From contig NZ_JACGWX010000001.1 of the NCBI RefSeq assembly GCF_014137945.1, forward strand, positions 310,001-374,000: a stretch of 64,000 nt of DNA, given 5' to 3'. Below the pieces are notes generated by a model. That model searched no databases. It was given only the letters and a program-made list of their open reading frames with translations, and was not told the DNA's origin. Below, piece by piece: positions 1 through 64,000 of the stretch. This DNA comes from Microcella alkalica. GTDB lineage: Bacteria; Actinomycetota; Actinomycetes; Actinomycetales; Microbacteriaceae. The translations under genes and the position numbers were made by a program. Position 1 is the first letter of the stretch; each line of letters begins with the position of its first letter.

Positions 1-93
1 TCGGGCTTCTTCGGCTCGCGCGTGTTCTCGCGGGCGAACGCGCTCCTGGAGCGACAGGGCGGCACCGCCGTCGACTGGTCGCTGCCCGCCTAG
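1..93 (+). CDS. 3' end of an unidentified gene (partial)
   Basis: An open frame runs from the window edge to a TAG at 91-93 and gives about 30 C-terminal residues ending in DWSLPA. The codon pattern is typical of the genome. Too little is present to name a family. The stop codon is also the first three bases of TAGACT, a likely -10 element for the next gene, so the two genes abut with only 9 bases between stop and next start. Confidence 0.5.
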   Translation, partial: SGFFGSRVFSRANALLERQGGTAVDWSLPA

Positions 94-102
94 ACTGGGC
101 GC

Positions 103-687
103 GTGCTGGAGGAGGAGTACCAACCGCGACGCGTGCTGCCGCCGCACCTGCGCAAGCATCCGGAGCCGGAGGCGCCGTTCGCGTACACGATCCGCGACGC
201 GACCGAGGCGGATCTGCCGTGGGTGCGCGAGATCTACAACCACTATGTCGCCAACTCAACCGTCACCTTCGACGAGAAGCCATGGACCCTCCGGGCGCTC
301 AAGACGAAGTTCGCCAAGGTCCGCGCGCTCGGCCACCCCTTCCTCGTGGCCGAGTCGCCCACCGGCGTGATCCTCGGCTTCGCGTACGTGTACCCGTGGA
401 AGGAGAAGGCGGCCTACCGGTTCACGGTCGAGAACTCGATCTACCTGGGGCCCGCGTCGACGGGGAAGGGCCTCGGGCGGGCGCTCCTCGGCGAGCTCCT
501 CGAGCGATCGCGCGTCGCGGGGATCAAGGAGGTCATCGCGATCATCGCCGATCGCGGAGCGGAGGCCTCGATCGCCCTGCACGAGCAGTTCGGCTTCCGG
601 AAGACGGGCGAGATGGCCCGCGTCGGCTTCAAGTTCGAGCGCTGGCTCGGCATCGTCATGCTGCAGAAGTCGCTCAAGAAGCGCTGA
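103..687 (+). CDS. GNAT N-acetyltransferase, phosphinothricin acetyltransferase-like
   Basis: A 194-residue protein, with a GTG start chosen because TAGACT (91-96) lies six bases upstream and no Shine-Dalgarno is visible. About 28 N-terminal residues form a polar extension; the rest is one GNAT fold. The start of the domain (IRDATEADLPWVREIYNHYV) and the acetyl-CoA loop TGKGLGRALL near residue 120 match the Pat/Bar branch, which acetylates phosphinothricin or methionine-sulfone-type amines. The C-terminal HEQFGFRKTGEM is also typical. The true substrate cannot be read from sequence; many relatives acetylate amino acid analogues. It stands alone, convergent with the lipoprotein gene at 701. 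Confidence 0.85.
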   Translation: MLEEEYQPRRVLPPHLRKHPEPEAPFAYTIRDATEADLPWVREIYNHYVANSTVTFDEKPWTLRALKTKFAKVRALGHPFLVAESPTGVILGFAYVYPWKEKAAYRFTVENSIYLGPASTGKGLGRALLGELLERSRVAGIKEVIAIIADRGAEASIALHEQFGFRKTGEMARVGFKFERWLGIVMLQKSLKKR

Positions 688-700
688 CGCGCCGAGGCAC

Positions 701-1327
701 TCAGTTGTAGACGACGTCGAGGATGTCCGCGGCGATCACGACGGCCTCCTCGTAGAAGACCTCGCCGCCGAGCAGCGTGACGACCGAGACCCACGCGTCA
801 TCGGTGATGACGTGGTGCACGGCGCCCGGCCCCTCCTCGTCGCCGAGGACCCAGAACGTCGCGTCGCCGTTCACCGTCTCACCGGTGTTGAGCCCCTGCG
901 CGGCCAGGTCGGTGACGATCTGCGCACGGTTCGCCGTCGACACCGGGGCGACGCTGAGCGTGAACGCGGCGATGTTCGGCCGGGCGGAGTCCTCGTAGAA
1001 GCAGCTGATGCCGCCGGCCGCCTCCTCGCGCGTCGGCTCGGGCAGGTAGGTCGCTCCGATGTCGGTTCCCGGGCCGCCCACGAGCGAGATCCCCTGGGCC
1101 AGGAAGAACTCGACGCGCGCCTCGGGGATGATGACGGTGCAGTCGGCCGGCATCGCGAAGGTCTGCTCGACCGGCGCCGGCTCGGTTGTCTCGACCGGAG
1201 TCGGCTCGGTCGGAGCCGGCTCGACCGTGTCGACCGCTGCGGGCTCCTCCGGCTCGCTCGCGCAGCCGGCGAGGCCAAGGGCGAGCATGAGGGCCGTGGC
1301 GCTCGAGAGCAGACGGATCGGGGTCAT
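701..1327 (-). CDS. Secreted lipoprotein of unknown function
   Basis: A 208-residue protein with a signal peptide of about 21 residues ending in the lipobox LAGC, so it should be lipidated and exported. A low-complexity Glu/Pro/Thr linker (residues 24-55) follows, then a globular domain with two cysteines (DCTV and SCFY). The start has a good Shine-Dalgarno (AGGAG, four bases before ATG). Its layout (lipobox, PT linker, about 150-residue domain) resembles the lipoprotein at 18156 but no family is recognised. It is divergent from the amidase; the 140 bases between them hold both promoters. Confidence 0.75.
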   Translation of the reverse strand: MTPIRLLSSATALMLALGLAGCASEPEEPAAVDTVEPAPTEPTPVETTEPAPVEQTFAMPADCTVIIPEARVEFFLAQGISLVGGPGTDIGATYLPEPTREEAAGGISCFYEDSARPNIAAFTLSVAPVSTANRAQIVTDLAAQGLNTGETVNGDATFWVLGDEEGPGAVHHVITDDAWVSVVTLLGGEVFYEEAVVIAADILDVVYN

Positions 1328-1467
1328 GTCACTCCTAGGCTGCGAGATCGTCGGCGCGAATCTAACAGCCGTCGAGACGCCGTCACTCCGCTCAGAGACC
1401 CGGGGGCCGCCCGGCCGGGCCTTCGTTGCGGAATCGTTGCACGGGGCCGGTCGCTAGGCTCGCGAGA

Positions 1468-2898
1468 GTGTTCGAACTCCACCACCTGAGCGCCCTCGAG
1501 CAGTGGGAATGGCTGCACTCGAAGCGGATCTCGCCGAGCGAGCTCCTCGAGCACTACCTGACGCGCATCGATCGGATCAACAGCGAGGTCGGCGCTCTCA
1601 CGGTCGTCGACGCCGATCGGGCGCGGCGTCGCGCCCGCGAGGTCGAGACGTCGGTTCCGCGCACGGCGCCGCTGTGGGGAATCCCCGTCGCCGACAAGGA
1701 GCTCGTGCCACGCGTCGGCCAGCGGACGACGTTCGGCTCTCGACTGCACGCGGACGCCGTCGCGACCGAGTCGCACGAGCTCGTCCGACAGCTCGACGCG
1801 GCCGGCGCCATGAGCGTCGGTGCGACCGCCGCCCCGGAATACGGGCTCGCGTCGTACACCGAGTCGCTCGTCGCGCCGCCAGCGAGGAACCCCTACGACC
1901 TCGCGCGAGGCGCGGGAGGCTCGAGCGGCGGGGCGGCCGCGGCCGTCGCCGCCGGTCTGCTTCCGCTCGCGCCCGGGAGTGACGGGGGTGGGAGCATCCG
2001 CATCCCCGCCGCCGCATGCGGGCTCGTGGGGCTCAAGCCGTCCCGCGGTCGTATTCCGGGCGGCAGCGGGCTCGACCGTCTTGCGGGGCTCGTCGTCCCC
2101 GGTCCGATCGCGAGAACCGTGGCGGATGCTGCGCTCATGCTCGATGCCCTCGTGGCCGCCGCGCCCTGGGAGTTCGCGACCCGCGCCCCCAGTCCCCACG
2201 ACGGGCCGTTCCTCGGCGCGGCGGTGCGGGGCGAGGGCCGATTCCAGCTCGGCGTGATGACCGCATCCCCGTGGGACGAGTGGACGGACATCCGCATCGC
2301 CCCCGAGGCTCGCGCGGCGCTCGACGAGGCGATCGCCGAGTTCGCGGCGATGGGTCACTGCATCGGGGAGGTCGCGCTCGACGCGGAGCCCGACTACGGC
2401 ACGCACTTCCGCACCGTGTGGATGGCGGGTGCCGCGGGGATCCCCGCGCGGACGCAAGCCGAGCTCGCGCTGCTCGAGCCGCTCACCGCGTGGCTCGTCG
2501 CGCAGGGGAGAGCCATGCCCGCCGAGCGGCTCGTCGAGGCTCTCGCGTGGCTCACGGGCTTCGAGCGCCGCGTCATCCGTCGGTTCTCGAGCGTCGACGT
2601 CGTCGTCACGCCCGCGGTGGCGATGACTCCGCGGCCGCTCGGCTGGTACGACCAGTCGGATGCGGAGCGGAACTTCGACCAGCAGGTCCGGTACACGCCG
2701 TGGACGAGCTTCGTGAACGTCAGCGGGCTCCCCGCCCTGACCCTGCCCGTCGGACTCACGCCCCCTGACTCGGCCGAGCCGGGGCTCCCGATGGGCGTCC
2801 AGCTTATCGGCCGGCCCGGCGGCGAGGCCGACCTGCTCGCGCTCGGCGCGCAGTGGGAGCGGCGCCGTCGCGCGCGGCTCCACCCGCCCCAGTGGTGA
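1468..2898 (+). CDS. Amidase signature family hydrolase
   Basis: A 476-residue amidase-signature enzyme, a Ser-cisSer-Lys amide hydrolase. The visible triad is Lys77 (VADKEL), cis-Ser152/153 in GGSSGG and nucleophile Ser176 in SDGGGSIRIPA. An upstream in-frame TTG at 1426 exists, but GTG at 1468 is preferred: the protein then begins FELHHLSALEQ as relatives do, and TAGGCT (1455-1460) sits seven bases upstream as a leaderless -10. The C-terminal half has the usual VTPAVAMTPRPLG and GLPMGVQLIG segments. It is a stand-alone gene, not the GatA subunit, since gatB and gatC are absent. Substrate unknown; 6-aminohexanoate-cyclic-dimer-hydrolase-like enzymes are one related group. Confidence 0.88.
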   Translation: MFELHHLSALEQWEWLHSKRISPSELLEHYLTRIDRINSEVGALTVVDADRARRRAREVETSVPRTAPLWGIPVADKELVPRVGQRTTFGSRLHADAVATESHELVRQLDAAGAMSVGATAAPEYGLASYTESLVAPPARNPYDLARGAGGSSGGAAAAVAAGLLPLAPGSDGGGSIRIPAAACGLVGLKPSRGRIPGGSGLDRLAGLVVPGPIARTVADAALMLDALVAAAPWEFATRAPSPHDGPFLGAAVRGEGRFQLGVMTASPWDEWTDIRIAPEARAALDEAIAEFAAMGHCIGEVALDAEPDYGTHFRTVWMAGAAGIPARTQAELALLEPLTAWLVAQGRAMPAERLVEALAWLTGFERRVIRRFSSVDVVVTPAVAMTPRPLGWYDQSDAERNFDQQVRYTPWTSFVNVSGLPALTLPVGLTPPDSAEPGLPMGVQLIGRPGGEADLLALGAQWERRRRARLHPPQW

Positions 2899-2934
2899 CG
2901 TCGGGCGCGCTCCGTCGCGGGTGATCGGCGCGCG

Positions 2935-3762
2935 TCAGCGCTCGACGGCGGTCGGCACGCCGATGCGCTGCGCGACCGCCTGCCACAGCTCGTCGGCCAG
3001 ACGCGCGTCGCTCGCGCTCGGATGCGTCGCGCCGAGCGGGTCGAGCCCGTCGAAGTACGTTCCGTTCGGCACGCCCAGCTCAGGGGTGTCGACGAGGTGG
3101 ACGAGCGGCGCGGCGCCGGCCTCCGGCGAGATCTGCATCGATCCCGCCACCAGCTGGATCAGCCGCGCGGTTCGCGACTCAGCGCCGAAGCCGCTGCGCA
3201 CGTACCCGGGATGGAAGGGGTAGGCCTCGAGCCCGGTGCGCGCTGCGAGCGATCGCGCGTAGAGGATCGTCGCGAGCTTGCTCGCTCCGTAGGCGCGCCA
3301 TCCCGCACCGTAGCGGCGATCGGCGAAGTCGAGATCGTCGAGGCGCAGGCCGCCGAGCCGGTTCAGCACGCTCGACGTGAGCACCACGCGCCCGGTGTCG
3401 CGAGCCGCTCGCAGTCGTGGCACGAGCAGCTCGGTGAGCAGGGCGGGTGCGAGCACATTGCGCTGGAGCGTCGCCTCGTTGCCGTCCGGGGTCGTTGTCC
3501 GTCGGCTCACGATGCCCCCGGCGTTGTTGACGAGCGCGTCGATCCGCGGGAAGCGCGAGAGCAGCTCGCTCGCGAGAGCGCGCACCTGGTCGAGCTCGTC
3601 GAAGTCGGCGGTCAAGGGGATGCCTCCCGCTCGCGCGGCGACGGCGGCCGTCCGGTCCGCGTCCCGACCGACGACCGCGACCTGCCACTCGCGCCGTGCG
3701 AGCTCGACCACCGCAGCGGCGCCGAGGCCCGAGCTCGCTCCCGTGACGACGACCGTGCGCAT
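2935..3762 (-). CDS. Short-chain dehydrogenase/reductase
   Basis: A 275-residue SDR. Key elements are the nucleotide-binding TGASSGLG (residues 7-14), NNAG (79-82), catalytic Ser130/131, and Tyr158-x3-Lys162 (YGASK). The long LDDLDFADRRYGAGWRAYGASK segment resembles retinol-dehydrogenase/protochlorophyllide-reductase-like SDRs. The start is ATG at 3762 (MRTVVVTG); a longer frame to 3873 only adds proline/arginine-rich noise inside the upstream gene. The start overlaps the stop of that gene by one base (TGATG), implying translational coupling. Substrate unknown. Confidence 0.87.
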   Translation of the reverse strand: MRTVVVTGASSGLGAAAVVELARREWQVAVVGRDADRTAAVAARAGGIPLTADFDELDQVRALASELLSRFPRIDALVNNAGGIVSRRTTTPDGNEATLQRNVLAPALLTELLVPRLRAARDTGRVVLTSSVLNRLGGLRLDDLDFADRRYGAGWRAYGASKLATILYARSLAARTGLEAYPFHPGYVRSGFGAESRTARLIQLVAGSMQISPEAGAAPLVHLVDTPELGVPNGTYFDGLDPLGATHPSASDARLADELWQAVAQRIGVPTAVER

Positions 3763-4196
3763 CAGAGGTAGCCGCCCGATTCCAGGCCAGCGGCGATCTC
3801 GAAGCGGTTGCGCAGCGGATCCCGGCCCGCCGCGAGGTACAGGGGGATCATCGCGAGGCCGTACCGGCGCCACTGCGCGCGGTGCGCGGCCTCGTGCGCC
3901 AGCACGCGAGGGCTGAGAGCATCATGGGTCAGGTAGACGGCTCCGAGGGTCGTCCCCCCGCGGCCGAACGCCCAGCGCGGCATCCCCGCGCAGACGATGA
4001 CCCCGCCGCGACGGGAGACGCGGAATCCGCTGAGCACGGCGCCCCATGCGAGAGCGAGCGCGGTGACCAGCGCGTACCCGGGCAGGGCGACCACCGGATG
4101 CAGCCCGAGCCGGCGCAGCCACCGCACGCGCGCCAGCGCGCCGACCGCTCGCGCCGCGCGCGCGGTGGCGGCGGGTCGAGAGCGGACCGCGGTCAT
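3762..4196 (-). CDS. Small membrane-associated HExxH protein
   Basis: A 144-residue basic protein with one hydrophobic stretch (about residues 38-57, VALPGYALVTALALAWGAVL) and an HExxH motif, H101-E102-x2-H105 (LAHEAAHRAQW), the zinc-binding core of metallopeptidases. A possible third ligand is the Glu in NRFEIAAG near residue 133. It is too short for a conventional peptidase, so it may be a mini-zincin or only structurally related. Relatives are sometimes labelled Fe-S oxidoreductase, but no Cys cluster is present. The start is preceded by TAGGAA six bases upstream. It is translationally coupled to the SDR gene that follows. Confidence 0.6.
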   Translation of the reverse strand: MTAVRSRPAATARAARAVGALARVRWLRRLGLHPVVALPGYALVTALALAWGAVLSGFRVSRRGGVIVCAGMPRWAFGRGGTTLGAVYLTHDALSPRVLAHEAAHRAQWRRYGLAMIPLYLAAGRDPLRNRFEIAAGLESGGYL

Positions 4197-4246
4197 GCCC
4201 CATTCCTAGCAGTTGTGCGCGACGCGGGTGGGAGGCCGTCCCGGGC

Positions 4247-5728
4247 TCAGGCGCGACGCTGCGCGCGATCCGTCTCCAGCAGCCGCAACCAGATCTCGCT
4301 CATCGTGGGATACGAGGGGACCGCGTGCTGCAGCCGGGCGATCGGGACCTCGCCCACGATCGCGATCGTGGCGGCGTGCACGAGCTCGGCGACGTCGTCT
4401 CCGACGGCGGTGAACCCGATCACGACATCGCGCGCGTCGTCGATGACGAGGCGCGCCCGGCCTCGATAGCCCTCCGCGTGCAGGCTCGCGCCCGCGACGT
4501 GCCCGATCTCGTAGTCGGAGACGCGGATCGCGAGCCCTCGCCCCGCGGCGCCTGCGGCGGTCATCCCGACGGAGGCGACCTCGGGCGAGGTGAACGCGAC
4601 CGACGGGACGGCGTCGTGGTCGGCGGTCGCGGAGTGGGCGCCCCAGCGGCTCGCGTCGACCTCCTCGCCGCGAGCTCGTGCGGCGATGACGTCGCCCGCG
4701 GCGCGCGCCTGATACTTGCCCTGATGCGTGAGCAGTGCCCGGTGGTTGACGTCGCCGACGGCGTAGAGCCAGTCGTGCCCGTCGACGCGCAGCGAGTCGT
4801 CCACGTGCAGCCACGCGCCGGGTTCGAGACCGATCGTCTCGAGACCGAGACGATCGGTGCGAGGCCGCCGGCCGGTCGCGACGAGCACCTCGTCCGCCTC
4901 CACGCTCGCGGCGCCGCCCTCGAGCCCGATCATCACTGTGCCGTCGGCGCGGCGGTCGACGCGCGTCGGCGAGGCGCCCGTGAACACCGTGACGCCCTCG
5001 TCGCGGAGCCGCCGGCTCACGAGCTCGCTCGCGAACTCCTCGAGGTTCGACAGCAGTCGGCCTCGGCTGATGAGCGTCACCGTCGAGCCCAGGCCGGCGA
5101 ACGCGGTCGCCATCTCGCAGCCGACCACGCCTCCGCCGATGATGGCGAGCCGCTCGGAGACGCGCTCCGCACTCGTCGCCTCGCGCGATGTCCACGGGGC
5201 GGCCTCCGCGAGGCCGGGGATGCCCGGGATCGCCGCGTCGGAGCCGGTGCAGATCGCGACGGCGCTGCGCGCGATGATCACGCGCTCTTCCCCGTCGGGC
5301 GTCGTCACGACGACCCGCCTCGCGCCGTCCAGCCGCGCCTCGCCGCGCACTAGCGCGATACCGGCGCTGTCGAGCCAGCGCACCTGCCCCGAGTCGTCCC
5401 AGTGGCTTGCGACCGCGTCGCGGCGCGCGAGCACCGCCTCGACATCGAGCCGACCGGTCGCAGCCTCGCGCGAGCCGGGGAGGGCGCGGGCGGCGCGCAG
5501 GGCGGACACCGATCGGACGAGCGCCTTCGACGGCATGCAGGCCCAGTACGAGCATTCGCCGCCGACGAGCTCGCTCTCGATGACGACCGCCGTGAGGCCG
5601 CCCTGCACGGCGCGGTCGGCTACGTTCTCGCCAACGGCGCCCGCGCCGATGACGACGAGGTCGTACGCCTCCTCGAGCGGGGCGGTCGTCGCCGCGGTGG
5701 CGCGGAGCGGGCGGGGCGGCTGGGTCAC
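4247..5728 (-). CDS. FAD-dependent pyridine nucleotide-disulfide oxidoreductase, MerA-like
   Basis: A 493-residue flavoprotein of the glutathione reductase / dihydrolipoamide dehydrogenase fold. It has an FAD site VVIGAGAVGE (about residues 25-34), a redox pair C59-x4-C64 in GGECSYWACMPSKA, an NAD(P) site IIGGGVVGCEMA, and the second FAD motif LYAVGDVN. The C-terminal dimer motif reads SYPTMSE where lipoamide dehydrogenases have HPTLSE, so the catalytic His is Tyr, as in mercuric reductases. It is therefore unlikely to be a standard E3 subunit, and no ketoacid dehydrogenase genes are nearby. No N-terminal HMA domain or mer genes are present. Physiological substrate unknown. Confidence 0.85.
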   Translation of the reverse strand: MTQPPRPLRATAATTAPLEEAYDLVVIGAGAVGENVADRAVQGGLTAVVIESELVGGECSYWACMPSKALVRSVSALRAARALPGSREAATGRLDVEAVLARRDAVASHWDDSGQVRWLDSAGIALVRGEARLDGARRVVVTTPDGEERVIIARSAVAICTGSDAAIPGIPGLAEAAPWTSREATSAERVSERLAIIGGGVVGCEMATAFAGLGSTVTLISRGRLLSNLEEFASELVSRRLRDEGVTVFTGASPTRVDRRADGTVMIGLEGGAASVEADEVLVATGRRPRTDRLGLETIGLEPGAWLHVDDSLRVDGHDWLYAVGDVNHRALLTHQGKYQARAAGDVIAARARGEEVDASRWGAHSATADHDAVPSVAFTSPEVASVGMTAAGAAGRGLAIRVSDYEIGHVAGASLHAEGYRGRARLVIDDARDVVIGFTAVGDDVAELVHAATIAIVGEVPIARLQHAVPSYPTMSEIWLRLLETDRAQRRA

Positions 5729-5738
5729 GGCGCGGCTC

Positions 5739-6566
5739 CTATCGGCTCACGAAGCGGGGAGTCTCGCGACGGAGGAAGGCCTCCATGCCGATGCGGGCAT
5801 CCTCGGTCTGCATGAGCCGCACGAGCTCGCCCTGCAGGCGGGCGGCCGCCGCCGCGGGGCCCTCCGCGACGGCGAGGCGGGCGTTCTCGAGGGTCGCCTG
5901 CACGGCGAGCGGCGCCTGCACCGAGATGCGGTGGGCGAGCTCGACGGCGCGCGCGAGCTGCTCGCCCGGCTCGACGATCTCGGAGACGATACCCATGCGG
6001 GCGGCCTCGACGGCGTCGAAGCGGTCGCCGGTGAGCATCCACCGCATTGCGCTGCTCCACCCGGCCACCGCGGGGAAGCGGAGGGTCGCGCCGCCGAACG
6101 GCAGAATCGCGCGGGCCACCTCGAGCTGCGAGAACGAGGTGTCGCTCGCGGCGACCACGACGTCGCTCGCGAGCGCGAGCTCGATGCCGAGCGTCAGGCA
6201 CGTTCCCTGCACGGCGAGCACGACGGGCTTTCTCACGCGCGGCCCCTGCACGCCCCAGGGGTCGATGCCGCCCTCGGGAACCATCGCGAGCCCCTCGGGG
6301 CCCACGCGAGGAGCGATGTCGCCGAGATCCAGGCCGCCCGTGAAGTGGTCGCCGTGGGCGAAGACGACGCCGACGCGGGCCTCCTCGGCGCGGTCGAGCT
6401 CGCCGTACGCGAGCGCGAGCTGCTGGAGCATCGCGAGGTCGGCGGCGTTGCGCTTGTCGACGCGATCGAGGCCGATGAGCAGAAGATGGCCGTCGCGCTC
6501 GACGGTGACGCGGCGCGGAGCGGCGACGGCGGTCGGGGCGGCGGGGGCAGCGGGGGAGTCGGACAT
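5739..6566 (-). CDS. Enoyl-CoA hydratase/isomerase (crotonase) family protein
   Basis: A 275-residue crotonase-fold enzyme; the family adds water to, or isomerises, enoyl-CoA thioesters in fatty-acid or side-chain degradation. The two catalytic glutamates of enoyl-CoA hydratase align with Glu129 (LGIELALASD) and Glu149 (FSQLEVARAILPFGG), and the oxyanion-hole region is HFTGGLDLGDIA. ATG at 6566 is preferred over GTG at 6584 because TAGAGT (6574-6579) lies seven bases upstream of it. It ends 10 bases before the flavoprotein start, so the two may be co-transcribed. Called in databases simply crotonase/enoyl-CoA hydratase. Confidence 0.87.
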   Translation of the reverse strand: MSDSPAAPAAPTAVAAPRRVTVERDGHLLLIGLDRVDKRNAADLAMLQQLALAYGELDRAEEARVGVVFAHGDHFTGGLDLGDIAPRVGPEGLAMVPEGGIDPWGVQGPRVRKPVVLAVQGTCLTLGIELALASDVVVAASDTSFSQLEVARAILPFGGATLRFPAVAGWSSAMRWMLTGDRFDAVEAARMGIVSEIVEPGEQLARAVELAHRISVQAPLAVQATLENARLAVAEGPAAAAARLQGELVRLMQTEDARIGMEAFLRRETPRFVSR

Positions 6567-6623
6567 GCGCGCCACTCTAGCCACCGCCGTCGGCGACCAG
6601 CCGATGCGGTCGACAGAGCGTCG

Positions 6624-7475
6624 TCAGGCCGCGGGAGGGGCCTCGGGTGCGCTCCAGCCGGCCGAGGCCGACACCGCCCCGGGAACGGGGCGCGTGAGCG
6701 CGGAGATGATGCGGAGGATGCTCGGCAGGTCGTCGCCCGCAGCCTCCGCGCTCGCCGGGGCGAACTCGGTGACGCCCGCGCCGGAGAGCGGGAGGGCGGC
6801 GCGCGCCGCGCCGATCGCGGCGACCAGCTCGGAGACCGTCGTGCCGAACGGCGTGGGGAAGCCCACGCCGCCGAACTCGGCCGGGTCGATGACGTCGAGG
6901 TCGACGTGGATGTAGAGCTCGGTCGCGCCCTCGGACGCTCGTTCGGCGACGGCGGCTCCGACATCGACGACCGCGACATGGGCGATCCCGAGGCTCTCAG
7001 CGGCGTGCTCCTCGGCCGGGTCGAGGTCGCGGGCGCCGACGAGCAGCACATCGGCGGGGGCCACGAGTCCCTGGTCGATGATCGACCGCAGCACCATGCC
7101 GTGGAAGGCGCCGGAGGGCGAGCTCGTCGGCGTGTTGAGGTCGGCGTGCGCGTCCGCCCAGACGAGCGCGGTGCGGCCTCGCCTGGCGACATGCTCGATG
7201 GCGGCGAGCTCGACTCCGCAATCCCCGCCGATGGTGATCGCGGGCCCGTCGATCTCGGCGAGAGCCGTCGCCTGCCGTTCGCGCACGATGCGCAGCGAGC
7301 TCCAGCGGTGGATGCCGGTCTGCTCGGCGTCTCCGGCCTCGAGAGGCACCTCGATCACCGTCGTGGCGCTCGTCGGCAGGTCGCCGCGGATCGCCTCCGC
7401 CCCGTCGACGAGCCGCATCGCGCGCTCTGCTCCCGAGCCCTGCCATTGGGGTACCACGACGAAGTGCGCTGCCAT
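6624..7475 (-). CDS. Arginase-family ureohydrolase with His-to-Cys metal ligand
   Basis: A 283-residue arginase/agmatinase-fold protein. Metal-binding motifs are GGDC (D85-C86), DAHAD (D108, H110, D112) and HVDLDVIDP. Classical arginases have GGDH; here the first His ligand of the binuclear Mn centre is Cys86. The substrate loop NTPTSSPSGAFHG closely resembles that of true arginases. The hydroxyarginine hydrolase DcsB also has GGDC, so a modified guanidino substrate is possible (inference). ATG at 7475 is four bases after the stop of the membrane protein gene with no Shine-Dalgarno, suggesting reinitiation coupling; a longer frame to 8093 is only a shadow. Confidence 0.85.
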   Translation of the reverse strand: MAAHFVVVPQWQGSGAERAMRLVDGAEAIRGDLPTSATTVIEVPLEAGDAEQTGIHRWSSLRIVRERQATALAEIDGPAITIGGDCGVELAAIEHVARRGRTALVWADAHADLNTPTSSPSGAFHGMVLRSIIDQGLVAPADVLLVGARDLDPAEEHAAESLGIAHVAVVDVGAAVAERASEGATELYIHVDLDVIDPAEFGGVGFPTPFGTTVSELVAAIGAARAALPLSGAGVTEFAPASAEAAGDDLPSILRIISALTRPVPGAVSASAGWSAPEAPPAA

Positions 7476-7479
7476 GGGG

Positions 7480-8511
7480 TCAGTCTCGCACCCGTGCCGG
7501 GCGGAAGGGGAGGACCGAGAGTCCCGAGAGCGCCGCCTCGAGCGGCCCGCGTCGCCCGAGCGCCTCGCACGCGAGACCCACGGCGACCCCCGCGACCGAG
7601 AGCACGATGAGGATGCCCCAGCCGACTGCGCCCTCGAACCTGCCTGCGCCGCCGAGCGGCGCGAGCGCGGCGACGACGAGCACGTGCCCGACGTACACCG
7701 TGAGCGCGACGCGACCGAGGGCGCGCAGCGGTTCGAGGACGAGCCGCGCGGTTCGCGGGGCGGCGGCGGCCTGGCTCTCCGGAGTCGCGGGGTCGAGAAG
7801 GACGAGCAGGAGCCCGAGAGCGGCCGCGGCGAGGCCTCCCGAGCCGAGCAACTCGGCGATCGTGCCGGAGTGCGCCTCCGCCGTGATTTCCTCGATCCCG
7901 AGCGATGCGCCGCCGGTGATCTGCGGCAGCAGCATCGCGGCCCCGTAGCCGACGATGCTCGCCGAGGCCCCGCCGAGCACGAGCGCCAGCCGCACGCGCC
8001 GCCGTCCGAGGCCCGAGCGGGCGGCGAGAAGGCCAGCCGCGAGCACCGGAACCCAGAGCAGCGCCGGGTACCAGCCGGTGAGCAGGTATTCAACCGCCGT
8101 CGCGGCCGGCTCCTGCTCGGGAACGCCCGCGCGCTCGACGGCGTCGCGGAGCGCGGGCCCGATGACGAGCACGGCAGCGCCCACCGCGGCGAGGGCCAAG
8201 CGCGGGAGGAACAGGAGCGGCACCATGAGCAGGAACATCACGCCGTAGTAGTCCAGGATCACCGCAATCCCGTGGGGCAGAAGCCACAGGAGCACGCCGG
8301 CGAGCACGAGCGCGAGAGCGCGGATGAGGAGGCGCAGCTGCCGCTCGGAGCGCTCGCCGGCGGGAGAGGGAGCATCCTGCCCCGTCATCAGACCGAGCGA
8401 GACGCCCGCGACGAGCGCGAACAGCAGGGATGGGCGGCCGTCGACGACGAGCTCCGTCGCCCCCAGCCCGCCCGAGCGAGGGACGGTGTGCGCCGCGATC
8501 ATGCCGAGCAC
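7480..8511 (-). CDS. Multi-pass membrane protein, DUF418/DUF1624 acyltransferase-like
   Basis: Mostly hydrophobic protein with about eight membrane segments. RPSLLFALVAGVSLGLMTG and the C-terminal VALTVYVGHVLVVAAL are hallmarks of the heparan-alpha-glucosaminide N-acetyltransferase-like / DUF418 group. The coordinates use the first conventional start (GTG 8511). The frame stays open upstream and encodes the conserved family N-terminus RWAGVDAARGLAVLGM without any ATG, GTG or TTG, so the true start is probably further up, perhaps CTG at 8595 overlapping the pspA stop (CTGA). Truncating at 8511 would cut into the first helix. It lies between pspA and the arginase-like gene. Confidence 0.75.
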   Translation of the reverse strand: MLGMIAAHTVPRSGGLGATELVVDGRPSLLFALVAGVSLGLMTGQDAPSPAGERSERQLRLLIRALALVLAGVLLWLLPHGIAVILDYYGVMFLLMVPLLFLPRLALAAVGAAVLVIGPALRDAVERAGVPEQEPAATAVEYLLTGWYPALLWVPVLAAGLLAARSGLGRRRVRLALVLGGASASIVGYGAAMLLPQITGGASLGIEEITAEAHSGTIAELLGSGGLAAAALGLLLVLLDPATPESQAAAAPRTARLVLEPLRALGRVALTVYVGHVLVVAALAPLGGAGRFEGAVGWGILIVLSVAGVAVGLACEALGRRGPLEAALSGLSVLPFRPARVRD

Positions 8512-8591
8512 CGCCAGCCCGCGCGCGGCATCGACCCCCGCCCAGCGCGGACGGGGGTCGATGGCGGTGCGATCGGCAGCGGCCAGGCGCG

Positions 8592-9341
8592 TCAGCCCTG
8601 GATTGCCGAGGGAGGCGTCGATCCGGAGGACGAGCCGAGCTTGAGCGCGGCGAGGCGCGCCTCGATCTCCGCGGACTCGCTCGCGTCCTCCAGGCTCTCG
8701 AACTGAGCGTCGAGGCTCGAGGAGGCGAGCTCCTGCTGGCCCATGACCCGAGCCTCCTCGCGGCGCACCTTCTCCTCGAAGCGGCCGAGCTCGCTCGTTG
8801 GGTCGAGGATGTCGATGCTCTTCACGGCGTCGAGCACCTGCGACTGCGCGTCGGCGATCTTCGAGCGGGCGACGAGCTCGTCGCGCTTCGCCCCCAGCTC
8901 GCCCAGCTTGCCGCGCATCTGCTCGAGGCCCGTCTTGAGCTTCGCGACGATCTCGGTCTGCGCCTCGATCGTGGGCTCGGCGCCCTTCGCCTCGTTCTCG
9001 GCGCCGAGCTGACGGCCGAGCGCGACCTTCGCGAGAGTGTCGAACCTGTCGGCGTCGGCGGCGTTGCCGCTCGCGCGCAGCTCATCGGCCTTCGCACTCG
9101 CGGCCGCGGCCTTGCGACCCCAGTCCTGCGCCGCTGCGACGTCCTCCGCGTGATCCTGCTCGAGCAGCCGCAGGTTGCCGATCGTCTGGGCGATCGCGGC
9201 CTCCGCCTCCTGGATGCTCGCGGAGTAGTCGCGCACCATCTGGTCGAGCATCTTCTGCGGGTCCTCCGCCGAATCGAGCAGAGCGTTGATGTTCGCTCGG
9301 GCGAGCTGGGCGATGCGTCCGAAGATCGATTGCTTCGTCAT
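8592..9341 (-). CDS. pspA: PspA/IM30 family envelope-stress protein
   Basis: A 249-residue, almost entirely coiled-coil protein. The N-terminus MTKQSIFGRIAQLARANIN is the amphipathic membrane-binding helix of PspA/Vipp1/IM30, followed by the diagnostic LLDSAEDPQKMLDQMVRDY. Members form ESCRT-III-like assemblies on the inner membrane and preserve the proton gradient under stress. ATG at 9341 follows an AGAAAGG Shine-Dalgarno; longer frames are shadows of the neighbour. It sits 73 bases downstream of the TPM-domain gene on the same strand, a pairing common in actinobacteria, so both are likely transcribed together. Confidence 0.93.
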   Translation of the reverse strand: MTKQSIFGRIAQLARANINALLDSAEDPQKMLDQMVRDYSASIQEAEAAIAQTIGNLRLLEQDHAEDVAAAQDWGRKAAAASAKADELRASGNAADADRFDTLAKVALGRQLGAENEAKGAEPTIEAQTEIVAKLKTGLEQMRGKLGELGAKRDELVARSKIADAQSQVLDAVKSIDILDPTSELGRFEEKVRREEARVMGQQELASSSLDAQFESLEDASESAEIEARLAALKLGSSSGSTPPSAIQG

Positions 9342-9414
9342 GTGCGTGCTGCCTTTCTGTCGGGGATGCCCGTGATCGTGCGATCGGGGCGGGGGATGCC
9401 GTGAGGGGAGCGGG

Positions 9415-11511
9415 TCAGAAGCGACCGCCTCCGCTGCGTCGCCCGCCCGAGCGCACACCGCCGAAGCTGCCGCCTCCCGAGCGCCGGGACGAGCCGAACG
9501 TCGGGGAGCCGCCGCCGAATCCACCGGGGAACCCGCCGCGGGAGGGCCCGCCGAAGCCGCCGCGCGAGACGCCTCCGCTGAGGAGTCCGCCCAGGAGCCC
9601 GCCGATGATCGCCTCCCCGAGGCCGCCCCCCGATCGTCCTCCGCCCAGCAGCCCGCCAGGGAAGCCGGGAAGGCCGACGGGCGCACCGCCGGTCATGGTG
9701 GACGAGACGTCGGCCTCGGCCTGGCGCAGCGCCTGCGCCGCGAGCTCCGCCGCGCGCTGCGCGGCCTGCAGCGACTGCTCCGGCTGGTCGGCGGGAGAGC
9801 GCACCGCGGCATCGAGCTGCGCCTGCGCCTCCGCAAGGGCGGAGCGCGCGCTCGCGCCGACACCGCCGCGATGCGCTGTGATGTACTCGGCCGCGCTCAG
9901 GATGCGGCTGCGGGCGGCGGCTAGGGTTCGGTCGAGGGCCCCGGCCGCGGCCTGACGGCGCTCGCCGATCTCCCGCGCCGATGCGAGCGCCTCATCGAGT
10001 CGGCGGTCGGCGACGACGAGGGCCTGAAGAGCGTCGACGGGGTCGGACTCGCCGCCTTCGCTGGCGGCCAGTGCCGCCTCGGCGCTCGACGCGGCCGAGC
10101 GCACCGTCGGGTCGTCGGGCAGAGCGGAAGCCGCCTGGAGTCCGGAGCGCAGGTCGTCGCGCTGGGCCTGGAGATCCGTGCGCGCCTCGACGAGCTCGGC
10201 AGCGAGGCGGTCGATCGCGTCGAGGGAGCCGCGCAGCTGCGCGACGGCGAGCTGGCCGGCGCGGACGGCGACCGCGGCCTCGCCCGTCGCGCCGGCTGTC
10301 GACTTCGCCTCGGCGTCCAGGATTTCCTCGCGGATGAGGGCGAGCAGTCGGGCGGTCTGCGCAGGAGTGTCGGCGATCGCCGCGATGGCGTCGCGCGCGT
10401 ACTCGTCCTGCAGTCGGCCCACCGTCGTGGTCGCCATCGCTGCGCGCGCCTCGAGCTCTTCCTCGGTCGCGGTGAGCGCGGCGAGCGCGTCGGGCAGCGA
10501 CTGCTCGACATCGCGAAGGGCGTCGAAAGCCTCCTCCTGCTCCTCGAGCAGGTCGTCTGCCTCGTCCAGGAGCGCACCGATCTGCTCGAGTGCGGCACGG
10601 CGATCGGGCTCGGCGTCGGGCTGGGCATCGCCCAGAGTGCGTCGAAGGCGGAATGCCTCGGCGACGCGTTCCCGAGCGGCGTCGAGCGCGGCACGGAAGC
10701 CCGCAACCGTCTCGCCCCCGAACTGGGCCTCGGCGAACCCGAGCTCCTGCTCGCTCGTCGTGAGCGCGTCGTCGAGCTGCACGAGCCGGCGAGCGGCATC
10801 GCGATCGAGCTCGTCGATCGAGGGCTCGGGCGGGCCCGCGATATCGGGGCGCTCGCCGCCGCCGCCGCTGCGGGAGCCGCGTCGCGCTCGCATCACGATC
10901 CACACGAGGAGCGCGATGACGGCCAGTCCCGCGATGATCGCGATGAACGGGATGCCGCCGCTCGAGGCGTCCTCGCCTCCCGCGCTCTCGCCGCCGGAGC
11001 CGCCGCCCGCCGGGCTCTCGCCGCCGAGAGCGTCGGCGTAGGCGACGATCGCGTCGGCGAATCGGTCGTCGCGAAGAGCCGGGATGAGTCGATCGACCTC
11101 GGCGCGCTCGGCGACCGAGGGGTCGACCGGCCAGTCGGGCCCGTAGGAGAACGCGTAGGCGCGTTCGTCGACCGAGATCGCGAGCAGGGTGTCGCGGTCG
11201 CCGAGGGAGGAGAGCACGGCCGACTGCTCCGCCCAGTCGAAGCTGTCGGCAGCGCCGTCGAACCGGTCGGTGACGACGACGAAGAGACCGGCGCCGGTCT
11301 GATCGAATAGCTCGTCGAGCGCGCGCTCGACCCGGGCGGTGTCGCCGCTCAGAGCGCCCGCCGCGTCAAGCACGTAGGCGCCGTCGAGATCGAGGGGCTC
11401 GGATGCCGCCGCCGGCACCGCGACGCCGATCGCCACGGCGATGCCGGCGGTCGCGATCGCGGCTCCCGTCACGAGCCGTGCACGCCTGAGCGACCGGCCG
11501 ATCGCACTCAT
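9415..11511 (-). CDS. TPM domain-containing membrane protein with coiled coil and Gly-rich tail
   Basis: A 698-residue protein: signal peptide (residues 1-36, ending AAAS), TPM phosphatase-like domain (about 40-165), Gly/Ser linker, one membrane segment (FIAIIAGLAVIALLVWIVM, about 185-205) followed by RRGSRSGG, a long alpha-helical coiled coil (about 225-590), and a tail dominated by GG, SGG and FGG repeats ending GRRSGGGRF. TPM domains occur in photosystem II repair and envelope-maintenance proteins. The ATG has an AGGAG Shine-Dalgarno, and TAGACT at 11572-11577 may be its -10. With pspA downstream, a role in membrane stress is likely (inference). Confidence 0.88.
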   Translation of the reverse strand: MSAIGRSLRRARLVTGAAIATAGIAVAIGVAVPAAASEPLDLDGAYVLDAAGALSGDTARVERALDELFDQTGAGLFVVVTDRFDGAADSFDWAEQSAVLSSLGDRDTLLAISVDERAYAFSYGPDWPVDPSVAERAEVDRLIPALRDDRFADAIVAYADALGGESPAGGGSGGESAGGEDASSGGIPFIAIIAGLAVIALLVWIVMRARRGSRSGGGGERPDIAGPPEPSIDELDRDAARRLVQLDDALTTSEQELGFAEAQFGGETVAGFRAALDAARERVAEAFRLRRTLGDAQPDAEPDRRAALEQIGALLDEADDLLEEQEEAFDALRDVEQSLPDALAALTATEEELEARAAMATTTVGRLQDEYARDAIAAIADTPAQTARLLALIREEILDAEAKSTAGATGEAAVAVRAGQLAVAQLRGSLDAIDRLAAELVEARTDLQAQRDDLRSGLQAASALPDDPTVRSAASSAEAALAASEGGESDPVDALQALVVADRRLDEALASAREIGERRQAAAGALDRTLAAARSRILSAAEYITAHRGGVGASARSALAEAQAQLDAAVRSPADQPEQSLQAAQRAAELAAQALRQAEADVSSTMTGGAPVGLPGFPGGLLGGGRSGGGLGEAIIGGLLGGLLSGGVSRGGFGGPSRGGFPGGFGGGSPTFGSSRRSGGGSFGGVRSGGRRSGGGRF

Positions 11512-11582
11512 GGTTCTCCTCCGACTCGCCCTCGCGGCCCCGTTCCTCCGGGGCGCCGATGGTGCCGGAGAGTCTAGCGATG

Positions 11583-11602
11583 CTCGACGTCGCGGCGTCG
11601 AG
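11583..11602. terminator. Hairpin downstream of pckG
   Basis: A perfect 7-bp stem (CTCGACG at 11583-11589, CGTCGAG at 11596-11602) with a 6-base loop lies just past the pckG stop on the minus strand. There is no T tract, as is usual for terminators in such GC-rich genomes. Confidence 0.35.
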
Positions 11603-11623
11603 AGCGCTCAGCGTCCTGACGGC

Positions 11624-13483
11624 TCAGTCGGCGAGTCGGCGGCGCAGCAGGTCCAGCTGTCGGTCGAGCTCCGCGGGCAGCCGGTCGCCGAAGGTCGCGA
11701 AGAACCCCTCGATGTCGTCGGCCTCTGCGAGCAGGGCGCCCTTGTCCTGGGCGAAGAGCTCGCGCACGCGGTCCTCGCTCAGGTCGAGGCCGTCGAGGTT
11801 GAGTCCGTCGGCGGTCGGGATGGATCCGAGCGGGGAGTCCTCGGCGCACGCGGTGCCGTCGAGCCGTTCGACCATCCACTGGAGGACGCGCGCGTTCTCG
11901 CCGAAGCCCGGCCAGAGGAAGGAGCCGTCGGCTCCCTTGCGGAACCAGTTGACCTGGAATACGCGCGGCACGCGGGCGGAGCGGCGCAGGCGACGACCGA
12001 AGTCGAGCCAGTGAGCGAAGTAGTCGCCCATGTTGTAGCCGCAGAAGGGCAGCATCGCGAACGGGTCGCGACGCAGCTCGCCCACAGTGCCTTCGGCGGC
12101 CGCCGTCTGCTCGGATGCGATCGTGGCGCCCAGGAAAACGCCATGATCCCAGTCGCGCGCCTCTACCACCAAGGGCACGTTCGTCGCTCGGCGGCCGCCG
12201 AAGATGATGGCGTCGATGACGACGCCCTCCGGGTCCTCCCATGTGCTCGCGATGGACGGGCACTGACGGGCGGACACGGTGAATCGGGAGTTGGGGTGCG
12301 CGGCCGGGACACCGGACTCGGGGGTCCAGGCGTTGCCGCGCCAGTCGATCAGGCGCGCGGGCGGCGCGGAGGTCATGCCCTCCCACCACACATCGCCGTC
12401 CTCGGTCTTGGCGACGTTCGTGAAGACGGTGTTCCCCCAGAGGGTGTCCATCGCCGTCGGGTTGGTCGTCGCACTCGTGCCGGGCGCGACGCCGAAGAAG
12501 CCCGCCTCCGGGTTGATCGCGCGCAGGCGGCCATCGGCACCGATGCGCAGCCAGGCGATGTCATCGCCGATCGTCTCGACGGTCCAGCCCGGGATGCTCG
12601 GCGAGAGCATCGCGAGGTTGGTCTTGCCGCACGCGCTCGGGAAGGCGGCGGCCAGGTGGTAGGCGCGGCCGGTGGGCGCGGTCACCTTGATGATCAGCAT
12701 GTGCTCGGCGAGCCAGCCCTCGTCGCGCGCCTGGACGGAGGCGATGCGGAGCGCGAAGGCCTTCTTGGCGAGGATCGCATTGCCGCCGTAGGCCGAGCCG
12801 TAGGAGAAGATCTCGCGCGTCTCGGGGAAGTGCACGATGTACTTCGTGTCGTTGCAGGGCCAGGCGGCGTCCTTCTCGCCCGGGGCGAGCGGGGCGCCCA
12901 CGCTGTGGATCGCGGGTACCCACTCGGCTCCCGCCGCGATCGCGTCAAGGGCCGCGGTGCCCATCCGGGTCATCGTCCCGGTGCTGACGACGACGTAGGG
13001 GGAGTCGGTGACCTGCACGCCGAGCTTCGCCATGGGCGAGCCGATCGGGCCCATCGAGAAGGGCATGACGTACATCGTGCGCCCGCGCATCGAGCCGCGG
13101 AGGAGGTCGGTGACCTCGGCGCGCATGCGCACCGGGTCCGCCCAGTTGTTGGTCGGGCCGGCGTCGATCTGCTCCGCCGAGCAGATGAAGGTGCGCGACT
13201 CGAGACGGGCGACGTCCGCCTCGTGCGAGCGGGCGAGGAAGGAGTAGGGGCGCAGTTCGGGGTTCAGCTGCTCGATCGTGCCGTTGGAGACGAGGAGCTG
13301 CAGAAGCTCGTGGCGCTCGCGCGTCGACCCGTCGCACCAGTGGATGTCCGCGGGCTGCATCAGCTCCGCGAGCTCGGCGACCCAGGCGGAGACGTCGGCG
13401 GGGCGCTCGGCGTCGGCGCCGGGGGAGACTGACTGAGCCGCCTCGAGGGTTGAATCGGTGCGCGGGTGGTCGAGCAGCGTCAT
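11624..13483 (-). CDS. pckG: Phosphoenolpyruvate carboxykinase (GTP)
   Basis: A 619-residue GTP-dependent PEPCK, normal length for the family. It converts oxaloacetate and GTP to phosphoenolpyruvate, CO2 and GDP, the entry step of gluconeogenesis, or works anaplerotically. The P-loop with its reactive cysteine is [13 protein letters not shown] (about residues 277-289); conserved [29 protein letters not shown] and [19 protein letters not shown] segments are present. The start is preceded by GGAGAG. It is divergent from ramB, and the 116-base gap contains GATAAT (13547-13552 on the minus strand) as a likely pckG -10. Control by RamB in response to carbon source is a reasonable inference. Confidence 0.96.
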
Positions 13484-13564
13484 GATCGTCTCTCCGTCCT
13501 GGGAAGAAATCCCTGTTACGCCAATGATGTCGCTCCGTAGACGGCGATTATCCGAAGCCCTGCG

Positions 13565-13593
13565 TTAAAGAACCGCCGATCTTTCGCTATTGT
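13565..13593 (+). promoter_or_regulatory. ramB promoter with internal palindrome
   Basis: TTAAAG (13565-13570), a 17-base spacer and TATTGT (13588-13593) lie so that transcription would begin at the ramB ATG (13600), giving a leaderless mRNA. An inverted repeat, AAAGA at 13567-13571 and TCTTT at 13580-13584, falls over the -35 and spacer. It is a candidate operator for RamB autoregulation and for divergent pckG control. Confidence 0.4.
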
Positions 13594-13599
13594 CAAGGC

Positions 13600-15039
13600 A
13601 TGAGCGACCTTGTCACCCTCGGCCAGCGCATCCGTCACTTCCGCTCGGCCACCGGGCTCACCCTCGACCAGCTGGGCGAGCTCGTTGGCGTCGCAGGTAG
13701 CCAGCTCTCCCTCATGGAGAACGGTCGCCGCGAGCCGCGCATCACCCTGCTCACGGCGATCGCCGACGCGCTCGGCGTCGCGCTCTCGGATCTCCTGGAG
13801 GAGACGCCGCCCTCCCATCGCGCGGCGCTCGAGATCGAGCTCGAGCGGGCGCAGCGCTCGGCCCTCTACGCATCGCTCGGCCTTCCCGCCGTGCGCGCAT
13901 CACGGTCGATGAGCGATGAGGTGCTCGAGGCGCTCGTCGGCCTGCATCGCGAGCTCGTCGAGCGCGAGCGCCAGACGATCGCGACGCCGGAGGAGGCCCG
14001 CCGCGCCAACACCGAGCTGAGGCACCGCATGCGCACGCTCGACAACTACCTGCCGGACATCGAGGAGCTCGCGGAGCGCACGGTGCGCGACACGGGCCAC
14101 ACCACCGGAGCGCTCACGCACCGCGAGGTCGGCCTCATGGCGAAGAAGCTCGGCTTCGAGCTCGTGCACGTCGGCGACCTCCCGCATTCGGCGCGCTCGG
14201 TCATCGACCTCGAGAACGGCCGCATCTACCTCCCTCCCGCCTCCATCCCCGGCGGCCACGGCCTCCGCTCGATGGCCCTGCAGGCGATCGCGCACCGGCT
14301 CCTCAGCCACGAGGTGCCGAGCACCTATGCCGAGTTCCTCCGCCAGAGGCTCGAGATCAACTACTTCGCCGCAGCGTGCCTCATGCCCCGCGAGCAGTCG
14401 GTGGCCTTCCTCGCGCAGGCCAAGGCCGACCGCAACATCGCGGTCGAGGACTTCCGGGACGCCTTTGGCGTGACGCACGAGGCGGCCGCGCTGCGGCTGA
14501 CGAATCTCGCTACCTCGCACCTCGATCTCACGCTGCACTTCCTGCGCGTGGGCGACGACGGCGCCGTCTACAAGGCCTACGAGAACGATGGGCTCCGCCT
14601 GCCCGTCGACGTCACCGGCTCGGTCGAGGGTCAGCTCGTGTGCCGGCACTGGAGCGCCCGCGTCGCCTTCACGCGGACCAACAGGACGACCGAGTTCTAC
14701 CAGTACACAGACACTCCCGAGGGCACGTACTGGGAGTCGACGCAGACCGGCACGAGCGCGAGCGACGAGTTCTCGATAACCGTCGGCGTGCCGTTCGCGC
14801 AGTCGAAGTGGTTCCGCGGACGGGAGACGACCAACCGCAGCGTGTCGACCTGCCCCGACCCTGCCTGCTGCAGGCGGCCCTCCGGCGACCTCGCGAGCCG
14901 GTGGCGGGGCAAGGCGTGGACGAGCGCGAAGCTCCACGCGCACATCCTCTCGCCTCTGCCCAGCGGCACCTTCCCCGGCGTCGACGATCAGGAGCTCTAC
15001 CGCTTCCTCGAGACGCACGCCGAGCGCGTCGACGACTGA
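13600..15039 (+). CDS. ramB: RamB/ScfR-type XRE transcriptional regulator
   Basis: A 479-residue regulator. Residues about 9-64 are an XRE helix-turn-helix (LTLDQLGELVGVAGSQLSLMENG). A central IrrE/ImmA-like domain carries HRLLSHEVPSTYAEFLRQRL and NYFAAACLMP, and the C-terminal third has a Cys-rich short-chain-fatty-acid regulator domain (STCPDPACCRRP). In Corynebacterium glutamicum, RamB represses acetate and glyoxylate-cycle genes. Its position divergent to pckG suggests control of the C3/C4 node here. No Shine-Dalgarno is present and the start seems leaderless. The symbol rests on domain architecture and context. Confidence 0.85.
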   Translation: MSDLVTLGQRIRHFRSATGLTLDQLGELVGVAGSQLSLMENGRREPRITLLTAIADALGVALSDLLEETPPSHRAALEIELERAQRSALYASLGLPAVRASRSMSDEVLEALVGLHRELVERERQTIATPEEARRANTELRHRMRTLDNYLPDIEELAERTVRDTGHTTGALTHREVGLMAKKLGFELVHVGDLPHSARSVIDLENGRIYLPPASIPGGHGLRSMALQAIAHRLLSHEVPSTYAEFLRQRLEINYFAAACLMPREQSVAFLAQAKADRNIAVEDFRDAFGVTHEAAALRLTNLATSHLDLTLHFLRVGDDGAVYKAYENDGLRLPVDVTGSVEGQLVCRHWSARVAFTRTNRTTEFYQYTDTPEGTYWESTQTGTSASDEFSITVGVPFAQSKWFRGRETTNRSVSTCPDPACCRRPSGDLASRWRGKAWTSAKLHAHILSPLPSGTFPGVDDQELYRFLETHAERVDD

Positions 15040-15060
15040 GCTCAGAGTCGGCGGGCGCCG

Positions 15061-16281
15061 TCAGCGCTCGAGAGTCGGGGCGGACGTCACGCCCTGCGCC
15101 GCGTCGGCGGCGCCCTTGGGAAGACGGCGGACGGACGCGCGCCGACGGCGCCGCAGCGTCATCGAGCGCATCTCGTCCATCTTCCCGAAGCACAGGAGGC
15201 GGTCCTCCGCCTGCAGATCCTGCCGAGCGCGAGGGTTGGGGATGACGGTCGTTCCGCGATTCAGGGTCAGCACCGTGATGTCGCGATCGAGGATGCCCGA
15301 CTCGCCGAGGGTCTTGCCGACGATGTCAGCACCGGCGTGCACGACGAGCTCCGCGACGCCGTAGCCCGTCGACACGGCGAGCCTCTGGCGCACGTCGATG
15401 TCCGGGAACGCGACCTCGTGCGCGATGTAGTCGATGATCGCGCCGGCGACGTCGAGCGTCGTCGCCCGTTCGATGCCCTCGAGGCCGGGGGAGGAGTTGA
15501 CTTCCATGACGAGGGGTCCGTCGTTGCCCTCCAGCATGTCGACGCCCGCGACGCGCAGCCCCATGATCTGCGCGGATCGAACGGCCGCGCGCTCGTACTC
15601 CGGAGTCAGCGACACCGCCTCGACCGACCCGCCGCGGTGGACGTTCGATCGGAACTCGTCGCCCTCGGCCGTGCGTCGCATGGCCGCGACGACGCGGTCA
15701 CCGACGACGAGGGCGCGGATGTCGCGCCCTCGGCTCTCGGAGATGAACTGCTGGATGAGGACGTTCTGGTTCGTCGAGTGCAGCGTCTCGATGATGGCCT
15801 CGGCGACCTTCGCCTGGGGGGCGAGGATCACGCCGATGCCCTGCGTGCCCTCGAGGAGCTTGATGACGACGGGAGCACCACCGACGCGCTCGATCGCGGG
15901 GCGCACGTCGGCGCGGTTGCGCACGAACGCGGTCGCGGGCATCCCGATGCCGTGTCGGCTGAGGATCTGCGTGGCCCGCAGCTTGTCGCGGGCGTTGCTG
16001 ATTCCGTTGGAGGTGTTGGGCGTGAAGACGTCCATCTGCTCGAACTGGCGCACGACGGCCGTGCCGAAGTAGGTGATCGAATTGCCGATGCGCGGCAGAA
16101 TCGCGTCGTACGTCGACAGCGGGCGGCCGCGGTAGTTCAGGTCGGGCTCCGGCCCCGTGAGGTCGACGGCGAAGCGGAGAGTGTTGAGGACCTTCACGCG
16201 GTGGCCGCGCTGCTCGGCGGCGGCGCGGAGCCGCTGCGTCGAATACGAGTGCGGGGCACGCGAGAGGATGGCGATTTTCAT
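15061..16281 (-). CDS. rimK: RimK-type glutamate ligase fused to an RCK_C (TrkA-C) domain
   Basis: A 406-residue ATP-grasp ligase. The N-terminal MKIAILSRAPHSYSTQRL, ATP-binding VIKLLEGTQGIGVILA and the metal-binding end VMEVNSSPGLEGIE are characteristic of RimK, which adds glutamates to the C-terminus of ribosomal protein S6. After residue about 300 a second domain follows: AELVVHAGADIVGKTLGESG ... NRGTTVIPNPRARQDLQAEDRLLCFG, a clear RCK_C/TrkA-C fold normally found in K+ channel regulators, where it binds small ligands. A basic tail RRRRRASVRR ends the protein. ATG at 16281 begins the conserved fold. It is divergent from the RimB-like gene with only 25 bases between starts. Confidence 0.88.
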   Translation of the reverse strand: MKIAILSRAPHSYSTQRLRAAAEQRGHRVKVLNTLRFAVDLTGPEPDLNYRGRPLSTYDAILPRIGNSITYFGTAVVRQFEQMDVFTPNTSNGISNARDKLRATQILSRHGIGMPATAFVRNRADVRPAIERVGGAPVVIKLLEGTQGIGVILAPQAKVAEAIIETLHSTNQNVLIQQFISESRGRDIRALVVGDRVVAAMRRTAEGDEFRSNVHRGGSVEAVSLTPEYERAAVRSAQIMGLRVAGVDMLEGNDGPLVMEVNSSPGLEGIERATTLDVAGAIIDYIAHEVAFPDIDVRQRLAVSTGYGVAELVVHAGADIVGKTLGESGILDRDITVLTLNRGTTVIPNPRARQDLQAEDRLLCFGKMDEMRSMTLRRRRRASVRRLPKGAADAAQGVTSAPTLER

Positions 16282-16306
16282 GGAGCGCCCCTGACAAGAT
16301 GAGGGT

Positions 16307-16783
16307 GTGACGGAGTCCGCCCATTCAATCACCATCGTCGGATGGCGAGAGTGGATCGCCCTGCCCGGCGCCGGCATCCCCTGGATCAAGGCGAAGCTCG
16401 ATACGGGAGCCCGCACGTCCTCGGTGCACGCCTACGACGTCGAGCTCGTCGGCGAGGGCGATGACGAGCGGGTGCGATTCCGGATCCGCCCCTGGCAGGA
16501 GTCCGCCGACGACGCCGTGGTCGTCGAGTGCCCCGTGCACGATCGGCGGAGCGTGCGCAGCTCCTCCGGGCACGTGGAGGAGCGGCTCGTCGTCCTCATG
16601 GACATCGCGATCATGGGCCGGCCCGTGACGACCGAGGTCACGCTCAGCAATCGCGACACGATGGGATTCAGGATGCTCATCGGCCGTCAGGCGCTGCGCC
16701 ACGGCTTCGTGGTCGACTCGGCCCGGTCGTTCCTCGGCGGCCGCGCGCCCAGAGAGGTGCGCCGCGCCAACCGCGGTCGCTGA
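16307..16783 (+). CDS. RimB-like retropepsin-type aspartic peptidase (PF05618)
   Basis: A 158-residue protein of the family once called ATP-dependent zinc protease, now seen as retropepsin-like. The active-site Asp is D32 in KLDTGARTSSVHA, and the second half has EVTLSNRDTMGFRMLIGRQAL, the flap and C-terminal features of the fold. In Pseudomonas and E. coli such RimB proteins process glutamylated S6 made by RimK, so the divergent rimK here is strong context. GTG start with CAAGAT six bases upstream. A tRNA gene follows on the opposite strand. Confidence 0.85.
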   Translation: MTESAHSITIVGWREWIALPGAGIPWIKAKLDTGARTSSVHAYDVELVGEGDDERVRFRIRPWQESADDAVVVECPVHDRRSVRSSSGHVEERLVVLMDIAIMGRPVTTEVTLSNRDTMGFRMLIGRQALRHGFVVDSARSFLGGRAPREVRRANRGR

Positions 16784-16807
16784 CCGCCGAACAGAAGAGA
16801 TTGCTCG

Positions 16808-16880
16808 CGCCCCCGACAGGATTCGAACCTGCGGCCCTCAGTACCGGAAACTGATGCTCTATCCCCTGAGCTACGGAGGC
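16808..16880 (-). tRNA. tRNA-Arg (anticodon CCG)
   Basis: 73 nt on the minus strand. The 7-bp acceptor pairs GCCTCCG with CGGGGGC (one G-T), the anticodon stem TCAGT/ACTGA encloses the loop TTCCGGT giving anticodon CCG (reads CGG), and the T arm is GCAGG-TTCGAAT-CCTGT. CCA is not encoded. It lies about 2 kb from argS. Confidence 0.96.
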
Positions 16881-16934
16881 GAGAGTCAGCCTAGCGGGTT
16901 CCCCGCGGTGGTCGCGCCGTGCCAGCATGTGCCC

Positions 16935-17771
16935 ATGACGCCGGTGACGGTCCGCACCGCGCTCGTCCGCGAGGTCGGATGCGCGGTCGACGGGGTGCTC
17001 GGAGAGCCCGCGGCGCTCGTGCTGGCGATCGCCGTCGCCGACGGGGAGGGGCTGTCGCGATCGGAGCGCCTCCGCGTCGCGGTCGATGGCCGCGCGCTCG
17101 ACGTGGCCGAGCATCCCGGGCCCGTCGGGACCCGATGGCACACGGTCGACGCGCCCGCGGGGGTGCTCCGAGTCGAGTACGAGGCGATGGTTCGCGGGCG
17201 TGCTCGGCCGGCGACCGTGACGCCGCTCGAGCGGATACTCGACGTGCGCCCGAGCCGCTTCGTGCAGAGCGACATCCTTCCCGCGCTCGTTGACAGCGAG
17301 GTCGTGCGGGCCTTCGCCGATCTTCCGCCGCTCGACCGCCTCGGAGCGGTCAGGGAGGCGGTGAGCGGCGCTCTGGAGTACTCCTGGGGCTCCACGCGGC
17401 CGACCGACGGCCTCGCCGAGCCGCTCGAGGCGGGGGCGGGCGTGTGCCGTGACTTCGCGCATGTCGTCGCGGGTCTGCTGCGCGCGACCGACCTGCCGGC
17501 GCGCGTCGTGTCCGTCTACGCGCCCGGCCTCGATCCCATGGACTTCCACGCAGCCGTCGAGGTCGCGGTCGGCGATGAGTGGCTGCTCGTGGATGCGACC
17601 GGCCGAGCGCCGAGGAGGACGATGGTTCGCATCGCGACGGGGCGGGATGCCGCGGACACCGCGTTCCTCGCGAGCGACGGCTCGGCACTCGCCTTGACCG
17701 CTGTGCGGGTGCGGGCCGAGGCGAACGACCCGTCGCCGGAGCGGCCCTCCGAGCTCGTCGCGCTCGGCTAG
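16935..17771 (+). CDS. Transglutaminase-like cysteine peptidase family protein
   Basis: A 278-residue transglutaminase-like protein with an N-terminal beta domain (about 1-110) and the catalytic core: Cys171 in GVCRDFAH, His in MDFHAAVEV, and Asp in WLLVDAT. Members of this soluble bacterial group act as proteases or amidases more often than as cross-linkers. ATG at 16935 matches family starts; an upstream in-frame ATG at 16854 lies inside the tRNA. Its TAG stop lies inside the GCTAGG target of the adjacent IS remnant, and before insertion the same CTAG would also have ended the convergent lipoprotein gene. Confidence 0.87.
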   Translation: MTPVTVRTALVREVGCAVDGVLGEPAALVLAIAVADGEGLSRSERLRVAVDGRALDVAEHPGPVGTRWHTVDAPAGVLRVEYEAMVRGRARPATVTPLERILDVRPSRFVQSDILPALVDSEVVRAFADLPPLDRLGAVREAVSGALEYSWGSTRPTDGLAEPLEAGAGVCRDFAHVVAGLLRATDLPARVVSVYAPGLDPMDFHAAVEVAVGDEWLLVDATGRAPRRTMVRIATGRDAADTAFLASDGSALALTAVRVRAEANDPSPERPSELVALG

Positions 17772-17772
17772 G
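17767..17772. repeat. Left target-site duplication GCTAGG
   Basis: Identical to 18155-18160 on the other side of the IS remnant. It fits the NCTAGN target and 6-bp duplication described for IS481 elements, and contains the stop codon of the transglutaminase gene. Confidence 0.85.
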
Positions 17773-18061
17773 TGTTCTTCCTCGTGAGGTTGTGAACGCG
17801 ATCCGAGGGCACGAGCCCGCCCAGGCCGCTGTGGGGTCGGTGGTGATTGTAGTGATGCAACCATCCCGGCGACGATGCCGGCCGTGAACTGCGGTCCGTC
17901 AACGCCAGCCCGGCCCGATATCGACGCGACCAGCGCGACGCCGTCGCCGGCGAGCACTGGAAGTGTTCCGCAGCGACCCGAACGGGCCAGCCGTCATCAA
18001 CGATCAACTACGCCAGTCGGCGGCGTCCCTCCGGCGTCAAGGGAGCATTAGCGTGAGTCAC
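17768..18061 (-). pseudogene. IS481-family transposase, nonsense mutation and internal deletion
   Basis: Reading from GTG at 18061 gives VTHANAPLTPEGRRRLA then a TAG (18008-18010) where relatives continue LIVDDGW, so codon 18 is a nonsense mutation. After it, IVDDGWPVRVAAEHFQCS and SRWSRRYRAG are the usual N-terminal DNA-binding part. The frame then jumps from LTDRSSRP straight to GWLHHYNHHRPHSG, the end of the DDE domain, so about 240 residues including the catalytic Asp residues are missing. Its final stop TAG is supplied by the target duplication, not by the element. Confidence 0.88.
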
Positions 18062-18154
18062 GAAGACCTCCGGTGATGATGCGAGTGCGGTTACCCACGT
18101 CGTCCCGGAGGTCTTCGCCTACCCCAGACGTTCGCAACGGGCCGGGGAAGAACA
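17773..18154 (-). mobile_element. IS481-family element remnant, 382 bp, internally deleted
   Basis: Both ends are intact. TGTTCTTCC at 17773 and its inverse at 18154 begin terminal inverted repeats that match at about 20 of 26 positions, with shared CG, GTTG and GAACG blocks. The element is flanked by perfect 6-bp duplications. Inside, the transposase has lost most of its middle: an N-terminal helix-turn-helix part is joined in frame to the C-terminal HHYNHHRPHSGLGGL motif. An autonomous member would be roughly 1 kb. Intact ends and target duplications suggest it could have moved by a transposase acting in trans. It explains the only long gene-free stretch in the window. Confidence 0.88.
18061..18117 (-). 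promoter_or_regulatory. Hairpin sequestering the transposase ribosome-binding site
   Basis: A perfect 13-bp inverted repeat (CGAAGACCTCCGG at 18061-18073, inverse at 18105-18117) lies between the right end and the transposase start. On the minus strand the downstream arm contains GGAGG (18067-18071) five bases before the GTG. Transcripts entering from the flanking lipoprotein gene would fold and hide the ribosome site, the known way IS10 and IS50 block read-through expression. Confidence 0.7.
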
Positions 18155-18160
18155 GCTAGG
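18155..18160. repeat. Right target-site duplication GCTAGG
   Basis: Perfect copy of 17767-17772. It contains the stop codon (CTA on the plus strand, 18156-18158) of the lipoprotein gene. Confidence 0.85.
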
Positions 18161-18779
18161 AGAGCGCCGCTCGCATCGGCTCGGCGAACGAGCTCGCCTC
18201 GCCGGGGTCGGTGAGCACCGGGGAATCGATGACGATCCAGTAGTCCTCGCCGGTGATCTCCGTGTGCCCGCTTCCGCCACTCACCCGGAAGAACCCGTCG
18301 GGGATCACCGGACTCGGCTCCGCGCGGTCGGGAGCTGTCGACCGGACGGCGGCGAGCGAGTCGGGGGTGAGCCGGATGACGCCGGCCGAGATGCGTGCTC
18401 CGCTCGTCTGGTTGAGCCAGCCGCAGGCGATCCCGCCGGAGGCGACGATCGTCTCGACGAGCTCGCTGTGCCGGGGCGCGGGGTCGGAGCCGATGTTGGG
18501 GTTGAATTCGTAGAGCGCGTCCGGGGTCATGAGCTCGTCGCAGGAGATGCCGAGGGGGAGCGCCTCGAGACCGCTCGCAGGAGGCGTCGCGGATGCCGAG
18601 GGCTGCGGGGTCGGCTCCGACGGGCTCGGACTGGGCGCGCTCGAAGGCGACGCGGTCGCGCTCGGCTCGGAGGTCGCCGAGGGCGTCGGGGCCTCAGCCT
18701 CGGTCGACGGAGCGCATCCGGCCGCCAGTGCGGCGAGGACGACGGCGAGAGCGGTGGCGACGACGCGGGACGGAGTCAT
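18156..18779 (-). CDS. Secreted lipoprotein of unknown function
   Basis: A 207-residue lipoprotein: signal peptide with lipobox LAAGC (Cys22), a Ser/Pro/Thr/Ala linker (about 25-70), then a domain starting LGISCDELMTPDALYEFNP with a second Cys in GIACGWLNQ. It shares this layout with the protein at 701 but shows no clear sequence identity. It ends exactly at the IS target, so its last codon was not changed by the insertion. ATG at 18779 (MTPSRVVATAL) is the lipoprotein start; a longer frame to 18965 runs into argS. Divergent from argS with 64 bases between. Confidence 0.75.
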   Translation of the reverse strand: MTPSRVVATALAVVLAALAAGCAPSTEAEAPTPSATSEPSATASPSSAPSPSPSEPTPQPSASATPPASGLEALPLGISCDELMTPDALYEFNPNIGSDPAPRHSELVETIVASGGIACGWLNQTSGARISAGVIRLTPDSLAAVRSTAPDRAEPSPVIPDGFFRVSGGSGHTEITGEDYWIVIDSPVLTDPGEASSFAEPMRAALS

Positions 18780-18843
18780 GCCGACAGTGTGACGCGCCCC
18801 CGGCCGGATCGGCCGGAGCGACTGACAGTTAGGATCAGACTTC

Positions 18844-20505
18844 GTGAATCCCGACCTCCTCGCCTCGTCTCTGCTCGCCGCCGTCACCGCCGCGGTCCAG
18901 GGACGCGACGGCGAGGCGGCGGACTCGCTCTCGGTCGGCGACATCGCGCTCGAGCGTCCTCGCAATCGCGATCACGGCGACTGGGCGACGAGCGTCGCCC
19001 TCAAGCTCGCCAAGCGCATCGGGCTCACTCCTCGCGCTCTCGCCGAAGAGCTCGCGACCGCGTTCGGCGCGATCGAGGGAGTCGCGAGCGTCGAGGTCGC
19101 GGGGCCCGGCTTCCTCAACATCCGCCTCGAGGCGGGAGCGGCCGGCGCACTCGCAGCGGCCATCGTCGCCATGGGTGGCGCGTACGGCGGCAACGACGCG
19201 CTCGCCGGCCAGTCGATCAACCTCGAGTTCGTCTCCGCGAACCCGACCGGGCCCATCCACCTCGGCGGAACGCGGTGGGCGGCAGTGGGGGACTCACTAG
19301 CGCGTCTGCTCTCGATCAGCGGTGCCGCGGTGATCCGCGAGTACTACTTCAACGATCACGGAGTCCAGATCGATCGCTTCGCGCGGAGCCTCGTCGCCGC
19401 CTATCGGGGCGAGCCCACTCCGGAGGACGGCTACGGCGGGCAGTACATCTCCGACATCGCCGACCGGGTGGTGGCGACCCGCTCCAACCTCGGAAGCCTC
19501 GACGGCGCCGAGCTCCAGGAGGCATTCCGGGCGAGCGGCGTCAACCTCATGTTCGACGACATCAAGAAGAGCCTGTCCGATTTCGGAGTGCACTTCGACG
19601 TCTACTTCCACGAGAACAACCTGCACGAGAGCGGCGCGGTCGACCGAGCGATCAGCCGCCTTCGCGAGCTCGGCCACATCTTCGAAGAGGATGGCGCCGT
19701 CTGGCTGCGGACGACGGCGTTCGGAGACGACAAGGATCGCGTCGTCGTCAAGTCGAACGGCGAGGCCGCGTACATCTCCGGCGATCTCGCGTACTACCTC
19801 GACAAGCGCGAACGCGGATTCGACCGCTGCATCATCATGCTCGGGGCCGACCATCACGGATACGTCCAGCGGATGATGGCGATGTGCGCCGCGTTCGGCG
19901 ACACTCCGAACGAGAACCTGCAGATCCTCATCGGGCAGATGGTCAATCTCGTCCAGAGCGGCAAGCCGGTGCGCATGTCGAAGCGTGCGGGCACGGTCGT
20001 GACGATGGAGGACCTGGTCGACGCGGTGGGGGTGGACGCCGCCAGGTACGCGCTCGTGCGCAGTTCGAGCGACTCCAACCTCGACATCGACCTGGACGTG
20101 CTGCAGAAGCGCAGCAACGACAACCCCGTCTTCTACGTGCAGTACGCCCACGCGCGCACCCACCAGGTGGCGCGGAACGCGGACGCGGCCGGAGTGGACG
20201 GCTCGCAGTTCGCCGCCGAGCTGCTGACCGACGAGACCGAGAGCATCCTGCTCGGTGCCCTGGCCGAGTTCCCGCGCATCGTCGCCCAGGCCGCGAGCCT
20301 GCGCGAGCCGCATCGGGTCGCGCGCTTCCTCGAGGAGCTCGCCGCCGCCTTCCATCGCTGGTACGACGCGTGCCGCGTCACCCCCGTCGGGGACGACCCG
20401 GTCCAGCCCGTCCACCACTCCCGCCGGGTGCTCGCCGATGCGACGGGACAGGTGCTCCGCAACGGGCTCGACCTCCTCGGCGTGTCCGCACCCGAGAGGA
20501 TGTGA
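18844..20505 (+). CDS. argS: Arginyl-tRNA synthetase
   Basis: A 553-residue class I synthetase, normal length. It has the N-terminal Add1 domain (about 1-110, [14 protein letters not shown]), the HIGH-type motif in [10 protein letters not shown] (about 131-140), the KMSK-type RMSKRAG (about 376-382) and the C-terminal anticodon domain with [30 protein letters not shown]. It charges tRNA-Arg in the cytoplasm. GTG start with TAGGAT (18830-18835) eight bases upstream; a 6-bp inverted repeat CCGGCC/GGCCGG (18800-18816) sits upstream of the -10. In many actinobacteria argS directly precedes lysA; here two genes intervene. Confidence 0.97.
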
Positions 20506-20507
20506 CG

Positions 20508-21380
20508 ATGTCCTCCGCGAGCACGCCCGACCGTCGCTCCGATCGCGTCGACCCTGCCGTCGCCGCGACCCTCTCCGACGCGCGCGCCTCCGACGCGGCG
20601 TCGCCGCCCGCCTCCGCGCGACGCCGGGGCGGGCGCCGCGCCGCGATCGTCCTCGGGGTGACCGCGGCCGTCCTCGGCGTCCTCGTGATCGGGGCGGCGG
20701 TCGCCGACGGCGCCGTGCGCGGTGCGATCCGCGACGAGGTGGCCGATCGGGTTCGCGCCTCCCTCGAGCTCGACCCCGAGCATCCCGTCGAGGTCGACAT
20801 CGCGGGACGATCGGTGCTCTGGCAGATCGTGACGGGGCGATTCGAGCGCGTCGACGTCGACGCGGGCGAGATCTCGGCCGGAGACCTGGCCGGGGCGCTG
20901 ACGATGTCGGCCACGGGCATCCCGACCGACAGCACGCAGCCCACCGACCGCGTCGACGCGCAGTTCGTCGTCGCCGAGGGAGACATCGCCGCGATCGCGG
21001 GAGCCCTGTCCGGCGCCTCGATCGACGAGGTCGCGCTCGACGACGGCCAGATCCGGTTCCGGTCGACGCTCGACCTGCTGGGGTTCCAGCTCGAGGTCGG
21101 CGTCGGGCTCCTTCCCGCGGCGGTCGACGGAGCGCTCAGCTTCACTCCCGCCTCGCTCGTCGTCGGCGAGGAGGAGATCGATCTCGAGAGCTTCGCCGAG
21201 CAGTTCGGCGGCCTCGGCGGCGGGCTGCTCACGGCGCAGTCGGTGTGCGTCGCCGAGCACCTCCCGAGCGGTCTGCTGCTCGAGGAGGTCGTCGTGGAGG
21301 ACGACGCTCTCGTCATCGCCCTCGGCGCGGACGACGTGGCTCTCGACGGCCCTGCGCTGTCGCAGCGCGGAACCTGCTGA
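20508..21380 (+). CDS. LmeA-like DUF2993 membrane-anchored protein
   Basis: A 290-residue protein with a cytoplasmic N-terminus, one membrane segment (about 44-66, AAIVLGVTAAVLGVLVIGAAV), then an exported domain starting AVRGAIRDEVADRVRASLEL and VLWQIVTGRFERVDVDA. This is the DUF2993 pattern; the mycobacterial member LmeA binds phosphoinositide lipids and helps lipomannan maturation. ATG is two bases after the argS stop, so it is in the argS operon. Function in envelope lipid handling is inferred only from the family. Confidence 0.78.
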   Translation: MSSASTPDRRSDRVDPAVAATLSDARASDAASPPASARRRGGRRAAIVLGVTAAVLGVLVIGAAVADGAVRGAIRDEVADRVRASLELDPEHPVEVDIAGRSVLWQIVTGRFERVDVDAGEISAGDLAGALTMSATGIPTDSTQPTDRVDAQFVVAEGDIAAIAGALSGASIDEVALDDGQIRFRSTLDLLGFQLEVGVGLLPAAVDGALSFTPASLVVGEEEIDLESFAEQFGGLGGGLLTAQSVCVAEHLPSGLLLEEVVVEDDALVIALGADDVALDGPALSQRGTC

Positions 21381-21384
21381 CGAT

Positions 21385-22761
21385 CTAGACCTCCACCTGC
21401 TCGCCCTGCTCCGGCACTCGAGCGCGAACACCGAGCTCGCGCTCGATGCGGCCCCGCAGCACGTCGGCGGCATCCGGCTCGCCGTGCACGATGTAGGCGC
21501 GCTCGACGCTCGCGCCGCGCATCCAGTCGAGGATCTGCTCGGCATCGGCGTGCGCGGACATGCTCTGCAGCTGGACGACCTCGGCGGCGATCGGCACCTC
21601 CCGACCGAAGATCCGCACCGAGTCCGCCCCCGCGGCCAGCGCGGCCCCTCGCGTGCCGCCCGCCTGGTACCCGGTGAGCACGATCGCGTTGCGGGGGTCG
21701 CCCCCGTACGCGGCGAGGTGGTGGAGGATCCGTCCGCCGGTGAGCATGCCGCTCGCGGCGACGATGACCATGGGCCCGCCCCGCAGGTTGAGCAGCTTGG
21801 AGTCATCGACGGAGTGCACCATCGTGGCGAGCTCGTACAGGTCGGCCAGATCGTCACCGGCCACGCGGTGCTCGTCAGGGTGCGCGCGGTACATGGCCGT
21901 CGCATCCACCGCCATGGGGCTGTTGAGGTAGATCGGCACCCGGGGGATCCTGCCTGCGCGGCGCAGTCTTGACAGGTGCAGCAGGAGCGCCTGGGCGCGG
22001 CCGACGGCGAACGCCGGGATCATGACGACGCCGCCACGGCCGAGAACGCGCTCGAGAACAGGAGCGAGCTCCTCCGCCGGGTCCGTGACGGGGTGCGCAC
22101 GATTGCCGTAGGTTGACTCGACGAGCAGCGCGTTCGTCGGGGGCAGCGCGGCGAGCGGCTCCGGCGGGATCATGAGCGCGTCGTCCGCCCGCCCGAGGTC
22201 GCCGCTCACGTGCAGGGAGCGCCCTGCCGACCGGAGGCGGATGTGCGCTGCGCCGAGGATGTGCCCGGCGTGGTGGAGCTCGGCCTCGACGCGACCGGGG
22301 AGCGCGATCGTCTCGCCGAACCGGCGCACGCTCACGCGCTCGAGCGCTCGTTCGGCATCGGCCGTGGTGTAGAGCGGCGCCGGCGCGGCGTGCTTGGAGT
22401 AGCCCTTCCTGGCCGCGAACCTCGCCTCCTCCTCCAGCAGGTACGCCGAATCCGGCCACAGCAGCCCGACGAGGGAGGCCGTTCCGGCCGAGCACACGAT
22501 CGGCCCGGCGAAGCCGTCGCGGACGAGGGCGGGGAGGTACCCGGAATGGTCGAGATGCGCGTGCGTGAGCACGACGGCGTCGATGGACGACGGCGGAATG
22601 GGGAACGGGGCGCGATTTCGCAGACGAAGCTGCTTGTAGCCCTGGAACAGCCCGCAGTCGATCAGGATCCGTGATCCGCCGGCTTCCAGCAGGAACCGCG
22701 ATCCGGTGACGGTTCCCGTCCCTCCGAGGAACCGCAGAGTCGGGCGGTCGTCGTCGGCCAT
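21385..22761 (-). CDS. MBL-fold / beta-CASP RNA-processing exonuclease-like hydrolase
   Basis: A 458-residue metallo-beta-lactamase-fold protein. LTHAHLDHSG is the zinc motif 2, DCGLFQG the motif 1 region, and a beta-CASP insert is followed by GGRILHHL, VLTGYQAGGTRG and SAHADAEQIL. This is the YSH1/CPSF-like group that cleaves RNA in other organisms; it is distinct from RNase J. ATG at 22761 follows a strong AAGGAG site. It is convergent with the LmeA-like gene (four bases apart) and divergent from lysA. Confidence 0.87.
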   Translation of the reverse strand: MADDDRPTLRFLGGTGTVTGSRFLLEAGGSRILIDCGLFQGYKQLRLRNRAPFPIPPSSIDAVVLTHAHLDHSGYLPALVRDGFAGPIVCSAGTASLVGLLWPDSAYLLEEEARFAARKGYSKHAAPAPLYTTADAERALERVSVRRFGETIALPGRVEAELHHAGHILGAAHIRLRSAGRSLHVSGDLGRADDALMIPPEPLAALPPTNALLVESTYGNRAHPVTDPAEELAPVLERVLGRGGVVMIPAFAVGRAQALLLHLSRLRRAGRIPRVPIYLNSPMAVDATAMYRAHPDEHRVAGDDLADLYELATMVHSVDDSKLLNLRGGPMVIVAASGMLTGGRILHHLAAYGGDPRNAIVLTGYQAGGTRGAALAAGADSVRIFGREVPIAAEVVQLQSMSAHADAEQILDWMRGASVERAYIVHGEPDAADVLRGRIERELGVRARVPEQGEQVEV

Positions 22762-22862
22762 CGTCGCTCCTTCCGCGACGGATGACGTCGTCTCGTCGCA
22801 CGCCCAGTGTGCTCTCGTACTCGCGCGTCGCCCAGGGGCGAAAGGCCCAGGTCCGTGCACGA

Positions 22863-22884
22863 TAGAATTTCCCTGGCTTCAGGG
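22863..22884 (+). promoter_or_regulatory. Candidate lysA-operon promoter with start-site hairpin
   Basis: TAGAAT (22863-22868) is a good -10. A perfect 5-bp hairpin, CCCTG-GCTT-CAGGG (22871-22884), lies where the transcript would begin. The following 70 bases to the lysA start hold no T-box or lysine-riboswitch-like structure that I can see. No clear -35 is present. Confidence 0.4.
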
Positions 22885-22953
22885 ACCAATCCGGGTTCGC
22901 TCGCCTCACTCCCGTGCAGAGACTTCCGTGCAGATCCCCGTGAGGTGCGTTCC

Positions 22954-24408
22954 GTGTCCGTCAACCCGCTCGCTCCGTCGTGGCTCCGCCACCCCGATGA
23001 CGCGAACGCGCTGCCCGCGCACGTCTGGCCGTCCTCGGCCGCGCGCGGCGCCGACGGCTCCCTCGTGATCGGCGGCGTCCGCACCCCGGCGCTCGCCGCC
23101 GAGTTCGGCACGCCCCTGTACGTGATCGACGAGGCGGATGCGCGTGCGCGCGCCGCTCGGACGCTCGAAGCGTTCCGCACCGCCTTCGCAGGCCTCGGCG
23201 CCGAAGCCGTCGTGTACTACGCCGGGAAGGCGTTCCTCTGCACGGAGGTCGTGCGCTGGATGCTCGACGCCGGCCTCAACATCGACGTCGCGAGCGGTGG
23301 CGAGCTCGCGGTCGCGCTCGCGGCGGGAGCCGACCCGACCAGACTCGGCCTGCACGGCAACAACAAGTCGCTCGCCGAGATCGACCGCGCCGTCGGCGTC
23401 GGCCTCGGGGCGGTCGTCATCGACTCGCTCGTGGAGGTCGAGCGCGTCGCCGAGGCGGCCGCGCGGCACGGTCGCACGCAGGCGGTGCGCGTCCGCATCA
23501 ACTCCGGCGTCCACGCCCACACGCACGAGTACCTCGCGACGGCCAGGGAGGACCAGAAGTTCGGCATCCCGCTCTCCGAGGCCGCTGAGGCCGTGCAGCG
23601 GATCCGCGCGCACGAGCCGCACCTGCGCTTCCTGGGCCTCCACTCCCACATCGGCTCGCAGATCTTCGTCGTGGACGGCTTCCTCGAGGCCGCGCGCCGC
23701 CTTCTCGCCGTCCACGCTGAGCTTCTCGCCGACGGCGATGTCCCCGAGCTCAACCTCGGCGGGGGCTTCGGCATCGCCTACCTCGACGGAGACGAGGCGC
23801 CCGTCATCGAGAGCATCGCTTCCGGCCTCGCCGAGGCGATCGGGTCCGTGTGTGCCGAGCTGGGCATCCCGGTGCCGCGCATCGCGGTCGAGCCGGGCCG
23901 CACGATCATCGGCCCGGCGGGCGTGACGCTCTACGAGGTCGGCACCACGAAGGACGTCGTCGTGCCGACCGACGGCGGCACGACGGCTGTCCGGCGCTAC
24001 GTCAGCGTCGACGGCGGCATGAGCGACAACGCCCGCCCCGCGCTCTACGGCGCCGACTACGGCGTGCGCCTCGCCGGGCGCGCGTCGGGCGCCGACCCCG
24101 CTCTCGTGCGCGTCGCCGGCAAGCACTGCGAGAGCGGCGACATCGTCGTGCAGGCCGACTACCTGCCGGGCGACGTCGCCCCCGGAGACCTCGTCGCCGT
24201 GCCCGCGACCGGGGCCTACTGCTTCTCGCTCGCGAGCAACTACAACTACCTCGCCCGCCCTGCCGTCGTCGCGGTGCGCGACGGCTCCGCGCGGGTCATC
24301 GTGCGCGGCGAGACCGAGACCGACCTCCTGCGCCGCGATGCCGGAATCGCCGACCCCGCCGACCCGACGCACCCCGCTGCCCGACCCGAGAGGATCACCC
24401 AGCCGTGA
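22954..24408 (+). CDS. lysA: Diaminopimelate decarboxylase
   Basis: A 484-residue PLP enzyme that decarboxylates meso-diaminopimelate to lysine, the last step of lysine synthesis. The PLP lysine is Lys92 in YYAGKAF; HSHIGSQIF, NLGGGFGIAY, EPGRTIIGPAG and the C-terminal KHCESGD and GAYCFSLASNYN complete the fold III pattern. GTG at 22954 is preferred over upstream starts because the protein then begins SVNPLAPSWLRHPDDAN like relatives, with GAGG upstream. Its stop overlaps the hom start (GTGA), so the two are translationally coupled. Confidence 0.96.
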   Translation: MSVNPLAPSWLRHPDDANALPAHVWPSSAARGADGSLVIGGVRTPALAAEFGTPLYVIDEADARARAARTLEAFRTAFAGLGAEAVVYYAGKAFLCTEVVRWMLDAGLNIDVASGGELAVALAAGADPTRLGLHGNNKSLAEIDRAVGVGLGAVVIDSLVEVERVAEAAARHGRTQAVRVRINSGVHAHTHEYLATAREDQKFGIPLSEAAEAVQRIRAHEPHLRFLGLHSHIGSQIFVVDGFLEAARRLLAVHAELLADGDVPELNLGGGFGIAYLDGDEAPVIESIASGLAEAIGSVCAELGIPVPRIAVEPGRTIIGPAGVTLYEVGTTKDVVVPTDGGTTAVRRYVSVDGGMSDNARPALYGADYGVRLAGRASGADPALVRVAGKHCESGDIVVQADYLPGDVAPGDLVAVPATGAYCFSLASNYNYLARPAVVAVRDGSARVIVRGETETDLLRRDAGIADPADPTHPAARPERITQP

Positions 24409-25733
24409 TCGAGTACCGCAACCTCCGCATCGCCCTGCTGGGGGCCGGCAGCGTCGGCGCCCAGGTCGCCGACCAGCTGCTGACCCACGCCGACGAGCTC
24501 GCCGCGCGCGTGGGCGCGCGCCTGGAGCTCGTCGGCGTCGCGGTGCGCGATGTGGATGCTCAGCGCACGACCGACATCCCGCGCGAGCTGCTCACGGCGG
24601 ATGCCGAGTCGCTCATCCTGGGGTCCGACATCGTCGTGGAGCTCATGGGCGGCCTGGAGCCCGCGCGCACGCTCATCCTCCAGGCCCTGACCTCGGGCGC
24701 CGACGTCATCACCGCCAACAAGGCGCTGCTCGCCACGCACGGCCCCGAGCTGTTCGAGACGGCCGAGCAGGTCGGCGCGCAGCTCTACTACGAGGCCGCG
24801 GTCGGAGGGGCGATCCCGATCATCCGCCCGCTGCGCGATTCGCTCGCGGGCGATCGCGTCACGCGCATCCTCGGGATCGTCAACGGCACGACCAACTTCA
24901 TCCTCGACCGCATGGACAAGCACGGCGAGACCATGGAGCAGGCGCTCGCCACCGCGACGGAGCTCGGGTACGCCGAGGCAGACCCGACCGCCGACATCGG
25001 CGGATACGACGCGGCGCAGAAGGCGGGGATCCTCGCGAGCCTCGCCTTCCACACCCTCGTGCCCGCCGAGGCCGTCTACCGCGAGGGCATCACCGAGGTC
25101 TCGCTCGACGACGTGCGCGCCGCGCGCAAGGCAGGCTACGTCGTCAAGCTGCTCGCGATCTGCGAGAAGATCGTCGACCCCCTCACGCTCGAGGCGGGCG
25201 TCTCGGCGCGGGTCTACCCCGCGCTCATCCCCGACGAGCACCCGCTCGCCGCGGTGCACGGCGCCAACAATGCCGTCTTCGTCGAGGCGGAGGCCGCCGG
25301 ACCGCTCATGTTCTACGGCGCGGGCGCCGGCGGCATCCAGACCGCCTCGGCCGTCCTCGGTGACGTCGTCTCCGCTGCGCGCCGCCATGTCGTCGGCGGC
25401 CCCGGCGTCGCGGAGTCGACGCACGCGAATCTTCCGGTGCTGCCCATCAGCGCCGTCACCACCCGCTACCAGATCACCCTTCGGGTGGCGGACCAGCCCG
25501 GCGTGCTCGCGACGATCGCGACCCTGTTCAGCGAGCACGGGGTCTCCGTCGAGACGGTCGAGCAGTCCGTCGTGTCGATCAGCGAGCGCGAGGGAGCAGC
25601 CGAGCCCGCCGCTACTCTGGTGATCGGCACCCATGAGGCCTCGGATGCCGATCTCGCCGCAACGGTCGCGGCACTGACCACCAGCACGGTCGTTCACAGC
25701 GTGACCGGCGTGCTGCGAGTAGAAGGACTGTAG
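24405..25733 (+). CDS. hom: Homoserine dehydrogenase
   Basis: A 442-residue NAD(P)-dependent enzyme reducing aspartate semialdehyde to homoserine, the branch point to threonine and methionine. It has the Rossmann motif LLGAGSVGAQVA (about 10-21), VGGAIPIIRPLRDSLAGD and GTTNFILDRM of the catalytic domain, and a C-terminal ACT domain (YQITLRVADQPGVLATIATLF, about 355-440) expected to bind threonine for feedback inhibition. GTG start overlaps the lysA stop by four bases. The TAG stop directly abuts the thrC ATG. Confidence 0.96.
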   Translation: MIEYRNLRIALLGAGSVGAQVADQLLTHADELAARVGARLELVGVAVRDVDAQRTTDIPRELLTADAESLILGSDIVVELMGGLEPARTLILQALTSGADVITANKALLATHGPELFETAEQVGAQLYYEAAVGGAIPIIRPLRDSLAGDRVTRILGIVNGTTNFILDRMDKHGETMEQALATATELGYAEADPTADIGGYDAAQKAGILASLAFHTLVPAEAVYREGITEVSLDDVRAARKAGYVVKLLAICEKIVDPLTLEAGVSARVYPALIPDEHPLAAVHGANNAVFVEAEAAGPLMFYGAGAGGIQTASAVLGDVVSAARRHVVGGPGVAESTHANLPVLPISAVTTRYQITLRVADQPGVLATIATLFSEHGVSVETVEQSVVSISEREGAAEPAATLVIGTHEASDADLAATVAALTTSTVVHSVTGVLRVEGL

Positions 25734-26816
25734 ATGGCGAAGCAGTGGCGCGGTGTTCTGCACGAGTACGCCGACCGACTGGACATCAGCGACGCGACCC
25801 CGATCGTCACGCTCGGCGAGGGCGGCACGCCGCTCATCCCCGCGCGCTACCTCTCGGAGCGCACCGGCGCCGAGGTGTGGGTCAAGTACGAGGGCATGAA
25901 CCCCACGGGCTCGTTCAAGGACCGCGGCATGACGATGGCGATCTCCAAAGCCGTGGAGCACGGCGCGAAGGCCGTCATCTGCGCCTCGACGGGCAACACC
26001 TCGGCGTCCGCCGCCGCCTATGCCACGCACGCCGGCATCACCGCGGCCGTGCTCGTGCCCGAGGGCAAGATCGCGATGGGGAAGCTCAGCCAGGCCGTCG
26101 CGCACAAGGCCGAGATCATCCAGATCCAGGGCAACTTCGACGACTGCCTCGACATCGCTCGCGAGCTCGCCGCGAACTACCCCGTCCACCTCGTCAACTC
26201 GGTCAATCCCGACCGGATCGAGGGCCAGAAGACCGCGGCGTACGAGGTCGTCGAGGTGCTCGGCGACGCGCCGGACTTCCACATCCTGCCCGTCGGCAAC
26301 GCCGGAAACTACACGGCGTATCACCGCGGCTACCGCGAAGAGCTCGCGCGCGGCGCGGCCACCACGCTTCCCCGCATGTTCGGCTTCCAGGCCGCCGGCT
26401 CGGCGCCGCTCGTGACGGGGGCCGTCGTCCGCAAGCCCGACACGATCGCGAGCGCGATCCGCATCGGCAACCCGGCCTCGTGGGAGCTCGCGCTCGCCGC
26501 GCACGCCGACAGCGATGGCTACTTCGGGGCCATCGACGACGCCGGAATCCTCGAGGCGCACCGCCTCCTGTCGCAGGAGGTCGGGGTCTTCGTCGAGCCG
26601 GCCTCGGCGATCTCGGTCGCGGGTCTGCTCGAGCGAGCCGCGGTCGGGGCCATCCCGCGCGGCGCGCGCGTCGTGCTCACCGTCACCGGCCACGGCCTGA
26701 AGGACCCGCAGTGGGCGCTCAAGCGCGCCGACGGCAGCGAGGTCGCCCCGACCGTCGTGCCCGTCGACACCGCTGAAGTCGCCGACGTGCTCGGCCTCGT
26801 CCGGGGCGGGCACTGA
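25734..26816 (+). CDS. thrC: Threonine synthase
   Basis: A 360-residue fold II PLP enzyme that converts O-phosphohomoserine to threonine. The PLP lysine is Lys62 in GSFKDRGMT; the phosphate-binding loop is [11 protein letters not shown]. The length places it in the short actinobacterial/plant-like type. It begins immediately after the hom stop and overlaps thrB by one base (TGATG), making a tightly coupled hom-thrC-thrB unit. Confidence 0.96.
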
Positions 26817-27766
26817 TGGCAGTCGACCCCCGCCTCGCCGGCCGCCGCGTGCACGTGAAGGTGCCCGCGACGACGGCGAACCTCGGCCCCGGCTTCGACA
26901 CGCTCGGGCTCGCTCTCTCCGTCTACGACGAGCTCGACGTGGCGGTGCGCGAGGCGCCCGGCGCGACGGTGCGCGTCGAGGGCGTGGGGGAGGGGGAGGT
27001 CCCGACCGACGAGTCGAACCTCATCGTGCGGTCGATCAGGCACACCTTCGATCACTACGGGATCGAGATGCCGGGCCTCGAGCTCGTCGCGCACAACGTC
27101 ATCCCTCACGGCCGAGGCATGGGCTCGTCGGGCGCGGCCATCGTCGGCGGCATCGTGGCGGCGAAGGGCCTGCTCGAGGGCATCGTGGACATCGACGCCG
27201 ATGGGCTCCTCGCTAGGGCGACGGAGCTCGAGGGTCACCCCGACAACGTCGCACCGGCGCTCTTCGGCGGCCTCACGATCGCGTGGATGACGCCGCAGGG
27301 CCCGCAGCACAAGCGGCTCACCGTGCATCGCGGCGTCTCGCTGCTCGTGTGCGTTCCCGAGTCGACGACGATGTCCACCGCGCTCGCGCGGTCGCTGCAG
27401 CCGGCGTCCGTCCCGCACGAGGACGCGATCTTCAACGTCTCGCGGTCCGCTCTGCTGATCGCCGCACTGATCCAGAGCCCCGAGCTGCTGTTCGCCGCGA
27501 CGGAGGACAAGCTGCACCAGAACTATCGCGCGAGCGCGATGCCCGAGACGGATGCCCTGATCCAGGCGCTCCGCGCGAAGGGTTTCGCGGCCGTCGTCTC
27601 GGGCGCCGGCCCGTCCATCCTCGTGCTCTGCGGCGATCCCGCGCAGCGCCTCGCCGCCGCGGAGATCGTGGCGGAGAACGCCGCCACACCGTGGCAGTCG
27701 CACATGCTCGCGGTCGATTTCAAGGGTGCTACAGTGGTGGCGCATCCGGTCGAGGCCGCGGCTTAG
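26816..27766 (+). CDS. thrB: Homoserine kinase
   Basis: A 316-residue GHMP kinase that phosphorylates homoserine for ThrC. Family motifs are VKVPATTANLGPGFDTLG at the N-terminus, the ATP loop PHGRGMGSSGAAIVGG (about 97-112) and the C-terminal AAVVSGAGPSILVL. It is the last gene of the amino-acid part of the operon; 170 bases separate it from rho and probably hold the rho promoter and leader, although no convincing -10/-35 pair stands out. Confidence 0.96.
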   Translation: MAVDPRLAGRRVHVKVPATTANLGPGFDTLGLALSVYDELDVAVREAPGATVRVEGVGEGEVPTDESNLIVRSIRHTFDHYGIEMPGLELVAHNVIPHGRGMGSSGAAIVGGIVAAKGLLEGIVDIDADGLLARATELEGHPDNVAPALFGGLTIAWMTPQGPQHKRLTVHRGVSLLVCVPESTTMSTALARSLQPASVPHEDAIFNVSRSALLIAALIQSPELLFAATEDKLHQNYRASAMPETDALIQALRAKGFAAVVSGAGPSILVLCGDPAQRLAAAEIVAENAATPWQSHMLAVDFKGATVVAHPVEAAA

Positions 27767-27936
27767 GCCCACCTCCCCGGGCATCCCCAAGCAGCTATCG
27801 CTTTTTCACCGGCTCGTACCGCGGCATCGCGTTGCGCCCGTTTCCCGGTTCATCATCACCGCCTCCCGTGCGGTCGGTCCGAAGCGATCAGCATCCTCCG
27901 CGGCACCATGCCCGGAGTCGAAAGGACACCACCTCC

Positions 27937-30060
27937 GTGACTGACATCACCGACCGCGACTCGAGCGCGGCCGCAATCGACCTGACCACCCTGAAGCTCC
28001 CGCAGCTGCAGCAGCTCGCCACCGAGCTCGGCATCACGGGGGTCTCCAAGCTCCGCAAGGGCGACCTGCTCGCGGCGATCGTCGCCGTGCAGGGAGGCGG
28101 GAGCGTCGGCGCCGACACCGACCTGTCGACCGACGCCGTGCCTGCCGTCGACGAGGCACCTGCCGAGGCCACGGGCGATGCGCCCGCCGCCTCGGCCGAC
28201 GCGCCCGCCGCCGGTGCCGGAGCGCCCGCCCGTCGCGGCTCCCGCCGCGTCACGAGCGGCACAGTGACGGCCGCTCCGACGCAGGCCCCCGACGCCGCTG
28301 AGCCCACTGAGCTCTCCACTGACGCAGACGCCGCGACCGACGCCGCAGCCGAGACCGCCGACGAGGGCGACCGTTCGCCCGCCGAGCGCCGCGCGGGCCG
28401 CCGTTCCGCCCGCGAGCATGCGGCCGGCGCCTCCGCGGGCGTCGCCGTCACCCCGGCCGAGGACGCCTCCACGATCGACTCCGAGCGCTCGGCGGACGCC
28501 GAGGCGTCCGACGACGACTCCGAGAGCGGAGGCGGCCGCGGCCGCAACCGCAACCGCAACCGTCGCAACCGCGACCGCAGCCAGAACGGCCAGAACGGCC
28601 AGAACGCCGAGCAGGGCGACGCCGCCCCGAGCGGTCGACAGGGCGCGCGCGGTCAGGACGCGCAGCAGGCGCAGTCCGGTCAGCAGGCGCAGTCCGGTCA
28701 GCAGCCCCAGTCCGGCCAGCAGGCGCAGTCCGGCCAGCAGCCGCAGGGCGGCCAGCGCGGCCAGCAGAATCAGAACGGCCCGCAGAGCGAGCGCGCCGAT
28801 CAGGACGCCGACGGCCGTGGCCGCGGTCGCGGTCGTGACCGCAAGCGCGGGCGCGGCCCCGCGGGCGACGACTTCGAGCCCGAGGTCGGCGAGGACGACG
28901 TCCTCATCCCCGTCGCGGGCATCCTCGACGTGCTCGACAACTACGCGTTCGTGCGCACGACCGGCTACCTCCCCGGCCCGAGCGACGTCTACGTCTCGCT
29001 CGGCCAGGTGAAGAAGTACCACCTGCGCAAGGGCGACGCCGTCGTCGGCGCCATCCGCCAGCCCCGCGAGGGCGAGAGCCAGGGCCGCCAGAAGTACAAC
29101 GCGCTCGTCTCGATCGACTCGATCAACGGCCAGACGATCGAGGAGGCCGCCGCGCGCGTCGAGTTCGGCAAGCTCACGCCGCTCTACCCGCAGGAGCGCC
29201 TGCGCCTCGAGACCGAGCCGCAGAAGCTCTCGACCCGGATCATCGATCTCGTCGCCCCGATCGGCAAGGGCCAGCGCGGCCTCATCGTCTCGCCCCCCAA
29301 AGCGGGCAAGACCCTCGTGCTCCAGGCGATCGCCAACGCGATCGCCAAGAACAACCCCGAGGTCCACCTCATGGTCGTGCTCGTCGACGAGCGACCTGAA
29401 GAGGTCACCGACATGCAGCGCTCGGTCAAGGGCGAGGTCATCGCCTCGACCTTCGACCGCCCGGCCGAGGACCACACGACGGTCGCCGAGCTCGCCATCG
29501 AGCGCGCGAAGCGCCTCGTCGAACTCGGCCACGACGTCGTCGTGCTCCTCGACTCGATCACCCGCCTCGGCCGCGCGTACAACGTCACCGCGCCCACCAG
29601 CGGGCGCATCCTCTCGGGCGGCGTCGACTCGGCCGCTCTCTACCCGCCGAAGCGCTTCTTCGGCGCCGCGCGCAACATCGAGGACGGCGGCTCCCTCACC
29701 ATCCTCGCCACCGCGCTCGTGGAGACCGGCTCGAAGATGGACGAGGTGATCTTCGAGGAGTTCAAGGGCACCGGCAACATGGAGCTCCGACTCTCGCGCC
29801 AGCTCGCCGACAAGCGCATCTTCCCCGCCGTCGACATCTCCGCCTCCGGCACCCGCCGGGAGGAGATGCTGCTCGGCTCGGAGGAGGTCAAGGTCACGTG
29901 GCGCCTGCGCCGCGCCCTCGCCGGCCACGACACGCAGCAGTCGCTCGAGGTCGTACTCGGCAAGCTCAAGGAGACGCAGTCGAACGTCGAGTTCCTCGTG
30001 CAGATCCAGAAGGCGCTGCCTCAGGCCGACCGCAGCCAGCCCGCCCACAAGGAGGACTGA
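27937..30060 (+). CDS. rho: Transcription termination factor Rho with long disordered insert
   Basis: A 707-residue Rho hexamer subunit; E. coli Rho is about 419. The N-terminal helical domain (residues about 12-52, [27 protein letters not shown]) is followed by about 260 residues of low-complexity Ala/Asp/Glu then Asn/Gln/Gly/Arg-rich sequence, including five QQ(A/P)Q(S/G)G units. The RNA-binding cold-shock domain starts near 320 ([20 protein letters not shown]). The ATPase has P-loop PPKAGKT (about 453-459), [14 protein letters not shown] and the secondary-RNA-site segment [12 protein letters not shown] at 27937 begins MTDITDRDS; longer frames are shadows of thrB. Large inserts of this kind are typical of actinobacterial Rho. 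Confidence 0.96.
28663..28752 (+). repeat. Five 18-bp tandem repeats inside rho
   Basis: Units start at 28663, 28681, 28699, 28717 and 28735 (consensus CAGCAGGCGCAGTCCGGY) and encode QQAQSG / QQPQSG / QQPQGG. Near-identical DNA implies recent slippage, so the length of the disordered linker probably varies among strains. Confidence 0.85.
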
Positions 30061-30062
30061 TC

Positions 30063-30083
30063 GCGGGGGCCGAGCGCCCCCGC
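30063..30083 (+). terminator. Strong hairpin between rho and prfA
   Basis: Perfect 8-bp stem (GCGGGGGC at 30063-30070, GCCCCCGC at 30076-30083) with loop CGAGC starts three bases after the rho stop. No T tract follows. It could end part of the rho transcripts or protect their 3' ends. Confidence 0.5.
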
Positions 30084-30099
30084 CCACGAGGGAGTACCC

Positions 30100-31182
30100 A
30101 TGTTCGACTCGGTCACCGCACTCATCGCCGAGCACGAGGCGCTGCAGGAGCAGCTCGCCGACCCCGCGGTGCACGCCGATGCGGCCCGCTCCAAGAAGCT
30201 CAACCGCCGCTACGCGGAGCTCAGCCGCATCGTTCACGCTCACGAGCTGTGGGTGCAGGCGCAGGATGACCTGGTCGCCGCGCGCGAGCTCGCCAAGGAG
30301 GACGAGGCCTTCGCCGAGGAGGTCCCGAGCCTCGAGGAGCGCGTCGCGACGACGCAGGAGAAGCTGCGTCGACTGCTGATCCCGCGCGACCCCGACGACG
30401 GGCGCGACGTGATCATGGAGATCAAGGGCGGCGAGGGCGGCGAGGAGTCGGCGCTCTTCGCGGCCGACCTGCTGCGCATGTACTCCTACTACGCCGAGTC
30501 GCGCGGCTGGAAGGTCGAGGTCCTCGACTCCACGCAGAGCGACATGGGCGGCTTCAAGAACGTCCAGGTGGCGATCAAGTCGAACGCGACCGACCCATCG
30601 CAGGGCGTCTGGGCGAGCATGAAATACGAGGGCGGCGTGCACCGCGTCCAGCGCGTGCCGGCCACCGAGTCGCAGGGGCGCATCCACACCTCGACGACCG
30701 GCGTCCTCGTCTTCCCCGAGGTGGACGAGCCGGAGGAGGTCGAGATCAGCCAGAACGACCTCAAGATCGACGTATTCCGCTCCTCCGGTCCGGGCGGTCA
30801 GAGCGTCAACACGACCGACTCGGCCGTGCGCATCACGCACCTGCCGACCGGCATCGTCGTGTCGATGCAGAACGAGAAGAGCCAGATCCAGAACCGGGAG
30901 GCCGCCATGCGCGTCCTCCGCGCGCGCATCCTCGCCAAGCAGCAGGAGGAGATCGACGCCGCGGCGAGCGACGCGCGCAAGAGTCAGATCCGCGGCATGG
31001 ACCGCTCCGAGCGCATCCGCACCTACAACTTCCCCGAGAACCGCATCGCCGACCACCGGACCGGCTACAAGGCCTACAACCTCGACGCCGTCATGAACGG
31101 CGCGATCGGGCCGGTCATCGAGTCGTGCATCCAGGCCGACGAGGAGGCGCGACTCGCCTCCCTCGGCGAGACCGCGTCCTGA
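30100..31182 (+). CDS. prfA: Peptide chain release factor 1
   Basis: A 360-residue RF-1 that reads UAA and UAG and triggers peptide release. The GGQ motif is at residues 232-234 ([19 protein letters not shown]), and [19 protein letters not shown] is the conserved domain 2/3 junction. The preceding GAGGGAG gives a clear ribosome site. prmC, which methylates the GGQ glutamine, follows after 22 bases, the usual functional pair. Confidence 0.97.
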
Positions 31183-31204
31183 CCTCGCGCAGGCGCGCTC
31201 CCGC

Positions 31205-32068
31205 ATGACCTCCTCCGATCTCGAGTCGCTGCGACGCGACGCGATCGATGCGCTCGCCGTCGCGGGCATCCCCGCGCCGGAGGTCGACGCCGACCTCCTC
31301 ATCGGGCACGTCCTCGGTCTGTCGCGCGGCGCGGTTCAGGCCCGCGCGCTCACCCGCAGCCCCATCGACGAGCAGGATGCGCGGGTCATCCGCGCCGCGA
31401 TCGTCCGCCGCGCGACGCGCGAGCCGCTCCAGCACATCACGGGTCTCGCGCCCTTCCGCTCCCTCGAGCTCGCCGTCGGCCCCGGCGTGTTCACGCCCCG
31501 CGCCGAGACCGAGTTCGTCGTGCAGTTCGCGATCGACGCCCTCGCCCTCGTGCCGAACCCTGAGCCGCTCGCGGTCGATCTGGGCTCCGGCTCCGGCGCG
31601 ATCGCCCTGGCGATGGCGACCGAGGTGCAGCACGCGCGCGTCGTTGCGGTCGAGAAGTCACCGGAGGCCCTTCCCTGGACGGCCCGCAACATCGAGCGCC
31701 ACGGCGACGGCCGCGTGCGCCTCGTGGCGGGCGACCTCGCCGATGCGCTGCCCGAGCTCGACGGCCTCGTGGACGTCGTCGCCTCGAACCCTCCGTACAT
31801 CCCGCTCGGCGCGGTGCCGCGCGACCCGGAGGTGCGCCTGTTCGATCCGGCCGCGGCGCTCTACTCCGGCGAGGACGGTCTGGATGCCGTGCGCGCCCTC
31901 TCGCGGACGGCCCGCCGCCTGCTCCGCCCCGGCGGCGCCCTCGTCATCGAGCACGGCGAGCTTCAGGCCGCCGAGCTCGCCGCGATCCTCCGCGCCGACG
32001 GCTTCTCAGCCGTCGCCTGCCACCGCGACCTGCTCGGCCGCGACCGCGCGACGACCGCGCGCCGCTGA
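31205..32068 (+). CDS. prmC: Release factor glutamine methyltransferase
   Basis: A 287-residue SAM-dependent enzyme that N5-methylates the glutamine of the GGQ motif of release factors. N-terminal helical domain (about 1-90), SAM site VDLGSGSGAIALAMA, and the NPPY motif at 195-198 (VASNPPYIP) that binds the amide. It is at the 3' end of the rho-prfA-prmC group. In many actinobacteria tsaC follows directly; here two minus-strand genes lie between. Confidence 0.95.
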   Translation: MTSSDLESLRRDAIDALAVAGIPAPEVDADLLIGHVLGLSRGAVQARALTRSPIDEQDARVIRAAIVRRATREPLQHITGLAPFRSLELAVGPGVFTPRAETEFVVQFAIDALALVPNPEPLAVDLGSGSGAIALAMATEVQHARVVAVEKSPEALPWTARNIERHGDGRVRLVAGDLADALPELDGLVDVVASNPPYIPLGAVPRDPEVRLFDPAAALYSGEDGLDAVRALSRTARRLLRPGGALVIEHGELQAAELAAILRADGFSAVACHRDLLGRDRATTARR

Positions 32069-32072
32069 GGGA

Positions 32073-33236
32073 TCACACGACGGCGTGCGGGTACTCCGCC
32101 GACCGCCCCTGGAACGCCAGGATCGCTGCATTGCGCACGCGGCCATCCTCGATCTCGATCGCACGGCTGATGGTGTCGGAGCCGGCCCAGGATGATGGGC
32201 CCTCCATGACGGTGCGGAGGAACGGCATGAGCGCCTCGCTGATCTCCCACGTCGTCGAGTTCCAGAGTAGCGACGGGCTGTGGTCGACGGCGTAGTAGTT
32301 CGTGGAGTCGCCGACCGTGAACATCGGATCGGCGAACGAGGTCGGCCGCGCCCAGCTGAAGCCCATGCCCTCGTCGATCGAGACGTCGACGATGAGGCTG
32401 CCGGGGCGGAACGCGCCGAGGTCGTCCTCCCGCAGGTACGTCAGTGGGGCATTCGGGTCCTGCAGCGTGCAGTTGACGACGATGTCGTTCGCGGCGAGGA
32501 ACTCCGGCAGGGCGACCGGGCCGTCATCGGTGTTGACGGTGCTCGCGAACGGCGACTCGGCATCGTGTTCGAACTGCACGATGTCGACCGAGGGGATGGG
32601 CGAGCCGACGGCCGCGATGTCGCGGTTCGTGAGCACGCGCACATCGTGGATGCCGTGCGCGTTGAGCGCGGTCACGGCCCCGCGCGCGGTCGCTCCGAAC
32701 CCGATCACGACCGCGCTGAGGCGGCGGCCGTAGTCGCCCGTCGAGCCGCACAGCTCGAGCGCATGGATCACCGAGCAGTACCCGGCGAGCTCGTTGTTCT
32801 TGTGGAACACGTGCAGCCCGAACCCGCCGTCGGAGCGCCAGTGGTTCATCGCCTCCCACGCGATGAGGGTCAGGCGCTTGTCGATCGCGAGCTGGGTGAT
32901 CGCGCGGTCCTGGACGCAGTGGGGCCAGCCCCAGAGCGTCTGGCCGTCGCGCAGCTCCTCGAGGTCGGCGGTCTGCGGCTTCGGCAGCAGGACGACGTCG
33001 GCGAGAGCGATGACCCCGGCGCGCTCGGCCATGCCGCCCACGAGAGGTTCGAGCTCCGCATCCGCGATGCCGAACCGCGACCCGTACCCGCGCTCGAGCG
33101 TCATGCGTGCGCGCAGATCGGCGTCGATGCGCTCGAGGTGCCCCGGGTGGATGGGCAGGCGTCGCTCGTCGGGCTTGCGAGAGGTCGCGATGACGCCGAG
33201 GCGCAGCGGGCCGGACGCGGGGGAGGGGGAGGTCAT
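32073..33236 (-). CDS. N5-(carboxyethyl)ornithine synthase-like reductase
   Basis: A 387-residue member of the alanine dehydrogenase / PNT fold. It matches lactococcal carboxyethylornithine synthase along its length: SRKPDERRLPIHP, WGWPHCVQDRAITQLAIDKRLTLIAWE, NNELAGYCSVIHA, nucleotide loop VIGFGATARGAV, and YAVDHSPSLLWNSTTWEISEA. That enzyme reductively couples pyruvate with ornithine or lysine using NADPH. The C-terminus is longer than the lactococcal enzyme (about 313 residues). TACAGT lies five bases before the ATG, suggesting a leaderless mRNA. Substrate here is inferred; an alanine dehydrogenase label is the main alternative but fits less well. Confidence 0.78.
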   Translation of the reverse strand: MTSPSPASGPLRLGVIATSRKPDERRLPIHPGHLERIDADLRARMTLERGYGSRFGIADAELEPLVGGMAERAGVIALADVVLLPKPQTADLEELRDGQTLWGWPHCVQDRAITQLAIDKRLTLIAWEAMNHWRSDGGFGLHVFHKNNELAGYCSVIHALELCGSTGDYGRRLSAVVIGFGATARGAVTALNAHGIHDVRVLTNRDIAAVGSPIPSVDIVQFEHDAESPFASTVNTDDGPVALPEFLAANDIVVNCTLQDPNAPLTYLREDDLGAFRPGSLIVDVSIDEGMGFSWARPTSFADPMFTVGDSTNYYAVDHSPSLLWNSTTWEISEALMPFLRTVMEGPSSWAGSDTISRAIEIEDGRVRNAAILAFQGRSAEYPHAVV

Positions 33237-33277
33237 ACCCCACTGTAGAGCGGGGCCCCGGGCGGCCCCGGGCGCGA

Positions 33278-33901
33278 CTACGCGGCGCGAGCCTCCGCCG
33301 CGAACTCCTCGATCGCCGCGCGCAGCCCGGCCGCATCGCGGTAGAGGTGCGCGCTGATGCCGATCGACGCGGCGCCCTCGATGTTCTCGGGCCGGTCATC
33401 CGTGAAGAAGGCGCTGCCGGCGGTGACGCCGTAGTGCTCCAGGACGCGCGAGTACACGAGCGGGTCGGGCTTCCGCGCTCCGAAGGCCGCGCTCGCGTGC
33501 ATGTGCTCGCGGCCCATGATCTCCACGAGCTCGGGCGCGACGACGTGCAGGTGCTCGTGGATGAGAATGCCGTTGTTCGTCAGCAGCGCGACGCGGCCGA
33601 GCTCGCTCGCGCGCCGCACCGCCTCGAGCGCAGCGGGCCGGGGCCGCGTCGCCTCCGAGCGGATCCGCACCCACTCCTCGACGGGGATGTCCGCCCCGAT
33701 CGCGTCGTTCACCGCGGCCAGGTAAGCATCGGGCGTCGCGGGCGTGCCTGCCTCCGCCTGCCACTCCAGCCCGGAGATCCACCACCGGCGCCGCAGCTCG
33801 TGCAGGTCGTGCCCGGTGATCTCCGTGAGGTCGGCCATGCGCGTGCGCCAGTCGTAGTCGTAGAGGACGTCGTCCATGTCGAAGAGGAACAGCAGGCTCA
33901 T
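33278..33901 (-). CDS. HAD-superfamily hydrolase
   Basis: A 207-residue HAD phosphatase-like protein. Motif I is FDMDDVLYDYDWR (nucleophile Asp8, acid/base Asp10), motif II ALLTNNG, motif III with the Lys of ARKPDPLVY, and motif IV FFTDDRPENIEGA. A helical cap between motifs I and II marks subclass IA. Likely substrates are small sugar phosphates or other phosphomonoesters. It lies upstream of the carboxyethylornithine synthase homologue? No: on the minus strand it is downstream, 41 bases after that gene's start region, and is read as a separate unit. Confidence 0.8.
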   Translation of the reverse strand: MSLLFLFDMDDVLYDYDWRTRMADLTEITGHDLHELRRRWWISGLEWQAEAGTPATPDAYLAAVNDAIGADIPVEEWVRIRSEATRPRPAALEAVRRASELGRVALLTNNGILIHEHLHVVAPELVEIMGREHMHASAAFGARKPDPLVYSRVLEHYGVTAGSAFFTDDRPENIEGAASIGISAHLYRDAAGLRAAIEEFAAEARAA

Positions 33902-33988
33902 GCGCGTAGGTATCCCGTTCGGTCGACCAGGGGGAGGAGGCCGCTCGGCGGCGGCCCGTCAAGCATGCCCCACTACGATGAACGCATC

Positions 33989-34666
33989 ATGACCACCGTG
34001 TTCGACTGCTCCGTCGAGGCCGAGCTGCTGGCCGGTCTGCGCGCGGCTCGGGGCGCCATCGGGCGCGGCGAGCTCGTCGTCCTCCCGACCGACACCGTGT
34101 ACGGCGTCGCCGCCGACGCCTTCCGTCCCGAGGCCGTCCAGCGGCTGCTCGAGGCCAAGGAGCGCGGGCGCGACGCCCCGCCTCCCGTGCTCATCCCGGG
34201 CATCCCGACGCTCGCCGCTCTCGCCGAGACGGTGCCGCCGGAGGTCGAGGCCCTCGTCGCCGAGTTCTGGCCGGGCGGGCTCACCGTGATCGTCGAGGCG
34301 CGCGAGTCGCTCGTGTGGGATCTCGGCGAGACCCGCGGCACGGTCGCACTGCGCATGCCGGACAACCGTCACGCGCTGCACCTTCTCGCCGACACCGGCC
34401 CCCTCGCCGTCTCGAGCGCCAATATCAGCGGGATGCCCGCCGCGCGCACCGCGCAGGAGGCCATCGACATGCTCGGCGACCGCATCGCCGTCTACCTGGA
34501 CGGCGGCCCTGTGGGGGAGGGGAGCGACCCTGCGCGCGACCCCGGGTCGACGATCGTCGACGCGACGAGCCTCCACCTTCCCGAGGGGCGGCTGCGCATC
34601 GTCCGCCACGGCGTCATCCCCGACGACGAGATCGCCCGCGTCGTCGGAGCGGAGCGCCTCGCGTGA
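33989..34666 (+). CDS. tsaC: L-threonylcarbamoyladenylate synthase
   Basis: A 225-residue Sua5/YrdC/YwlC family enzyme that makes threonylcarbamoyl-AMP from threonine, bicarbonate and ATP for the t6A37 modification of ANN-reading tRNAs. LPTDTVYGVAADAF and KERGRDAPPPVLI are the nucleotide and substrate sites, followed by WPGGLTVIV and PLAVSSANISG. It lacks the C-terminal Sua5 domain. ATG at 33989 is chosen from the family start, with TACGAT nine bases upstream. Its stop overlaps the next gene (GTGA). Confidence 0.94.
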   Translation: MTTVFDCSVEAELLAGLRAARGAIGRGELVVLPTDTVYGVAADAFRPEAVQRLLEAKERGRDAPPPVLIPGIPTLAALAETVPPEVEALVAEFWPGGLTVIVEARESLVWDLGETRGTVALRMPDNRHALHLLADTGPLAVSSANISGMPAARTAQEAIDMLGDRIAVYLDGGPVGEGSDPARDPGSTIVDATSLHLPEGRLRIVRHGVIPDDEIARVVGAERLA

Positions 34667-35919
34667 CCTTCTACGCGCTCGTCGCGCTCATCGCCGCGAT
34701 CGCGAGCTTCGCGGTCGGCGCGACGGTGCTCGCGCTGAGCCACCGCTTCAAGCTGTACCCGGGCATCCGCGACCGCGACGTGCACACGCGCCCGACTCCG
34801 CGACTGGGAGGCATCGGGATCGTGCTCGGCGTCGCGATCGCGCTCGCCGTGGCGTCGCAGATCAGCTGGTTCGAGCGGGTGTACTCCGACCCGTTCCCGA
34901 TCCTCGCGATCGTAGCGGCCGCGGTCGTCATGCTCGTCGTGGGCGTCGCCGACGATCTGTGGGATCTCGACTGGATGACGAAGCTCGCCAGCCAGATCCT
35001 CATCGCGGGTTTCCTGGCGTGGGCGAGCCTGCAGATCGTCTCCCTGCCGATCGGCCCGGAGAACGGCATCACCGTCCTCTCGCCGACCCTCTCGCTCATC
35101 GTCACAGTGCTCGCGATCGTGCTCGTGATGAACGCCGTCAACTTCATCGACGGCCTCGACGGCCTCGTCGCCGGCGTCACCCTCATCGCGGGCGGCGTGT
35201 TCTTCATCTACAGCTACATCCTGTCGATCACGACGAACCAGTCGGCGTTCAACCTCGCCTCGCTCACCATGGCGGTGCTGCTGGGCGCGACCGCAGGCTT
35301 CCTGCCGCTGAACTGGCACCCGGCGAGGATGTTCATGGGCGATGGCGGAGCCCTCGTGGTCGGGATGCTCATGGCCATCTCGACGATCACCGTCACCTCG
35401 CAGATCAACCCCAGCTCGATCGATCGCAGTCAGCTCCTGCCGGCGTTCATCCCGCTTCTGCTGCCATTCGCGGTGCTCGTCGTCCCGCTGCTGGACTTCG
35501 GCCTCGCGGTGCTCCGCCGGCTGCGCGCGGGCAAGTCGCCGTTCAGCGCTGACCGCCTGCATCTGCACCACCGCCTGCTCGACATGGGGCACAGCCACTT
35601 CCATGCGGTGCTGATCTTCTACGCGTGGACCGCGGTCATCGCGGTCGGAACCCTGCTGTTCATGTTCGTGCCGTGGGAGTGGGCGCTCACGGCGGTCATC
35701 CTCGGGCTCATCGCATGCACGGTCGTCACGCTCGCCCCCCTCAGCGCGCGGAAGCGCGCGGAGGCCGCGGCGCAGTCGAGCCACGATGCCCACGGTCCTC
35801 TCGCGCGATTCGACCCGCTCGACGCCGCCGCACCGCCCATCGACACCGAGTTCGACGAGAACGACCCCGTGTTCGACACCCTGACCCGATCCCGTCGCCA
35901 GCCGGAGGAGACCCGATGA
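34663..35919 (+). CDS. Undecaprenyl-phosphate GlcNAc-1-phosphate transferase (WecA/TagO/MraY family)
   Basis: A 418-residue polytopic enzyme (about 11 membrane segments) transferring a sugar-1-phosphate to undecaprenyl phosphate to start a cell-wall glycopolymer. Signature sites are DRDVHTRPTPRLGGIGI, VADDLWDLDW, NFIDGLDGLVAG, and the cytoplasmic HxxHRLL loop in LHLHHRLLDMGHSH. About 65 residues at the C-terminus are polar and acidic. GTG start overlaps tsaC by four bases; the stop overlaps the next ATG (ATGA). The tsaC / wecA-like / atp order is conserved in many actinobacteria. Confidence 0.9.
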   Translation: MTFYALVALIAAIASFAVGATVLALSHRFKLYPGIRDRDVHTRPTPRLGGIGIVLGVAIALAVASQISWFERVYSDPFPILAIVAAAVVMLVVGVADDLWDLDWMTKLASQILIAGFLAWASLQIVSLPIGPENGITVLSPTLSLIVTVLAIVLVMNAVNFIDGLDGLVAGVTLIAGGVFFIYSYILSITTNQSAFNLASLTMAVLLGATAGFLPLNWHPARMFMGDGGALVVGMLMAISTITVTSQINPSSIDRSQLLPAFIPLLLPFAVLVVPLLDFGLAVLRRLRAGKSPFSADRLHLHHRLLDMGHSHFHAVLIFYAWTAVIAVGTLLFMFVPWEWALTAVILGLIACTVVTLAPLSARKRAEAAAQSSHDAHGPLARFDPLDAAAPPIDTEFDENDPVFDTLTRSRRQPEETR

Positions 35920-36374
35920 CCGCCGCCGACCGCCCCCGCACCTCTGCGGCTCCCGCTCTGCGGCTGTCGCTGATCTACGGCGCCTCGCTGAGCGTCGCGA
36001 TCGCCGTCGTCGGCAGCGTCGTCGGCGCTCTCGTCGCCGAGCTGCCCGGGCTTCTGAGCGGTCTCATCGGCGCCGGCATGGGGTTCGTGTTCCTCGCCGT
36101 GACCGCGGGCAGCATCCTGCTCGCCGACCGCGTGACGAAGGGAGATCTCCTGTCGCCCGCGTACTTCGGCATCGTGCTGGGCGCCTGGCTGCTCAAGTTC
36201 GCCTTGTTCCTCGCCCTCGTGTTCACGCTCCGCGACGCGACCTTCGTGGAGCCGACGGTCCTCTTCGTCACCCTCGTGATCGCCGTGCTCGGCGGTCTCG
36301 TCGTCGACCTGATCGCCGTCTCGCGGGCGCGCATCCCGTACGTCAGCGACGCCCGCCCGATCGCCCCCCAATAG
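35916..36374 (+). CDS. AtpI-like small membrane protein
   Basis: A 152-residue protein with four predicted membrane segments (about 18-38, 42-68, 85-107 and 115-137). It sits directly before atpB and overlaps the preceding gene by four bases, the place of the ATP synthase assembly factor AtpI (subunit i), which helps form the c-ring. Sequence similarity is weak in this family, so the call is mainly positional. Confidence 0.6.
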   Translation: MTAADRPRTSAAPALRLSLIYGASLSVAIAVVGSVVGALVAELPGLLSGLIGAGMGFVFLAVTAGSILLADRVTKGDLLSPAYFGIVLGAWLLKFALFLALVFTLRDATFVEPTVLFVTLVIAVLGGLVVDLIAVSRARIPYVSDARPIAPQ

Positions 36375-36454
36375 CACGCCGAGCGGCCTCGTCGAGGTCG
36401 CCGCGCGGGCATCCGCGCACCCGATGCCGATTCGGTCGAGGCCCTTTTCCTTGA

Positions 36455-36460
36455 TAGGGT
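36455..36460 (+). promoter_or_regulatory. Candidate -10 of the atp operon
   Basis: TAGGGT at 36455-36460 lies in the 145-base gap before atpB and would give a leader of about 55 bases ending at the Shine-Dalgarno GGAG (36510-36513). No good -35 is seen; TTCGGT at 36431 has an 18-base spacing. Confidence 0.3.
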
Positions 36461-36519
36461 GAGGTCAACTGCCGATCGCCGCGGCACACCTGTGTGCCGC
36501 CCCGATTCTGGAGACTCCC

Positions 36520-37621
<1,102 letters not shown>

Positions 37622-37631
37622 GGGATCGCTC

Positions 37632-38177
37632 GTGCTTGAGGCACTCACCATCGCGGCGGAGGAGACGGTCAACCCGCTCCTTCCGGCGTGGTACGACATC
37701 GTCTACTCGATCATCCCGTTCCTGCTGGTCCTGTTCGTGTTCTGGAAGGTCGTTCTTCCGCGCATGCAGGCGACGCTCGACGAGCGCAGCGCCAAGATCG
37801 AGGGCGGCATCAAGCAGGCCGAGTCGGCGCAGGCCGAGGCGAAGGCCGCGCTCGAGGAGTACAACAAGCTCCTCGCCGAGGCCCGCGCCGAGGCGTCGAA
37901 GATCCGCGAGCAGGCCCGCGTCGATGGCGGAGCCATCCTCGCCGACCTCAAGGAGCAGGCGAGCGCCGAGGCTGCGCGCATCACCGCCACGGCTCAGCAG
38001 CAGATCGAGGCCGAGCGTCAGGCGGCTCTCGTCTCGCTCCGCGCCGAGGTCGGCACGCTCGCTCTCGATCTCGCGAGCGGCGTCATCGGCGAGTCGCTCA
38101 CCGACGACAAGAAGGCCACGGCCATCGTCGACCGCTTCCTCGCCGACCTCGAGGCCTCCGAGAAGGCGGCCAAGTAG
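37632..38177 (+). CDS. atpF: ATP synthase subunit b
   Basis: A 181-residue peripheral-stalk subunit: one membrane helix (about 24-44, IVYSIIPFLLVLFVFWKVVLP) then a long charged helix (about 50-170) that dimerises. GTG start 10 bases after the atpE stop. No fusion with delta as in mycobacteria; atpH is separate. Confidence 0.95.
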   Translation: MLEALTIAAEETVNPLLPAWYDIVYSIIPFLLVLFVFWKVVLPRMQATLDERSAKIEGGIKQAESAQAEAKAALEEYNKLLAEARAEASKIREQARVDGGAILADLKEQASAEAARITATAQQQIEAERQAALVSLRAEVGTLALDLASGVIGESLTDDKKATAIVDRFLADLEASEKAAK

Positions 38178-38179
38178 GC

Positions 38180-38971
38180 ATGGGCTCAGCTACGAGAAGC
38201 GCCCTCGAGTCGGCCCGCGCGCAGCTGGCCGCCTCGACGGGCATCGATCTCGCCGCCGGAGAGCAGCTGCTCGTCGCGGCTCGCACGATCGGCTCCTCGA
38301 CCCAGCTCACGAGCGCTCTGACCGATTGTTCGGTCGAGCCCGAGGCGAAGGCCGAGCTCATCGGCTCGATCTTCGGCGGGTTCACGGCTCCGGCCCGCGC
38401 TCTGCTCGAGGGCATGGTCGCGAACCGCTGGTCGAGCGGCGACGAGCTGCTCGCCGGCATCGAGGAGATCGGTATCCGGGCCGTCGCCCAGTCGGCTCCG
38501 GCGTCGGTCGAGGTCGAGAGCGAGCTGTTCGCGTTCGGTCGCGCCGTCGCATCGGATGCTGAGCTCGAGCTCGCGATCGGCAGCAAGCGCGGCGAGGCCG
38601 AGGGCAAGCTGTCGCTCGTGCAGAGCCTGCTCGGCCGCGCGGCGAGCCCGCAGACCATCGCGATCGCCGGACATCTCGTCCAGCAGCCGCGCGGTCGTCG
38701 CATCGGCGCCCTCGTGCGCCACGGCGCCGCGCTCGTCGCCGATGTCGCCGGGAAGGGCGTCGCGACCGTCACGGTCGCGCAGCCGCTCACCGACGCTCAG
38801 CGCGACGCGATCAGCGCGAGCCTCGAGCGCCGCTACGGCCGCGCGTTCACGCTCGACCAGGTTATCGATCCCGCCGTCATCGGCGGCGCTCGCGTCCAGG
38901 TCGGCGATGAGGTCATCGACGGCAGCGTCGCGGCCCGACTGACCGAACTCAAGCTCCGGCTGGCCGGCTAG
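38180..38971 (+). CDS. atpH: ATP synthase subunit delta
   Basis: A 263-residue delta subunit linking F1 to the b stalk. The C-terminal half shows the family pattern KGVATVTVAQPLTDAQRDAI and IDPAVIGGARVQVGDEVIDGSV. It is longer than the E. coli subunit (177) but usual for actinobacteria. ATG two bases after the atpF stop, so the pair is coupled. Confidence 0.94.
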   Translation: MGSATRSALESARAQLAASTGIDLAAGEQLLVAARTIGSSTQLTSALTDCSVEPEAKAELIGSIFGGFTAPARALLEGMVANRWSSGDELLAGIEEIGIRAVAQSAPASVEVESELFAFGRAVASDAELELAIGSKRGEAEGKLSLVQSLLGRAASPQTIAIAGHLVQQPRGRRIGALVRHGAALVADVAGKGVATVTVAQPLTDAQRDAISASLERRYGRAFTLDQVIDPAVIGGARVQVGDEVIDGSVAARLTELKLRLAG

Positions 38972-39028
38972 GCCTTCGCCGTCACACCAGAACGGGCCCT
39001 CGCCGGGCTCGAACGAAAAGGGAAGAAC

Positions 39029-40663
39029 ATGGCAGAACTGACGATCAGCCCGGACGAGATCCGCGACGCGCTGAAGAACTTCGCCAAGGGCTACGCTCCC
39101 GGCGCAGCGGTCGCGACCGAGGTCGGCCGCGTCACCGACGCCGGTGACGGCGTCGCGCACGTCGAGGGCCTCCCGGGCGTCATGGCGAACGAGCTCATCC
39201 GCTTCGCCGACGGCACCCTGGGCCTGGCGCAGAACCTCGACGAGAACGAGATCGGCGTCGTCATCCTCGGCGAGTTCACCGGCATCGTCGAGGGCATGGA
39301 GGTGACCCGCACCGGCGAGGTCCTCTCCGTCCCCGTGGGCGACGGCTACCTCGGCCGCGTGGTCGACCCGCTCGGCGCGCCCATCGACGGCCTCGGCGAC
39401 ATCGCGTCGGAGGGCCGCCGCGCTCTCGAGCTCCAGGCCCCCGGCGTCATGCAGCGCAAGAGCGTGCACGAGCCCCTTCAGACCGGCATCAAGGCGATCG
39501 ACGCCATGATCCCCGTCGGGCGCGGCCAGCGTCAGCTCATCATCGGCGACCGCCAGACCGGCAAGACGGCGATCGCGATCGACACGATCATCAACCAGAA
39601 GTCCAACTGGGAGTCGGGCGACGTCTCGAAGCAGGTTCGCTGCATCTACGTCGCCATCGGCCAGAAGGGCTCGACGATCGCCGCGGTCAAGGGCGCGCTC
39701 GAAGAGGCCGGCGCGATGGAGTACACGACGATCGTCGCCGCTCCCGCGTCCGACCCCGCGGGCTTCAAGTACCTCGCCCCCTACACCGGTTCGGCCATCG
39801 GCCAGCACTGGATGTACGGCGGCAAGCACGTCCTCATCATCTTCGACGACCTGTCGAAGCAGGCCGAGGCCTACCGCGCCGTGTCGCTCATCCTCCGTCG
39901 TCCCCCGGGGCGCGAGGCCTACCCCGGCGACGTCTTCTACCTGCACTCCCGTCTGCTCGAGCGCTGCGCGAAGCTCTCGGACGAGCTCGGCGCGGGATCG
40001 ATGACGGGCCTCCCGATCATCGAGACCAAGGCCAACGACGTCTCCGCGTACATCCCGACGAACGTGATCTCGATCACCGACGGCCAGATCTTCCTGCAGT
40101 CCGACCTCTTCAACGCCAACCAGCGCCCCGCGGTCGACGTCGGAATCTCGGTCTCGCGCGTCGGTGGTGACGCCCAGGTGAAGAGCATCAAGAAGGTCTC
40201 GGGAACGCTCAAGCTCGAGCTCGCGCAGTACCGCTCGCTCGAGGCGTTCGCGATGTTTGCCTCCGACCTCGACGCGGCCAGCCGTCGTCAGCTCGCTCGC
40301 GGCGCTCGCCTCACGGAGCTCCTGCGCCAGCCGCAGTACTCGCCCTACCCCGTCGAGGAGCAGGTCGTCTCGATCTGGGCAGGCACGAAGGGCAAGCTCG
40401 ACAACCTCGAGGTCTCCGACGTGCTCCGCTTCGAGCGCGAGCTGCTCGACCACCTCCACCGCAACACCTCGATCCTCACGACGCTGCGCGACAGCAACGT
40501 GCTCGATGGCGACACCGAGGCCGAGCTCGAGAAGGCCGTCGACGCCTTCGTGCTCGAGTTCCAGGGCGGCGCGAACGGCGGCGTGCACGCGGGCCACGAG
40601 GAGTTCGACGAGACCGAGGCGGAAGACATCAACCAGGAGAAGATCGTCCGCCGCAAGCGCTAG
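39029..40663 (+). CDS. atpA: ATP synthase subunit alpha
   Basis: A 544-residue F1 alpha subunit. The non-catalytic nucleotide site has Walker A GDRQTGKT (about 173-180); [18 protein letters not shown] and the VGGDAQ region are standard. The C-terminal tail (about 510-544, Gly/Glu/Asp-rich, ending EKIVRRKR) is the extension seen in actinobacteria, implicated in mycobacteria in suppressing ATP hydrolysis. ATG preceded by AAGGGAAG. Confidence 0.97.
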
Positions 40664-40670
40664 GTCGCGA

Positions 40671-40706
40671 CGGCGGGCCCGCACCGACACGGAGCAGGGC
40701 CCGCCG
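40671..40706 (+). other. Intercistronic hairpin atpA/atpG
   Basis: A perfect 10-bp inverted repeat, CGGCGGGCCC (40671-40680) and its inverse (40697-40706), with a 16-base loop, fills much of the 87-base atpA-atpG gap. Likely an mRNA-stability or processing element rather than a full terminator, since atpGDC must be expressed. Confidence 0.5.
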
Positions 40707-40750
40707 CCCACCGGCACCGAACATCCTCACCCCCCGACAGAAAGAGAGAC

Positions 40751-41650
40751 ATGGGAGCGCAGCTTCGGGTCTACCGGCAGAAGATCAGGTCTGCCCAGAC
40801 GACCAAGAAGATCACGCGTGCGATGGAGCTCATCTCCGCCTCGCGGATCCAGAAGGCTCAGGCGCGCATGGCCGCGTCGGCGCCCTACGCACGTGCGGTG
40901 ACCCGCGCCGTCTCGGCCGTGGCCACGTACTCGAACGTCGACCACGTCCTCACGACCGAGCGCGAGAACCCGCGCCGGGCGGCCGTCGTCGTGTTCTCCT
41001 CCGACCGCGGTCTCGCGGGCGGCTTCAGCTCGCAGGTCATCCGTGAGGCGAACGAGCTGCGCACGCGGCTCGAGGGCGAGGGCCTCGAGGTCGTCAACTA
41101 CCTCGTCGGCCGCAAGGCCGTCCAGTACTACGCATTCCGTCGCCGCACTGCGGCGAAGGAGTGGATGGGCGGAACCGACCAGCCGACGTTCGAGACCGCG
41201 AAGGACATCGCCGACACTCTCGTCGACGCCTTCATCGCCAGCGGCGAGAACGAGGGCGTGGACGAGATCCACATCGTCTACAACCGCTTCGTGAGCCTCG
41301 TGACGCAGACGCCCGAGATCGTGCGCGTGCTGCCTCTCGAGATCGTCGATGGGGTCGAGGAGCCGGGCGAGAGCGACGTCCTGCCGCTGTACGAGTTCGA
41401 GCCGGAGGTCGACGATGTCCTCGGCGCCCTCCTGCCCGTCTACATCGAGAGCCGCATCTTCAACGCGATGCTGCAGTCGGCGGCATCCGAGCACGCCGCA
41501 CGTCAGAAGGCCATGAAGTCGGCCACCGACAACGCGGACAAGCTCATCCGCGAGTACACCCGACTGGCGAACAACGCTCGCCAGGCCGAGATCACCCAGC
41601 AGATTTCCGAGATCGTGGGCGGCGCAGACGCCCTCGTCTCGGCGAAGTAA
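40751..41650 (+). CDS. atpG: ATP synthase subunit gamma
   Basis: A 299-residue rotor shaft subunit. The N-terminal coil [36 protein letters not shown] and the C-terminal coil with [23 protein letters not shown] are diagnostic. [12 protein letters not shown] is the conserved Rossmann-like core start. ATG with AGAAAGAGAG upstream. An insert around residues 205-225 is typical of actinobacteria. Confidence 0.96.
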
Positions 41651-43135
<1,485 letters not shown>

Positions 43136-43137
43136 TC

Positions 43138-43401
43138 ATGGCCGAGCTCACCGTGAGCGTCGTCTCGGCTGACCGCGAGGTCTGGTCGGGGACCGCGAAG
43201 CAGATCGTCGCCCGTACGACCGAGGGTGAGATCGGCATCCTGCCCGGCCACGAGCCGATCCTCGGCATCCTGAGCGCGGGCGAGGTGCGGATCACGCCGG
43301 TGAGCGGCGCGCCGCTCACCGCGCGCGCGGAGGACGGCTTCCTCTCGGTCGAGAACGACACCGTGACGATCGTCGCGGGCCAGGCCGAGCTCGTCTCCTG
43401 A
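43138..43401 (+). CDS. atpC: ATP synthase subunit epsilon
   Basis: An 87-residue epsilon subunit comprising only the beta-sandwich domain (LTVSVVSADREVWSG ... EGEIGILPGHEPILGIL). The C-terminal helical hairpin that inhibits hydrolysis in E. coli (about 50 residues) is absent, a short form seen in some actinobacteria. ATG lies two bases after the atpD stop. Confidence 0.94.
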   Translation: MAELTVSVVSADREVWSGTAKQIVARTTEGEIGILPGHEPILGILSAGEVRITPVSGAPLTARAEDGFLSVENDTVTIVAGQAELVS

Positions 43402-43452
43402 CGTGTCGAGCTCCGGAGCCCCTCGGGGCGCCGGGCAGCGGGCGGACGCGTC

Positions 43453-44238
43453 GTGACGACGCTCATCCTCCCGCCCTCCGAGACCAAGCGTGACGGCGGA
43501 GCCGCGGGGTCGTGCTTGGATCTCACGGCTCTGTCGTTCCCTGATCTGACGGATGCCCGGCGCGACGTCCTCGACGCGCTCGCATCGCTTCTCTCCGACG
43601 ATGAGGCCGCCGCGCGCGCTCTGAAGCTCTCGGCGCGAGCGGCCGACCGAGAGCTCGCTCGCGACCGGGCGGTTCGAGCGACCCCGACCATGGCCGCCAT
43701 GGACCGCTACACGGGTGTCCTGTACGACGCTCTCGGCGCCTCGGTTCTGTCGCCCTCAGCACGAGCTCGCGCCCACCGGCACGTGCTCGTGCACTCGGCG
43801 CTGCTGGGTCTCGTCGGCGCAGGCGACCTGCTCCCCGCCTATCGGCTCTCCCACGACTCCCGTCTGCCGGGCCTGGCGCTCAAGCGGCATTGGAGCGCCG
43901 CGAACGCTGCGGTCCTCGCCTCTCTCGACGGGCCGATCCTCGATCTCCGGTCGGAGGGCTACGCCGCTCTGGGCCCGCTGCCCGAACGGGACGACGCGCT
44001 CTTCGTCCGTGTCGTCTCGATCGGGGAGGACGGGGCCGCCAGAGCGCTAAACCATTTCAACAAGAAGGGCAAGGGAGCCTTCGTGCGCGATCTGCTCGAG
44101 CACGGACCTCTGCCGGAGACGATCACGGACGTCATCGCGGCGGCAGGGGAGTGCGGGTGGCCGCTGCGTCCTGGTGCTCCCGGCGAGCTCGAGCTCGTCG
44201 TTCCCGCGACCCTGGAGGGATTCGCCGCCGCGAGCTGA
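43453..44238 (+). CDS. yaaA: YaaA family (UPF0246) peroxide-stress protein
   Basis: A 261-residue protein with the family start LILPPSETKRDGG and the LNHFNKKGKGAFVRDLLE motif. E. coli YaaA binds DNA and lowers free iron during H2O2 stress. Here it follows the atp operon by 51 bases on the same strand, with GTG start and no strong Shine-Dalgarno. Convergent with tag. Confidence 0.88.
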   Translation: MTTLILPPSETKRDGGAAGSCLDLTALSFPDLTDARRDVLDALASLLSDDEAAARALKLSARAADRELARDRAVRATPTMAAMDRYTGVLYDALGASVLSPSARARAHRHVLVHSALLGLVGAGDLLPAYRLSHDSRLPGLALKRHWSAANAAVLASLDGPILDLRSEGYAALGPLPERDDALFVRVVSIGEDGAARALNHFNKKGKGAFVRDLLEHGPLPETITDVIAAAGECGWPLRPGAPGELELVVPATLEGFAAAS

Positions 44239-44239
44239 T

Positions 44240-44262
44240 GGCAGAGCCTTCGGGCGGCTGCC
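44240..44262. terminator. Bidirectional terminator with UUCG tetraloop
   Basis: GGCAG and CTGCC form the outer stem, GCC and GGC the inner stem closing a C(TTCG)G tetraloop, with a small internal bulge. It lies one base after the yaaA stop, between convergent yaaA and tag. No T tract. Confidence 0.5.
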
Positions 44263-44280
44263 GCGCGGGCGCCGGCCGAC

Positions 44281-44874
44281 TCATCCGCTGACGCGCCAGC
44301 AACCGGCGAGGTGATCGTCGACGAGACCCGACGACTGCATGAGCGCGTAGGCGGTCGTCGGGCCCACGAACCGGAGACCTCGTGCCTTGAGCACTCGGGC
44401 CAGCGCGATCGATTCGGGCGTGGTCGCCGGGATCTCGGAGAGTGATCGCGGTCGTGCGCGGCGGGAGGCGGGCGCATGCGACCAGATGAGCGCATCGAGA
44501 GCACCCGGCTCCTCGCGCACCCACGGCGCGATGACTCGAGCGTTGGCGATCGTGGCGGCGATCTTCGCGCGATTGCGGATGATGCCCGCGTCGGCCGTGA
44601 GTCGCTCGACGTCGCTCTCATCGAAGGAGGCGACGACCTCCGGATCGAAGCCGGCGAATGCAGAGCGGAAGGCGGCGCGGCGCTTCAGGATCGTGATCCA
44701 GGACAGCCCGGACTGGAAGGCCTCGAGGCTGAGCTTCTCGAACAGGGCGCGGTCGCCGCGGAGCTCGCGGCCCCACTCCTCATCGTGGTACCTCCGGTAC
44801 TCGACATCATTGCCGACCCAGCCGCAGCGCTCGCGGCCGTCGTCGGCGGCGAAGAGGTCGGTTCGGATCGGCAT
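44281..44874 (-). CDS. tag: DNA-3-methyladenine glycosylase I
   Basis: A 197-residue glycosylase that excises 3-methyladenine from DNA. RCGWVGNDVEYRRYHDEEWG is the family signature with the first zinc Cys and His; SGLSWITILKRR and FVGPTTAYALMQSSGLVDDHLAGC follow, the latter with the remaining zinc ligands. Its ATG at 44874 overlaps the stop of ogt by one base (TGATG), so two repair enzymes for alkylated bases are coupled. Confidence 0.94.
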   Translation of the reverse strand: MPIRTDLFAADDGRERCGWVGNDVEYRRYHDEEWGRELRGDRALFEKLSLEAFQSGLSWITILKRRAAFRSAFAGFDPEVVASFDESDVERLTADAGIIRNRAKIAATIANARVIAPWVREEPGALDALIWSHAPASRRARPRSLSEIPATTPESIALARVLKARGLRFVGPTTAYALMQSSGLVDDHLAGCWRVSG

Positions 44875-45461
44875 CAGCGGTGCGCGATGCCCTCGTGATC
44901 GAGCAGCCACGCCTTCGTGGGGACCCCGCGGCCAGCGCTGTAGCCCGTGATGCGTCGGTCGCCGGCGAGGACCCGGTGGCAGGGGACGAGCAGCGGGACG
45001 GGGTTGGCTCCGACAGCTCCGCCGACGGCGCGACCTGCGGTCGCTCGGCCGGTCGCGCGGCCGAGCTCACCGTAGCTGCGCACCTCGCCGAACGGGATGG
45101 CGTCGAGCTCGGCCCAGATCGCGCGCTGAAAGGCGGTGCCGCCGAGTCGAATCGGCACGTCGAAGTCGTGACGATCTCCGGCGAAGTACTCGCGCAGCTG
45201 GGAGGCCGCGCGCTCCAGGACGGCCGTCGGCGCATCGGGCGCCTCGCCGCCGCGGAACCCCTGGGCCGTCTCGATCTCGAGCCGGGTGACCGCCTCGTCA
45301 TCGCCGAGGAGGAGGATGCGGCCGAGCGGCGAGTCGACGACGAGTCGACCGGTCGTGGGCGGCGCCACCGCGGGCGCCACCGCGGGCGCTGCGGCGGCGG
45401 ACTCCGGCGCGGTCGAGTCGGTGAGCGGGGCGGGGACGGCGGGGGCGGTGGTGCTCGTCAT
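44874..45461 (-). CDS. ogt: Methylated-DNA--protein-cysteine methyltransferase
   Basis: A 195-residue suicide enzyme that takes the methyl group from O6-methylguanine. The acceptor Cys is in LLVPCHRVLAGD; GTAFQRAIWAELDAIPFGEVRSYGEL is the conserved helix-turn-helix part. An N-terminal stretch of about 35 Ala/Pro/Thr residues is unusual and probably disordered. ATG at 45461 is preferred over GTG 45467: TAGCCT (45468-45473 on the minus strand) lies six bases upstream. Confidence 0.94.
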   Translation of the reverse strand: MTSTTAPAVPAPLTDSTAPESAAAAPAVAPAVAPPTTGRLVVDSPLGRILLLGDDEAVTRLEIETAQGFRGGEAPDAPTAVLERAASQLREYFAGDRHDFDVPIRLGGTAFQRAIWAELDAIPFGEVRSYGELGRATGRATAGRAVGGAVGANPVPLLVPCHRVLAGDRRITGYSAGRGVPTKAWLLDHEGIAHR

Positions 45462-45591
45462 GTCCACAGGCTAATCGCCCCGTGGCATCCCCGACCGGCG
45501 GGAATCGGACGCGGGGGACGGACGCGCGGAGGAGCACAGCTCGGGAGGAGCGGCGCAGCCGGCTCCCGCTCGACTGCGCCAGGATGGAGGG

Positions 45592-46578
45592 ATGAGCGAG
45601 ATGACCCACCGCACCCTCGGCCGCTCCGGGCTCCGCGTGTCGACGATCGGCCTCGGCTGCAACAACTTCGGTCGCCCGGGCAGCGCGACCGAGACTCAGG
45701 AGGGCACGGCGCGCGTGCTGCACGCCGCCCTCGACGCGGGGATCACCCTCCTCGACGGCGCCGACATCTACGGCTACGCCTACGGCCGCAGCGAGACGAT
45801 GATGGGCGAAGCGCTGAAGGGTCACCGCGACGAGGTCGTGCTCGCGACGAAGTTCGGTCACGCCGACTACGAGAGCCCGATCCCGCACTGGGGCGCGAAG
45901 GGCTCGCGCCGCTACATCCGCCTCGCCGTCGAGGGCAGCCTGCGGCGTCTGCAGACCGACTGGATCGACCTGTACCAGTTCCACACTCCCGACCCCGCGA
46001 CGCCGATCGAGGAGACCATCGCCGCGCTCGACGAGCTCGTCGACGAGGGCAAGATCCGCTACTTCGGGCATTCCAACTTCGCCGCCTGGCAGCTCGTCGA
46101 GGCCGACCTCGTCGCCGAGTTGCACGGCCATGAACGCTTCATCTCCGCCCAGAACGAATACAGCCTGCTCACGCGCGGCGCCGACCGCGAGCTCCTGCCG
46201 GCCGCCGCGGCTCGCGGCGTCGGAGTCCTGCCCTACTTCCCGCTCTACAACGGCCTGTTCACGGGGAAGTTCACGCGCGACGGCGGGCCGGCCGACTCGC
46301 GCATCATGCGGCAGCGCCCGCATCTGGTCGAGAACGCGCCGTGGGACCGCGTCGAGGCCTACGCGGCCTTCTGCGAGAGCAGAGGGGTCGGGATGCTCGA
46401 GGCGACGGTCGGCTGGCTGCTGAGCCGCCCTGCCATCGCGAGCGTCATCGCGGGTGCCACGACGCCCGAGCAGGTCACGCAGAACGCGGCGGCAGCGGAT
46501 GCGTGGACGCCCACGCCCGACGATCTTGCGGCCATCGACGAGATCCTGCCCACGAACGACGTGCTGACGAGCTACTGA
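45592..46578 (+). CDS. Aldo/keto reductase
   Basis: A 328-residue NADPH-dependent aldo/keto reductase. It has the barrel start RTLGRSGLRVSTIGLGCNNFG, catalytic Asp/Tyr in DGADIYGYAYGRSE, Lys in VVLATKFGH, and His in YQFHTPD. The closest named groups are YghZ/Kv-beta-like and sugar reductases. CAGGAT lies six bases before the ATG. Monocistronic; substrate unknown. Confidence 0.9.
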   Translation: MSEMTHRTLGRSGLRVSTIGLGCNNFGRPGSATETQEGTARVLHAALDAGITLLDGADIYGYAYGRSETMMGEALKGHRDEVVLATKFGHADYESPIPHWGAKGSRRYIRLAVEGSLRRLQTDWIDLYQFHTPDPATPIEETIAALDELVDEGKIRYFGHSNFAAWQLVEADLVAELHGHERFISAQNEYSLLTRGADRELLPAAAARGVGVLPYFPLYNGLFTGKFTRDGGPADSRIMRQRPHLVENAPWDRVEAYAAFCESRGVGMLEATVGWLLSRPAIASVIAGATTPEQVTQNAAAADAWTPTPDDLAAIDEILPTNDVLTSY

Positions 46579-46607
46579 CGTGACGACGCGGCGGCGTCTC
46601 GGCGCTC

Positions 46608-47684
46608 TCAGCCGCCCGTCGGCTCGTCCACTGCGTCGCGCTCCTCGATGGGCACGAGCTCGACGTTGATCGAGCGGTTGAGCTCGTCGGCCTCGGCGTT
46701 GAGCGCCTCGAGCTGCTCGAGCAGGGCGTTGTACTCCGCGACGAGAGCGTTCGTTGCCTGCAGGCGCGCGTTGAGATCCTGCTGCCGCGCGACGAGCGCG
46801 TCGCGATCGCGGAGGAACACCGACTGGCTCGTGTAGCCGCCCGGCTCTGCTGCGCGCTGGTTGAACGCGGTGATCTCCGCCTCGAGCGCTGCGGCGTCCA
46901 CGTCGTAGGCGGCCTGCTCAGCGTCGATCCGGGCGCCGAGCGCCTCGAGCTCGTCGCTCAGAGCCGTGAGCCGTGCTTCGAGATCGGCGAAGAGTGCCGT
47001 GATGCGCTCGCTGAGTGCGACCGACGCCGCTCGGTCGTCGAAGTAGCGCGCGTAGTGCACCTCGAGCGCTGCGGGCACGGCGGCGATCTCGCTGCCGATG
47101 ATGGCGTAGAGCTCGGGGATCCGGGAGCTCGGATCCTGCGCCTCGTACGCGGCGATGCGCTCGACGAGCTCGTGATCGGGGCCGAGGGCGGCGAACGCCT
47201 CCTCGAGGAGGGGAGCGAGAGCATCCTGCTCGTCGGCCGTCAGGCGATCCCACGCGGCGTGCAGCATCTCGTGGGCGGCGACGATGGGCTCGAGCGCCGC
47301 GAGGTCGGGATTCTCGACGTCGTAGAGGTAGATGCGGCCGTCGTCGAGCGTGTAGCAGCCGAGCACCCCGATGCCGGGCTCGTCGGTCGAGCAGTAGTCG
47401 TCGAAGTCGTCGCCGGGCACGATTGCCGTGAGGCTCGCGTGCAGGAGGTCGACCCCCTCCTCGCTCATCCCTGCACTGACCGCGTACTCGGCGACGACCG
47501 GGTCGAGGTCGGTCGTCAGCACGGTCACGCGATCGGCGACGATGCGCGGGTTCGCGGCCGCCCACGCGGCTCCCGCGATGACGGCACCCTGGGCGCCGAT
47601 CGCGAGCACGGCGAGCCCGATCAGGATGCCTCTTCCGCCGCGCGATCGCGCCCGGCGGCGATGCGCGGGCGGGGTCGGGGTCAC
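46608..47684 (-). CDS. Membrane-anchored protein with HExxH domain and coiled coil
   Basis: A 358-residue protein: basic N-terminus, one membrane segment (about 20-44), an extracytoplasmic domain with a possible disulfide pair (Cys98, Cys110) and an HExxH zincin motif H138-E139-x2-H142 (AAHEMLHAAWD), then a coiled coil of about 110 residues (about 225-340). The pattern suggests an exported metallopeptidase with a long helical stalk, but no named family is recognised. GTG start with TAGCGT six bases upstream. It is convergent with the aldo/keto reductase. Confidence 0.65.
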   Translation of the reverse strand: MTPTPPAHRRRARSRGGRGILIGLAVLAIGAQGAVIAGAAWAAANPRIVADRVTVLTTDLDPVVAEYAVSAGMSEEGVDLLHASLTAIVPGDDFDDYCSTDEPGIGVLGCYTLDDGRIYLYDVENPDLAALEPIVAAHEMLHAAWDRLTADEQDALAPLLEEAFAALGPDHELVERIAAYEAQDPSSRIPELYAIIGSEIAAVPAALEVHYARYFDDRAASVALSERITALFADLEARLTALSDELEALGARIDAEQAAYDVDAAALEAEITAFNQRAAEPGGYTSQSVFLRDRDALVARQQDLNARLQATNALVAEYNALLEQLEALNAEADELNRSINVELVPIEERDAVDEPTGG

Positions 47685-47711
47685 GCCCCCACGCTACCGG
47701 CGCCTCCGAGC

Positions 47712-48251
47712 TCAGCCGGCGAGGACAGCGATCGCGGCGTTGAGTGTCGTGGCGTAGAGCACCCAGAGCCAGTACGGAACCATGAGTACGGCGGCGGTCC
47801 TGCTCACGTCGCCGAAGCGGATGATCGATGCGAGCACCGCGAAGTCGAGGGCGACGATGATCGCGAGCGCGATCCACAGGCCGGGGCCCCCGATGAGCGA
47901 GCCGAGGCCGAAGAATGCCGGGGTCCAGATGGCGTTGAGGGCCAGCTGCACGCCGTACACGGTGAGAGCGCGGGTCCGCTCCGGCGAGGCGGGCCGTCGC
48001 CAGACGAGCCACGCGGCGATCGACATCGCGCCGTACAGGACGGTCCACACCGGACCGAACACGGCGTTCGGGGGAGTCCACATGGGCTTGGCGGCGTCGG
48101 CGTACCAGCCGTCGATCGCGGGCTGCGAGATGAGCGAGCCCACGAGGCCGATGAGAAGAGAGAGGGAGAGGAATCCGAGGAGCGCGAGCCCGGAGCGGAG
48201 CCCGGAGCGGTCGGCGATGTGCGTCGTCGTCGCGGTGCGCATGTCGGTCAT
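47712..48251 (-). CDS. tspO: TspO/MBR tryptophan-rich membrane protein
   Basis: A 179-residue five-helix protein of the translocator-protein family, which binds porphyrins in bacteria and is linked to oxidative stress. Signature parts are WYADAAKPMWTPPNAVFGPVWT, AAWLVWRR, LALNAIWTPAFFGL and LMVPYWLWVLYATTLN. ATG at 48251 has an excellent AAGGAGG site; ATG 48269 would lie upstream of that site. A 28-residue polar N-terminus precedes helix 1. Confidence 0.9.
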   Translation of the reverse strand: MTDMRTATTTHIADRSGLRSGLALLGFLSLSLLIGLVGSLISQPAIDGWYADAAKPMWTPPNAVFGPVWTVLYGAMSIAAWLVWRRPASPERTRALTVYGVQLALNAIWTPAFFGLGSLIGGPGLWIALAIIVALDFAVLASIIRFGDVSRTAAVLMVPYWLWVLYATTLNAAIAVLAG

Positions 48252-48355
48252 CCGGCCCTCCTTCCGCATCGCAGAGTAGGGGGGCTTGCTCCGAGCCTCC
48301 TGCGCGTGCGCTGGGCGGGAGCGGGTCAGCGACCGACGAGGGGCGCCATCGCGCG

Positions 48356-50161
48356 CTACCGTTCCTGCGCGATGATCCGGCGGAGCGTCTCCATCGGCAG
48401 CTTCGGCCGGCGCTGCTCATCGAGGAGTCCGTTCGCCTCCTGCATCGTGTCGGTCAGCTGCGTGTAGCACCAGCCCGCGAGATGCTCGCTCGAGTCGAGC
48501 GCCTGGATGAGCGCCGTCAGATGCCGTTCGAACTCCTCGGTCGAGTGCGCGACCGCATAGCCCCACGTGCCGTCTCCTTCGGCGCTGCCGGGAGCCCAGG
48601 TGACCCCGCCGAACTCCGAGACGATGATCGGGGCACCGGGCACCGGTGAGCTGCCGGGCGCGATGACCCGTCGGCCGGCCGGGCCGACTCCGACGACGGC
48701 CGCCTCGATGGCCGCGCTCGTTGCGTAGCTCTGAGCCAGGCGCTCCGGATCCATCGTGTAGTCGTGCAGAGTGAGCAGGTCGGAGGTCGCGTGCTCCCAG
48801 CCGTCGTTGGAGATGACGGGGCGAGTGGCGTCGAGGGCCTTGGTGAGCCGGTAGAGCGCCTCCGCGAAGTCGCGCTGGCGCTCGTCGTGCGCGATGTGCT
48901 GGATGCCCCAGCTCTCGTTGAGCGGCACCCACGCGACGACGCACGGGTGCGATCGGTCTCGTGCAACGGCTTCGATCCATTCCCGCGTGCTTCGGGCGAC
49001 GGCGGTCGGACTGAAGTCGTAGGCGCTCGGCGCCTCCGCCCAGACCATGAGCCCGAGCCGGTCGGCCCAGTACAGGAACCGCGGGTCCTCGATCTTCTGG
49101 TGCACGCGCGCGGTCGTGAACCCGAGCTCGCGGATGAGCTCGACCTCGCGGCGGAGCGCCTCAGCGCTCGGAGCCGCGAGGTGGGACTCGGGCCAGTAGT
49201 TCTGGGCGAGCACGGCCCGCACGCGGTGAGGACGATCGTTGAGGAGGAATCGCCCGCCGTGCCAGCCGATGCGCCGCAGCCCGACGTACGAGAGCACGGC
49301 ATCCGCTGCGCCGTCGGCGCGGAGCGTCACGGCCGCGTCGATCAGGCGCGGATGCTCGGGCGACCACAGGAGCGACTCGTAGGCCTGCCCGTTGCGCATC
49401 GCCGGGAGCTCGAGCGTCATCCGGATCTCGTCGCGGTCGGCTCGCACGCTCCCGCTCGCGAGAACGACGTCATCGTGTCGCAGCTCGATCGCGAGCTCGC
49501 CGGTCGACGCCGGTGTCCGGGTGAGACGGACGACGGCGGTGATGGTTCCCGCGCCGAGGTCCGAGTCGAGGTCGACCGACGCGATCGCGGTGCGCGGCGT
49601 GCGCTCGAGCCACACCGGCTGCCAGATGCCGGACGTCCTGCTGTACCAGATGACGTGCGCCTCGTCCTCCCAGTCCTGCTTGCCGCGGGGCTGCGCCGTG
49701 TCGCGCGCGTCGTCCTCGGCGCGCACGACGATCGCCGCGCCTGCGGCCAGCTCGGGGAGGCACCGGCTCAGATCGGCCGAGAACGGAGTGTGGCCCCCCT
49801 CGTGCTCGGCGACGAGCTGACCCTCGACCCACACGCTCGCCCGGTAGTCGACCGCGCCGAAGTGCAGCACGAGCCGCTCGCCCGCCCCGGCCAGGTCGTC
49901 GGACGTGAGCAGGCGGCGGTACCAGAGAACCCGATGGGGTCCGAGATCGCCGATGCCGGATGCTGGGCTCTCCGGCGGGAACGGCACGGTGATGCGGCCC
50001 TCCAGAGACACATCGCCACGCCACCAGCCGCCCTCGAGGCCGTCACCGCCGGGGTCGAGGGCGAACTCCCACTCGCCATCGAGCGAGACCCAGCGGGAGC
50101 GGATCAGGCGCGGTCGTGGGTGCGAATCTCGGGCGGACGTCATCGGCGACTCGGCGTGCAT
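48356..50161 (-). CDS. Glycoside hydrolase family 2 protein
   Basis: A 601-residue GH2 enzyme: sugar-binding jelly-roll (about 15-180), immunoglobulin-like domain (about 185-280) and TIM barrel. The acid/base Glu is in VPLNESWG (about 416) and the nucleophile in VSEFGGVTW (about 516). GH2 includes beta-galactosidases, glucuronidases and mannosidases; the barrel here is short as in glucuronidase-like members. No signal peptide, so it acts in the cytoplasm on imported oligosaccharides. CATGAT lies six bases before ATG 50161, and a LacI-type operator overlaps the promoter. It is downstream of lacI on the same strand. Confidence 0.9.
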   Translation of the reverse strand: MHAESPMTSARDSHPRPRLIRSRWVSLDGEWEFALDPGGDGLEGGWWRGDVSLEGRITVPFPPESPASGIGDLGPHRVLWYRRLLTSDDLAGAGERLVLHFGAVDYRASVWVEGQLVAEHEGGHTPFSADLSRCLPELAAGAAIVVRAEDDARDTAQPRGKQDWEDEAHVIWYSRTSGIWQPVWLERTPRTAIASVDLDSDLGAGTITAVVRLTRTPASTGELAIELRHDDVVLASGSVRADRDEIRMTLELPAMRNGQAYESLLWSPEHPRLIDAAVTLRADGAADAVLSYVGLRRIGWHGGRFLLNDRPHRVRAVLAQNYWPESHLAAPSAEALRREVELIRELGFTTARVHQKIEDPRFLYWADRLGLMVWAEAPSAYDFSPTAVARSTREWIEAVARDRSHPCVVAWVPLNESWGIQHIAHDERQRDFAEALYRLTKALDATRPVISNDGWEHATSDLLTLHDYTMDPERLAQSYATSAAIEAAVVGVGPAGRRVIAPGSSPVPGAPIIVSEFGGVTWAPGSAEGDGTWGYAVAHSTEEFERHLTALIQALDSSEHLAGWCYTQLTDTMQEANGLLDEQRRPKLPMETLRRIIAQER

Positions 50162-50167
50162 CCCGCC

Positions 50168-50196
50168 ATCATGACGCACTATTTCAGCGCTGTAAA
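50168..50196 (-). promoter_or_regulatory. GH2 promoter overlapping a LacI-type operator
   Basis: On the minus strand TTTACA (50196-50191), a 17-base spacer and CATGAT (50173-50168) would start transcription at the GH2 ATG. The palindromic core CAGCGCTG (50185-50192) with flanks TTT/TAAA (50182-50195) overlaps the -35 and matches the operator before the transporter genes. The stop codon of the lacI gene lies inside it. Confidence 0.65.
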
Positions 50197-51215
50197 GCCG
50201 ATATCCCTTCACGCGGGGCGGTGTCGCGCACGGCGAGCCGGTGCGGAGCGATGCGGTGCCGGCCCGGCCCGGCGAGCCCGTCGATGCGCTCGACGAGCAT
50301 CGCGAGGGCGATCTCGGCGATCGCGCGCTTGTCGGGGGAGACGCTCGTGATCTGAGGGAACGAGTAGCGCGAGAGCGCCGTGTCGTCCCACCCGACGATC
50401 GCGATGCGCTCGGGCGTCTCGACTCCGCGCTCGTGGAGCGCGCGCAGCGCGCCCACCGCGAACTGGTCGTCGCGACAGACGATGCCGTCGATGCGGTCGC
50501 CCGCATCGAGTGCGGCGTGCACGGCGGCGGCACCGGCTTCCGGCGAGAAGTCGTCGGCCGTCAGAACGCGGTCGGCTCCCGGTCGGATCCCAGCCTCCTC
50601 GAGCGCGAGCTGGAAGCCTTCGAGGCGGCGATCGGTCGTGACCGTCACGTCCCCCCGGACGGCGCCGAGGAAGACGAGCTCCCGCCGACCGAGGAGCAGC
50701 AGGTGCCGCGTAGCCTCCGCCGCCGCCACGACGTTGTCGATCATCACGTGGTCGGTCGTGAGAGGAACAGCGGCCTCGCCGATGAGGACGAGCGGAGTGT
50801 CGCGATGGAAGCGCGAGATCTCGAGGCTCGTCATGCTCACCGGGTGGAAGATGACGCCGTCGACGAGTCCCGCCTCACGGTCGCGGAGGACGGCGTGCTC
50901 GCCCTCGGACGTCGAGAGAGTCTGCTCGAGGATCACGCGGAGGCCGCGCTCGAGCGCGACCTCCGCGACGTGGCGGGAGAGCTCGGAGAAGTAGGGGTGA
51001 TCGATCTCCGGTACGGCGAGGGCGATCATCCCCGTTCGGCCCGTGGCGAGACGGCGCGCGGTGAGATTGGGGCGATAGCCGAGCTGATCGATCGCGTCCT
51101 GGACGCGCTTGCGCATCTCGGGCGTCACGTGGGGGTAGTCCCGCACTACGTTCGACACGGTCTTCATCGACACGCCTGCGAGGGCGGCGACATCGGCCAG
51201 TCGTACGCGTGCCAT
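50184..51215 (-). CDS. LacI family transcriptional repressor
   Basis: A 343-residue regulator. Residues 4-50 are the LacI helix-turn-helix (VRLADVAALAGVSMKTVSNVV) with hinge YRPNLTARRLATGRTGMIALAVPEI, followed by a periplasmic-binding-like sugar domain with the dimerisation and ligand segments GIVCRDDQFAVGALRAL and IVGWDDTALSRYSFPQITSV. It is divergent from the sugar transporter and upstream of GH2, and matching palindromes at both promoters make it the likely local repressor, released by an imported sugar. GGAGAGG precedes the ATG. Confidence 0.93.
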   Translation of the reverse strand: MARVRLADVAALAGVSMKTVSNVVRDYPHVTPEMRKRVQDAIDQLGYRPNLTARRLATGRTGMIALAVPEIDHPYFSELSRHVAEVALERGLRVILEQTLSTSEGEHAVLRDREAGLVDGVIFHPVSMTSLEISRFHRDTPLVLIGEAAVPLTTDHVMIDNVVAAAEATRHLLLLGRRELVFLGAVRGDVTVTTDRRLEGFQLALEEAGIRPGADRVLTADDFSPEAGAAAVHAALDAGDRIDGIVCRDDQFAVGALRALHERGVETPERIAIVGWDDTALSRYSFPQITSVSPDKRAIAEIALAMLVERIDGLAGPGRHRIAPHRLAVRDTAPREGISALQR

Positions 51216-51262
51216 GTGGTGATCCTCTCCTCGTGCGTGGCCAGGATATGCGCGCAGGGTGG

Positions 51263-51291
51263 TTGACATCGCATTTACAGCGCTGTAAGTT
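51263..51291 (+). promoter_or_regulatory. Sugar transporter promoter with LacI-type operator
   Basis: A consensus -35 TTGACA (51263-51268), exactly 17 bases, then TAAGTT (51286-51291). The perfect 14-bp palindrome TTACAGCGCTGTAA (51275-51288) covers the spacer and -10, the classic site for repression by steric block. It is the best-formed promoter in the window. Confidence 0.8.
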
Positions 51292-51380
51292 GTGGCGCGT
51301 CGCGAGATTCCGCCGCCGCTGTCGGCGCGGGCGCTCGCAACCGGCCCGCACGCGGGCTCCCCAACGAAGAGGAGAATCCC

Positions 51381-52697
51381 ATGACGCACCACCGTCCCCG
51401 CGGCCCCCGCCGCCCCATCGCGGCGCTGGGCGTCGCCACGGCATCGGCACTGGTCCTCGCGGCCTGCGCCGGCGGAGGCGCTGCCGAGGACTCGGCAACC
51501 GAGTACTCCGGCGAGTACACGGGCCCCGCCGTCGAACTGTCCTTCTGGAACGGCTTCACCGGCGGTGACGGCCCGTTCATGGAGCAGATGGTCGCCGACT
51601 TCAACGCCGAGCACGAGAACATCGAGGTCGTCTCCAACACGCAGCCGTGGGGCGACCTGTACCAGCGCATGCCCGCGGCCCTGACCGCGGGAGAGGGCCC
51701 GGACGTCGCGGTCATCCACCTCGATCAGATGGCGACCTTCGCCGCGCGCAACCTCCTGACTCCGCTCGACGGCCTCGCCGACGGCGTCGGACTCAGTGCC
51801 GACGACTTCACGGACGAGGTCTGGACGGCCGGAGAGTTCGGCGACGCACGGTACGGCATCCCGCTCGACGTCCACTCCCTCGCCATGTACTACAACACCG
51901 ATCACTTCGAGCAGGCGGGGATCACGGAGGCGCCGACGGACGAGGCGTCTCTCATGGCCGCCCTCGACGCACTCCAGGAGGCCGGATTCGAGACCCCGTT
52001 CTGGATGCCCAACCGCTGGCCGGCGCACCTCATGAACCTCTCGCTCCAGTGGCAGTTCGGCGGCGAGCCGTACGCGGGCGACGGCAGCGCGGTCGAATTC
52101 GCCGAGGAGGCCGGAATCAGGGCTCTCGAGTGGCAGCGCGGGATCGTCGAGGCGGGCTACAGCCCCGCGGAGGTCGCCATCGACGCCCAGTACCTCGCGT
52201 TCAAGAACGGCGAGACGTCGATCACCTGGGACGGCATCTGGCAGATCAACGACCTCGAGGCGTCCGGCCTGCCGTACGCGGCCGCGCCGATCCCCGTGAT
52301 CGGCGAGAACGCCGCCGTCTGGGCCAACTCGCACAACTTCGTGATCCCCCGGCAGTCGGGGGCGGACGACAACACCGTGGCTGCGGCGCAGGTCTTCGTG
52401 GCGTGGATGAGCGAGCAGTCGGGCACCTGGGCGGGCTCCGGGATGATCCCGGCGCGCCAGTCCGTCCGCGACAGCGGCGTTCTGGACGGCACCGCTCAGG
52501 GCATCGTCGCCGAGCAGATCGACGCGATGCGCTTCCTCCCGCCGGTCCCCGGCATCGGAACCGTGCAGGCGGAGACCCTCGAAGTCGCCGTCTCCGAGGG
52601 CATCCTCGGAACTGCGAGCCCCGAGGACGCCATGACGGCCGCCGCGAGCGACGCGGAGAAGCTCCTCGAGGAGAATCGCGCGGCGTTCGGCGACTGA
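51381..52697 (+). CDS. Sugar ABC transporter substrate-binding lipoprotein
   Basis: A 438-residue family 1 extracellular solute-binding protein. The signal peptide ends in the lipobox LAAC (Cys29). The mature protein begins VELSFWNGFTGGDGPFMEQMVADFNAEHENIEV, the typical MalE-like start, and has WDGIWQIN and ARQSVRDS later. It captures oligosaccharides outside the membrane for the two permeases encoded downstream. AGGAGA precedes the ATG. Expression is expected to be under the LacI-type repressor. Confidence 0.93.
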   Translation: MTHHRPRGPRRPIAALGVATASALVLAACAGGGAAEDSATEYSGEYTGPAVELSFWNGFTGGDGPFMEQMVADFNAEHENIEVVSNTQPWGDLYQRMPAALTAGEGPDVAVIHLDQMATFAARNLLTPLDGLADGVGLSADDFTDEVWTAGEFGDARYGIPLDVHSLAMYYNTDHFEQAGITEAPTDEASLMAALDALQEAGFETPFWMPNRWPAHLMNLSLQWQFGGEPYAGDGSAVEFAEEAGIRALEWQRGIVEAGYSPAEVAIDAQYLAFKNGETSITWDGIWQINDLEASGLPYAAAPIPVIGENAAVWANSHNFVIPRQSGADDNTVAAAQVFVAWMSEQSGTWAGSGMIPARQSVRDSGVLDGTAQGIVAEQIDAMRFLPPVPGIGTVQAETLEVAVSEGILGTASPEDAMTAAASDAEKLLEENRAAFGD

Positions 52698-52702
52698 GCC
52701 GA

Positions 52703-52733
52703 CCGGGCCGGGGGCGCTGCGTCCCCGGCCCGG
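52703..52733 (+). other. Strong hairpin between binding protein and permease genes
   Basis: A perfect 11-bp inverted repeat, CCGGGCCGGGG (52703-52713) and its inverse (52723-52733), with a 9-base loop, lies six bases after the binding-protein stop. Such hairpins between malE and malF-type genes let the binding protein be made in excess over the permeases. Confidence 0.6.
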
Positions 52734-52804
52734 CGCTCCGCCACCGAGCGCGCGGGAACCCGTGCGCTCGAACCTCCCGATCCGTCTCATCCAGGAAGGC
52801 CCTC

Positions 52805-53800
52805 ATGGCCGTCGTCGCCCCAAAAGAGTCCGCGAGCCCCCGCGCCGCAGGTGCGCGAATCGCTCCAGCCCGATCCGAGAGGAGCAGGGCCGCTCGGTCA
52901 GTGGCCGGCCGTCAGCAGGCGCCGTGGACGCCCTGGGCGTTCATGGCGCCCTATCTCGTCCTCTTCGGCGTCTTCGTGCTGGTCCCCGTGGTCCTCGGCG
53001 GCTGGATGAGCCTCCACCGGTGGGACTACACGCTGCCGAACAAGCCGTTCGTCGGCCTGGAGAATTACCGGCAGCTCTTCGATCCCACCAGCTCGTCGTC
53101 GCAGGTCTTCTGGGGTGCGATGCAGGCGACCGGCATCTTCACCGTCGCGAGTGTTCCGCTCCTGCTGGTCCTCCCGCTCCTCGTCGCGCTCCTCATGCGG
53201 CGGTCGTTCCCCGGCAGGAACCTCATGCGCGCGATCTACTTCGCCCCGTACGTCCTCGGCGTCGCCGTCGTCGCCGTGCTGTGGAGGTACCTGCTCGACA
53301 ACAACATCGGCGTGGTGAACCAGACGCTCGGCGCACTCGGCCTGCCGGGCGATGTCGCCTGGACGACGTCCGTCCCGGCGGCGTGGGTGGCCCTCGTCGG
53401 CGTCACCGTGTGGTGGACCCTCGGATTCAACGCCGTCATCTATCTGGCCGCCCTGCAGGACATCCCCGGGGAGCTGTACGAGGCGGCGCGCGTCGACGGC
53501 GCGAGCCCATGGCAGCAGTTCCTCAACGTCACGCTCCCCGGTCTGCGGCCGATCTTCGCCTTCATCGTCGTCATCACTCTCATCGCCTCGGCGAACATGT
53601 TCGGGCAGTCATACCTCATGACGCAGGGCGGGCCCGGGCGCGAGACGCGCACGGCCATCTACCAGATCACCGAGACGGGGCTTCGCGGTTTCCGCATGGG
53701 GGAGGCGTCGGCGATGAGCTACGTGCTGACCGCCGTGCTGCTCCTGGCGAGCGCCGTCGTCTTCGCTCTCCTCCGCGAGAAGAAGGGAGCCGGCCGATGA
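52805..53800 (+). CDS. Sugar ABC transporter permease (MalF/UgpA type)
   Basis: A 331-residue permease with six membrane segments (first about 42-64, YLVLFGVFVLVPVVLGGWM). The coupling loop that contacts the ATPase is EAARVDGASPWQQFLNVTLP (EAA motif). A positively charged N-terminal tail of about 35 residues precedes helix 1. ATG at 52805 follows AGGAAGG. The last four bases overlap the next gene (ATGA). Confidence 0.93.
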   Translation: MAVVAPKESASPRAAGARIAPARSERSRAARSVAGRQQAPWTPWAFMAPYLVLFGVFVLVPVVLGGWMSLHRWDYTLPNKPFVGLENYRQLFDPTSSSSQVFWGAMQATGIFTVASVPLLLVLPLLVALLMRRSFPGRNLMRAIYFAPYVLGVAVVAVLWRYLLDNNIGVVNQTLGALGLPGDVAWTTSVPAAWVALVGVTVWWTLGFNAVIYLAALQDIPGELYEAARVDGASPWQQFLNVTLPGLRPIFAFIVVITLIASANMFGQSYLMTQGGPGRETRTAIYQITETGLRGFRMGEASAMSYVLTAVLLLASAVVFALLREKKGAGR

Positions 53801-54711
53801 CCGCCGTGCGCACGACCGAGCAGTCGCCCACCAATGGGCAACGGCCCGCCGCTCCCGCGCGGCGACGAGCCCGGCGGTCGGCGGGCTCCCGCATCGGCGG
53901 GATCCTCCGGGGCATCGTCCTCGTCGCTCTCGCCCTCGCCTACATCAGCCCGCTCGTGTTCATGCTTGTCACGTCGTTCAAGACCCAGGGCGACGCGACC
54001 GCGGTGCCGCCGAGCCTCATCCCCGACCCCTTCACGCTCCAGGCGTACGAGGAGATCCTCGCCACGGGCGGCGGGACCCCGGTGCTCCGCTGGTTCGGAA
54101 ACAGCATGCTCGCCGCCGCCGCGCACGCGCTGCTGGTGGTCGTGGTGTCCTCGCTCGCCGCGTACCCGCTCGCCCGCATGAGCTTCCGAGGCCGCGGGGC
54201 GGTGCTCACGATGATCGTCGTGACCCTCCTGGTGCCGCCGACGATCCTCATCATCCCGAGCTTCCTCATCGTGAGCGAGCTGGGCTGGCTGAACACGCTC
54301 TGGGCGATCGTCATCCCGACGGCAGCGGGCGCCTTCGGCGTCTTCTTCATGCGCCAGTTCTTCGTCTCGCTGCCCATCGAGCTCGAGGATGCCGCCGCGA
54401 TCGACGGCGCCAACCGCTGGCAGGTCTTCACTCGGATCATCCTGCCGCTCGCGAGACCTGCTCTCGCCACGCTCGCGATGCTCGCCTTCCTCACCAACTG
54501 GAACGACTTCCTCTGGCCGGTGTATGTGCTCTTCAGCCCCGACCTCCAGACGCTGCCCGCCGGGCTTGCCACGCTGCAGTCCTCCAACGCGGTCCGATAC
54601 GACCTGCTGATGGCGGGTGCCACGCTCGCGAGCATCCCCGTTCTCATCCTGTTCGTGTTCCTCCAACGATTCATCATCGAGGGCGTCGCCCGCTCGGGAG
54701 TGAAGGGGTGA
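53797..54711 (+). CDS. Sugar ABC transporter permease (MalG/UgpE type)
   Basis: A 304-residue permease, six membrane segments, EAA loop in LEDAAAIDGANRWQVFTRIILP. It pairs with the upstream permease. No ATPase gene is in the cluster, so it likely uses a shared MsmK/UgpC-type ATPase encoded elsewhere, the common arrangement in Gram-positives. Start and stop both overlap neighbouring genes (ATGA, GTGA). Confidence 0.93.
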   Translation: MTAVRTTEQSPTNGQRPAAPARRRARRSAGSRIGGILRGIVLVALALAYISPLVFMLVTSFKTQGDATAVPPSLIPDPFTLQAYEEILATGGGTPVLRWFGNSMLAAAAHALLVVVVSSLAAYPLARMSFRGRGAVLTMIVVTLLVPPTILIIPSFLIVSELGWLNTLWAIVIPTAAGAFGVFFMRQFFVSLPIELEDAAAIDGANRWQVFTRIILPLARPALATLAMLAFLTNWNDFLWPVYVLFSPDLQTLPAGLATLQSSNAVRYDLLMAGATLASIPVLILFVFLQRFIIEGVARSGVKG

Positions 54712-55676
54712 GCCGGAGACGCCTCGCGACCGCGATCGCCGGAGCGCTCATTCTGAGCGGATGCGCGGTGGATTCGCCGGGCGAGCAGAGCACGCCGCCC
54801 GCGGCCGAGGCGGTCGAGCCCGCGATCGCCCGCGACTTCCCCGACCCCGACGTCCTGCGCGACGGAGACCGGTACTTCGCCTACGCGACGAACGCGAACC
54901 TGCGCAACGTCCAGGTCGCGATCTCGGACGACCTCGAGCAGTGGGAGCTCCAGAGCGAGGACGCCCTGCCGGAGCTGCCGACGTGGGTGATCCCCGGCAA
55001 GACCTGGGCGCCCGAGGTCACGTCGTTCGCGCCGGGGGAGTACACGATGTACTTCACCGCGACCGACGCCGAGAGCGGCCGGCAGTGCATCGGCCGCGCG
55101 GTCGCGACCGACCCGCTGGGGCCGTTCGCGAGCCCGGACACCGGCATGCTCGTCTGCCCGGTCGATGAGGGCGGCGCGATCGATGCGGGCGTCGCCGAGG
55201 TCGATGGCGCTCCTTACCTGCTGTGGAAGAACGACGGAAACTGCTGCGGACAGGACACGTGGCTGTACGCGTCGCCGCTCTCGCCGGACGGCTCGACCAT
55301 CACCGGCGAGAGGATTCCGCTCATCAAGCAGACGGAGGACTGGGAGGGCGACCTCGTCGAGGCGCCCACGCTCGTCGAGCGAGGCGACTCGCTCGTGCTG
55401 CTGTACTCGGCGAACGGCTACGGAGGCGACGAGTATGCCGTCGGCCTGGCAACGGCCCCCGCCCTCGTGGGTCCGTGGACGAAGAACCCTGAGCCGCTCC
55501 TCGAGACCGATGGCTCGCCGTTCCGCGGACCGGGAGGGCAGGACCTCGTCAACGCACCGGACGGATCGCCTCACCTCGTCATCCACAGCTGGAATCGCTC
55601 GTACAGCGCCCGCGAGATGCACGTCGTTCCGGCGGAGTGGAGGAGTGACACGGAGCTGGTGCTGACCCTGCCCTGA
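54708..55676 (+). CDS. Glycoside hydrolase family 43 lipoprotein
   Basis: A 322-residue five-bladed beta-propeller enzyme of GH43. The lipobox SGC (Cys19) predicts attachment to the outer face of the membrane. Likely catalytic residues are the Asp of FPDPDVLRDGDRYFAYAT (base), the Asp in AIDAGVAEVDG (pKa modulator) and the Glu in VEAPTLVERGDS (acid). GH43 members act on arabinose- or xylose-containing glycans or galactan. It probably trims polysaccharide outside the cell so that the transporter can import fragments for the cytoplasmic GH2. Confidence 0.87.
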   Translation: MSRRRLATAIAGALILSGCAVDSPGEQSTPPAAEAVEPAIARDFPDPDVLRDGDRYFAYATNANLRNVQVAISDDLEQWELQSEDALPELPTWVIPGKTWAPEVTSFAPGEYTMYFTATDAESGRQCIGRAVATDPLGPFASPDTGMLVCPVDEGGAIDAGVAEVDGAPYLLWKNDGNCCGQDTWLYASPLSPDGSTITGERIPLIKQTEDWEGDLVEAPTLVERGDSLVLLYSANGYGGDEYAVGLATAPALVGPWTKNPEPLLETDGSPFRGPGGQDLVNAPDGSPHLVIHSWNRSYSAREMHVVPAEWRSDTELVLTLP

Positions 55677-55678
55677 TC

Positions 55679-55694
55679 GGCATGCGCGCGTGCC
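55679..55694. terminator. Short hairpin between convergent genes
   Basis: GGCATGCGCGCGTGCC folds into a 6-bp stem (one G-T pair) with a 4-base loop in the 31-base gap between the GH43 and oxidoreductase gene ends. Weak but in the right place for a shared terminator. Confidence 0.3.
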
Positions 55695-55707
55695 GGGCAG
55701 GAGCGAC

Positions 55708-57087
55708 TCAGTGCCCGATGAGCGACGCCATCGCACGCGCGATGAGCGAGGGGCGACGCGTGAGCCGCTCTTCCAGATCTGCGCCCGTCATGGCGAGGAG
55801 GCCGGCGTTCGCGCCGAGGAACCGCAGCGGCTCCGGCTCCCACGACGGCGAGCGGTGCCCGACCCACGGCAGGCGAGTCAGCTCGGTGTCTGCGCCCGTG
55901 ACGAGGTCGGCGAGCGTCCGGCCCGCGATGTTCGTCGTCGACAGCCCGTCGCCGACGTAGCCGCCTGCCGAGCCGAGCCCCGTGCGCCGGTCGTAGATGA
56001 CGCTCGCGTGCCAGTCGCGGGGAACCCCGAGCGGGCCGCCCCACGTGCTGCTGATCTCGAGCGGCGGCAACTGGGGGAACAGCTCGTGCAGAGTGCGCCG
56101 AAGGTGGTCGAAGACGCCGCTCACCCGGTCGTACTCCGGCCGAATGGCGCTGCCGAAGTGGTACCGCGCTCCGCGGCCGCCGAAGGCGATGCGGTCATCC
56201 GCGGTGCGCTGTCCGTAAATGACGAGGTGACGGCCGTCGGAGAAGGTCTGCCCGTGCGCGATCCCGATCTCGTCCCACGCCGTGGCCGGAAGGGGCTCGG
56301 TCGCGATCATGAGCGAGTAGAGCGGCAGGATGCGGCGGCGCGACTGCGCGACCGTCGCCCCGTATCCCTCCAGCGCCGCGATCACGTGCCGAGCGCGCAC
56401 GCGCCCCCGAGTCGTCTCGACGGCACCCGGCGCCCACGAGGTGACCTCGGTGCCCTCGAAGATCGTGGCGCCGCGCCGCTCGACGATGCGGGCGAGCGAG
56501 CGCGTGAGCCGTGCAGGGTGCACGCGCGCGCACGCGGGGTCGTAGACGGCGCCGCGCGAGTTTGAGGCGCGCACGCGCTCGGGGCCCCAGAGCTCGAGGG
56601 CGTCGGCGCCGAAGGCGCGCGCCTGCTCGACCTCGGCCCGGGCATCCGCCCACTGGGTGTCGGAGCGCGCGAAGACGACGGTGCCGCCTTTGACGTAGTG
56701 CGCGTCGATGCCCTCGGCCGCGATGACGCGACCGACCTCGTCGACCGTGTCGATCATCGCGCGGCGCATCGCGATCGCTGCGGTGCGACCGTGGGCCTGG
56801 GCGAGCGACGCGGCCGACCGCGGGAAGAGCGCCGAGACCCAGCCGCCGTTGCGGCCGGAGGCGCCGAAGCCCGCGATGCGCTTCTCGAGCAGCGCGATCC
56901 GCAGCGTGGGGTCGCGCCTCTGCAGCTCGTACGCCGTCCAGAGGCCCGTGAGGCCTGCGCCGATGATCGCGACGTCGCTGTCGAGGTCGCCGGGCAGCGC
57001 CGGGCGCGGCGACAGGTCGTCGCCGGCCGTCGCGTGCCAGTGGCTCAGGCCCGCGTAGTGATGAGCCGAGTGCGCCGCCGAGTGCAC
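55708..57087 (-). CDS. FAD-dependent amine oxidoreductase (PuuB/OrdL-like)
   Basis: A 459-residue DAO-family flavoprotein. VAIIGAGLTGLWTAYEL is the FAD-binding start and IAGFGASGRNGGWVSALFP is the gamma-glutamylputrescine-oxidase/OrdL pattern; GGYVGDGLSTTNIAGRTLADL closes the FAD site. It should oxidise an amine to an aldehyde. GTG at 57087 is the most likely start, 14 bases after the aminotransferase stop; longer frames run into that gene. With the aminotransferase and aldehyde dehydrogenase it suggests polyamine or amine catabolism. Confidence 0.87.
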   Translation of the reverse strand: MHSAAHSAHHYAGLSHWHATAGDDLSPRPALPGDLDSDVAIIGAGLTGLWTAYELQRRDPTLRIALLEKRIAGFGASGRNGGWVSALFPRSAASLAQAHGRTAAIAMRRAMIDTVDEVGRVIAAEGIDAHYVKGGTVVFARSDTQWADARAEVEQARAFGADALELWGPERVRASNSRGAVYDPACARVHPARLTRSLARIVERRGATIFEGTEVTSWAPGAVETTRGRVRARHVIAALEGYGATVAQSRRRILPLYSLMIATEPLPATAWDEIGIAHGQTFSDGRHLVIYGQRTADDRIAFGGRGARYHFGSAIRPEYDRVSGVFDHLRRTLHELFPQLPPLEISSTWGGPLGVPRDWHASVIYDRRTGLGSAGGYVGDGLSTTNIAGRTLADLVTGADTELTRLPWVGHRSPSWEPEPLRFLGANAGLLAMTGADLEERLTRRPSLIARAMASLIGH

Positions 57088-57101
57088 GAGGGAGGCGCCG
57101 T

Positions 57102-58598
57102 CTAGAGCCGCGTCCACGCCTCGGTGAGCACCTTCCGCAGGATGCCCTCGATCTCGTCGAACTCGGCGGGGCCGATCGTGAGCGGGGGAGCGAGCTGGAT
57201 GACGGGGTCGCCGCGGTCGTCGGCGCGGCAGTAGAGCCCGGCGTCGAACAGGGCCTTGGAGAGGAAGCCGCGCAGCAGGCGCTCGGCCTCGTCGTCGGAG
57301 AAGGTCTCCTTCGTCTCCTTGTTCTTCACGAGCTCGATGCCGAAGAAGTAGCCCTCGCCGCGCACGTCCCCGACGATCGGGAGGTCCTTGAGGCGCTCGA
57401 GCGCCGCGCGGAACTTCGGCGAGTTCTCGCGCACGTGCTCGAGGATTCCCTCCTCCTCCATGATGTTGAGGTTCTCGAGGGCGACGGCGGCTGAGACCGG
57501 ATGCCCGGCGAAGGTGTAGCCGTGGTAGAACGCCGTCTGCCCGTGCGTGAAGGGCTCGTAGAGGCGATCGCTGACGATCATCGCGCCGAGGGGCGAGTAG
57601 CCGCTCGTGAGGCCCTTCGCGCTCGTGATGATGTCGGGGACGTAGCCGAGCGCGGTGCAGGCGAACATCTCGCCGATGCGGCCGTAGGCGCAGATGACCT
57701 CGTCGCTCACGAGCAGCACGTCGTACTTGTCGCAGATCTCGCGCACGCGGGTGAAGTAGCCGGGGGGCGGCGGGAAGCAGCCGCCGGAGTTCTGCACGGG
57801 CTCGAGGAACACAGCGGCGACGGTGTCGGGGCCCTCGAAGAGGATGGCCTCCTCGATGCGGTTGGCGGCCCACTGGCCGAACTCCTCGAGAGAGCCGTGG
57901 AAGCCCATCTCCTCCGCGCGGTAGTAGTTCGTGTTCGGCACGCGGAAGCCACCGGGGGTGAGGGGCTCGAACATCTCCTTCATGCCGGGGATGCCCGTGA
58001 TCGCGAGCGCGCCCTGCGGCGTGCCGTGGTAGGCGATCGCCCGCGAGATGACCTTGTGCTTCATGGGCTTGCCGGTGAGCTTGAAGTACTGCTTCGCGAG
58101 CTTCCAGGCCGACTCGACGGCCTCGCCGCCGCCGGTGGTGAAGAACACGCGATTGAGGTCGCCCGGCGCGTAGTCGGCGAGGCGGTCGGCGAGCTCGATC
58201 GCCGTCGGGTGCGCGTACGACCACAGCGGGAAGAACGCGAGCTCCTCGGCTTGCTTGCGGGCCGCCTCGGCCAGGCGCTCGCGGCCGTGGCCGACCTGCA
58301 CGACGAAGAGGCCCGAAAGGCCGTCGATGTACTTCCTGCCGTGCGAGTCGTAGACGTGGTGGCCCTCGCCGCGGACGATGATCGGCACGCCGGCGCCGGA
58401 CTCCATGCCCGACTGGCGGGCGAAGTGCATCCAGAGGTGGTCGCGCGCCATCGTCTGCAGCTCGGCCTCGCGCGCGCCGCCGATCGAGCCGGGCAGCTCG
58501 ACGCCCGGCAGCTCGCCGCCGGGCGTCGCTCCGTGCGCGCTGTGAGTGTCGTGGGCCGTCTCGGCCTTCTTCTTCTTGCTTCGAGTGAAGAGTGTCAT
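57102..58598 (-). CDS. Class III aminotransferase (putrescine/omega-amino acid type)
   Basis: A 498-residue PLP enzyme. The PLP lysine is in IITSAKGLTSGYSPLG; DEVICAYGRIGEMF carries the Asp for the pyridine nitrogen, and VFFTTGGGEAVESAWKLA binds the phosphate. The first about 45 residues (KKKK, Gly/Pro-rich) are a non-conserved tail. It transfers the amino group of an omega-amine such as putrescine or beta-alanine to pyruvate or 2-oxoglutarate. Its ATG overlaps the stop of the AsnC gene (ATGA), so regulator, aminotransferase and FAD oxidase form an operon. Confidence 0.9.
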   Translation of the reverse strand: MTLFTRSKKKKAETAHDTHSAHGATPGGELPGVELPGSIGGAREAELQTMARDHLWMHFARQSGMESGAGVPIIVRGEGHHVYDSHGRKYIDGLSGLFVVQVGHGRERLAEAARKQAEELAFFPLWSYAHPTAIELADRLADYAPGDLNRVFFTTGGGEAVESAWKLAKQYFKLTGKPMKHKVISRAIAYHGTPQGALAITGIPGMKEMFEPLTPGGFRVPNTNYYRAEEMGFHGSLEEFGQWAANRIEEAILFEGPDTVAAVFLEPVQNSGGCFPPPPGYFTRVREICDKYDVLLVSDEVICAYGRIGEMFACTALGYVPDIITSAKGLTSGYSPLGAMIVSDRLYEPFTHGQTAFYHGYTFAGHPVSAAVALENLNIMEEEGILEHVRENSPKFRAALERLKDLPIVGDVRGEGYFFGIELVKNKETKETFSDDEAERLLRGFLSKALFDAGLYCRADDRGDPVIQLAPPLTIGPAEFDEIEGILRKVLTEAWTRL

Positions 58599-59062
58599 CG
58601 TGTTCCCCAGTTGTAGAACTGCTTGAGCAGTCGCAGATAGACGAACGTCTCGGTCGTCTGAACGCCGTCGATGCCGCGGATCTGCTTGTTGAGCAGATCG
58701 ATGAGGTCGTCGTCGTTCTCGCAGACGACCTCGGCCATGATGTCGAAGCTCCCCGCAGTCAGCACGACGTAGTCGACGGCCGGGATGCGCGCGAGCGCCT
58801 CCGCGACCGAGGTCGTGTCGCCGGCCACGCGGATGCCGATCATCGCCTGACGGTAGAAGCCCAGCTGCATGGGATCGGTGACGGCGACGACCTGCATGAC
58901 GCCGGACTCGGTGAGCCTTTGGACCCGCTGGCGGACGGCCGCCTCGCTCAGGCCGACCGCCTTGCCGATCTCGGCGTAGGAGCGCCGACCGTCGTCCTGA
59001 AGCTGCTCGATGATCGCCTTCGAGACGTCGTCGAGCTGAACGGGCTTTGAGCGGGCTGCCAT
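58595..59062 (-). CDS. Lrp/AsnC family transcriptional regulator
   Basis: A 155-residue regulator: helix-turn-helix (about 9-55, DVSKAIIEQLQDDGRRSYAEIGKAVGLSEAAVRQRVQRL) and RAM ligand domain (about 70-150, MIGIRVAGDTTSVAEAL). Such proteins form octamers that sense amino acids or amines. It heads the amine-catabolism operon and is divergent from the aldehyde dehydrogenase; GAATCCG repeats in the shared 122-base gap are candidate operators. CAGAAT lies six bases before the ATG. Confidence 0.93.
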   Translation of the reverse strand: MAARSKPVQLDDVSKAIIEQLQDDGRRSYAEIGKAVGLSEAAVRQRVQRLTESGVMQVVAVTDPMQLGFYRQAMIGIRVAGDTTSVAEALARIPAVDYVVLTAGSFDIMAEVVCENDDDLIDLLNKQIRGIDGVQTTETFVYLRLLKQFYNWGTR

Positions 59063-59099
59063 GAGCCGATTCTGTCAGTGGTTGCCGGCGAACTCAAGT

Positions 59100-59158
59100 G
59101 AATCCGCACCAGGAGCCGGATTCGCGCGACGGAATCCGTCGAATTCGCCTGGAATCCG
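59100..59158. promoter_or_regulatory. GAATCCG repeat cluster, candidate AsnC operator
   Basis: GAATCCG occurs at 59100, 59132 and 59152, inverted (CGGATTC) at 59117, and as GAATTCG at 59141. Spacings of 32 and 20 bases are near whole helical turns, as expected for DNA wrapped on an Lrp-type octamer. The cluster lies upstream of the TACAGT -10 (59173-59178) of the aldehyde dehydrogenase. Confidence 0.55.
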
Positions 59159-59184
59159 CGCGAGTCGAGCGCTACAGTTCCCGC

Positions 59185-60621
59185 ATGAGCGTTCCCACTC
59201 TGAGCAACATCGTCGACGGCCGCGCCGTCGCAAGCCGCGCCGACACCGGCATCGACCTCATCGACCCCGCGACGGAGGAGGTGTACGCGCGCGCCCCGAT
59301 CAGCGCGCCGGAGGAGATCGACGAGGCGTACCGCGCCGCCGAGCGCGCGTTCGCGCACTGGGGGCGCACGACGCCGGCCGAGCGGCAGCTTGCGCTGTTC
59401 CGGCTCGCCGACGCCGTCGCCGAGCACGCGGAGGAGTTCGCCGATCTCGAGTCGCAGGACACCGGAAAGCCCCGCGCGACGCTCGTCGCCGACGAGATCG
59501 ACCAGTCGGTCGACCAGCTGCGCTTCTTCGCCGGGGCCGCCCGCGACCTCGACGGCCGCTCGGCGGGCGAGTACCTCGCCGGTCACACCTCCTCCGTGCG
59601 CCGGGAACCCATCGGCGTCATCGGCCAGGTGACGCCGTGGAACTACCCGCTCAACATGGCGGTGTGGAAGATCGCGCCCGCCATCGCGGCCGGAAACACG
59701 GTCGTGCTCAAGCCGAGCGACACGACTCCGCTCTCGACGCTCAGGCTCGCCGAGCTCGCAGCCGAGCATCTGCCCGCTGGCGTGCTCAACGTCGTGCTGG
59801 GCGACCGGAGCACGGGCACGGCCCTGCTGCAGCATCCCACCCCCCAGATGGTCGCGATCACCGGCTCGGTGCGCGCCGGGATGGAGGTCGCGAAGTCGGC
59901 GGCGAGCGATCTCAAGCGCGTGCACCTCGAGCTCGGGGGCAAGGCTCCCGCGATCGTGTTCGCCGATGCCGACCCCGAGCGGGTCGCCGAGGGGCTCGTG
60001 CTCGCCGGCTACGTCAACGGCGGGCAGGACTGCACCGCCGCGACGCGCGTCATCGTCCACGAGTCCGTGCACGACGCGGTCGTCGAGGCCCTCGCCGCCC
60101 GAGCCCGCAGCCACGGCCGCACCGGCGGGCCGCGCGAGGAGGGCATCCTCTACGGAGCCCTCAACAGCGCCGCGCAGCTCGAGCGCGTCAGCGGCATCGT
60201 CGAGCGGCTGCCAGCGCACGCCGACATCGTCGCGGGAGGGCGCCGCCAGGGCGACCGGGGCTACTTCTACGAGGCGACGATCGTCACGGGCGTGCGGCAG
60301 GACGACGAAGCGGTGCAGGAGGAGATCTTCGGCCCGGTGCTCACCGTGCAGACGTTCCGGGACGAGGCCGAGGCGCTCGCTCTCGCCAACGGAGTGCGGT
60401 ACGCGCTCGCGGCCTCGGTGTGGACGAACGACCACGCGCGCGCGATGCGCCTGAGCCGTGACCTCGACTTCGGCTGCGTGTGGATCAACACGCACATCCC
60501 GTTCGTCTCCGACATGCCCCACGGCGGGTTCAAGCACTCCGACTACGGCAAGGATCTGTCGCACTACGGCTTCGAGGACTACACGCGCATCAAGCACGTC
60601 ATGACCTACCTCGGCGAGTGA
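59185..60621 (+). CDS. Aldehyde dehydrogenase, gamma-aminobutyraldehyde dehydrogenase-like
   Basis: A 478-residue NAD(P)+-dependent aldehyde dehydrogenase. Catalytic Cys is in NGGQDCTAATR, general-base Glu in HLELGGKAP, and VTPWNYPLNMAVWKIAPA plus FGPVLTVQTF are standard. The GGQDCTA form is that of PatD/YdcW-type aminobutyraldehyde dehydrogenases. It would oxidise the aldehyde released by the divergent oxidase or aminotransferase. ATG at 59185 has TACAGT six bases upstream (leaderless); an in-frame ATG-type extension to 59098 covers the operator region. Confidence 0.9.
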   Translation: MSVPTLSNIVDGRAVASRADTGIDLIDPATEEVYARAPISAPEEIDEAYRAAERAFAHWGRTTPAERQLALFRLADAVAEHAEEFADLESQDTGKPRATLVADEIDQSVDQLRFFAGAARDLDGRSAGEYLAGHTSSVRREPIGVIGQVTPWNYPLNMAVWKIAPAIAAGNTVVLKPSDTTPLSTLRLAELAAEHLPAGVLNVVLGDRSTGTALLQHPTPQMVAITGSVRAGMEVAKSAASDLKRVHLELGGKAPAIVFADADPERVAEGLVLAGYVNGGQDCTAATRVIVHESVHDAVVEALAARARSHGRTGGPREEGILYGALNSAAQLERVSGIVERLPAHADIVAGGRRQGDRGYFYEATIVTGVRQDDEAVQEEIFGPVLTVQTFRDEAEALALANGVRYALAASVWTNDHARAMRLSRDLDFGCVWINTHIPFVSDMPHGGFKHSDYGKDLSHYGFEDYTRIKHVMTYLGE

Positions 60622-60677
60622 CGCGCGGTCGGGAGGCGCACCGGCCGCTCCCTCTCGAGAGCGGTAGCGTGGTGGCC

Positions 60678-61328
60678 ATGGGGGAGATCGAGGGGGATGC
60701 CGCCGACACCGTGATCCGGCGCCGGGCTTCCGGCGAACCGCTTCAGGATGCCGCTCAGGTATCCGCCGCCCCGCAGCCGCACGGGGACGAGCCTCCGGGC
60801 GACGACACGGTCATCCGACTCGTCGAACCGTTTCTGCCGTCGCGCAGCCGGGCCGCGGACCGGCCGGTCCTGCTGCTCGACTCGCTCCTGCCGAAGCGAC
60901 CGGGTGCCGGGCCGGACGGCGACGGCACCGGGGAGTCGCATCCGCTCGGCGAGCAGGCCGACTTCGCCCTCCGCGTGCCGGGGCTGGAGCATCCCGTGCT
61001 TCTCGACCTCCCCGTCGTGATCGGTCGGCGCCCCGGGGCGAGTCGCGTCCCCGAGGTGCCCGCTCCGCGCCGCATCGTGGTCCCGCCGGAGCGTCAGGGG
61101 GTCTCGGGCCGGCATGCGAGGATCGAGCAGCTCGGCGAATCGGTCGTCGTGACCGATCTAGGCTCCAGCAACGGGACCGTCGTACACTTGCCCACGGGTC
61201 CGCAGCTGCGGCTCCGACCGGGTGAGTCGTGCGTCGTGCTCCCCGACTCGATCATCGCCCTCGGCGACGAGATCGACATCGTCGTCATGGCGGTCGACCG
61301 TCCTCAGTCATCCCGGAGAACCACGTGA
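60678..61328 (+). CDS. FHA domain protein
   Basis: A 216-residue protein with a disordered N-terminal half and a C-terminal forkhead-associated domain (about 115-210): VVIGRRPGAS, GVSGRHARIE and DLGSSNGTVV hold the phosphothreonine-binding residues. The N-terminus carries two copies of an acidic-TVIR motif (DTVIRRR at Thr11, DDTVIRLV at Thr44), likely kinase targets that could bind the domain itself as in mycobacterial GarA. ATG at 60678 has TAGCGT seven bases upstream. Its stop overlaps the phosphatase start (GTGA). Confidence 0.88.
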   Translation: MGEIEGDAADTVIRRRASGEPLQDAAQVSAAPQPHGDEPPGDDTVIRLVEPFLPSRSRAADRPVLLLDSLLPKRPGAGPDGDGTGESHPLGEQADFALRVPGLEHPVLLDLPVVIGRRPGASRVPEVPAPRRIVVPPERQGVSGRHARIEQLGESVVVTDLGSSNGTVVHLPTGPQLRLRPGESCVVLPDSIIALGDEIDIVVMAVDRPQSSRRTT

Positions 61329-62116
61329 CCGCGCTCGGCCGCAGCACCGTCCGCCATGTCGTCGGCTTGCCGCACCGCGGCGAGGTCATCGAGCTGTCGT
61401 GGCACGGCGTGACGCACACCGGCTACCGGCGCGCGGCGAACGAGGACAGCTACCTCGCCGACGTCCCGCTGTTCGCCGTGGCCGACGGCATGGGTGGTCA
61501 CGCTAACGGCGATCGGGCCTCCGACTCGGTCGTCCGACGGTTGCAGGCTGCTGTCGACGGCGATTTCGTCACGAGCGACGCGATCGCCGAGGCCCTCCGG
61601 CTGGCGACGTGGGACATCCACGAGATCGACGAGGAGGATCGCGGCATCGGCACGACCGTGACCGGAGTGGCCCTCACGATGCACGGCGGTCGGCCCGTCC
61701 TCACCGTCTTCAACGTCGGTGATTCGCGCGTCTACAGTTTCATCGGCAACGAGCTGCGGCAGGTCACGACAGATCACTCGATGGTCCAGGAGCTCGTGGA
61801 CTCCGGTCAGCTGGCGGCGGCAGAGGCAGACAACCACCCCGAGGCCAACGTGATCACGCGCGCGGTCGGTTTCTCGACCGAGCCGGAGATCGACTTCGCG
61901 AGGATCCCGCTCGAGCCGGGGATGCGTCTGCTCCTCTGCTCGGACGGGCTGACGAAGGAGGTGCCGCCCGAACGGCTGCGCCTGCACCTCGCCGCTCGGC
62001 TCAGCGCACGCGAGACGGCGAACGCCCTCGTCGACGCCGCGCTCGCCGAGGGCGGCCGCGACAACATCACGATCATCGTCGTCGACGTCGTGCGCGCCCC
62101 CGATTCGATCGACTGA
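61325..62116 (+). CDS. PP2C family protein serine/threonine phosphatase
   Basis: A 263-residue metal-dependent phosphatase. Metal-binding and catalytic motifs are RRAANEDSYL, LFAVADGMGGHANGD, FNVGDSRVYSF, TDHSMVQELVDSG, LCSDGLTKEV and GRDNITIIVVDV. It is soluble, without the usual extracellular domain of PstP. With the upstream FHA protein and downstream kinase it forms a complete phosphorylation, recognition and dephosphorylation set. Confidence 0.94.
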   Translation: MTALGRSTVRHVVGLPHRGEVIELSWHGVTHTGYRRAANEDSYLADVPLFAVADGMGGHANGDRASDSVVRRLQAAVDGDFVTSDAIAEALRLATWDIHEIDEEDRGIGTTVTGVALTMHGGRPVLTVFNVGDSRVYSFIGNELRQVTTDHSMVQELVDSGQLAAAEADNHPEANVITRAVGFSTEPEIDFARIPLEPGMRLLLCSDGLTKEVPPERLRLHLAARLSARETANALVDAALAEGGRDNITIIVVDVVRAPDSID

Positions 62117-62216
62117 TCCCGGACGTTCTGAAGTCGCCACGCCCCGGTGCCGCGGAGACCCGGAGAGGCGGCCTCCTCGTACACTGAGGGTGACTCGAGC
62201 GGGGAGGGGGGATTCC

Positions 62217-63626
62217 GTGGCACGCCGCCGACCGTCAGAGCCGCCGATCCTTCCCGGATTCACGCATATCCGCCTGCTGGGCTCGGGCGGCTTCGCCGAC
62301 GTCTTCCTCTACGAGCAGAACATGCCAAGGCGCCAGGTCGCCGTGAAGGTCATGCTCGCCGACGTCGTCACCGAGAACGTGCGGCAGATGTTCCAGGTCG
62401 AGGCGAACCTCATGGCCCAGCTCTCGGCACACCCCGGCATCCTCACCGTGTACCAAGCGAGCATCTCGGCGGACGGCAGGCCCTACCTCGTGATGGAGCT
62501 GTGCTCCGCACGACTGGCGGACCGCTACCGAAAGGAGCGTCTCCCGGTGGCGGAGGTGCTCCGAATCGCGGTGCAGATCGGCAGCGCGATCGAGACGGCC
62601 CACCGCGCCGGCGTGCTGCACCGCGACATCAAGCCATCGAACATTCTCACGACCGCGTACGGCCACCCCGTGCTCTCCGATTTCGGAATCGCTGCGACGC
62701 TGAGCGCGGCCGCGAGCCACGACACCGTCGGGATGTCCATCCCGTGGTCCGCGCCCGAGGTCCTCCTCGACCACACGCCGGGAACGGTGCAGAGCGAGGT
62801 CTGGTCGCTCGCGGCGACCACCTACTCACTTCTCGCGGGGCGCTCGCCCTTCGAGGTGGTCGACGCCCCGAACACCTCCGACGAGCTCATTGGCAGGATC
62901 GTGAAGGCGCGAGTTCCCGCGATCGGGCGTGACGACGTCCCCGAGGCTCTTGAAGCGGTCCTCCGACGCGCGATGTCGCGCGACACGGCTCGTCGGCAGC
63001 AGAGCGCGATGGAGCTCGTGCGCGAACTGCAGCGGGTCGAGCTCGAGATGGGGCTCGTCCCGACCCAGGCCGACGTGTCGGTCGAGGAATGGGCACTCGC
63101 GACCGTGTCCGACCCGGGCGACCGGACGATCGTCAAGGCCGTCGCCCACTCGACCTCCGACGGACGGCCCTCGCGTCGCCGCCGTCGTGCGACCGCGGTC
63201 GCCGTCACCGGCGCGGCGGAGTCCGCAGAAAGTTCCACTCAGGGCCGCGGCGGGCGCTCGAACAAGCGCGCCGCGGGGTCGCGCGCGACGGCCGCCGTCC
63301 TCGTGCTCGCGTCGCTCGTCGTGATCGGGCTCGGAGCGGTGGCGACGATGCTCGCCCTGCGCGGCGACGATGCGATCCCGCGCGTGACGGGAGTCCAGGC
63401 CGCCCAGGACGGCGGGACGATCGTGTTCACGTGGGACGACCCCGAGCTGGTCGAGGGCGACACTTTCCGCGTGCAGGTCACCGGTGGATCACCGACGGTG
63501 CAGCGTGCCGCCGAGTTCGTCGTCGCTGCGGCGCCCGGCGACAGGGTCTGCGTCACGGTGAGCGTCGTGCGAGAAGGGCGCGTCGGCGATGCGAGCGGCG
63601 AGAAATGCGCGAAGGCGGGGGAGTGA
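62217..63626 (+). CDS. Membrane-anchored Ser/Thr protein kinase
   Basis: A 469-residue Hanks-type kinase. The kinase domain (about 15-275) has the glycine loop LLGSGGFADVF, Lys44 in VAVKVM, HRDIKPSN with catalytic Asp, and DFGIA. A juxtamembrane segment contains DRTIVKAV (Thr304) and a basic RRRRR run, then one membrane helix (about 357-380) and a fibronectin III-like extracellular domain (FTWDDPELVEGDTFRVQV). GTG at 62217 follows a GGGGAGGGGGG site; GTG 62190 lacks one. TACACT (62180-62185) may be the -10. Confidence 0.92.
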   Translation: MARRRPSEPPILPGFTHIRLLGSGGFADVFLYEQNMPRRQVAVKVMLADVVTENVRQMFQVEANLMAQLSAHPGILTVYQASISADGRPYLVMELCSARLADRYRKERLPVAEVLRIAVQIGSAIETAHRAGVLHRDIKPSNILTTAYGHPVLSDFGIAATLSAAASHDTVGMSIPWSAPEVLLDHTPGTVQSEVWSLAATTYSLLAGRSPFEVVDAPNTSDELIGRIVKARVPAIGRDDVPEALEAVLRRAMSRDTARRQQSAMELVRELQRVELEMGLVPTQADVSVEEWALATVSDPGDRTIVKAVAHSTSDGRPSRRRRRATAVAVTGAAESAESSTQGRGGRSNKRAAGSRATAAVLVLASLVVIGLGAVATMLALRGDDAIPRVTGVQAAQDGGTIVFTWDDPELVEGDTFRVQVTGGSPTVQRAAEFVVAAAPGDRVCVTVSVVREGRVGDASGEKCAKAGE

Positions 63627-63633
63627 GGTTCTG

Positions 63634-64000
63634 ATGCGCCGATTCCTCCGCGCTCGACGGTCGAGCGTCATCACCGGCACCAGCTCGGCCCTCGTGGCCG
63701 CAGTGATCGCGACGATCGCGATCGTGTCGCCGGGGTTCGAGGTCCAGCGTCTCGACCTCAACGACGGCTCCGTCTGGGTCGCCAATGGCGATCAGCGCTC
63801 GATCGGTCGCGCCAACCTGCAGATCTCGGCGCTCGACACCGTGATCGAGGCAGAGGGCTCTGACCTACGCATCATCCAGTCGGCGAACGACATCGTCGTC
63901 GTGGACAGCGTCAACGCAACCGCCGAGATCATCGACGCCGCTCGCTCGGAAGTGGTCGAGAGCGTCCCGCTGCCCCCTGACGAGCCGTCTCTCGACGTCG
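63634..64000 (+). CDS. Secreted protein, N-terminal part (cut by window end)
   Basis: The frame is open from ATG 63634, seven bases after the kinase stop, to the window edge (122 codons). It has a basic N-terminus and one hydrophobic segment (about 11-33, SSVITGTSSALVAAVIATIAIVS), so it is exported or anchored. The rest (GSVWVANGDQRSIGRANLQIS, VVVDSVNATAEIIDA) has a beta-propeller-like rhythm. In related genomes a very large Ig/FN3-repeat surface protein occupies this position; that identity is inference from context. Confidence 0.65.
   Translation, partial: MRRFLRARRSSVITGTSSALVAAVIATIAIVSPGFEVQRLDLNDGSVWVANGDQRSIGRANLQISALDTVIEAEGSDLRIIQSANDIVVVDSVNATAEIIDAARSEVVESVPLPPDEPSLDV

Follow-up and report, generated by a model that had tools for sequence, protein, structure and literature searches.

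Glutamate ligation by RimK enzymes and the removal of the glutamate chains have been described for Pseudomonas and E. coli. The Pseudomonas RimABK system consists of the ligase RimK, the retropepsin RimB and the c-di-GMP phosphodiesterase RimA, encoded in an operon. According to the available part of one report (PMC11957791), Pseudomonas RimB also changes the activity of RimK; the pairing of rimK with rimB has already been published there, together with RimBK hybrids from Desulfotalea psychrophila and others, in which ligase and peptidase form one protein. The E. coli RimK protein, 300 aa long, has no RCK_C domain, and there is no peptidase gene among the neighbours of its gene.

RCK_C (TrkA-C) domains are best known from potassium channels, and they pair as dimers. 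Proteins such as KtrA/KtrC, KhtT, BusR and MthK, which contain this domain, regulate K+ channels, antiporters or DNA binding. In this work we analyzed a 64,000-nucleotide stretch of DNA from Microcella alkalica (the window). Here a domain of the same fold, as judged by sequence profile and structure comparison, is instead part of an amino-acid ligase and does not conserve the c-di-AMP signature. The domain make-up of the two products of the locus, their active-site residues, the RCK_C fold, the conservation of the pair and the absence of a c-di-AMP synthase from the family sample were all computed here.

No description of a RimK-RCK_C fusion was found in the literature searched, a body of text with most subscription papers outside it; within these bounds this agrees with the preliminary description, which was not aware of such a system in actinobacteria. 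In the text available, TrkA/RCK is not mentioned in PMC4741518, nor is TrkA in PMC10092738, PMC11957791 or PMC4431377. The combination may well be present already in Pfam-type architecture listings; its domain content is visible to any annotation pipeline, while the function is undescribed as far as searched.

Organization of the locus and identity of its products

The features of the locus are listed in Table 1. The preliminary description had read it as a complete RimK core joined to an RCK_C domain in one 406-residue protein, with a 158-residue PF05618 protein containing DTGA encoded 25 bp away on the opposite strand. Both readings were confirmed, the former by Pfam, profile matches and the predicted fold, the latter by Pfam and the coordinates.

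Table 1. Positions in the window of the ligase and peptidase genes and of their parts
Feature	Position	Strand	Details and evidence
rimK-RCK_C ligase gene	15061..16281	-	406 aa, ATG at 16281
RimK catalytic core, residues 1-288 (Rimk_N + ATP-grasp)	15418..16281	-	Pfam; residues 1-287 aligned without gaps to solved RimK; residue census
Linker, residues 289-305, family FPxIDVRQRLxVST	15367..15417	-	mean pairwise identity 0.87, conserved as core
RCK_C / TrkA-C domain, residues 306-374	15160..15366	-	Pfam, profile matches, predicted fold
Conserved basic tail, residues 375-390	15112..15159	-	R/K run census, net charge
Intergenic gap between two divergent start codons	16282..16306	.	25 bp
RimB-like retropepsin-type aspartic peptidase, PF05618	16307..16783	+	158 aa, GTG start
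Active-site motif DTGA with D32 as presumed catalytic Asp	16400..16411	+	DTG kept in 78/78 relatives

The Pfam models PF18030 (Rimk_N) and PF08443 (RimK ATP-grasp) matched the ligase over their cut-offs. The same was found for two NCBIfam models, NF007764 (PRK10446, S6--L-glutamate ligase equivalog; 336.1 bits vs a cut-off of 331) and TIGR00768 (255.4 bits vs 143.4). The identity with E. coli RimK is about 50% over residues 1-286. Since residues 1-287 align without gaps to solved RimK, the numbering of the P. aeruginosa enzyme is valid for the window ligase. In the available part of PMC10092738, residues S7, R8, S14, R64, S68, R189 and N262 of P. aeruginosa RimK are described as poly-Glu contacts, and R211, H215 and R216 as shaping the active-site cleft. 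All ten residues are identical in 141 out of 141 aligned long forms (ligases with RCK_C), window included. It should be noted that the window occurs twice among these rows, that some genomes may come from two collections, and that one long form broken by a stop (L063) stands outside the 141, among nine short rows of which eight are true short RimK. Judged by its sequence, the ligase is a RimK with an extra domain and intact active-site residues, and the passed NF007764 cut-off and the ten invariant residues agree with the earlier claim of a complete RimK core.

Pairwise identity among the long forms averages 0.85-0.87 for the core and 0.87 for the linker; it falls to 0.76 for the RCK_C domain, 0.70 for the basic tail and 0.18 for the last residues. 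The ATPase of Pseudomonas RimK rose strongly when K196, E284 and N294 were together changed to Ala (PMC10092738, available part). The fusion joint is located close to positions E284 and N294, and we infer that a domain attached there would be well placed to affect activity.

The RCK_C domain is real. Residues 309-374 match PF02080 (TrkA_C) with 31.8 bits (gathering cut-off 27), this part of the protein gave profile matches to KtrC, KtrA and KhtT, and its predicted structure (pLDDT 88.4) corresponds in fold to MthK, KtrA, KhtT and BusR. Thus the structural match to RCK_C, on which the preliminary description had made its proposal depend, was positive by Pfam, profiles and fold comparison alike. 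A model of the full-length ligase was too poor to use (mean pLDDT 54.3).

A run of at least four R/K residues follows residue 374 in 113 of the 141 long-form rows, and the median net charge of the tail is +6, with a range from -2 to +9. This conserved basic tail would suit a docking module, with the Arg-rich tail binding the ribosome or other RNA and bringing the ligase to its target. Such a role of the C-terminal part seems improbable to us, however, given the lower identity of the tail and especially of the last residues, the rows in which the net charge goes down to -2, and the fact that tail docking by itself does not need an RCK_C fold.

Four NCBIfam retropepsin models were compared on the peptidase. 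The RimB model (NF052261) was the best of them with 89.6 bits; the RloA3 model gave 78.5 bits. The former value is far under the NF052261 cut-off of 200, and the protein is therefore named here RimB-like and not RimB.

Comparison with the described systems revealed that: (i) the window locus has in common with Pseudomonas RimABK the glutamate-site residues of RimK and a RimB-type PF05618 partner, but differs from it in the RCK_C domain and basic tail of the ligase, in the divergent instead of operon arrangement, in the peptidase score under the RimB equivalog cut-off, in the lack of rimA among the neighbours scanned, and in that 11 out of 16 genus genomes are without GGDEF; (ii) the window ligase resembles E. 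coli RimK in its core, while the E. coli protein stands without the additional domain and its gene without a neighbouring peptidase gene; (iii) the RimBK hybrids (PMC11957791, available part) are likewise RimK fusions in the same pathway, but there the peptidase is fused, whereas here a regulator-type domain is fused and the peptidase is separate.

The genes beside the pair, as identified by Pfam among the neighbours scanned, encode PEPCK, an HTH/M78 protein and a transglutaminase-like protein. The gene past the ligase (13600-15039, + strand) encodes an HTH protein with an IrrE/M78-like part, whose similarity to RamB is weak (39.2 bits, cut-off 700). On the other side, a tRNA-Arg(CCG) gene (16807-16880, - strand) is located 23 bp beyond the retropepsin gene, and downstream of both lies the gene for the transglutaminase-like protein PF01841 (16929-17771, + strand). 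A consensus scan of positions 14800-17000 revealed no sigma-70-like promoter.

Distribution of the fused ligase and its pairing with the peptidase

In a sample of 40 genomes of relatives, the ligase was present in all 24 genomes of the same genus (in one of them in two pieces and in another only to residue 361) and in one out of 15 other genomes of the order. The long form was found in 45 of the 150 genomes sampled from the window's family, Microbacteriaceae, representing 28 out of 85 genera. In the phylum sample (396 genomes), 54 genomes contained any RimK match at E 1e-20, and 22 of them had the long form by alignment reach, the one in G480 being partial; these 22 fall under eight family labels. 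For each genome, the phylum searches scored just the top-ranking candidate stretches, four in one search and up to nine in another, so that weak extra copies may escape. A contig scan revealed at least 558 confirmed relatives of the RCK_C part, of which the best 80 were kept. These 80 include Microcella, Agromyces, Agrococcus, Microbacterium and Curtobacterium, and also Nocardioides, Knoellia, Janibacter, Terrabacter, Intrasporangium and MAGs of Acidimicrobiia or Ilumatobacter. Thus, the fused form is widespread in Actinomycetota. On plasmids, 112 records had a RimK match and none of these covered 80% of the query; among the 25 matches listed, all stop at residue 286 or 292.

The core sequences of 32 long forms, eight short RimK and L063 were used to build a FastTree phylogeny rooted with E. 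coli RimK. All long forms fell into one clade with a support of 0.88, and its sole extra member was L063, itself the stop-broken long form. A single fusion event is the simple reading of this tree, and by sequence the fusion looks like one of single origin. In two genomes, G378 and G507, the long (RCK_C) match occurs together with a match to short RimK; as both are present in the same genome, the two forms may not be redundant.

An adjacent divergent peptidase gene accompanied the ligase in all 45 ligase-containing genomes of the family sample, with 24-123 bp between the matched stretches. The 105 family genomes without the ligase yielded one peptidase, a fragment in G108, and the association is significant by Fisher's test (p about 1e-37, kinship ignored). 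The G108 fragment (C25:72648-72827, query residues 55-114, no ligase match) is a possible relic of pair loss. Among the best 80 of the at least 558 relatives, 78 loci contained the divergent pair and the other two were cut by the contig end; the start-to-start gap in the 78 pairs was about 21-137 bp. In the phylum sample the peptidase was found in 22 out of 22 long-form genomes and in 13 of the 32 other genomes with a RimK match, and none of these 35 peptidases belonged to a genome without a RimK match. The co-occurrence of the ligase with PF05618, another point on which the preliminary description had staked its proposal, was therefore seen in every ligase-bearing family genome, every uncut locus (78/78) and every long-form genome of the phylum sample.

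Not every genome has the two genes in divergent orientation. In the 22 long-form genomes of the phylum the peptidase gene was adjacent and divergent in eight, near and on the same strand in five, and on another contig in nine, the last being only 35-51% identical to the window peptidase. Distances between ligase cores and between peptidases were correlated over 78 loci (Mantel r 0.75, p 0.001), a correlation to which shared ancestry contributes.

The tRNA-Arg(CCG) gene was found in 12 of 42 related loci scanned and was absent from the other 30. It lies beside the pair in nine loci and about 1-4 kb off in L168, L170 and L173, and all tRNA-bearing loci belong to Microcella, Yonghaparkia, Salinibacterium, one Microbacterium MAG or actinobacterial MAGs. 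Thus the pair seems to be located at different chromosomal sites in different genera.

Many relatives have a further gene at or near that of the peptidase. Its product contains the AstE/AspA catalytic domain PF24827 (three examples scored 130-137 bits) and stays far under the cut-off of every curated equivalog. In total, tblastn detected this gene in 40 out of 153 loci (e.g., L175:3652-4608, - strand). Among the best 80 of the at least 558 relatives, it is located directly past the peptidase gene in 24 loci and about 2-5 kb off in six more, one of these being a 38-residue match at the locus edge; the remaining ten are other loci, three of them with short RimK (L067, L072, L073). Its hosts are Nocardioides, Knoellia, Agrococcus, Acidimicrobiia and the short-RimK loci. 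Neighbour genes were called with a GC-position gene finder in 11 loci, as high-GC shadow ORFs swamp an all-ORF BLAST. This putative hydrolase is possibly a third member of the module. In the window genome nothing matched it at E 1e-15, and a close copy (80%, adjoining the peptidase) was seen in one out of 150 family genomes, G088; the core system here therefore consists of two genes.

Ligand and role of the RCK_C domain

The preliminary description had favoured c-di-AMP as the ligand, a proposal that the comparison of genomes did not support. The DAC domain (PF02457) was found in none of the 150 family genomes, the window's own included, while 11 out of 14 control genomes were positive; it was also absent from all 16 genus genomes. 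Although six of nine genomes from other families of the order contain it, c-di-AMP signalling seems to be missing from this family. The published signature of c-di-AMP-binding RCK_C domains, (I/L)(I/L)X2DX1RX5N(I/L)(I/L) (PMC10117811, available part), points in the same direction: its D, R and N correspond to G329, L331 and T336 of the window ligase, position 329 is a conserved G and position 331 is variable. None of 140 long forms fits the signature strictly and none of 141 rows fits it loosely. The strict motif also misses the KtrC, KhtT and B. subtilis KtrA stretches, so that the DAC result weighs more. Sensing of c-di-AMP as in KtrA, KhtT and BusR is thus a very improbable explanation, even though the RCK_C model matches the c-di-AMP-bound structures of KhtT and KtrA in fold and two Streptomyces RCK_C proteins bind c-di-AMP; four of the six Streptomyces RCK_C domains do not (both from the available part of PMC10117811). 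For this family we regard c-di-AMP as an unlikely ligand of RCK_C.

Control by c-di-GMP as a general rule was not supported either. The ligase is present in all 16 genus genomes, but GGDEF in five of them, one of which is the window genome, and no rimA was detected among the window neighbours scanned. On these counts c-di-GMP does not look like a general controller. Of the switchable glutamylation system that had been proposed, the RCK_C domain, the intact ligase residues and the pairing with a RimB-like peptidase are supported, and the c-di-AMP ligand is not.

With moderate confidence we regard the two gene products as an antagonistic pair of glutamyl ligase and peptidase, in which the built-in RCK_C dimer sets the assembly or activity of the ligase, with a ligand or with none. 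The ligase would add an alpha-linked glutamate chain to a protein C-terminus or make it as free poly-alpha-glutamate, and the RimB-like retropepsin would cut such chains. Because RCK_C domains pair as dimers, the domain would most likely set the oligomeric state of the ligase and also tune the ATPase/ligase activity, probably through a small molecule or ion bound in the cleft of the dimer. The regulatory role of RCK_C, its putative ligand and the target in the cell are inferred. Against this explanation count the peptidase score of 89.6 bits vs the RimB cut-off of 200, the unclear S6 tails (see below), the non-universal divergence of the genes and the G108 fragment.

The RCK_C domain may also be purely structural. 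As a dimerization scaffold only, it would have no ligand and would fix the ligase as a higher-order assembly, an explanation that we regard as tentative. Consistent with it are the missing polar contacts of the c-di-AMP signature, the absence of DAC from the family sample, the absence of GGDEF from 11 of 16 genus genomes and the tetrameric state that published structures already show for RimK (PMC10092738, available part). The invariant RCK_C residues P348-N349-P350 and R342 are an indirect argument against a scaffold only. BusR has a Pro179-Gly180-Pro181 loop at its c-di-AMP pocket (PMC8517857, available part), and the P348-N349-P350 loop with R342 may sit where this BusR loop does, matched by eye with no alignment. 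A pocket for another ligand is possible.

Target of the ligase and meaning of the fusion

The C-termini of S6 were compared between the 45 ligase-bearing genomes of the family sample and 45 of its 105 genomes that lack the ligase. After incomplete tails were dropped (six with and one without RimK), 39 and 44 genomes, respectively, were left. S6 ends in Glu/Asp in 18 out of 39 genomes with the pair vs 13 out of 44 without it (p 0.17), the mean acidity of the last ten residues is 1.33 and 1.34, respectively, and none of the compared family genomes has a Glu-rich S6 tail. The S6 of the window genome ends in a single Glu. Covariation of the S6 tail as a proof of the target thus gave no clear signal, and on these sequences S6 as the ligase target is neither supported nor excluded.

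The same figures would agree with a main product in the form of free poly-alpha-glutamate (e.g., a counter-ion or nitrogen store) instead of modified S6, the more so as Pseudomonas RimB stimulates the synthesis of free poly-Glu by RimK (available part of PMC11957791). Nevertheless, E. coli-type RimK modifies S6 according to the same part of that report, the window genome's own S6 ends in Glu, and a lack of covariation does not exclude S6. We regard free poly-alpha-glutamate as a serious though less probable candidate for the main product; it is compatible with the antagonistic ligase/peptidase pair preferred above.

Studies of RimK glutamylation exist for E. coli and Pseudomonas; in the latter, control relies on a separate enzyme and c-di-GMP. 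A fused regulator with an opposing peptidase would offer a simpler, purifiable two-protein system for direct tests of the control of glutamate-chain length, and it would provide an example of an amino-acid ligase under the control of an RCK_C domain. More speculatively, it can be hypothesized that the locus represents a glutamylation switch widespread in actinobacteria, with the ligase acting as its own sensor and its RCK_C dimer reading an ion or metabolite other than a cyclic dinucleotide (e.g., K+/Na+, Ca2+ or a nucleotide) and setting the building of glutamate chains against their trimming. If this is true, the ion or osmotic state of the cell would be linked to protein tails or to free poly-glutamate.
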